Virus record (IMG/VR): IMGVR_UViG_3300027313_000035
Coordinates: 1 to 28,397 of that record
Source of the DNA: a virus
DNA: 28,397 bases
Direction: 5' to 3' (one strand)
Shown here: piece by piece, positions 1-28,397 of the stretch
How positions within the stretch are numbered: position 1 is the first letter of the stretch
How the letters are laid out: each line of letters begins with the position of its first letter
Translations under genes and position numbers: made by a program
Notes under the pieces: generated by a model
Database searches by the model: none
What the model saw: only the letters and a program-made list of their open reading frames with translations
Told to the model about the DNA's origin: nothing

Positions 1-526
1 TACCAACTGCGGTGACAATCAGCTGCCCGCACGCGCGATAGAGCCCCCCAGGGCCAGCCGGGACGGTGTACCAGGGAGTTCCGGGTTGCCCCAGAGGAGG
101 CGAGGCCGTGCCGGGAAACGTCGCGACCAGCGTTGCGCTTGCCGGGGGCGCAAAGGTGCTCGGGGTTGCCGCTGCCCAGCTGCCGGGGTTGCCGGTGCCG
201 TCGACTGAAACCATCAGGCCGACCGGTTGCACGGTGCCGGTGATGGGCGTCCCTGTTCCGGTCATCGCCGCCCAGGTGCCGGGGTTGCCGGTGCCATCGA
301 CTGAGACCATCATGCCAAGCTTCTGCGGAGTGGCGCAGCCTGAACAGTTCGAGGGCGTCATGGTGGTGGCAGGGGCGTTCTGCGTGGTGGGCGGCGTAGC
401 GGGCTTCTGATGGGTGCGGATATACGCCGTTCCACCCGCTGCGGCGGCGAGGACGATTGCCCCGGCCGCGATCACCCGTTTCGGTTGTTCCTTCCAGGCC
501 TTATGCAGATTCCCAGATGCTGTCAT
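1..526 (-). CDS. Partial membrane-anchored repeat protein, probably a tail-fibre or adhesin-like protein; runs off the left edge
   Basis: An open frame starts at the ATG at 526-524 and has no stop before base 1, so about 175 residues are visible. A good Shine-Dalgarno sequence (AGAGGTGA, five bases upstream) sets the start. The N-terminus is short and basic, followed by a hydrophobic helix at about residues 18-36 (RVIAAGAIVLAAAAGG), which suggests a type II membrane anchor or uncleaved signal. A Pro/Thr-rich linker follows, then two copies of a motif reading VSVDGTGNPG with a Trp close behind, spaced 32 codons apart. The last visible part (LVATFPGTASPP onward) resembles the beta-rich jelly-roll ends of phage fibre proteins, a weak match by eye. 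It lies 30 bases after the tailspike stop, so it is probably in the same operon. I do not recognise the family. Function is inferred from position only. Confidence 0.75.
   Translation of the reverse strand, partial: MTASGNLHKAWKEQPKRVIAAGAIVLAAAAGGTAYIRTHQKPATPPTTQNAPATTMTPSNCSGCATPQKLGMMVSVDGTGNPGTWAAMTGTGTPITGTVQPVGLMVSVDGTGNPGSWAAATPSTFAPPASATLVATFPGTASPPLGQPGTPWYTVPAGPGGLYRACGQLIVTAVG
174..316. repeat. Two 47-bp near-identical direct repeats inside the partial gene
   Basis: Bases 174-220 and 270-316 match at nearly every position with an offset of exactly 96 bases (32 codons). The repeat therefore stays in frame and encodes the duplicated VSVDGTGNPG motif. Differences are mostly single bases such as cgt/cga and gaa/gag. 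The high DNA identity suggests a fairly recent internal duplication. Confidence 0.8.
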
Positions 527-556
527 CTTCGTCACCTCTCACTTTAAGTTGTGGGC

Positions 557-3127
557 TTACTTATGCTCGCCAAGGATGGGGCCTGACTGCCTTCGATCCT
601 GCCTTCGCTCCTGCCTTCGCTCCTGCCTTCGCTCCTGCCTTCGCTCCACGCGGTTCCCTCTCCCGCCGCCCCCTCTCCTGCTGGTCACCGTGCATGTGCA
701 GCTGCCGGTCGCATCCGGTGTGTTGCTGCAATAGCCAAGGGTGTTTGCGGAGGCCCAGCAGCTGAGATGGTTCACCGTTGGAGTTCCGCTGGGCGTGAGA
801 AGTCGTGAAACCGCGATGTTATTGATCGTGGCTATATCGGGTACATACTGCATATATGCGATCTTCATCGGACTCGTGGATGTGCTGAACTGGAATCCAC
901 CATCAGCCAGCGCCGCCAGGTTGCACCTGATCGCATAAGTGACATAGGTTGTGGATGGCCCGGTGCAGGAAAGGTCCGGTGATGTTTGACCGATGTTAGG
1001 ACCACCGGAGGTGTTGCCAACCGTGATCCTTCCAGTCCCGGTGCCGCCGCAGGCCGCGACGATAAAAAACGTGCCGCTGGTCTTCGGGACATTGCCACCG
1101 GCCCAGAAACCGAGATAGCCGCCTACGTTGTTTGCGCCGTAATAGAGATTCGAAAACTGGTGCAGCCACTGCGAGGCTGGCATGAAGAGATAGCGCCCCG
1201 TGGGGTTACCTGTGCTGCTCACAGCTTCATAGCCGACATACTCCCCGGTGGTTTGGTCGATGATCATGTCTTCGGGGAAAAATTGAAAGTCGTCACGCGA
1301 GTAGCCCGATGACCGCAGGTTCAACGCTCCCGCATTTCCATCGGCGAACGAGTCACCGTTCATCTCGCCTGCTACATAGGGTCTTCGGATCACCAGGGGT
1401 GAAAAGGAGGTGTTGGTCGGATTCCCCTTGTAGGCGTTCCCCGCATTTATGGACGACTTCACATCGTTGTTGCGGCCTCCGTTGATAGCTGAACCGCCGC
1501 CGCCCGTGACGTGGTTGTTGTACCCATCTAAATTCAAAGTTCCCCACTGACAGTTCTCGCAATAAATGCTGCTGCCGTCCAGGTAAGCCGGATTAGTGCC
1601 TAACCCCATGTTGAGAGTTCGCAGATGTGCGTCGTTCGAATTGAAGCGGTAGCCGTAAGCTCCACTGCTCGGCTGGCACTCTTGCTCCACGGTGTCAACG
1701 GTCAGATGATCAGGTGAGAATTCCCCGGCGACAACCAGGTTCAAAAAATCCAGTCCATTCGCACCGCAGATCTGAAGCGATCTCCACATCCCAAAAAGCC
1801 CGTCGTACACAATTACCGGATTGGTCGACTGGATCATCATGTGATCCCAGGTCTGGAGATCCTGATTGCAGATGCCCTGGTAAGAATTCTTATCTGCGCA
1901 GGCGGCAACGACACCAAAGCTCAGACGCCAGATGTTCACGTTCTTGGCCACCAAACCGTATGGCGCAGCCGATTGCCAGTAGATCCCAACGGAGTTGTTC
2001 TGCCCCACGATGCCGGTGCTCGAATTCATCGCCCCGGAGACGCTGCTGATGTTGATGTTCTCCATCGTTGGGTACGATCCATTGCCGCTCGCGTGGGCCG
2101 CAGGAAGCCAGTTGGAGCTATTGCCATCGGTTCGGTCCCACACGATGGCTCCATTGCCCACCGTCTGGAGAGGTGGGTAGCCGTTTATGCCGATGGTGGC
2201 GTGAGCGCCGCTGACTGAGGTGCTTGCGGCGGTGGCCAGCTGCGGAGGGTTGTTGAACCATGGAGCAGCTGCTCCTCCTGCTTGAGTCCAGCAATACGGA
2301 ATTGAGGCAATCGTCGTAACGAGCGGCGCACCGCCCGCACCAGCGCCATTCACCTGGATTTGCTGCCCGACATCCCCGCAAAAGATCTGCCCATTCTTCG
2401 TGTTCAGCTGTGTACTTCCCGCCGTCATGCTGGCATCGTCAAACGCGCGGCCTATGATGCGGTGCGGGTGCTGATTGCTGCCAGAGGAAGAGACATCGAC
2501 GCTGTCATCGACTATGAGCGCGAGATCCTTGAAATACATCGTGCCCCACATGTTGAACGGGACCACCGTGGGATCCGAAACGCGAATGATGTCTTGCCCT
2601 GGCTGGCCCTTGATGATGGTGCTGCCCCACCAGAGCCCCGTCTGCGATGGCTGTCCCACCAGGGGAACGCCGTTGTATTCCAGCGGGCTCGTCAGGTAGC
2701 AGCCATGCGGAAAGTAAACGGCGGGCGGTGCGCTATTAACACTGGAGCAGCTGCCACCGGCACCGCAGCTGGCCGTGGCCGCAGCCGCTGCATTCATCGC
2801 CCCCATGATCGCGTCATGGTCATCGACGGTGCAGTCGCCCTTGGCATCGTAAGGCGGGGCCATCACATTGAATTGCGAGTTCACGCTCGAGATCGTTGTG
2901 TTGATGATGGAGTTCGGGCCCTGCATCGTGCCGGTGTACTGCGGATTGTTGGTCGGCAGGCCTCCGCTTCCGCTTCCGTTCCCGGTGATGCAGATATTGT
3001 CTTTCGGACTGTAAGACGCACCGGTTGTGTTGCAGCTAGGCATCGGCCAGCGGATCTGCGTGTTCGGGTTGATCTGCGCGGCTCCGGTCGTCGCTAGAAG
3101 GCTAAGGGTGAACAATACAGATCGCAT
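557..3127 (-). CDS. Tailspike with pectate-lyase-like beta-helix domain and N-terminal signal-like sequence
   Basis: This 856-residue protein probably binds or cleaves a surface polysaccharide of the host. Residues 91-150 fit the start of the Pectate_lyase_3 beta-helix fold: YDAKGDCTVDD followed by an Ala-rich helix and VYFPHGCYL. The long Asn/Gly/Ser-rich middle is compatible with a right-handed beta-helix. Two features are odd for a virion tailspike. The N-terminus (MRSVLFTLSLLATTGAAQ) looks like a Sec signal peptide with an Ala-x-Ala-like cleavage site near residue 17. The chain also has 21 cysteines by my count. The C-terminus reaches a Cys-rich end (GYCSN...CTCT) and then continues into a very basic tail made of ERRQ repeats. 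A Shine-Dalgarno sequence AGGAGA lies eight bases before the ATG. The start overlaps the previous gene by 26 bases. The beta-helix call is by motif only; no catalytic residues were assigned. Confidence 0.8.
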   Translation of the reverse strand: MRSVLFTLSLLATTGAAQINPNTQIRWPMPSCNTTGASYSPKDNICITGNGSGSGGLPTNNPQYTGTMQGPNSIINTTISSVNSQFNVMAPPYDAKGDCTVDDHDAIMGAMNAAAAATASCGAGGSCSSVNSAPPAVYFPHGCYLTSPLEYNGVPLVGQPSQTGLWWGSTIIKGQPGQDIIRVSDPTVVPFNMWGTMYFKDLALIVDDSVDVSSSGSNQHPHRIIGRAFDDASMTAGSTQLNTKNGQIFCGDVGQQIQVNGAGAGGAPLVTTIASIPYCWTQAGGAAAPWFNNPPQLATAASTSVSGAHATIGINGYPPLQTVGNGAIVWDRTDGNSSNWLPAAHASGNGSYPTMENINISSVSGAMNSSTGIVGQNNSVGIYWQSAAPYGLVAKNVNIWRLSFGVVAACADKNSYQGICNQDLQTWDHMMIQSTNPVIVYDGLFGMWRSLQICGANGLDFLNLVVAGEFSPDHLTVDTVEQECQPSSGAYGYRFNSNDAHLRTLNMGLGTNPAYLDGSSIYCENCQWGTLNLDGYNNHVTGGGGSAINGGRNNDVKSSINAGNAYKGNPTNTSFSPLVIRRPYVAGEMNGDSFADGNAGALNLRSSGYSRDDFQFFPEDMIIDQTTGEYVGYEAVSSTGNPTGRYLFMPASQWLHQFSNLYYGANNVGGYLGFWAGGNVPKTSGTFFIVAACGGTGTGRITVGNTSGGPNIGQTSPDLSCTGPSTTYVTYAIRCNLAALADGGFQFSTSTSPMKIAYMQYVPDIATINNIAVSRLLTPSGTPTVNHLSCWASANTLGYCSNTPDATGSCTCTVTSRRGGGGRGNRVERRQERRQERRQERRQDRRQSGPILGEHK
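588..647. repeat. Five tandem 12-bp units at the 3' end of the tailspike gene
   Basis: Five head-to-tail copies of TGCCTTCGCTCC (plus strand) occupy 588-647; the copy at 588-599 has one change (GATCC for GCTCC). Read on the minus strand they encode ERRQ four times and DRRQ once. Because 12 bp is four codons, gain or loss of units keeps the frame. Confidence 0.92.
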
Positions 3128-3665
3128 CGATTCTGTCTCCTAACTGGGCTTGGAAATTCAGTGTGATCACTTGCCCGTTCAGCGTGTAACTGTTCCATGG
3201 AGGGTTCAGGTTGGCGCGCATGAGCAGGCCGTTGTAGCTCACGCCTACAACGATTCCAGGCGCGTTGAAGACATTGCCGGGCAGGCTCCCCGTACACGGC
3301 AGATATTGAATTCCACCTGGCTGGTATCCCATCGGCTGCACCAATTGCACCGCCTGGCTCAGATCGACGGTGCCCGATCCTGTGAATTGATAGTTGCCGC
3401 ACTGGACGACGTTCTGGTTCTGATCGAGCACCGCGACCTCATAGAAGGTGCCCTGCGGCGTGATCACGTCATTGCCGTACAGCTGCACCGAGAGCGGCGT
3501 GGATCCCTGCTGCGGGCCCACCAGCTGCGGCACCCCGGCGTCGGCCAGCATCGAGCCTGGCACCGAAGGCTGTATCGGCCCGAAGCCGCACAGCGTGATG
3601 CGCAGGTAGCCTGCGCTCTCACTGCCGCCGACAATCGATTCGAGATTTGCAGTCAGCGTGATCAT
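3102..3665 (-). CDS. Predicted tail protein, beta-rich, immediately upstream of the tailspike gene
   Basis: The protein begins MITLTANLESI and has 187 residues. The ATG at 3665 overlaps the stop of the hydrolase-like gene as ATGA, which favours this start over the upstream one at 3677. The sequence alternates short hydrophobic strands with Gly/Pro/Asn turns (LRITLCGFGP, VQLYGNDVITPQGTFYEVAVLDQNQNVV). This pattern is common in the carbohydrate- or adaptor-binding domains of phage fibres and baseplate-like proteins. The 3' end overlaps the tailspike start by 26 bases, so the two are probably translated together. It may link the tailspike to the virion. The family is not recognised with certainty. 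Confidence 0.75.
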   Translation of the reverse strand: MITLTANLESIVGGSESAGYLRITLCGFGPIQPSVPGSMLADAGVPQLVGPQQGSTPLSVQLYGNDVITPQGTFYEVAVLDQNQNVVQCGNYQFTGSGTVDLSQAVQLVQPMGYQPGGIQYLPCTGSLPGNVFNAPGIVVGVSYNGLLMRANLNPPWNSYTLNGQVITLNFQAQLGDRIDAICIVHP

Positions 3666-4066
3666 TTGTAGAACCACACCGGCCCGATGTGTGCGCTGCG
3701 CGGGTGATCGTCAGGCCTCTCGATCACTTCGTTCTGAAACCAGTCCTCGATCCTCCGGCCAGGATCCACGTAGAACAGCGCGCCGCCGGTCAGATCCGTC
3801 ACGTCCACCCGCGTATAGACGTCGTCAATACGCGCAAGGAATGCCCGCACATTGCCGGTGCGTAGATTGAGTATTTCCTTGGTATAGACGTTGGCTTTCT
3901 TCTCCGGTGCGCGCTGCACCACCTCGGTCCAGTCGCCCCAACCGGCCATCACGCGATTCCTCAAAACATGAGCCACAGCCAGCATGTTGTTCAACCCGCC
4001 GTACCGCTGTGCTTCCTCAATCGAGAACCGCGCCATCTGCGCGCGTGTGTAGTGGTCAAGTGTCAC
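3662..4066 (-). CDS. SleB-like cell-wall hydrolase candidate
   Basis: This 134-residue protein resembles, at motif level, the Hydrolase_2/SleB family of peptidoglycan hydrolases. The segment EEAQRYGGLNNMLAVAHVLRNRV (residues about 17-39) matches the family's E-A-x(n)-G-x-x-A-V-A-x-V-I-x-N-R-V core. The C-terminal part (GALFYVD...W...HIGPVWFYK) matches the usual G-A-x-x-F/Y and I-G-x-x-x-F-Y-x ending. The start is GTG at 4066, overlapping the stop of the small basic gene as GTGA. If the family is right, it cleaves peptidoglycan and could be the endolysin or a virion-associated lysin. Its place between ejection proteins and tail genes fits a virion role. It has no signal peptide or membrane segment. 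The assignment is moderate and rests on two short motifs. Confidence 0.6.
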   Translation of the reverse strand: MTLDHYTRAQMARFSIEEAQRYGGLNNMLAVAHVLRNRVMAGWGDWTEVVQRAPEKKANVYTKEILNLRTGNVRAFLARIDDVYTRVDVTDLTGGALFYVDPGRRIEDWFQNEVIERPDDHPRSAHIGPVWFYK

Positions 4067-4266
4067 TTCCCTGCCTTTGCTTTGCGCCGTCGCGCCACGG
4101 TCTTCGCCGCTTTCGCGAACGCGGCCTTCTTGGCCCGCGCGCCGCCAGCGTTCAGACCGGCCTTGATTTTTTTCGGAGTGGCTTTCCCGAAGCTGCCCTT
4201 GGTGCCGCGCCGTTCCATCGAAGCGTTCGCGCGTTGAAAAAAGTTCTTCTTCTTTTTCGTCGCCAT
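4063..4266 (-). CDS. Small Lys/Ala-rich basic protein
   Basis: This 67-residue protein (MATKKKKNFF to RRRKAKAGK) is mostly Lys, Arg, Ala and Gly. Its ATG at 4266 shares a base with the preceding stop (TGATG), and GGGGAGG lies just upstream, so the start is well supported. The middle reads ASMERRGTKGSFGKATPKK, a layout seen in small basic phage proteins of unknown role. The high charge suggests binding to DNA or to an acidic virion protein. A compositionally similar small protein is encoded at 14612-14791. Both end in an RRRKA-type cluster, though they do not align well elsewhere. Confidence 0.75.
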   Translation of the reverse strand: MATKKKKNFFQRANASMERRGTKGSFGKATPKKIKAGLNAGGARAKKAAFAKAAKTVARRRKAKAGK

Positions 4267-5102
4267 CAGAGTGCCCTCCCCAATTTGATTTGCCGGTAGC
4301 TTTGGAGCGTGGCCCGATAGAACGCCGCAGCCTCGCCCGTGGGCGGGCCGAAGGCGCGATCCACCTCCTGCTCGGTGAGAATCTCGGCGGCGATCAGCAC
4401 CAGCATCGCGGTGCGCCAGCCTCTGTATTTCTCCTTGATCGCCACCCCGTGCTCGTCGAAGCGCATCAGCGACCACTCGGGCCCGTAGGGCTCCTGCAGC
4501 GAGGTGATCGTCTTGCGCACCTTGCGCCGCATCCGGCAGGCCGCGTAGTTCTCGCTGATCCGATCCTTCTGCGCCTGGCTCTTGGCCTCGGCCAGCTCGA
4601 CCAGGTAGCCCTCGTCGTCCATCTCCTGCGGAGCCACCCAGGCGTTCACCCCTACCAGCCCTGCGGTCGTCCAGTTATTCAGCCAAAGCCGCGCGTGGGG
4701 ACTCTCCTCGTCACGCGCATCCACACCGGCCGACCGCAGTTTCCGCATAACTGCACTCGGGTGCAGGATGTTGACCATCCGGCGCTTTTCGGCTTCCTCG
4801 CCTTCCCAGCGTGCCTGACCATCCAGATGCTGGGCCTTCGCCTTGGCGCAGTTCTTCGCATAGAGCTCAAGGTTCTCCTCCACCCACTCGGCCGGGTTGT
4901 GCTGCAGCTTGTCGAGGTAGCCGCGCATCTTCAGGAGCTCGAGCCGCCGGTCATGGAACTCGGGCCGGTCCATCTCCCGGTCGAATGCGTCCCAGTCGCG
5001 GCCGGCGGCTTCTTCCGGTTTCGCGGCCTCGCGCGCCAGCACCGGATCGTAGCGGAAGTTCGGCGCTGACTGGTGCTCGAGCGGGATGATGATGTTCGGC
5101 AT
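4266..5102 (-). CDS. Hypothetical phage protein in the virion gene cluster
   Basis: This 278-residue soluble protein is rich in charged residues and predicted helix. The ATG at 5102 directly abuts the TAA of the upstream internal virion protein. The N-terminal third (REAAKPEEAAGRDWDAFD onward) is acidic. Residues about 190-200 are strongly basic (RMRRKVRKT). The C-terminal part (YRGWRTAMLVLIAAEIL) is an amphipathic or hydrophobic helix. No signal peptide, Cys cluster or catalytic motif is visible. Position suggests a structural or assembly protein. I do not recognise the family. Confidence 0.75.
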   Translation of the reverse strand: MPNIIIPLEHQSAPNFRYDPVLAREAAKPEEAAGRDWDAFDREMDRPEFHDRRLELLKMRGYLDKLQHNPAEWVEENLELYAKNCAKAKAQHLDGQARWEGEEAEKRRMVNILHPSAVMRKLRSAGVDARDEESPHARLWLNNWTTAGLVGVNAWVAPQEMDDEGYLVELAEAKSQAQKDRISENYAACRMRRKVRKTITSLQEPYGPEWSLMRFDEHGVAIKEKYRGWRTAMLVLIAAEILTEQEVDRAFGPPTGEAAAFYRATLQSYRQIKLGRAL

Positions 5103-7460
5103 TTACTGTTGCTCCTCCGATTGACTGAGCAGCTGCTGCATCTGTTGCTGCTGCTCTGGTGACAATGGTTGCTCTTGCTGCGGTCGTTGCATTCCGCGTG
5201 AAGCCTCGAGGATCGTGCGTGCGATCAGCGGCGCGTAGATCTTCGGACTCACATCGTTCTTCGCGGCGTAAGAAACCAGCTTGCCGATCTGCGAATCGTT
5301 CATCGCGATCCGCATCGCCTGGCGGGCAGTGAAGTTGGCCGCGCCAGCGCCTAGACCCACGGCAGCGCCCAGATGCCAGTGGCCACCGAGAGAGCCCAGC
5401 AGACCGCCAGTGAACATGCCCTTGCCCATCATCTTGCTGGCTTCATCAATCGTGTTGCGGAGGACACTCTGACCGGCACGATTGAACTCCGCGTTGTTGA
5501 GCATCGAATGCATCTCTTTGAAATGCACTTCGGCATCCGGCCCCATCAGGCGCGTGAGATCTGCGCGGTTGGCATCCTTCGAAAGAAACTGCTCAAGGCC
5601 TCGGAGATTGCCGCGCATCATGCGTGGCAAGCCCTTCGTGGTGTTGGCGACGGTGACGCCGTTGTGCGCCCGCTCCTGAAATGCATCGAGCGCCTGGAGG
5701 AACTTGACGTCTGGCGTGACGGACTTCATGGCGTCGTAGTAGGGCCGTGAAATCGGCGTCGACTCAAGCAGCTTGTCGATATCGCCGTTGGCCTTGTTGA
5801 AGCGGTCCTCCGCAGCTTTGTGGGCCTCGTCGTCAAGACGTGTATTTGACATGTCGGCCTTGGCGTCGTTCACGGTGTTCTTCAATCTTTCGAACTCGCC
5901 GTCACTGGCGTCGTTCAGTGCGTCGTAGGCTGGCCGCAATCTGGCCTGCAGCGCATCGGCGACCATGCCGGGCGTCTGCAAATGCTCGATGCCCTGCGTG
6001 GGATCGATCAGAGGAACATGACCCTGATAGCCGGGGGCCTGGGCGTATTTGGTGTAGTGCATGTTCAGCTGGTCGGAGAGATCCTTGTGCAGGTTGACGT
6101 AGGCTTCCTGATCGGTAGGCGACATCTCTCTCCACTCGGGCCCGCTCATCACTTGCTCGAGGTGGTTCTTCCACTGGATGGCTTCCAGCGGATCCTGCGT
6201 GCTCATGGTGGCGGTGCCGGGCCTGCCAGCTGTAGATACCCTCTCCGCTTCGCCGGGCGCTCCTGAGGTCATGTAGGCCGGTGTAGCGCGCATCTGTGCG
6301 CGTTCGGGAATCGTCTTCGCGGTCGATCCCAGGGCCCTCGTCGTCTCCGGTGCAGGCTCCATGCCTGGAACGCCGCTCGTGGCCGTGCGCGGGAATGGCT
6401 GCGCCTGCTGCACCATGCCAATCGGCCTCTCCGTCGTCGGCACGTCAAGGCTGAACGTAGTGGGTTCGATGGGGGTAGCTTCCGGCGCAGGCAGCATGGG
6501 CGTGTTGAACGGCGAATAGCGCGCGGCCGCGCTCGTCGCCATGTTGAGTTTGTTGACGGCGGTCTGATAGGCCTTCTGCGCATATTTGCGAACCACACCG
6601 GCATTGAATGCCTGCTGCTTGGCCTGCATCGCGGGAGCGGGCGTGTCAGCCGATTCCACCAGCCGCCCGGTGTCGCCCATCTGCGAGGCCAGGACCGGCG
6701 ATTCCTCCCCAACCATGCTCGCGGCCTTCGGGCCCACCCGCTCCAGATAATTCGCCAGCGGCTTCGCGGCCCACCGTACCGCTGGCGGCAGAGCAGTCTC
6801 GAGCGCAGCTGTGATCTCAGCCTGCGTTTTCCCCGTGGAGACTGCTTGTCCAACATCGCCGCCGGTCTTCACAAATTCCTGCCCGCCGCCCATCGCGCCG
6901 GATTTCACGGCGTTCAGACCGATGCGCAGAGCCTTGCCCAGATAGGGCACCTTGCGAATGGTGTCGGAGATCTGCTGGGCCTGCTTCAGCTTCTCGGTGA
7001 CGCCCATCGCATCCCCGGCCTTGCCCAGCATGCCCAGAATCTCGTCGGCCTTGAACATATCCCCGACTTCTGCGGCGGCGGCTGGAGCCATCGCGAATTC
7101 GCCGACCGCTTCCGCGCCTTTGCCTATTCCCTGCATGACTCCATGAGTGGGTCTTGCAGCCGCGCGCATTACCGCATCCTCGCCCTGATTCCCTACTGCT
7201 CTCCGCGCCATCTTGTCGACGCCCGCCACCGTCTGCTCCGCACCGGCCCCGATACCGGCCAGCAGATTGACCGGTGCGCCGATGATGTAGTGCTTCTGCA
7301 GCCATTGATCGAGATAATCTTCGTGCGGCGGTGTGTCCGGCGGCGGTGGTGGTTTCTGGACAAAGCCACCAGAGAGATCTATGTCCCCGCCGCCAGCTGG
7401 CGGTGTTGGCTGCTTCGGAACGAATCCACCCGAAAGATCGATTGGTTGCTGTCCGTTCAT
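5103..7460 (-). CDS. Large internal virion (DNA-ejection-type) protein
   Basis: This 785-residue protein is the last and largest of three consecutive ejection-type genes, an order that recalls the internal core proteins of short-tailed phages (T7 gp14-gp15-gp16, P22 gp7-gp20-gp16). That comparison rests on position and composition, not homology. The N-terminus carries two copies of IDLSGGFV (residues 7-14 and 27-34), each followed by a Lys and a Pro-rich linker. The middle is Ala-rich helix. Near the C-terminus a Gly/Ala-rich hydrophobic stretch (LLGSLGGHWHLGAAVGLGAG) could insert in a membrane. The protein ends in a Gln-rich tail (PEQQQQMQQLL). Its ATG overlaps the previous stop as ATGA. No lysozyme or peptidase motif is visible. 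Confidence 0.75.
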   Translation of the reverse strand: MNGQQPIDLSGGFVPKQPTPPAGGGDIDLSGGFVQKPPPPPDTPPHEDYLDQWLQKHYIIGAPVNLLAGIGAGAEQTVAGVDKMARRAVGNQGEDAVMRAAARPTHGVMQGIGKGAEAVGEFAMAPAAAAEVGDMFKADEILGMLGKAGDAMGVTEKLKQAQQISDTIRKVPYLGKALRIGLNAVKSGAMGGGQEFVKTGGDVGQAVSTGKTQAEITAALETALPPAVRWAAKPLANYLERVGPKAASMVGEESPVLASQMGDTGRLVESADTPAPAMQAKQQAFNAGVVRKYAQKAYQTAVNKLNMATSAAARYSPFNTPMLPAPEATPIEPTTFSLDVPTTERPIGMVQQAQPFPRTATSGVPGMEPAPETTRALGSTAKTIPERAQMRATPAYMTSGAPGEAERVSTAGRPGTATMSTQDPLEAIQWKNHLEQVMSGPEWREMSPTDQEAYVNLHKDLSDQLNMHYTKYAQAPGYQGHVPLIDPTQGIEHLQTPGMVADALQARLRPAYDALNDASDGEFERLKNTVNDAKADMSNTRLDDEAHKAAEDRFNKANGDIDKLLESTPISRPYYDAMKSVTPDVKFLQALDAFQERAHNGVTVANTTKGLPRMMRGNLRGLEQFLSKDANRADLTRLMGPDAEVHFKEMHSMLNNAEFNRAGQSVLRNTIDEASKMMGKGMFTGGLLGSLGGHWHLGAAVGLGAGAANFTARQAMRIAMNDSQIGKLVSYAAKNDVSPKIYAPLIARTILEASRGMQRPQQEQPLSPEQQQQMQQLLSQSEEQQ

Positions 7461-9268
7461 GGAGTTACCTGATAGTTCTTTTGCCGTGCTGCTGCTTCAG
7501 CTGCATTTGCGTCCTGGCCTGGATGCGACACCTGCCATGTCGACTTACTCCATACGTGCGTCTGTGGTGAAGGCGTTGGTGTTGCCGGGGCTTGCTGAGG
7601 TGCTGCCTGCGTATTGCCCGGGGCTGGCGGCGGTGCTGCTGGAGTATTGATCTGAAGTTTGCGATCAGGGCCTACTGCAGTTCCGTAGTGCAGGAAGTTC
7701 TTCTCTTCGGTCAGGTAGGTGCGGGCTGAACCGAGATTCGCGAGCAAGGTCGCCGCGACCGCGTTCGGGCCTGCCCTGAAATCGTTGAAAAGGATCTTCC
7801 CTTCCTTGTCGACCAGCTTCTGGCTGCGCGTGCCATGAATGCCCGTGGTGGGCATGGCGATGTTTTCGATGTCCTGCGCCAGCATGCGCAGATACTGGTT
7901 GTCGCTTCCGGCCCACTCCTTCAGTTCGCTCTCGCGTCCGGTGATCGCGCCCTGCAGTTCAGCGCCGTGATCGTGAATGATCTGGAGCGCATGCTGGGTG
8001 TTGTGCTCGATGAGCCGCGCGAGGTCTGCGTTCTTCTGTACTACAGCTGGAACCTTGCCGATCTGCTTCGGCACGATTCCGGCGGTGTTTTTGGGAAAGT
8101 TCTGTGGCGGCGGGTAGGCCGGATCGAACGTGCCAGCGGCTGATGGTGCGCCGAAATTGCCTGCCGCCTCGTCTGCCTTCTCTTTTGCGGTGCCTGCACG
8201 CTCTTCGGCGGCCGCAGCGGTCCTTTCCGCAGCACCGGCTCGCCGTTCTCCTATGTCCTCCATGTGTTCCTGGTGCTTTTCCGCAGCATCCTGACGGCGG
8301 TCGGCCATTGCCTGTGCGCCCTGTCCCATCAGGATCTTGTTGGCATCGTCGTTACTGATGCTTCCCTTGGGGATGAGACGGTCCATCATGAGCGGCTTTC
8401 CATCTTTGTCGGTGTGCGCAGGATCTGGAATCTTTATGTGGAGATCTTCGTTGTATTTCGACTGCAGCCAGTTCGGTGTGACGATGGCAGCAGAAATCCC
8501 TTTGATCTCGCCGTTCTCGACGCGAGGCATCATAGAGATCTCGCCCTTGACCAGGTGATCGTGCAGTTGCGGGTTATTGTTCAGCGCATCGTAAGCATCT
8601 TTGAGAGTGGGATACTCTCCGATCATTTGCGAACCTTGCCCGCCAGCGCCGATCATCTTCTGCCACTCACTGTAACGAGAGATCTCCGCTTCAGTGGCAG
8701 TCATCTTCTCCTGCTCAAGGTCGTAGGTGGCCCGCGCGATGTTGTGCGCGAGAAGCGAGTTCTGCAGGTTGCTGGTCGCGAGCTTCTGCTCGCGCTCGAA
8801 ATCTTCAGTGGCCTGCTGGCGCTTTTGCTGGTCCTGCTGCTGCGCCTGCTGCTGACCGGCCTGAATGCCCGCCCCAGCTTTCGCGGCCGTCGATCCCGGG
8901 CCCTTCATGCCCGCGCCGGCCGCGTAGCCGGTCAGAGCTCCCGAGATGATCCGCTTCCACTGCGTGCCGGGCCCGCTCGCGGCCACGCTCTGCACCATCT
9001 TGCCGGTGGCCGGATCGATGCTGTAGCTGACATCGTTCGATCCACCCAGGGCGTTCAGAATGCCGTGGTAGACCTTTGCGCCATAGCTCTGGCTCTTGAG
9101 TTGCTCGAGACGAACATCGGCCGGCGTTGTCGCTCCGAAGGTGGACGGAGGCAGCGGCTGGCTCGTCCCCAAACCAGCCGCAGCATCCGGTACAGCCGGC
9201 GGGGGTGAGCCCTGCGGCTGATTCGGTGGTAGTACTGCTCCGGTATTGCCTGCATCTGGATCTGGCAT
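7457..9268 (-). CDS. Internal virion protein with long coiled coils
   Basis: This is the second of three ejection-type genes. The ATG at 9268 (MPDPDAG) is preferred over the in-frame GTG at 9274, because AGGCGG sits five bases upstream and the GTG has no such site. About 603 residues. The N-terminal 60 residues are Pro/Gly-rich and disordered. A Gly/Ala-rich segment follows, then a Gln/Glu-rich coiled coil (GQQQAQQQDQQKRQQ onward). A second Ala/Glu/Arg coiled coil (ERRAGAAERTAAAAEERAG) lies in the middle. The C-terminus is again Pro/Ala/Gln-rich. The layout matches helical tunnel-forming ejection proteins in style. The role is inferred from context and composition. Confidence 0.75.
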   Translation of the reverse strand: MPDPDAGNTGAVLPPNQPQGSPPPAVPDAAAGLGTSQPLPPSTFGATTPADVRLEQLKSQSYGAKVYHGILNALGGSNDVSYSIDPATGKMVQSVAASGPGTQWKRIISGALTGYAAGAGMKGPGSTAAKAGAGIQAGQQQAQQQDQQKRQQATEDFEREQKLATSNLQNSLLAHNIARATYDLEQEKMTATEAEISRYSEWQKMIGAGGQGSQMIGEYPTLKDAYDALNNNPQLHDHLVKGEISMMPRVENGEIKGISAAIVTPNWLQSKYNEDLHIKIPDPAHTDKDGKPLMMDRLIPKGSISNDDANKILMGQGAQAMADRRQDAAEKHQEHMEDIGERRAGAAERTAAAAEERAGTAKEKADEAAGNFGAPSAAGTFDPAYPPPQNFPKNTAGIVPKQIGKVPAVVQKNADLARLIEHNTQHALQIIHDHGAELQGAITGRESELKEWAGSDNQYLRMLAQDIENIAMPTTGIHGTRSQKLVDKEGKILFNDFRAGPNAVAATLLANLGSARTYLTEEKNFLHYGTAVGPDRKLQINTPAAPPPAPGNTQAAPQQAPATPTPSPQTHVWSKSTWQVSHPGQDANAAEAAARQKNYQVTP

Positions 9269-9277
9269 ATACACCGC

Positions 9278-9979
9278 CTATAAGGTTTGATTGGCCCAGC
9301 CGCTGACCCCGCCGCCGCCCGGAGAACCACCGCCCCCGCCGCCGCCCTTGAAGGCCCCCATCAGTCCTGCCGGATTGCCCAGGGCCGCACCGGCCACCCC
9401 GCCCAGAGCTCCCAGCACGCTGCCCCAGGCATTCTGCTGCTGCTGGGCGATGTAGTTGGCCTCGCTCGAGGCCAGCTGGCCCGCATTCACGGTCGAGCCC
9501 GAGAACGTATTCGGGTTCCAGGCCTGCGCCAGATTCATCGTTCCCGTGATCGCGTTCTGCCACTGCTGCCGGCCGATGTCGTAGCCCGTGGTAGTGATCC
9601 CCAGCTGCTGCTGCGATTCGGTTCCCGCCCCCAGCGCCGCCAGACGCGCCTGTTCGGCCTGTGCCGGCCCGCTGGTCGCGTTCACATTCGAGGTGCCGCC
9701 GCCCATCGCCGCGCGGCGTTCGGCCAGCGCCCGGCTCGCGGCCGAGTAATAACTCGCCGTGCCCTCGGTGGCCTGGGTGCGCAAGGCGGCGTCCTCCGCA
9801 GTCGTGTAGCCGTACTGCCCGGGGCCCGCCTGGAGGATCGGCGCAAACTGCTTCTGGATCGCATCGGTCAGATCCGAGAACTTGCCGTAGGCCTTGTTGT
9901 AGGCGTCGATTTGAGTCTGATAGAAATCGGCCTCTTCACTCTGCAGCTTCGATTGTGTGTCTGATGGTCCGCCGCACAT
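9278..9979 (-). CDS. Small Gly-rich internal virion protein
   Basis: This 233-residue protein starts at MCGGPSD. The ATG at 9979 follows the previous TAG by one base, and a G-rich Shine-Dalgarno (GGGGGTG) precedes it. Residues 1-60 form a charged helix. The centre is Ala/Gln/Thr-rich helix (ASYYSAASRALAERRAAMGGG). Toward the C-terminus lies a hydrophobic Gly/Ala stretch (VLGALGGVAGAALGNPAG), then a poly-Gly tract. A small first ejection protein with a membrane-like C-terminus would fit the gp14/gp7 position of short-tailed phages, an analogy only. Assigned to the virion by position and composition. Confidence 0.75.
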   Translation of the reverse strand: MCGGPSDTQSKLQSEEADFYQTQIDAYNKAYGKFSDLTDAIQKQFAPILQAGPGQYGYTTAEDAALRTQATEGTASYYSAASRALAERRAAMGGGTSNVNATSGPAQAEQARLAALGAGTESQQQLGITTTGYDIGRQQWQNAITGTMNLAQAWNPNTFSGSTVNAGQLASSEANYIAQQQQNAWGSVLGALGGVAGAALGNPAGLMGAFKGGGGGGGSPGGGGVSGWANQTL

Positions 9980-9980
9980 A

Positions 9981-10505
9981 CTACGCACCCCCTTCCCGGG
10001 CCTCTGGTGGCCCTTGCTGCGATTTCTCGGTCGCCAGGTACCCAATCTCCCTCACAAACTCATGCGAGCTCGCCTCAAAGCCCAGGCGGGCTTTGGCGAG
10101 CGAGGCGAGCGCCGGCGAGTGAGTCTCGAAAATCCACTGCTCGGCACCGGCCCGGGCCAGGCCTGCCTCAAGGAATGCCATGCCCCGGACCAGACCGGCG
10201 GCGCTGCGCACCCGTGATTCGAAGGCGCGCGTGACAGGCATGAACTGGATGTGAACGCGCGCCGCGCGGGAAAGCCGGATGAACATGATCACTCCGGTCG
10301 CGTCCTCGAGCGCATAGCAGTTGGGGCGCGGATCGTGGATCCACCCCAGCTTGGGATCCAGACGCAGGGCGAGAAAGAATTCCGGGCGCATTACATTCCG
10401 ATGAAAACGGTCGTTGTCGATCCAGGTCTGGATCATGCCGCGATCCTGTAACTCACTGACCGACCGCAACGTATAGCCATCGAATTGAGCAAGTATAGAC
10501 GGCAT
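9981..10505 (-). CDS. GNAT-like phage protein
   Basis: This 174-residue protein has the outline of a GCN5-related N-acetyltransferase fold. Strands around VIMFIRLSRAARVHIQFMP are followed by a helix (GLVRGMAFLEAGLARAGAE) and the late segment WIFETHSPALASLAKARLGFE, the part most like GNAT proteins. The usual acetyl-CoA loop (Q/R-x-x-G-x-G/A) is not evident. Such GNAT-like proteins occur among virion genes of several podovirus-type phages and may be structural rather than enzymatic. It begins with ATG at 10505, ten bases after the previous stop, and ends one base before the next start. Confidence 0.65.
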   Translation of the reverse strand: MPSILAQFDGYTLRSVSELQDRGMIQTWIDNDRFHRNVMRPEFFLALRLDPKLGWIHDPRPNCYALEDATGVIMFIRLSRAARVHIQFMPVTRAFESRVRSAAGLVRGMAFLEAGLARAGAEQWIFETHSPALASLAKARLGFEASSHEFVREIGYLATEKSQQGPPEAREGGA

Positions 10506-10514
10506 CTTTACCCA

Positions 10515-10766
10515 TTACTGCCCCGAGATAGGCAGGTATCTCCTGAAGGGGACTTTTGATCCTCTGTAAAATTGCCGAAAATAAACGTCGGCTCCACTTG
10601 CTTGAAGGGGTAAGCTAGCGATCATTAAGGGGCCAACCCCGCCGGGAGATTCTGGCGGGGCTGGGGGGATGGGCCGGGGCGCTTGTAGGGTTGTTTCTGA
10701 GGGAGGGACATCCTGCAGGTTCCCCGGCCCAGTGCGTCTGATGGGTGTGCCTCTTGGTGTTGCCAT
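10515..10766 (-). CDS. Small Pro-rich virion-cluster protein
   Basis: This 83-residue protein has a Pro/Gly-rich N-terminal half and a more folded C-terminal half ending VYFRQFYRGSKVPFRRYLP. Its ATG directly follows the TAA of the tail hub gene, and its composition is phage-like. The basic aromatic C-terminus could contact another virion protein. Nothing catalytic is visible and I do not recognise the family. A GC-rich inverted repeat lies inside its coding sequence. Confidence 0.6.
   Translation of the reverse strand: MATPRGTPIRRTGPGNLQDVPPSETTLQAPRPIPPAPPESPGGVGPLMIASLPLQASGADVYFRQFYRGSKVPFRRYLPISGQ
10637..10660. repeat. GC-rich inverted repeat, possible RNA hairpin inside a gene
   Basis: CCCCGCC at 10637-10643 is mirrored by GGCGGGG at 10654-10660 with a ten-base spacer. 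No T-run follows on either strand, so it is not a typical intrinsic terminator. It may be chance in Pro/Gly-rich coding DNA or an RNA structure that slows ribosomes or RNase. Confidence 0.4.
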
Positions 10767-13700
10767 TTATTTTCTCGCTTTCTCCGGCAAACGTCCATAC
10801 ACGGTATTCGTAAAAATTTCGTTGGGGTAGTTCTCTGCCGCCCAGAGAATGGCCTGCTGGTAGTGCCTGCACTTGATCACGGAGTTCGCATCCTGCGCCG
10901 CCCAATGCCTTTGCGTGCGAATCGACTTCGACGGCGGAAGGTTGGGCGGGTCATTCGACTTCTTGCGCAGAGAGAGAAAAGAGCTCGACGGCGTCTGCGT
11001 CGAGAGGATCTCGTCGAACAAAAGCGCCACCGTCAGGGGCGTCGCGCCGGCGATCATCTTCTCCTCGGTCACCACAAACTGCACCCCCGCGGTCATCCCC
11101 GGCTGCGCCAGAACCACACTGGCGATGTAGGCGTTCGCGAGGTACGTGGCCCCGTTGTCGGCATTGGTCGAGAGATCGCGCTTCAGGATGGGATTGTTGG
11201 TCACCGAAGGACCGATCACCAGCGCCTTCTTGCCCGGCGAAGTCTCGATACTGGCGATGGCCTTCACCTTGCCCGGCGCGGCGATCACCGCGGGCAGACT
11301 CCAGACCAGGCCGCTCTCGGGCGCGGCCGTCGCCGCCATCCTGTACCACTGCTGCGTCCCATCGGCCACGTAGAGCGCCATGTCGCGCGACTTGCCCTGG
11401 TGCCAGGCGAGGTAGACCGTGGCCGGATCGTAGTAGTCGTCGAAGATATCCCCGATGGGGAAGCCGACCTCGGTCTCGCCGGCACCGGGATCCATCGAGA
11501 CCACCTGGTTCGACGTCAGCATCACGTAGGCCGTCGAGCCGTTGACGGTGAAGGCATCCTGCGACATGATCCCCACGCCCGCCTGGAAATTCACCAAGTA
11601 GAAGGGCGAGATGGGATTGCCGGCGGCATCGTAGGTGCCCTGGCCCAGGAGCACCCAGGTATCGCTCATGGTGAAGACGATCAGGCCAATCGAGGTGGGC
11701 CAGCAGGCGACGCCGGTCGAAGGCAACTCAAACACGTTATCCGGCGACATGGACTCATTGCCGGATCCGGTGGTGGTGTCGGGCCCGTTCGTATAGACCA
11801 GCTTGTTGCCCACGAAACCCCAGATCCGGTTCAGGTAGTAGCAGGAGGGAATGAAGGCCGGCGGGGGCACGCTGTTGTCGGAGAAGTTGGTGCCCGGCCC
11901 GCCCCCCAGCTGCGGCGCAATCAGCGTGACGCCGGTGATGGCAGTATCCGGTACTGTATCGGTATATACCCAGGTTTGACCGGCCCCGGGATTGGGGATG
12001 GTGGCGACCTCGAAGAAGCTCGATCCCCCCGCCTTGGTGCGCCAGATGACGATCTCGTCGACCTGCGGATCCCCGGAGCCCACGCCCTGAACCACCGGGA
12101 CATTGCCTGGGGTCACCACAATGGGCTGAGAGGGCGGCGACATATTCGAAATGTGCCCGGTCGCCGAGTTCCCATAGGAGTAGCCGTAGATCCAGGGCAG
12201 GGTGGCGGATCCCGCGCTGGCCCCGCCCTTGTTCGACCAGTTGGCGGTGTTGTCGACGGTGATCGCGCCCAGCGTGGTCTGCCAGGTGGGCGCGGCCGCG
12301 CCGCTCTTGCCCAGAGCCTGGATGTGCTCCTGGTTATAGTTCGAATCGAGGATCGTCGAGGCCGTCGAGACCTTGGAGGTAGCGCCGATAGTCGCCCAGG
12401 TCGACGGCGTGCCCAGGTTGGTCCAGGCGGCGGTGCCGTCCTGGGTGGTGGTATTGAGGCCGTTGACCCAGGCCGGCTGGTTCGCACCCGTGGTCCCGGC
12501 CTGGCTGCACTGGAAGAGGGAAGTGACGGTGACCGCGACCTGCTGATAGACCGTCTGCGGCTGGTAGGTGTAGCCATTCCACACCAGGGTGGTCTGCGGC
12601 ACAGTGACGTAATAGGTATAGGTCGCAACCACCAGCTGGCCCACGGTGACGGCCGTCGACGCCGTCCAGGTGCCGGGGCCCATGTTCTGCCACTGCGCCC
12701 AGGGTGGCCCTCCAGAGCCGCCGCTCTCTGTGGTAATGCCGCCCAGAACCGTGCTCCAGCTGGGCTGCGAATTTCCCAATCCACCGCTGGTGATCAGCTT
12801 CTCAAGATTGCCGTTCGAATCCTGAATCACAAACAGCGGCGCGTACCAGGTATTCGCCGCCCAGTTGGGATAGATCGAAGGCGCAGCGGTCTGGGTGACG
12901 GTGGGCTGATTGGTGGGGCCCTGTATGCCCCAGCCGGTCACCGCCGATCCCTTGTTGACCCACTGCTGACCGCCGTCCTGGGTGACCGCGCCAGGCGTCG
13001 TCGCGAAAACCGGCGGGGTTGCGCCGGTCACGCCGTTGCCGGTCGTCACGGTGCCGGTCTCGACCGAGTAAACCGTCGCAGGAGGATTGCCCATCACCGT
13101 GCGGGAAATGGTTTGCGTCTGGAGAGGAGATTCGACCTGGACAATGAGTCCCGCTCCGTTCAGCGAGGGAACCGTGGTAAAGCCTGCACAGGTAAGGCTT
13201 ACGTTGTTCGAAATGTTGAGCGGCGTGAGCGGCGAAAAAAACAGCTTGATCAGCTTGTTGTAGCCGCCAGGCGGCGCACTGATGCTGTCGATCTCGATGT
13301 TGGCCATGTTCGCGATCTGCGCGCCCACCGCTTCCTGAATGTTGTTGTTCGAATCGATGATGAACTGGCCCTGGCTATACGCGGTATTGGCCTGCCAGGC
13401 CTGTTTCGAGGTCGTCCACTTGCCGGTCTCGACGCCGTCGCCCCAGAACAACTGGTTGCCCACCCCCACAAAGCTGGTGCGCCCCGCCGCCGGATCCTTG
13501 GTCTGCAGGATCAGGTTGGTGGAGGGGCCGGTCACGTCGCGCACCGTGCCCTGCGTCGATCCCGTGGCCGGATCCACACTGGCCATCAGGTGGATCACTT
13601 CGCCGGCGGGCCCGAAGGCGCGAAATTCGTAGAAGCGGTTAATGGGCGGAAAGAGTTGCGAATTGTAAACCGAAGAGCCAGGCCTGCGCCCCAGGGTGAG

Positions 13701-13907
13701 ACGCGAGGTGATCTCGGCATTGAGGCCACCGATCAGCCGGTCATAGCGCGAGGCCGCATAGAAATGCTGATAGAGGTAGGGAACCGCGCCGGGCCCCAGT
13801 GGATTGCCCTGGGTCCACAGGCCGGTGAAGAATTCGTTGGTATGGAGAGGCGCAGCTGCACTGGGCTGGATCTGCGCGCCTGCGGTCATGAGCGGAGATT
13901 CTGGCAT
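10767..13907 (-). CDS. Tail hub / virion structural protein with four internal repeat modules
   Basis: This is the largest gene, 1046 residues from MPESPLM. The ATG at 13907 shares a base with the preceding stop (TGATG), and GAGGG lies upstream. The longer frame to 14117 only overlaps the previous gene. Residues 1-165 form a beta-rich N-terminal domain (FYAASRYDRLIGGL, FVGVGNQLFWGDG). Residues 171-561 hold four diverged modules of about 50-90 residues with the pattern W-x-x-x-T-x-Y, D-x-N-x-N, P-x-W and T-x-D-x-x-x-x-W-x-x-x-G. The C-terminal part (DEIVIWRTKAGGSS, IWGFVGNKLVYTNGPD) has blade-like repeats recalling P22 gp10 or other tail-hub propellers. Likely it closes the portal vertex or forms the tail nozzle. 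The exact family is uncertain. Confidence 0.75.
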   Translation of the reverse strand: MPESPLMTAGAQIQPSAAAPLHTNEFFTGLWTQGNPLGPGAVPYLYQHFYAASRYDRLIGGLNAEITSRLTLGRRPGSSVYNSQLFPPINRFYEFRAFGPAGEVIHLMASVDPATGSTQGTVRDVTGPSTNLILQTKDPAAGRTSFVGVGNQLFWGDGVETGKWTTSKQAWQANTAYSQGQFIIDSNNNIQEAVGAQIANMANIEIDSISAPPGGYNKLIKLFFSPLTPLNISNNVSLTCAGFTTVPSLNGAGLIVQVESPLQTQTISRTVMGNPPATVYSVETGTVTTGNGVTGATPPVFATTPGAVTQDGGQQWVNKGSAVTGWGIQGPTNQPTVTQTAAPSIYPNWAANTWYAPLFVIQDSNGNLEKLITSGGLGNSQPSWSTVLGGITTESGGSGGPPWAQWQNMGPGTWTASTAVTVGQLVVATYTYYVTVPQTTLVWNGYTYQPQTVYQQVAVTVTSLFQCSQAGTTGANQPAWVNGLNTTTQDGTAAWTNLGTPSTWATIGATSKVSTASTILDSNYNQEHIQALGKSGAAAPTWQTTLGAITVDNTANWSNKGGASAGSATLPWIYGYSYGNSATGHISNMSPPSQPIVVTPGNVPVVQGVGSGDPQVDEIVIWRTKAGGSSFFEVATIPNPGAGQTWVYTDTVPDTAITGVTLIAPQLGGGPGTNFSDNSVPPPAFIPSCYYLNRIWGFVGNKLVYTNGPDTTTGSGNESMSPDNVFELPSTGVACWPTSIGLIVFTMSDTWVLLGQGTYDAAGNPISPFYLVNFQAGVGIMSQDAFTVNGSTAYVMLTSNQVVSMDPGAGETEVGFPIGDIFDDYYDPATVYLAWHQGKSRDMALYVADGTQQWYRMAATAAPESGLVWSLPAVIAAPGKVKAIASIETSPGKKALVIGPSVTNNPILKRDLSTNADNGATYLANAYIASVVLAQPGMTAGVQFVVTEEKMIAGATPLTVALLFDEILSTQTPSSSFLSLRKKSNDPPNLPPSKSIRTQRHWAAQDANSVIKCRHYQQAILWAAENYPNEIFTNTVYGRLPEKARK

Positions 13908-14611
13908 CAGACGGCCCTCGCTCTGTACCGCTCCTGCGTCTCCAGCTGCGTCGCCTGCACCTGGCTCATCACGCGCATCCAGTTGCCGATGAAAATGCTG
14001 CGCTCGAGATCCGTCAGACCTCCCTGCTGCGCCAGCACGCTCGAGATGAATTTGGCGTTGTAGCCGGTGAAGCGCGCGTCGTTGCCGATCAGGCTCATCA
14101 TGGCCAGAAATCCCCACATGGGGATGTAGGCCAGAGCGTCGGGTACCGGGGCCCAGGTATAGGCCAGCGAGAGCAGCTGCGGCGCGTTGCGCTGAAAGAT
14201 CAGGGTGTGGTTGTAGCTCTGATCCGGCGAAGGCGAGGTGCGGAAGGTGATGTTGCCCATGCCGTCATCGATCAGGGGCGCGCAGTACTGCGGCCGCGCG
14301 GCGCTCTGATCGGGATGCAGCACCAGCTGCACACTCAGTTCCCACGATTTGCCGCCGCTCGCGGGCTGCACTACGCCGCCCTCGAGAAAGCCGAAGCTGA
14401 ACAGGCCCGTGACCTGGTTGTCCTGCTGCGAGCTCGTATAGGAGGTCGTAGAGCGGTTCCAGGGCCATGCCAGCGGGGGATTGAGAATCGTCTGCAGAAC
14501 CAGGTTGGCCGAAGAGAGCGCAGGCTCCATGCCCAGGATCTCCACGGGCTGCATTTCGATGAAGGCCTTGGCCCAATTCACCGTATTTTGCAGGGTCACT
14601 GAGGACGACAC
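13907..14611 (-). CDS. Head-tail adaptor-like virion protein, short paralog
   Basis: This 234-residue protein is a clear paralog of the one at 15677-16687. Both have an EMQPV motif near residue 20, a W-x-W-N-R motif near residue 50, a QQD motif soon after and an (F/W)LEG motif near residues 75-88. The start is GTG at 14611, directly after the TGA of the small basic gene; no better ATG is nearby. The C-terminal half is helical (FISSVLAQQGGLTDLERSIFIGNWMRVM) and unlike the paralog's insert. Its place between capsid and tail hub suggests a head-tail connector or tail accessory protein. The role is inferred from position. Confidence 0.75.
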   Translation of the reverse strand: MSSSVTLQNTVNWAKAFIEMQPVEILGMEPALSSANLVLQTILNPPLAWPWNRSTTSYTSSQQDNQVTGLFSFGFLEGGVVQPASGGKSWELSVQLVLHPDQSAARPQYCAPLIDDGMGNITFRTSPSPDQSYNHTLIFQRNAPQLLSLAYTWAPVPDALAYIPMWGFLAMMSLIGNDARFTGYNAKFISSVLAQQGGLTDLERSIFIGNWMRVMSQVQATQLETQERYRARAV

Positions 14612-14791
14612 TCACTTCGCCTTTCTCTTGCGCGCAGCCTTCTTCGCGGCCTTTCTGCGCCTGGTCGAGAGCACTGCGGCCTGCATCTGTTTTTCGGCTT
14701 TCGCCTTTCCTGATTTGGCAGCAGTGCGCTTGAAGGTTCCTCCGTGTCTGAACTCATGGAACATCTGTTTCTTCGTCCCCTTGGGGGGCAT
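14612..14791 (-). CDS. Small basic protein (59 residues)
   Basis: This short gene starts at the ATG at 14791 and encodes MPPKGTKKQMFHEFRHGG through to a C-terminal KKAARKRKAK. It is preceded by a near-perfect Shine-Dalgarno, GGAGGTGA, and its TGA abuts the GTG of the next virion gene. Composition is Lys/Arg/Ala-rich. The N-terminal half (KQMFHEFRHG) is reminiscent of small phage proteins of the DUF6496 type, a tentative match by eye. It probably binds DNA or another virion protein. The small basic protein at 4063-4266 has a similar composition. Confidence 0.75.
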   Translation of the reverse strand: MPPKGTKKQMFHEFRHGGTFKRTAAKSGKAKAEKQMQAAVLSTRRRKAAKKAARKRKAK

Positions 14792-14795
14792 AGAA

Positions 14796-14803
14796 TCACC
14801 TCC
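14796..14803 (-). promoter_or_regulatory. Strong Shine-Dalgarno site for the 59-residue basic protein
   Basis: GGAGGTGA on the minus strand lies four bases before the ATG at 14791. It is one of the best ribosome-binding sites in the window. It also lies just upstream of the plus-strand endonuclease start at 14808, so the two divergent genes are separated by only 16 bases. Confidence 0.8.
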
Positions 14804-14807
14804 ATAA

Positions 14808-15701
14808 ATGCAGAAAATAAAGCGGCCTTATACATGCGAGTGGTGTGCGCGAAGGTTTCAAAAAAGAAACCACAGCACAAGAAAGCCGCGTTTTTGTTCT
14901 CAGGAATGCTCTAAGGAGAGCGAGAGAGCGAAACGTTCTAAACATACCTGCGAGAGATGTGGAAATGTCTTTTTTAGGAGGAACCGCAAAACGGATCCAC
15001 TCCGATTTTGTTCTCTGGATTGTTACTATGCATCGCGCCGGGATTTGAGCTACAACACTAATCCGATTCATACCTGCCAGGTATGCAAGGAAAAATTTGC
15101 GAGGCGATTCAGAGCTTCGAAACCTCCAAAGTTCTGTTCTCCTGAATGTCATTCCATCGCGATGACGAAGAGGGTCGAACTTGTTTGCGAAAGATGCGGC
15201 CAGAGATTTCTGAAAAAGCGCCACGGAAAAGACGAGAAAGATCCGCGATTTTGCAGTCGAAAATGCTTCAGAGCTTCTGCCTCTCTTGAAACGAAACAAC
15301 GCACCCGGCCAATAAGAAAATCTCTTCAACGTCCTTGCAAACTTTGTGGACAGTTCACTCTCGTGGATCCTTACACGCATTTCTGTTCTCGAGGCTGCTC
15401 GACCTTGAGCAGCTTCCTTGATGGCAGGGGAGACTACCGAATTCGTGGATTTATTCTCACCGTGCAGCGCAAAGACAAGCTGTGCTGCGAAGAGTGTGGT
15501 AGCGAGAATCCACATCACCTGATGGTTCATCATCGCGATGAGAACCGACAAAATAATGCTGACGAAAATCTCGAGACCTTGTGTGCGAATTGTCATTACG
15601 AAGTTCACTGGAAAAGCGCCGTGGATCGTGCTGATCGCGTAGAACGTGCCTTGGAAGCGGTCAGAATTATGCATATCTACCTTCCCGGCCAGACGGCATA
15701 G
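14808..15701 (+). CDS. HNH endonuclease with five N-terminal zinc fingers, probably a free-standing homing endonuclease
   Basis: This is the only plus-strand gene, 297 residues. The C-terminal domain (residues 226-268) is a zinc-type HNH nuclease: CEECG, then MVHHRDENRQNN, ENLETLC and ANCHYEVHW, with Cys227/Cys230 and Cys259/Cys262 as likely metal ligands and His241/242 as the catalytic candidates. Before it lie five repeated fingers with the plan C-x2-C...F-C-S-x2-C, at Cys10-34, 48-72, 90-114, 127-153 and 177-197. They probably bind DNA and set specificity. The DNA is AT-richer than its neighbours: 28 of 60 bases are G/C in 15061-15120, against 46 of 60 in 16021-16080. No Shine-Dalgarno site precedes the ATG. 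A TAGAAT at 14791-14796 could be a -10 box giving a very short leader, weakly supported. It overlaps the convergent gene end at 15677-15701. The long minus-strand frame across it is a shadow. Confidence 0.88.
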   Translation: MQKIKRPYTCEWCARRFQKRNHSTRKPRFCSQECSKESERAKRSKHTCERCGNVFFRRNRKTDPLRFCSLDCYYASRRDLSYNTNPIHTCQVCKEKFARRFRASKPPKFCSPECHSIAMTKRVELVCERCGQRFLKKRHGKDEKDPRFCSRKCFRASASLETKQRTRPIRKSLQRPCKLCGQFTLVDPYTHFCSRGCSTLSSFLDGRGDYRIRGFILTVQRKDKLCCEECGSENPHHLMVHHRDENRQNNADENLETLCANCHYEVHWKSAVDRADRVERALEAVRIMHIYLPGQTA

Positions 15702-16687
15702 CCCGCATATGGCCACGCAGGGCCTAAAATGTCGGTGCCGCCCTGCGGCGCGACTACGCTACGGTCAGGCGTAAATCCGCTATTGTCGATCTCTCTATCG
15801 GCCTGCTTCATCGTGGCCTCGATGGCCGCGAGCCAGCTTTGGTGCATAGCTGGATAGAGTCCGCGGATTTGCGGATTAGGCGAAAGCCGGTAACAGTAAA
15901 CCGAGAAACCAGTTCGAAAATGATTGGCATAGTCGTCAGGGATCGGATCGATGAACTGCTGCATCGAGGTGAAGGGCGGCGGCGCTTTCTTCTGTCCGAT
16001 CAGATTGACCTGGTAGACCACCGCCTGCTGCGGCGGCATGGGCAGAATGCGGAAGCCCTGCGAACGCGGGCCGGCCACCGTCCAGACACAGCTGCCGTCG
16101 TTCACCGTAACTCCCTCGGCCGAGTTCGCGGCCGCTGCTGGAGCCGTGGCCCCGGTCGTACCGTAGGTCGTCAAAACCAGAATGTTGCCATTGGCGTCCA
16201 GAATGTTCGCCAAAGGGTTGGTCGGCGCGATCAACGCACCCAGCGGCTGCGTGTATTTCACATTGGGGCCGGGCCAGGTGCCCTGCAGCAGCTGATCGTT
16301 GTAGTGCCAGGTGACCTTGGCCGGCGGGTTGCCCGAGATGGAGGAGGCAGGCAGATCGCGCACCACCTCCATCGCGTAGGTGGGTTTGGGGAGGGCAGTG
16401 TTGTTGATGTCGACCCAGTACGCGCCTTCCAGCCACCCGATGGGCGCGGGAAAGCTCGAGCCGATCTGCGCGTAATCCTGCTGCCAGCTGATCGTGTAGA
16501 ACGGCGGCAGCTTCATCCGGTTCCACTTCCAGTTGAAGCGTTCCGAGATCAGATCGCACATGGTGTCGGTGGCCATCGAGAGGGCAGAGTTCACGCCAAA
16601 GCCAGAGGCAGGGATCACCGGCTGCATCTCGCCCATGCTGCAAACAACGTCGACGATGGACTGTATGGTGGTGCTCGAATTTCCCAT
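15677..16687 (-). CDS. Head-tail adaptor-like virion protein, long paralog with an inserted repeat module
   Basis: This 336-residue protein shares EMQPV (residues 20-24), WKWNR (53-57), ISWQQD (66-71) and WLEG (85-88) with the shorter paralog at 13907-14611. Residues about 152-206 (ILDANGNILVLTTYGTTGAT, later VNDGSCVWTVAG) look like one copy of the module that is repeated four times in the tail hub at 10767-13907. The C-terminal part (FIDPIPDDYANHFRTGFSVYCYRL, then AIEATMKQADREID) resembles connector-type proteins in style. The ATG at 16687 lies nine bases after the previous stop. Likely a head-tail connector or tail accessory protein. The family name is uncertain. Confidence 0.75.
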   Translation of the reverse strand: MGNSSTTIQSIVDVVCSMGEMQPVIPASGFGVNSALSMATDTMCDLISERFNWKWNRMKLPPFYTISWQQDYAQIGSSFPAPIGWLEGAYWVDINNTALPKPTYAMEVVRDLPASSISGNPPAKVTWHYNDQLLQGTWPGPNVKYTQPLGALIAPTNPLANILDANGNILVLTTYGTTGATAPAAAANSAEGVTVNDGSCVWTVAGPRSQGFRILPMPPQQAVVYQVNLIGQKKAPPPFTSMQQFIDPIPDDYANHFRTGFSVYCYRLSPNPQIRGLYPAMHQSWLAAIEATMKQADREIDNSGFTPDRSVVAPQGGTDILGPAWPYAGYAVWPGR

Positions 16688-16696
16688 GCTGGCCCG

Positions 16697-17227
16697 CTAC
16701 TGTTGCTGCCCGTGGGTGCCGCCGTGCTGGCCGTGGGTGCTGCCCAGGCTTTGCTGCTGTCCGCTGCCGCTCTGATCCGGCGGCGGCTGCTGGCCGGATC
16801 CGCCGGATCCGCTCTGGTCGGCTGGCGGGCTCTGGCCGGCTGGTGGCGGTGGAGCAGGGAAGATCAGGTCGACGGGCGGTGTACCGCCGGGATAACTCGA
16901 CTGCGCCTGCACGCTGCCCGGCGGCATCTGGACCGCTTCGTTGGGCTTCATTCCGGCGGGCGCTGGGGGCAGTGCCGATTCCTTAACCGTGGGCGTCGAA
17001 GTTTGTTGTGGAGCAGCACCTTCCTGCGGAGCCGTCTTCGCCACGGTGCCTGGTGAATAGTGCGTGGGCGTTTGTGTCGTCGGAGCCTGCGTGCTGCTGT
17101 GAGGATCAGGCTGTGTACTGCTGTGAGGATCAGTACTGGTGGTCACAGGGGAACTCCTTTTCGCCCGCGAATTGGGCTGTCTCAATTTCGATTTCGGTTT
17201 CGGTTTGGGCTGCTTCTTCGTGGTCAT
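16697..17227 (-). CDS. Pro/Gln-rich low-complexity protein
   Basis: The protein (176 residues) begins MTTKKQPKPKPKSK. The ATG at 17227 overlaps the previous stop as ATGA, so the longer frame to 17527 is rejected. The N-terminus is basic, followed by two copies of DPHSSTQ, a Pro/Ala/Gln-rich middle and a C-terminus of SGSG and QQ runs. A central segment (KPNEAVQMPPGSVQAQSSYP) matches one in the upstream 59-residue protein. It is almost certainly disordered. It might be a flexible linker or decoration on the capsid. No function can be assigned. Confidence 0.65.
   Translation of the reverse strand: MTTKKQPKPKPKSKLRQPNSRAKRSSPVTTSTDPHSSTQPDPHSSTQAPTTQTPTHYSPGTVAKTAPQEGAAPQQTSTPTVKESALPPAPAGMKPNEAVQMPPGSVQAQSSYPGGTPPVDLIFPAPPPPAGQSPPADQSGSGGSGQQPPPDQSGSGQQQSLGSTHGQHGGTHGQQQ
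17094..17133. repeat. 24-bp direct repeat inside the Pro/Gln-rich gene
   Basis: CTGCTGTGAGGATCAG occurs at 17094-17109 and again at 17118-17133, a period of 24 bases. It encodes the duplicated DPHSSTQ motif on the minus strand and stays in frame. Confidence 0.8.
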
Positions 17228-17403
17228 GAAGGAACCTGGTGATTCTTCGTATTGCCGGTCACGTTCTTCTGGCCGGTGGGCGCGGCGGGCAAGCTCGCGG
17301 GGGCTGTCACGCTGCCAGGTGGGTACTGAATCAGCTTGTTGGGCGTGGTGCCGGATGGTGCTGGCACCGTGGATCTCGGCGCGGGTGTGGTGGGTGTGCT
17401 CAT
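17224..17403 (-). CDS. Small Pro/Thr-rich protein sharing a motif with its downstream neighbour
   Basis: This 59-residue protein starts at MSTPTTPAPRS. Its ATG at 17403 overlaps the Kelch gene stop as ATGA, and its own stop overlaps the next start in the same way. The segment TPNKLIQYPPGSVTAPASLP matches KPNEAVQMPPGSVQAQSSYP of the downstream protein over about 20 residues, so the two are probably partial paralogs. The protein looks disordered and has no signal peptide. The role is unknown. Coupling to the Kelch gene suggests that they act together. Confidence 0.65.
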   Translation of the reverse strand: MSTPTTPAPRSTVPAPSGTTPNKLIQYPPGSVTAPASLPAAPTGQKNVTGNTKNHQVPS

Positions 17404-17867
17404 GCGAGTAGGGTCCATGTGCTTCCATTCCATCCCCAGGTATCGCCCAGGGAGATATCTCCGTTGGGGCCCCCGAAGCCGCCGAAGAGCACCAGCTGGC
17501 CGGTGGAATCGACGCCCATCGAAGCACTGTGCCTGGCTGGAGGGCTGGTGGCTGGTGACAGCTGCGCCCAGGTGCTCACGCCGTCGAACGTCCAGGTGTC
17601 GCCTAGGATCTGCGCGATCCCAGCAAGGTTCTTTCCACCGAAGAGCACCAGCTTGGTTCCTGTCGCGTAATAGCCCATCGCTGCGCCGAAGCGAGGCGAC
17701 GGACTGCTCGCCGGGGAAACTGCCGCCCAGGCCCCGGAGCTCCACATCCAGGTGTCGCCGAGAACCTGGTCGCCGAAATTGGCGTTGCGGCCACCGAAGA
17801 GAACGAGCTTGGTGACCGAGGTGTGATAACCCGTCGCCGCCGCGAACCGTGTTGATGGAACTGCCAT
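17400..17867 (-). CDS. Kelch-repeat protein with three repeats
   Basis: This 155-residue protein consists of three Kelch repeats and little else, at residues about 4-56, 57-109 and 110-155. Each has the order R-F/H...G, then LVLFGG, then LGDTW and a second Trp about ten residues later. Kelch repeats form the blades of beta-propellers, usually with six or seven blades, so three blades would need to pair with another copy or partner. A strong Shine-Dalgarno (AAGGAGA) precedes the ATG at 17867. The gene sits in the virion cluster two genes after the major capsid gene, so a capsid decoration or fibre role is plausible. No oxidase active-site residues of galactose-oxidase type were identified. Confidence 0.85.
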   Translation of the reverse strand: MAVPSTRFAAATGYHTSVTKLVLFGGRNANFGDQVLGDTWMWSSGAWAAVSPASSPSPRFGAAMGYYATGTKLVLFGGKNLAGIAQILGDTWTFDGVSTWAQLSPATSPPARHSASMGVDSTGQLVLFGGFGGPNGDISLGDTWGWNGSTWTLLA

Positions 17868-17878
17868 GTGCTATCTCC

Positions 17879-18334
17879 TTACGAGGCGATCTCGAAAATC
17901 TTTGTGCCTGAAGGCGTGTTGTCGGTTGGGAAATTCGACCACTCGCGGAACTTCGCGAGCATCGATGCGTAGAGCTCAGGGTTAGCCTTCTTCAGCTTCC
18001 TGTCGGGCTTCCACACTTCCATCCCGCAGCGTGTGCAGCTGATGCAGATCTCGCCGCAGGGATAGGTGTTCGTGATCACGCTGTAATTCGCGTCGTTGCC
18101 CTTGGCGAAGCGGTTGTCGCGACCGCCCTTGCGATGCTGGCAGACGCGCTGCTTCGCCGCGAGTGAGGCCTGCGCCTTCTTGAACTCGATCATCTGGCGC
18201 TCGCGCGCGGCCGCGCTGCGTTCTTTCTTATCGTTGCTGGCCTCGATCTGCTCCTTCATGATCGCGATCTGCAGGCGCTTGAACTCGAGCTCGATCTCGT
18301 CGGCTTCACTGACTGTAGTTGTGCGTGGTGACAT
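17879..18334 (-). CDS. Coiled-coil protein with a Cys/His zinc-binding motif
   Basis: The start at the ATG at 18334 (MSPRTTTVSEADEIELEFKR) is preferred to the frame start at 18403, because GAGGT lies seven bases upstream. About 151 residues. The first part is a charged coiled coil (KRLQIAIMKEQIEASNDKKERSAAARERQ). The second part has C-x-H then C...C-x2-C-x2-C spacing (CQHRKGG, later PCGEICISCTRCG), which suggests a structural zinc site. It follows the capsid gene after a 128-base gap. It may bind DNA or assist head assembly. The family is not recognised. Confidence 0.7.
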   Translation of the reverse strand: MSPRTTTVSEADEIELEFKRLQIAIMKEQIEASNDKKERSAAARERQMIEFKKAQASLAAKQRVCQHRKGGRDNRFAKGNDANYSVITNTYPCGEICISCTRCGMEVWKPDRKLKKANPELYASMLAKFREWSNFPTDNTPSGTKIFEIAS

Positions 18335-18422
18335 TTGTTTGACCTCATCAAGTGCCGGCGTTGATGTAATCGAAAAAAGTGATTGCAGTGGAGTGTTTCG
18401 CACCGGCTATCCCAACCGTTGT

Positions 18423-18439
18423 TGCAGCATCTCGCTGCA
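18423..18439. repeat. Small inverted repeat after the capsid gene
   Basis: TGCAGC (18423-18428) and GCTGCA (18434-18439) form a perfect six-base stem with a five-base loop, in the 128-base gap between the capsid gene stop and the next start. No T-run follows directly, so it is not a standard terminator. It might stabilise the capsid transcript. Weak evidence. Confidence 0.35.
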
Positions 18440-18462
18440 CACCATGCCCCACTGCAAACGGG

Positions 18463-19476
18463 TTAAGTGATCAGCGTCGGTGCGTCGATATAACGCACGC
18501 GGCCTGTGGTGTCGGGGACAACTCCGGTGGCAAAGTTAAAGTTGTAGGCCGCAGATCCACCGATCATCATTGCGGGATCAGAGACTGAGGCATCGTCGTA
18601 ACGCTTCACGATGACCTTCAGATTTCTCCAGTCGCCGTCGCCGAGATTGGTGTTTTCCTTGGCCCCCATGCTGATGGTGATCACGCCGTTCTCGCCGTAG
18701 ATGTAGGTGCGGAACGCGGTGACGCCCGAGTGGCCCAGGTAATTCGCGGTCTGGGTGACGACGGTCGTCTCATAGAAACGAACGCCGCTCCAGTCCATCA
18801 CCGTGACGTACTCGCCCTTGCCGCCGGGGAGCTCCTTGAGAAGGTCGGTGCCCTCGACGCTGCGCTTCAGGATGTCGGTGATGCCGTTGTTCGACGCGTC
18901 GTTCAACGCATCGCCCCAGGCGAATCCACACACCAGGCCGCAGAAGTTGCCCGCTTCCATCGGCTTCACATTGCGTTGGCGAAGGGAAGCGACGGCGGTG
19001 GTGATGTTCGTTTTGTTGAACGGGACGTTGTAAGCATTCTGCTCATACACGCTCGAATCAACGTTGACCAGGGCGTCGGTGGTGTTCTTGATGAGATTCG
19101 CCACTGTGAGCGCGCACTGGTATGCGAGCTCCTTCGATCCGTTCTCAAGAGCCGGATCGATGGCCAGCTGCATGGAGAAACGCGAGTAGTTGAGGTAATC
19201 GGCGTAGTTCCCAATGACGATTTTGTCAGTGAGAATGCTGATGGTCTCGCCGGATTCGACCGTTCCTTCAGCGGCCTGGCTAAGGTCAGGACCAAACGGA
19301 ACGTACTCAAAGAGGTTCAGCGTATTGCCTGAGTTTTCAGGCAGAGGCCTGCGCTCGACGCACCGATAGTGCGGCGTCTCCGCTTTGAGATTCTCGATAA
19401 AATTCTTGTCGTAATAGTTGACCTGAGTCTGTGTCAGATTCGAGGTCAAGTTTGATGCTGGTGAGAATCCTGCCAT
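18463..19476 (-). CDS. Major capsid protein, N4-gp56-like family
   Basis: This protein of about 337 residues forms the icosahedral shell. The sequence follows the N4-gp56 major capsid pattern: NYYDKNFIENL near the N-terminus, then RRPLPENSGNTLNLFEYVPF, a segment ending in L-S-Q-A-A-E-G-T-V-E-S-G, and GNYADYLNYSRF. A central helix (LIKNTTDALVNVDSS) and a late strand (VTAFRTYIYGENGVITISMG) complete the fold. The ATG at 19476 is preferred over the GTG at 19482, because GGGAG lies seven bases upstream. It follows the scaffold-like gene, as in most head modules. The family assignment is by pattern recognition and fairly secure. Confidence 0.85.
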   Translation of the reverse strand: MAGFSPASNLTSNLTQTQVNYYDKNFIENLKAETPHYRCVERRPLPENSGNTLNLFEYVPFGPDLSQAAEGTVESGETISILTDKIVIGNYADYLNYSRFSMQLAIDPALENGSKELAYQCALTVANLIKNTTDALVNVDSSVYEQNAYNVPFNKTNITTAVASLRQRNVKPMEAGNFCGLVCGFAWGDALNDASNNGITDILKRSVEGTDLLKELPGGKGEYVTVMDWSGVRFYETTVVTQTANYLGHSGVTAFRTYIYGENGVITISMGAKENTNLGDGDWRNLKVIVKRYDDASVSDPAMMIGGSAAYNFNFATGVVPDTTGRVRYIDAPTLIT

Positions 19477-19515
19477 AAGCACGCTCCCGTCTCGGGGCTG
19501 CTATATGGCGGGAAC

Positions 19516-20367
19516 TCAACTGGCCCGTTTTGCCGGATGTTCGGCGTAGAACTTCTCGCAACGTTCAAGCTCGACGCGATCCGTGAGCATCAGCTGCTTG
19601 TAGTCCTGGCGCGACATGTTCTCCAGTTGCTCCCGCGAATATTTCAGCCTCGTGGTGGGCCTCGGCGGTGAGCCGCTGATGTCACGCTGGCGAACTCCCG
19701 TCGAGATCCTGGCTGGGGTCCGGGGAACGGGTGTGGGCGTGGGAGCATTCCGCTCAACCGTTTCCTCCTCCTCGGACTCGTTGGGGACTTCGACCTCTGC
19801 GGTCTTCATCTGCAGCAGTTTTGCTGCACTCAGAGCCTCAAAGGCCGTCACGTAATGGTCGATGTTGGTCAGATCCATACCGTGGGTTCGCATGTAGCCG
19901 ACCATGGTATTCGCGTTGTGCTGGGTCTGCCAGTACTCGGGGTATTCGCGCCCGAAGCGCAGCGCAGTGTCGACGCCTTCACGCTCAAGACGTTCACCGG
20001 CCTCGCGCTGATCGCGCTCGCGGCGCTGTTCAGGAGTCTCGCCGGTTGCGGCTTCGAACATCCTGTCGAATGCCTTGTCGACCGTGGCCGGGTTCTGAAG
20101 GTCGGCCACGGTCTGCATGCGTTCATTGGGGGTCAGGGGTTTGGGGTCACCAGAGACGGGACCGAAGTGTATTGACTTGCTTCCGTTGCCATCGCCGCCC
20201 CGTTTGAGCTCGGCAATGCGTCGATTCGCATGGCCCTGCGAATCAGCCAGCAACTCCGCGATCTCGTCCTTGGTGCCCCTATAGACACTCGGGATAGCCT
20301 CTGAATCATCATCAGAGGTTATCGTTAGTTTCCATCGGCCCTGACCCAATTCCTGCCACTGCTTCAT
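19516..20367 (-). CDS. Scaffold-like protein
   Basis: This 283-residue acidic, helix-rich protein lies directly upstream of the capsid gene, where scaffolding proteins usually are. Residues about 85-160 are a charged helical region (EQRRERDQREAGERLEREGVD is typical in style). Residues 195-240 are acidic then Pro/Thr-rich (ESEEEETVE). The C-terminus is basic (KLYS-type helix then EHPAKRAS), as expected for a scaffold tail that touches the capsid protein. The ATG at 20367 has GGAGG upstream and overlaps the previous gene by 56 bases. The role rests on position and composition; no protease motif is visible. Confidence 0.65.
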   Translation of the reverse strand: MKQWQELGQGRWKLTITSDDDSEAIPSVYRGTKDEIAELLADSQGHANRRIAELKRGGDGNGSKSIHFGPVSGDPKPLTPNERMQTVADLQNPATVDKAFDRMFEAATGETPEQRRERDQREAGERLEREGVDTALRFGREYPEYWQTQHNANTMVGYMRTHGMDLTNIDHYVTAFEALSAAKLLQMKTAEVEVPNESEEEETVERNAPTPTPVPRTPARISTGVRQRDISGSPPRPTTRLKYSREQLENMSRQDYKQLMLTDRVELERCEKFYAEHPAKRAS

Positions 20368-20710
20368 AGCCCTCCACTCCTTGAAGCACGTCGTTAAGAC
20401 TTGGAGGAGGTGTTTCTACCTCCTGCTCGCCTGTCTGCTGAATGTAAGCATTTAACACCACTTTTTGAACGTAGGTAAAGAACAACCATCCGGCCTTCGA
20501 AACACAGTGCGCGCCCAGGATCGATTCTGGGTATCCGACCGGGGTATTGATGAAGGCAGTATCCAGTTCTATACAGGATCTTTCCATGACATTTACCAGG
20601 GCTATATAGCGGGGGTCCATGGCCAGCTGGGCGAGGTGCGACCGCTCCTCCTCCGAGATCTTGACCTCGGTGACCTTGAGGGTGCGCGTGGAGCGGATCT
20701 TCAGTTCCAT
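20312..20710 (-). CDS. Hypothetical protein between portal and scaffold genes
   Basis: This 132-residue protein begins MELKIRSTRTLKVTEVKISEE and has a mixed alpha/beta outline. It has a region of possible membrane or core character (SKAGWLFFTYVQKVVLNAYI) and an acidic Pro-rich end. Its ATG overlaps the previous gene by ten bases and its end overlaps the next by 56. No motif is recognised. The position suggests a small head-assembly protein. Confidence 0.65.
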   Translation of the reverse strand: MELKIRSTRTLKVTEVKISEEERSHLAQLAMDPRYIALVNVMERSCIELDTAFINTPVGYPESILGAHCVSKAGWLFFTYVQKVVLNAYIQQTGEQEVETPPPSLNDVLQGVEGYEAVAGIGSGPMETNDNL

Positions 20711-21009
20711 AGGCCCTGCGCCTTCCGGCGTTGCTTGATCTCAACGCGAGCTGTCCAGTGCGCACTAAGCAGGGATCTCAGCGCGGGCATGTCCTCCTCG
20801 CCGATCTTGCGCAGCTGCGCGGGCGTCAACTGTATTATGTTCAGATTGCCCTTGCCCTCTGTGAAGACAAACTGGAGCATCGCCGCGCAGTAGATGCACA
20901 CGGTCAGGTCGAGCGGATTTGGCTTGCCCTGGCCCCTGAGGTTTGTTGCGCCGTCCAGCAGTGCAGAGCAGACCGGGCACTTCATCTCATTTAACAGGTA
21001 AATTGGCAT
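20701..21009 (-). CDS. CxxC zinc-ribbon protein
   Basis: This protein of up to 102 residues carries CPVC near residue 11 and CIYC near residue 38, the spacing of a zinc ribbon. The rest is helical (TPAQLRKIGEEDMPALRSLLSAHW) and basic at the end. An internal ATG at 20985 (MKCPVC), just after the previous stop, is an alternative start. Neither has a strong Shine-Dalgarno. Zinc ribbons in small phage proteins often bind DNA or RNA. The exact role is unknown. Confidence 0.65.
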   Translation of the reverse strand: MPIYLLNEMKCPVCSALLDGATNLRGQGKPNPLDLTVCIYCAAMLQFVFTEGKGNLNIIQLTPAQLRKIGEEDMPALRSLLSAHWTARVEIKQRRKAQGLWN

Positions 21010-21193
21010 CGTCGGGAATCTCGTAGTGTACCCAGTTGGGGTTATCCCTGTTGATAGCGTTTGCGAGCTTGAGAAACGAGACCATCAGCCGCGCGTCTCC
21101 CAGTTTGATCGATGCGCCCATCGCCACCCCGGCCATTATCAGCAGCGATTGGAATTCATCGCGCGTCAACGTTATCGTTACGTCGGAACTCAT
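20987..21193 (-). CDS. Small hypothetical protein
   Basis: About 68 residues from MSSDVTITLTRDEF. The ATG at 21193 has AGGA five bases upstream, while the in-frame ATG at 21211 has none. The sequence is a compact helical protein (FQSLLIMAGVAMGASIKLGD, then FLKLANAINRDN). Its start lies inside the previous gene's 3' end by 38 bases. No family is recognised. Confidence 0.55.
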   Translation of the reverse strand: MSSDVTITLTRDEFQSLLIMAGVAMGASIKLGDARLMVSFLKLANAINRDNPNWVHYEIPDDANLPVK

Positions 21194-21362
21194 GGCTGTC
21201 CTGCCTTGCATTGATGAGAAGTTTTCGTGCTACATCTGACTGACACTTGTCCAGCTGATCGAGCAGTTCCACGGAAAGATGCTTGCGCTGTTTCGACGTC
21301 AGGTGGAATAGCTCTGCATAATACGAACGCCGTTCATAGAGTGGTCTGCCTGGTTGTTCCAT
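21156..21362 (-). CDS. Small basic hypothetical protein next to the portal gene
   Basis: This 68-residue protein (MEQPGRPLYERRSYY onward) starts at the ATG at 21362, which shares a base with the portal TAA (TAATG). It has charged helices (KQRKHLSVELLDQLDKCQSD) and no recognised motif. Coupling to the portal suggests a head-assembly role. Confidence 0.55.
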   Translation of the reverse strand: MEQPGRPLYERRSYYAELFHLTSKQRKHLSVELLDQLDKCQSDVARKLLINARQDSHEFRRNDNVDAR

Positions 21363-23509
21363 TACGGTGACCCCGGTGCGAACACACTTTGGTTGATGGT
21401 TTCTCTATCCCAACGGCGCTCATCCCACAGCGCCGCCTCGTCAGAGGCCTTGCCCATCAGCGACTGCGCCAGCTTGGCTTCGTTCTGCTGGTCAATTTCT
21501 GCGGATTTGGCTTGGTGCCGCGCGCCGATGGCCGCGATCTGGCCCTGGATTTTTGAGTGCGCCTGACTTGCCTGCATGAAGTTTTGCCGCTCCTGCGGCG
21601 TCATGGGCCGGATTAATTCTCTTGAGTTGCGCCACTCTGTAACCTCCATATACATCGCGAGAAGCTCGCGTATATCCACGGTATAGCCCATGGCAGTAAG
21701 GGCCTGGATGATCTGCGGGTTCTCGAAAACCTGCATCAGCATCGGCAAGGCCTGCGCCATGGCTTTCTTCGCGGCCAGGTGGGCCCCGGCCAGGCATTCA
21801 AAACGATCCTCGGATTCGTAGAAGTTCTGGGCGTCGAGCTCAAAGGCCGCGCCCAGTTCGTCGCCCAGCGTGTCGCGGATCTCCTTGGGCGTCAGCTTGT
21901 TTTTCACGAACCAGTCGAGGAGCTCGATCACCGGGATCAGGATGCCCTTCACAAAGTGCCCCACGGGCCCCTGGATGCGTCCTGCGTTGGCCGAGATGAT
22001 TCCCCCCGCTCCGGTGGCCGTGCGGGCCGCAGAGGAGCCGCCACGGCCCGGCAATGAGCCCTGTGTGAAGGCCTCGTCTGCGCCGGTCGTCGTCTGGTCG
22101 TTCTGAACCGATTCCTGCAGGACCGCGAAGACGTCCTTCGGGATCTGCGGCGGCTCGATGATGCCGAAGACATCGCGCACGCTCTGATTGCCATGCACAT
22201 CCACGTCCACGATCCCGCCCAGCCGCGAGCGGATCTGCTGGGTGGGCGCGTTCGCGCCGCGATTCCTGGCATACATGGGATTGCAGGCGTAGGACAACAG
22301 GTCGAGCATGGCGTCCACCAGGCCTTTTTCAATCCTCTGCGTGCTGCCGGAAAGCCGCCCGGCCCCAAGTCCCCAGGCCGCATTGGGGATGTTCCAGAAA
22401 TTCGCGGAGAAGAAGTTGATGCAGGGCATGCCGTGCTCTTCTTTCCTGATCAGTACGCCCCGGTCGCTGCCATCGGGGCAGAGCACGGCATAGACGTAGG
22501 TATCATCGGTGCGCTCGAGCATCTGGATGGGCCGCTCGGCGGGCGATTCGCTGCCCGGGATCTCTTCGTTCTGCGCGTGGTGGATCGAATAGTTCTGACC
22601 GCCCAGGTTCTCCATCACCATCGAGGGCTGGCCCGCCGCGTTGTCTTCGTGCGCGAAAAAGTACTCCTTGAGCTCTTCCTCGCTGGGAATGTCGTAGCCG
22701 CCTACCTGATTGCCTTCCTCGTCGAACAGTCTCTGCTCGCGCAGCTTGTTGAGGTCCGTCCAGGTCGGGTAGGTGACGTGGACGACGTACTTCGCGGAGT
22801 CATGCAAAGAGTTCGCAACATTCCAAGTAGGGTCCACCAGAATACTGCCCAGTTCACACATCTCAAGAAAAAGCTTCTGCTCGGTGACCTCCTGCTCAGT
22901 GACGACGAGTTCATCGCTCTCCTTGGTGTGGGCCACGATCTCGCCGCCCAGCGGAATCTTGATGCGTATCGGTGCGGCGCGCGGGGCCCTCACTTTCTTT
23001 TTTCTGGTGACTTTCTCCCAGCCGGCCTTCACGATCACCGTGCCGAAAGTGGTCATGTATTCCAGAGACCTCTCAGATACATCTTCAAACTTGGCCTTAT
23101 CCAGCTGGGCCCCATAGAGCGCGGTTTTCGCGCGGGCAGTGTTCTGCGACGTCGCCGGGCGCGGCCGAATGACAAATGGCGGTGTCTCGTAAAAGATTCC
23201 TCCTTTCATCGCGGGCACCAGACTGTTCACAGTGCTGGCGACACGGAATCGAGAGATGTTCGCGCGTGCTACCGTGCTGCCTTCGAAGGATTGGTTGGTG
23301 CGAGGCGACTGGAAGAGCGTGTCGGCCTCGCGCCAGTAGAGGTTCCACTGTTTCTGATCGAGCCAGGTGCGCGCACGGCGGGTGTCCTGAATCGTCAGCT
23401 GCACGGCGGCGTCGTCGGTGTACTTCGGATCGAGCAGCGGGCCCTGCGGCTCGATGTCATCGCGTTCGATGACGGCCGATCCGTTGAGCGGGTTCATCAG
23501 CGTGCCCAC
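21362..23509 (-). CDS. Portal protein, P22-type
   Basis: This 715-residue protein forms the dodecameric portal through which DNA enters and leaves the head. Size is close to P22 gp1. Portal-like signs include the N-terminal region (RTWLDQKQWNLYWREADTL), the central wing/stem region (FSANFWNIPNAAWGLGAGRL, GLVDAMLDLLSYACNPMY) and a long helical C-terminus (RQNFMQASQAHSKIQGQIAAIGARHQAKSAEI) like a barrel or crown. The start is GTG at 23509 or ATG at 23497; neither has a clear Shine-Dalgarno site. It lies downstream of the terminase with three small genes between. Confidence 0.85.
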   Translation of the reverse strand: MGTLMNPLNGSAVIERDDIEPQGPLLDPKYTDDAAVQLTIQDTRRARTWLDQKQWNLYWREADTLFQSPRTNQSFEGSTVARANISRFRVASTVNSLVPAMKGGIFYETPPFVIRPRPATSQNTARAKTALYGAQLDKAKFEDVSERSLEYMTTFGTVIVKAGWEKVTRKKKVRAPRAAPIRIKIPLGGEIVAHTKESDELVVTEQEVTEQKLFLEMCELGSILVDPTWNVANSLHDSAKYVVHVTYPTWTDLNKLREQRLFDEEGNQVGGYDIPSEEELKEYFFAHEDNAAGQPSMVMENLGGQNYSIHHAQNEEIPGSESPAERPIQMLERTDDTYVYAVLCPDGSDRGVLIRKEEHGMPCINFFSANFWNIPNAAWGLGAGRLSGSTQRIEKGLVDAMLDLLSYACNPMYARNRGANAPTQQIRSRLGGIVDVDVHGNQSVRDVFGIIEPPQIPKDVFAVLQESVQNDQTTTGADEAFTQGSLPGRGGSSAARTATGAGGIISANAGRIQGPVGHFVKGILIPVIELLDWFVKNKLTPKEIRDTLGDELGAAFELDAQNFYESEDRFECLAGAHLAAKKAMAQALPMLMQVFENPQIIQALTAMGYTVDIRELLAMYMEVTEWRNSRELIRPMTPQERQNFMQASQAHSKIQGQIAAIGARHQAKSAEIDQQNEAKLAQSLMGKASDEAALWDERRWDRETINQSVFAPGSP

Positions 23510-23510
23510 G

Positions 23511-23741
23511 TTAGAGCACCATCCTCAGGGGAAAGGCCTGCTCGGCCATGCGCGGTGGCCTGCAGACCTGGAGCGCCCGTTCGAAGTCTTCCTGGTTGTA
23601 GTCGGCCGGTGCCGCAATCCGCACAATCACGCACTGCACCGGAATGCCGTCAACGGTGAAGCCCTCCCACACGCGGGCGGCGAGCTTTCCGTTGGCCTCG
23701 ATCTCGATCACTCTGTCTGTGCTTTCAATGGCGATGTTCAC
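23511..23741 (-). CDS. Small hypothetical protein upstream of portal
   Basis: This 76-residue beta-rich protein begins MNIAIESTDRVIEIEANGK and ends basic (PPRMAEQAFPLRMVL). The ATG at 23741 overlaps the previous gene by four bases. The paired strands (VIEIEANGKLAARVWEGFTV) suggest a small folded domain. No function is recognised. Confidence 0.6.
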   Translation of the reverse strand: MNIAIESTDRVIEIEANGKLAARVWEGFTVDGIPVQCVIVRIAAPADYNQEDFERALQVCRPPRMAEQAFPLRMVL

Positions 23742-23989
23742 TTAACCTGACCCTCAATTGGGATGTGAAGAACTCGTTCAATTGTGAAAAGGTGCGGCGC
23801 GAAGATGCCGCTGTAGCCTTCGATCTCGACCATGCCCTTCGCAAAGACCCGCGTGCATTTGCGGGCCGATGCGGCGGGCAAGTGATGAAACCTAACCAGA
23901 TTTCCGTAAAGCGTCAGGCCCAGCTTGCGCTGCTCGTCAAGAGCCGCGTCGCGTTGCTCATCACGCAATTGTTCGATTTTGTCTTTCAT
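23738..23989 (-). CDS. Small hypothetical protein
   Basis: This 83-residue protein has a charged N-terminal helix (KDKIEQLRDEQRDAALDEQRK) and a beta-rich end (VEIEGYSGIFAPHLFTIERV). Its ATG lies 29 bases inside the previous gene. No family is recognised; conserved packing of the reading frames supports it as real. Confidence 0.55.
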   Translation of the reverse strand: MKDKIEQLRDEQRDAALDEQRKLGLTLYGNLVRFHHLPAASARKCTRVFAKGMVEIEGYSGIFAPHLFTIERVLHIPIEGQVK

Positions 23990-24227
23990 CTGGCTTGTAA
24001 GAAACCTCGGGTTGTGCGGTTGCCAGCAGATCTAGCAATTCACCAATCGTTGTCGTCTCGCCGTGTATGCATTCTTCCCATTTTTCGGTTGCATCCGGGC
24101 CCAGAGAATATTCCACCAGCACTCCGATCAGCGCATTGCGCTGCAGGGGAGACATTCTTAGCTGGAATCTCAGCCGCTTAAACCCGGCATCATTTCGCTC
24201 AAGTCGCTGTGCTGTATCGGCACCCAT
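23961..24227 (-). CDS. Small hypothetical protein overlapping the terminase end
   Basis: Up to 88 residues. The ATG at 24227 has GGAGG four bases upstream but lies 58 bases inside the terminase gene, where that site also encodes part of its Glu run. The ATG at 24155 (MSPLQRNALIGVLVEY), after the terminase stop, gives a more natural-looking 64-residue protein but lacks a Shine-Dalgarno site. The core is acidic and helical. No function is recognised. Confidence 0.5.
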   Translation of the reverse strand: MGADTAQRLERNDAGFKRLRFQLRMSPLQRNALIGVLVEYSLGPDATEKWEECIHGETTTIGELLDLLATAQPEVSYKPDERQNRTIA

Positions 24228-25828
24228 TCTTCCTCCGGTTCAGGAACCGGATCCGGTTCCTTGTATTTACCGCGCCCGTAGACGCGGTCGTAGGCGTCCT
24301 GGTTGACGTAATTCGAGAAGGCCTCTTCCTCGGCCGGTTCGAAGCCCGCCGCCGCAATGCTTGCGGGCAGCTTGGCCGCGATCCGCGAGATAACACTAGC
24401 CACCTCGTACTCCTCCACCAGCCCAAAATGGTGCAGCTGGCGAAAGACCTCTTGCACATTTGAGATCCCATCGGCAAAAAGCAAACGACCGGCGAGCAGA
24501 TGCGGCTCCGCAGATTTGATCGCCAGGGCTCGTGCTGTATCGTCTTGCAGGAACTCGCCCCAGCTGATATCGAGACGCCATTCCTGCTCGAGCGCCTCGT
24601 TGCGAATATGCGCCGCCATCGAATGTGCCCCCGGGGTATCTTCGATTTCGACGCGGTGTGCATCCCAGTGTTTGCACATCTTCACGATCCGCTGGGAGAG
24701 CGAGGTCGGAGTGAATTGGCCTCTGACGACCTCCACAATCGTCATGCGGCCACCGTTCTCGATGCCCACGGCACCGGCTGCATATTTGCAATCGGCGTAC
24801 TCCATGCGCCAGCCGACATGGACCTGGCCATCATGTTCATTCACATCCTCGCTCACCCTGGCGGCATTCAGTCGCTCCATGGGGAAGGTGGACTTGAAAT
24901 TTCCCTCGGCGACATTCATGTATTGAGTCCAGAAGCTGGGCTCATCGAGCATCTTTTCTTCGCGCAGGAAGGCCCAGCTGATCTGTTCGGGGAATTGCAG
25001 AATCACGTCGTCCTCGGTGAGTTCGTCGTCCTCGATCTTGATCGCGTGCTGCTTGCGTATATACGCAGGCTTCCAATAAACAATACTCTCCTCCCCGGCT
25101 TTGGCAATCATGTCCCCGTAAAGATCCATGGGACCGTAGCGGGTGCCGGTGAGATCGAGCAGGCCTTCCTCGCCCAGCATTTTTAAATTGATGTAAAAAT
25201 TCTGGCGAACTTTGCGGAGCGCAAATGCGGTCTGAGAGTTGCGATTGTCCTGTACGTCTTCGGACTTGATCACGTCCGGGTGCCAACCGGAGAGCGACTG
25301 TTCGATGCTCACCCCTTTGACAGTGGGATCGCGGCGGTAGCGGGTGCGGGCCGGGGTGGTGAACTCGCCAGCCTTCGGTGGTTTGGTCAGGACGTGTTCG
25401 GGGAAACAGAGATGGAGCACCTTCTTCGGCTCACCTGGCAGGCACACAAAGTGCGAGGCGCACTCGGCGACAAAGGCGTCGGCCAGCGGCGAGTCGGGCG
25501 AGTTCGACGCCGTCATGGGCATGACCGCAACGTCAGGAAAGCCCAGGATCCACTGCACGGTGTCGACGATGTTGAGGGTGGTTTTGTAGGTCTTGCGTGG
25601 AAGGAAGACCAGGCGGCGGCGCTTCCGGGTCTGCTGCGAGAAAGGTTTGCTGGGATCCTTCTTCACGAAGACGTCGCACACCGGCTGATGCCAGAGCTCA
25701 GTGAGCTTGCGGTAGCCCAGGCAGTACTTGGCGAGGAAGAACAGATCCGTCTGCATGCGCCAGCGCAGGAAATCGCGATAGTCGTCATCCTCGGGGATCC
25801 GCGCCACATCAATGACGTTCTCGTCCAT
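24170..25828 (-). CDS. terL: Large terminase subunit
   Basis: This 552-residue ATPase/nuclease packages phage DNA into the procapsid through the portal. The ATG at 25828 shares a base with the methyltransferase stop (TGATG), with GGAGG seven bases upstream, so the longer frame to 26098 is rejected. The ATPase domain has a Walker A-like loop at residues 76-84 (LPRKTYKTT), a Walker B-like region near 181-194 (GWHPDVIKSEDVQD) and a coupling motif near 226-237 (LTGTRYGPMDLY). The nuclease domain has candidate acidic residues at Asp346 and Glu396 (VEIEDTPG) and near EEYEV. Walker A lacks the standard G-x4-G-K-T/S, which is known for some terminase groups. No small terminase is recognised in the window. 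Confidence 0.9.
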   Translation of the reverse strand: MDENVIDVARIPEDDDYRDFLRWRMQTDLFFLAKYCLGYRKLTELWHQPVCDVFVKKDPSKPFSQQTRKRRRLVFLPRKTYKTTLNIVDTVQWILGFPDVAVMPMTASNSPDSPLADAFVAECASHFVCLPGEPKKVLHLCFPEHVLTKPPKAGEFTTPARTRYRRDPTVKGVSIEQSLSGWHPDVIKSEDVQDNRNSQTAFALRKVRQNFYINLKMLGEEGLLDLTGTRYGPMDLYGDMIAKAGEESIVYWKPAYIRKQHAIKIEDDELTEDDVILQFPEQISWAFLREEKMLDEPSFWTQYMNVAEGNFKSTFPMERLNAARVSEDVNEHDGQVHVGWRMEYADCKYAAGAVGIENGGRMTIVEVVRGQFTPTSLSQRIVKMCKHWDAHRVEIEDTPGAHSMAAHIRNEALEQEWRLDISWGEFLQDDTARALAIKSAEPHLLAGRLLFADGISNVQEVFRQLHHFGLVEEYEVASVISRIAAKLPASIAAAGFEPAEEEAFSNYVNQDAYDRVYGRGKYKEPDPVPEPEEEWVPIQHSDLSEMMPGLSG

Positions 25829-27357
25829 CACAATGCCTCCACCATCGCGATTCTCTGGCCCAGCCAGCGCATCACCGGCACCGCCATGGAGTTGCCCAGC
25901 GCCTTGTAGCGCGGCCCGTCCGGCGTCCTGGCGCCGATCCTGGTGTAATGGTCGGGGAAGCCCTGAAGGCGCTCGCATTCGAGCGGAGTAAGCCGCCTGA
26001 CCGCCATGCCGCTGCGGATTCCCTGCTGGATGTTGCGCGAGTCGTTGGGAACCTGTGCGTCCAGCTCCCACGCGAAGCCGTTGGCCTGCTCTGAGCATGT
26101 GAAGGCGACCGCCGGGTAGCCCTGTCCCGGCTTGCCGCCGCCCACTTTCAGCGAACCCACCGTATCGTTGAGGCTCAATTCCGCACGTTGATTCTCATGA
26201 ATCGCGACCGCTGGCTTCACGCCGCCGCCGGATCGGGAGAGAGCTTTCAGAGGCCCGATCACGTCTTCGCTGCCATTCAGTTCCGTGTCGAGACTGGCCA
26301 CCAGATTGTGGGTACGGAAATTGTTCCTGCCTTCATGGGTGTAGGTTCGGGCCTCGTTGGCCGAAATCGGATCCGCAGTTTCCTGTGCGATGTGGGCAAT
26401 CATGACGGCGGTGGTGGAGGAGTTCTCCACGCTGCCCGGCACTCGCGCCCGCAATGCACCGGCGATGTCGGTGAAGCTGGCCGTCCGCGCCGTCTTGTCA
26501 GTGCCGTGAATGGTCACGCCGACCAGGTTGTAGCACTCGTCCCCGGCGGGCCCGCCGCTCTGCTTCGACCACTTCGCTGAGACCGCGCCCGAGATCAGGC
26601 CGCCGTCGTCGCCAGCCTCGTCGTCGCAGGGGATGACGCAATCCTGACCTCGCGTTTCCCCGGCTCTGCTGAAGCCTCTCCCACTTGCTCCAATGCCTGG
26701 CGCAACATCCCAGGCAATTCTTTGCCGCGTTTCTCGGCGCGGCGCAAAATTCCGCGACAGGCTCGACCGCTCAAGTAGTACTGCTGCGGCACGCCGCCAG
26801 TCTCCAAAATATCCGACAACGAAGACACGGCGGCGGCGCTGGGGAACTCCGAAATACTGAGCATCAAGGACTCGGTAGGCGAGGCCCCAGGCATCTGCGC
26901 CGCCAGGAATGATTCCGAAGCCGGCCCATCCTCCGGCGGGGACGCGAACAGATCGGCCTGCAAGGGTGGAGAGAAAGAGAGCGAAGGCCCAGCCGCCGTC
27001 GCTGGAGAGTATGCCGGGGACGTTCTCCCACACCAGCCATCGGGTGCGTGCGCGGGAAGCCAGGCGGTGAGCCAGTCGAGCAAATTCGATGGTGAGCTGG
27101 CCACGCTCTCCATCCAGTCCCTTTCGGAGACCGGCGACTGAGAAATCCTGGCAAGGTGTTCCTCCGACCAGAAGGTCGGCTGCAACGCCGCCATCGATTG
27201 CGGTGAAGTCTCCAGCATTCGGAACCTCCGGGTAGCGATGCCTGAGTACCGCGCAGGGGAACTTCTCGATCTCCGCAAACAGGACCGGCGTCCATCCCAG
27301 CGGGTGCCAGGCAACCGTGGCGGCTTCAATGCCGCTGCAAATGCTTACGTAGTCCAT
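25828..27357 (-). CDS. DNA (cytosine-5) methyltransferase
   Basis: This 509-residue enzyme transfers a methyl group from S-adenosylmethionine to C5 of cytosine in DNA. The conserved motifs are present in order: I (SICSGIEAATVAW), IV with the catalytic Cys (GGTPCQDFS), VI (WENVPG), VIII (QRRRRVF), IX (RRLTPLECERLQGFPD) and X (YKALGNSMAVPVM). The region between motifs VIII and IX, about 270 residues, is the target-recognition domain; the target site cannot be read from sequence. The ATG at 27357 overlaps the previous stop (TGATG); a GTG at 27360 is an alternative. It is coupled to the terminase by another TGATG. No restriction enzyme gene is seen. It probably protects phage DNA from host restriction. 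Confidence 0.93.
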   Translation of the reverse strand: MDYVSICSGIEAATVAWHPLGWTPVLFAEIEKFPCAVLRHRYPEVPNAGDFTAIDGGVAADLLVGGTPCQDFSVAGLRKGLDGERGQLTIEFARLAHRLASRARTRWLVWENVPGILSSDGGWAFALFLSTLAGRSVRVPAGGWAGFGIIPGGADAWGLAYRVLDAQYFGVPQRRRRVFVVGYFGDWRRAAAVLLERSSLSRNFAPRRETRQRIAWDVAPGIGASGRGFSRAGETRGQDCVIPCDDEAGDDGGLISGAVSAKWSKQSGGPAGDECYNLVGVTIHGTDKTARTASFTDIAGALRARVPGSVENSSTTAVMIAHIAQETADPISANEARTYTHEGRNNFRTHNLVASLDTELNGSEDVIGPLKALSRSGGGVKPAVAIHENQRAELSLNDTVGSLKVGGGKPGQGYPAVAFTCSEQANGFAWELDAQVPNDSRNIQQGIRSGMAVRRLTPLECERLQGFPDHYTRIGARTPDGPRYKALGNSMAVPVMRWLGQRIAMVEAL

Positions 27358-27686
27358 CACATTCCCATGCCCGGTGCCGGGCCAGCGCCAAGTCCACCAG
27401 CGCCACCAGCTGCGGCCTCAGGCGGCTCGGCCGATTCCGGCGGGGCCTGTTCCCCCATCCCAGGTTGATCTCCCATGTGCTGCATCAGATGCTCGGCCGC
27501 ATCGTCCGCAGAACCGAGAACGTGGTGTTCGGTGTGGTGCGGGCCCGCAGAGGTGTGGCGTTCGACGTGCGCATGAAGGCCACCGTTGTCGGCGCGCTCG
27601 TACTTCACGGAGTGGGTGTGCAGCTTGCCTTTATCGTGCCCGTTCTTGCCCAGGGCTTTACGAACACTATCGTGGGTCTTTGCCAT
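27357..27686 (-). CDS. Small His-rich protein with a Pro/Gly/Ala tail
   Basis: This 109-residue protein starts at MAKTHDSVRK. A GGGAG site lies seven to eight bases upstream. Residues about 20-60 contain many His residues (LHTHSVKYER, HAHVERHT, GPHHTEHHV), which might bind a metal ion. The C-terminus is Pro/Gly/Ala/Met-rich and disordered (PGMGEQAPPESAEPPEAAAG). It overlaps the methyltransferase start by one base. The family and role are unknown. Confidence 0.65.
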   Translation of the reverse strand: MAKTHDSVRKALGKNGHDKGKLHTHSVKYERADNGGLHAHVERHTSAGPHHTEHHVLGSADDAAEHLMQHMGDQPGMGEQAPPESAEPPEAAAGGAGGLGAGPAPGMGM

Positions 27687-27748
27687 GTATATCTCCCATC
27701 AATACCAGCGCGGGGACGATGGTGAACGCTGGGAGATTTGGAACAGAT

Positions 27749-28397
27749 TTAGAAGCTTACCTCAAAATTCATTAAATTGCCTGTATTCGCACCAGCTGCG
27801 CTGAAAGTCATGGCCAATGCGAAGTAGGCGACCGGATCCGCAGGAGCAACGATGTTCGATCCCTGGGTGACAGTGTTGTTCGATCCGTTCATGAGGCTGA
27901 GTTGGCTACCAATGGCTGCAGGAGCGGTCCAGCCATTGTTCACCAGCTGGTTCCATATGCCCTGCAGGTAGCCGCTGGTCGAGTCGAAGATCAGATCTGC
28001 GTGGATCCACCAGGGCGCGGCCAGGTCAGCGGTGCCGATGGCCACAGCTGCGCCAGCGGCGATGGTTGTCCAACTAGAGATGACTAGTGGGCTGGCCGGA
28101 ATGGCGAGCGCCGCCGCGGCGAAAAGTCCGACCAGGAGCTCGAGACCGCTGGTGGCGAGGTGGGGCCAGATCTCTCCGGTGACGAAATAGAGCCTGAACC
28201 CGGCGCCGGCGACCGCGCTCGGCGTGGAGACGAAGATCGGCTTGAGGCGCAGGACCTCGGCCGAGGATCCGATGAGCGGCGCGAGAAGATCGGCCCACCA
28301 CCCGCGGCCGAGCCCTTCCCACGCCAGGAGAACGACGAGCACCATCGTGAGGCCGAGGATGAGCCGCTCGTGCACGAGATAGAGCCGGCGCAGGCGC
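27749..28397 (-). CDS. Chimeric open frame: ABC-permease fragment fused to the C-terminal part of a phage structural protein
   Basis: One frame stays open from the right edge to the TAA at 27749; the first possible internal start is GTG at 28375. About the last 110 residues (after LAIPASPLV) read like the C-terminal half of a phage virion protein: WWIHADLIFDSTSGYLQG, WNQLVNNGWTAP and YFALAMTFSAAGANTGN, with a beta-jelly-roll look. The preceding residues belong to a membrane permease (see next entry). A normal start and the N-terminal half of the phage protein are missing. The simplest readings are an assembly chimera, a phage/host junction, or an illegitimate recombination. No function should be assigned to the fused product. 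Confidence 0.6.
   Translation of the reverse strand, partial: RLRRLYLVHERLILGLTMVLVVLLAWEGLGRGWWADLLAPLIGSSAEVLRLKPIFVSTPSAVAGAGFRLYFVTGEIWPHLATSGLELLVGLFAAAALAIPASPLVISSWTTIAAGAAVAIGTADLAAPWWIHADLIFDSTSGYLQGIWNQLVNNGWTAPAAIGSQLSLMNGSNNTVTQGSNIVAPADPVAYFALAMTFSAAGANTGNLMNFEVSF
28073..28088. repeat. Short inverted repeat at the phage/permease junction
   Basis: ACTAG (28073-28077) and CTAGT (28084-28088) are perfect inverted repeats with a six-base spacer. The pair lies within about 20 bases of the apparent breakpoint. It is too short to call an attachment site or transposon end. Confidence 0.5.
28089..28397 (-). pseudogene. Fragment of an ABC-transporter permease (SsuC/TauC-like)
   Basis: Read on the minus strand, the right end encodes two membrane-like segments: LILGLTMVLVVLLAWEGLGR and, later, GLELLVGLFAAAALAIP. 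Between them lie VSTPSAVAGA and GEIWPHLATS. This is the usual N-terminal layout of nitrate/sulfonate/taurine-type permeases: TM1, then a P-S-A-V motif, then G-E-x-W-x-H, then TM2. The expected continuation with the remaining membrane helices and the EAA loop is absent, because the frame switches to phage sequence. Local GC is higher (45 of 60 in 28201-28260) than in the phage half (34 of 60 in 27901-27960). Family identity is by motif. The breakpoint is placed to within about 20 bases. Confidence 0.6.

Follow-up and report, generated by a model that had tools for sequence, protein, structure and literature searches.

The viral DNA analysed here (the window; 28,397 nt, positions 1-28,397 of IMG/VR record IMGVR_UViG_3300027313_000035) carries a gene that probably encodes a free-standing HNH homing endonuclease, with a treble-clef array that would recognise the 5' end of an adjoining small gene, and which would move together with a diverged copy of that small gene. 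Comparison of occupied and empty loci suggests that this insertion very probably spreads the HNH gene and an altered small gene between soil phages, entering each time at the start of that gene.

An HNH nuclease with five zinc-finger-like modules

The HNH gene (Table 1) is an open reading frame throughout. Its product belongs to the HNH superfamily, having the HNH motif, zinc-type CxxC pairs and a match to PF01844 at residues 227-267 that exceeds the Pfam cut-off (22.6 vs 21.4 bits), and it also matches phrog_1271 in the PHROGs collection (E 1e-23). The catalytic and zinc residues are invariant across seven homologues whose identity to the window protein is 32-49%.

Table 1. Features of the HNH locus in the window.
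Feature	Positions	Strand	Remarks
HNH endonuclease with five zinc-finger-like modules	14808..15701	+	297 aa; antisense within virion operon
Module 1, aa 10-34	14835..14909	+	CxxC...FCSxxC; motif scan
Module 2, aa 48-72	14949..15023	+	motif scan; invariant Cys in alignment
Module 3, aa 90-114	15075..15149	+	motif scan; alignment of homologues
Module 4, aa 127-153	15186..15266	+	motif scan; alignment of homologues
Module 5, aa 177-197	15336..15398	+	motif scan; alignment of homologues
HNH nuclease domain, aa 227-267	15486..15608	+	PF01844; VHHxD...N...NLETLCANCH invariant
Gene A, left flank of insertion	15677..16687	-	virion operon, 336 aa; homologues in relatives
3' end of gene A (last 20 codons), tail altered	15677..15736	-	overlaps HNH 3' end by 25 nt
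Small basic gene, MPPKGTKK...	14612..14791	-	59 aa; positional counterpart of DUF6496/phrog_2423 gene
Gene B, right flank past small gene	13907..14611	-	virion operon, 234 aa; homologues in relatives

The original prediction of five C-x2-C...FCS-x2-C repeats ahead of a zinc-type HNH domain was borne out by the module positions, by both family matches and by shuffling: shuffled versions of the protein (n = 2000) contained at most one module each, compared with five in the real sequence. Each module is predicted to form a hairpin followed by a helix that begins at CSxxC, the order found in treble clefs. The best module-sized similarities, both weak, were to the FCS finger of L3MBTL2 (2w0t) and to YacG. 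By sequence and predicted secondary structure, the modules look like treble clefs of the FCS/YacG type. The AlphaFold2 model, based on seven homologues, reached a pLDDT of 72 and a pTM of 0.37, so that the packing of the modules in it is not reliable, and a fold search with the whole model returned no match at E < 0.001.

HNH genes with the same finger plan were found, including seven close loci. These relatives carry two, three, four or five modules, which puts the window protein at the top of the observed range; examples with two to four are encoded by Halogranum virus HGTV-1, Sinorhizobium phage NV1.1.1 and Gordonia phage Clown. A further viral scan added no more finger-array HNH members, and a genome scan yielded only a Rhizobium finger match. 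The variation in module number agrees with modular DNA recognition by the predicted zinc modules.

The HNH gene has a GC content of 47.9% (48% at third codon positions, GC3), compared with 61.0% for gene A (GC3 78%) and 62.7% for gene B (GC3 85%), in agreement with the earlier observation that it is AT-richer than its neighbours; this foreign composition counts in favour of homing. Between HNH homologues, most substitutions fall on the third codon position of the plus-strand reading. The minus-strand ORF opposite the gene (14796-15716) was rejected as a real gene: no protein family matches it credibly, and the substitutions favour the plus reading. All other window genes with homologues, as far as tested, lie on the minus strand, including those identified by PHROGs as terminase (24170-26098), portal (21362-23509) and major head protein (18463-19482). 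The claim that the HNH gene is the only one on the plus strand holds for these genes and is not extended to every plus-strand ORF; the ORF at 10863-14063 (plus) was discarded as the shadow of a better-conserved minus-strand gene. No promoter-like site and no clear Shine-Dalgarno sequence were found upstream of the HNH gene. An Rfam search gave no intron match at this locus, and the gene is antisense to an intact neighbouring ORF; carriage by an intron or intein was rejected on these grounds.

Patchy occurrence at a single junction

The distribution of the gene was analysed in 19 distinct phages retrieved by gene A (A identity at least 59%), many of them represented by fragmentary records. An HNH homologue, always antisense, is present at the junction between gene A and the small gene in four of the 19: the window, L006 (= L055), L034 (= L056) and L035 (= L063), with five, five, five and four modules, respectively. 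In the other 15, no HNH homologue was detected at the junction or anywhere in their records, many of which are fragments. The gene is thus not fixed among relatives and, being absent from 15 of them, is not needed for growth.

The HNH genes do not follow the phylogeny of their flanks. L006 and L034 are sisters by gene A (87.8% identity) and gene B (94.9%), yet their HNH proteins are only 46.5% identical, whereas those of L006 and L035 share 69.9%. A grouping of L006 with L035 is rejected by the gene A data (AU p 2e-5) and a grouping of L006 with L034 by the HNH data (p 0.014); HNH presence and absence require at least three state changes on the A tree and likewise on the B tree. Nucleotide identity between L006 and L034 is 84% ahead of the last 20 codons of gene A and 54% within them; it rises again where the small gene ends, reaching 92-97% in gene B. 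This profile indicates that the A tail, the HNH gene and the small gene were exchanged as one block.

An exact empty/occupied pair in a related family

For the window itself, no empty relative of near-identical sequence turned up; the clearest insertion comes from a related family, in which L140 is an HNH-less near-twin of the phage that carries L042. The empty L140 and the occupied L042, L136, L138 and L139 are 96.6-100% identical up to exactly nucleotide 28 of the small gene (ATGCCATTGAAGAAGGGAAAAAGCAAGA), and in the occupied alleles the HNH stop codon abuts this joint. Beyond the HNH gene lies a complete, divergent second small gene, which starts MPLAKGKS... where the native gene has MPLKKGKS...; from the 3' end of the small gene onward the alleles match again, at 91% identity over 3.9 kb. 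The native start is left in the occupied allele as a short remnant, MPLKKGKSKING*. L136, L138 and L139 therefore represent clean insertions relative to a near-identical empty allele, and L042 compared with L140 shows a displaced native gene end next to a carried divergent copy. L039 has the same layout as L042. What moves in these phages appears to be the HNH gene accompanied by a recoded target-gene copy of its own, that is, homing with a rescue copy.

In the window and its close relatives, the insertion point lies just after the stop codon of gene A, a few nucleotides before the native small-gene start, and in L039 and L042 it lies 21-28 nt after that start. On this view, both sets of insertions fall in one narrow stretch. 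We infer from the relatives that the window's own insertion took the same route. The suggestion that the gene had recently arrived as a homing-type element is supported by the presence/absence polymorphism at one site, by trees that conflict with those of the flanking genes, by the lack of intron or intein carriage, and by this exact pair in a relative.

The small gene and its start

At all seven distinct close finger-array HNH loci (the window, L006, L034, L035, L038, L039 and L042), the HNH gene is in antisense orientation and immediately precedes a small basic gene, in most cases of DUF6496/phrog_2423 type; three of them (L038, L039 and L042) encode three-module HNH proteins in unrelated low-GC phages. 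Profile HMMs place the adjoining small genes of L039 and L042 in phrog_2423/DUF6496 and those of L006 and L035 in phrog_2423. The small gene of the window, taken alone, reaches neither the DUF6496 nor the phrog_2423 model, and it resembles that of the HNH-less L051. From its position and the related loci, it is the probable target and co-transferred rescue gene. The start MPL[KR]KG is kept in one of seven HNH carriers (L006, which has the canonical start) compared with nine of 16 other phages (p 0.089), so that recoding of this start in carriers (MPLAKG, MPPKGT, MPLKPG) is at most suggestive. No paper on DUF6496 was found in the literature searched.

Duplication and alteration of the gene A tail

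L006 and L035 carry the last 24 nt of gene A (TACAAYGTNTGGCCNGGGAGGTAA) twice, the second time on the other side of the HNH gene. The duplicate matches the degenerate A tail at 20 of 20 positions, compared with at most 15 in every other gap. When aligned to the junction of the HNH-less L054, it scores 49 and 54, with shuffle maxima of 25 and 30. Either copy may be the native one. No second copy was visible in the window or in L034. Comparison of a phage's own left tail with its own right flank was abandoned as a duplication signal, since it stayed at shuffle level even in L006 and L035; the copies there have diverged, and the signal appears against the tails of HNH-less relatives. In many HNH-less relatives (compare window positions 14785-14800), the last codons of gene A, for example GGG AGG TAA, resemble a Shine-Dalgarno sequence of the small gene; an insertion there must therefore bring its own copy. 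The last 24 nt of gene A are likely to double as this ribosome-binding sequence.

The window's A tail is altered as well (PYAGYAVWPGR vs the usual PYLYNVWPGR), with 49-58% identity to L051 and L052 over the last 20 codons compared with 76% in the gene body. Altered tails occur in three of four carriers and in two of 14 HNH-less phages (Fisher p 0.044); since the latter two, L057 and L059, lack the HNH gene, an altered tail is a weak mark of the element, and its use as a group mark was given up. An initial reading, in which the element targets and replaces the tail of gene A in the manner of mitochondrial C-terminal hybrids, was dropped because the joint in L039, L042 and L140 is at the start of the small gene.

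Proposed mechanism and alternative explanations

We propose that the module array recognises a conserved stretch in which the DUF6496/phrog_2423-type small gene begins (ATGCCNCTNAARAARGG...), just downstream of gene A. The modules would presumably read the target, and their number (two to five in relatives) would set its length. In a mixed infection, the HNH enzyme would cut the HNH-less allele in this region, and repair from the HNH-bearing genome would copy in the antisense HNH gene together with the donor's complete, diverged small gene; the tail of the donor's gene A would come along in the window clade. The incoming small-gene copy would keep the reading frames working, while displacement of the native start and loss of the original site would make the insertion tolerated and prevent re-cutting, with the recoded starts of the carriers acting as immunity. 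From sequence comparisons we infer that the enzyme cleaves DNA, where its target lies, that the modules bind zinc and DNA, that recoding gives immunity, and how repair proceeds. A broader version, which we offer tentatively and hold to be possible, is a natural "home-and-rescue" drive, in which a modular zinc-array HNH enzyme, its module count matched to the target, would attack the start of the conserved small DUF6496/phrog_2423 gene, travel with a cleavage-resistant copy of it, and cross between unrelated phage lineages.

The main rival to homing is a passive one. Ordinary phage recombination would have dropped the HNH gene, as one of many accessory genes, into a hotspot that tolerates insertions ahead of the small gene, without any cutting by the enzyme of its own site. 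The A-B junction of wider relatives does hold other cargo without duplications, namely endonuclease VII, phage lysozyme, histidine phosphatase, trypsin-like proteins and a nucleoside deoxyribosyltransferase-like protein (L117 5178-5663; L057 5002-5469; L099 5060-5680; L101 5167-5913; L077 5001-5423). We regard this explanation as unlikely: the other junction cargo tested showed no duplicated gene end (shuffle-level scores for own A tail vs gap), members of the HNH family adjoin the start of a like small gene even where the phages differ in neighbouring genes and GC content, and the L042/L140 joint is exact, with the HNH stop codon placed at it.

HNH enzymes encoded near terminases help packaging in HK97-like phages (PMC10448857), and the window enzyme could accordingly be a packaging or host-DNA-degrading nuclease kept for the benefit of the phage. 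Its gene, however, lies in the head-tail region approximately 8.5 kb from the large terminase gene and is missing in most close relatives, which makes such a role improbable. That the protein is a mere nuclease look-alike with repeats, for example a regulator or anti-defence protein, is hardly credible given the invariant HNH catalytic and zinc residues, even though the FCS-finger and YacG similarities of the modules are weak and nuclease activity is predicted from sequence.

Comparison with known systems

In T4-like phages, the seg and mob genes for free-standing homing endonucleases (intronless homing) are intergenic and present or absent between conserved genes (PMC2988022, PMC6083498), as is the window family. 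They move by cutting a neighbouring gene and co-converting its flanks, and in T4 they share one common transcriptional orientation (PMC2988022). In contrast, all seven genes analysed here are antisense, several lie between duplicated gene ends, and they encode arrays of three to five modules; the passages of PMC2988022 consulted do not describe a second copy of the target gene. The closest match in logic to an HNH gene with a second small gene is provided by fungal mitochondrial mORFs (Allomyces atp6; Glomus atp6, atp9, cox2 and nad3 hybrids), where an endonuclease gene near a gene end brings a divergent end and the displaced native end matches uninvaded relatives (PMC3630166). However, mORFs encode LAGLIDADG or GIY-YIG enzymes in mitochondria and carry a C-terminal piece, whereas the phage loci combine an antisense HNH gene with a whole small gene.

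A combination of HNH and zinc modules is likewise found in phrog_1271 and related phage families and in the hidden HNH of ShiLan, which has two predicted zinc fingers and lies in an alternative frame (PMC11855218); the present family differs in having up to five modules and a tie to the small-gene start. Nuclease genes and HEG islands also mark recombination borders near phage structural genes (PMC10448857). The window family resembles them in placing a nuclease at such an exchange border, but it is confined to one site and one kind of small gene, with an exact joint.

The system joins an unusually long FCS-type zinc array on an HNH enzyme to a probable target gene common to unrelated phages and to a second copy of that gene carried by the element, for which there is an exact empty/occupied pair; this combination was not found for phages in the literature searched. 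It becomes possible to test in vitro how the array recognises its target, whether recoding confers immunity, and how the element spreads between phages. The element would be a natural counterpart to synthetic homing drives with a rescue gene, and gives a hint as to why the start of DUF6496/phrog_2423-type genes varies.

Additional observations

Several related loci showed further features. In Gordonia phage Clown (NC_055867; L033 1258-2385), a 375-aa ORF lies in another frame inside the terminase gene and encodes an HNH domain as well as four zinc modules. The terminase gene, annotated only as such, carries intein-like splicing motifs (CLSGDT...VLVHNC), apparently with the out-of-frame HNH gene within the intein. 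Enterococcus phage Sw5 (L144 1198-1983) has an HNH gene like the three-module type between its ribonucleotide reductase genes, which are a classical homing context. Gene A of L020 and L081 (L020 6001-7320) contains approximately 100 extra in-frame codons in mid-gene compared with aligned relatives. At the A-B junction of L080 (4999-5775), a gene in sense direction encodes a Cys-rich protein of 258 aa that has no Pfam match but contains CxxC pairs and a pattern resembling HNH.
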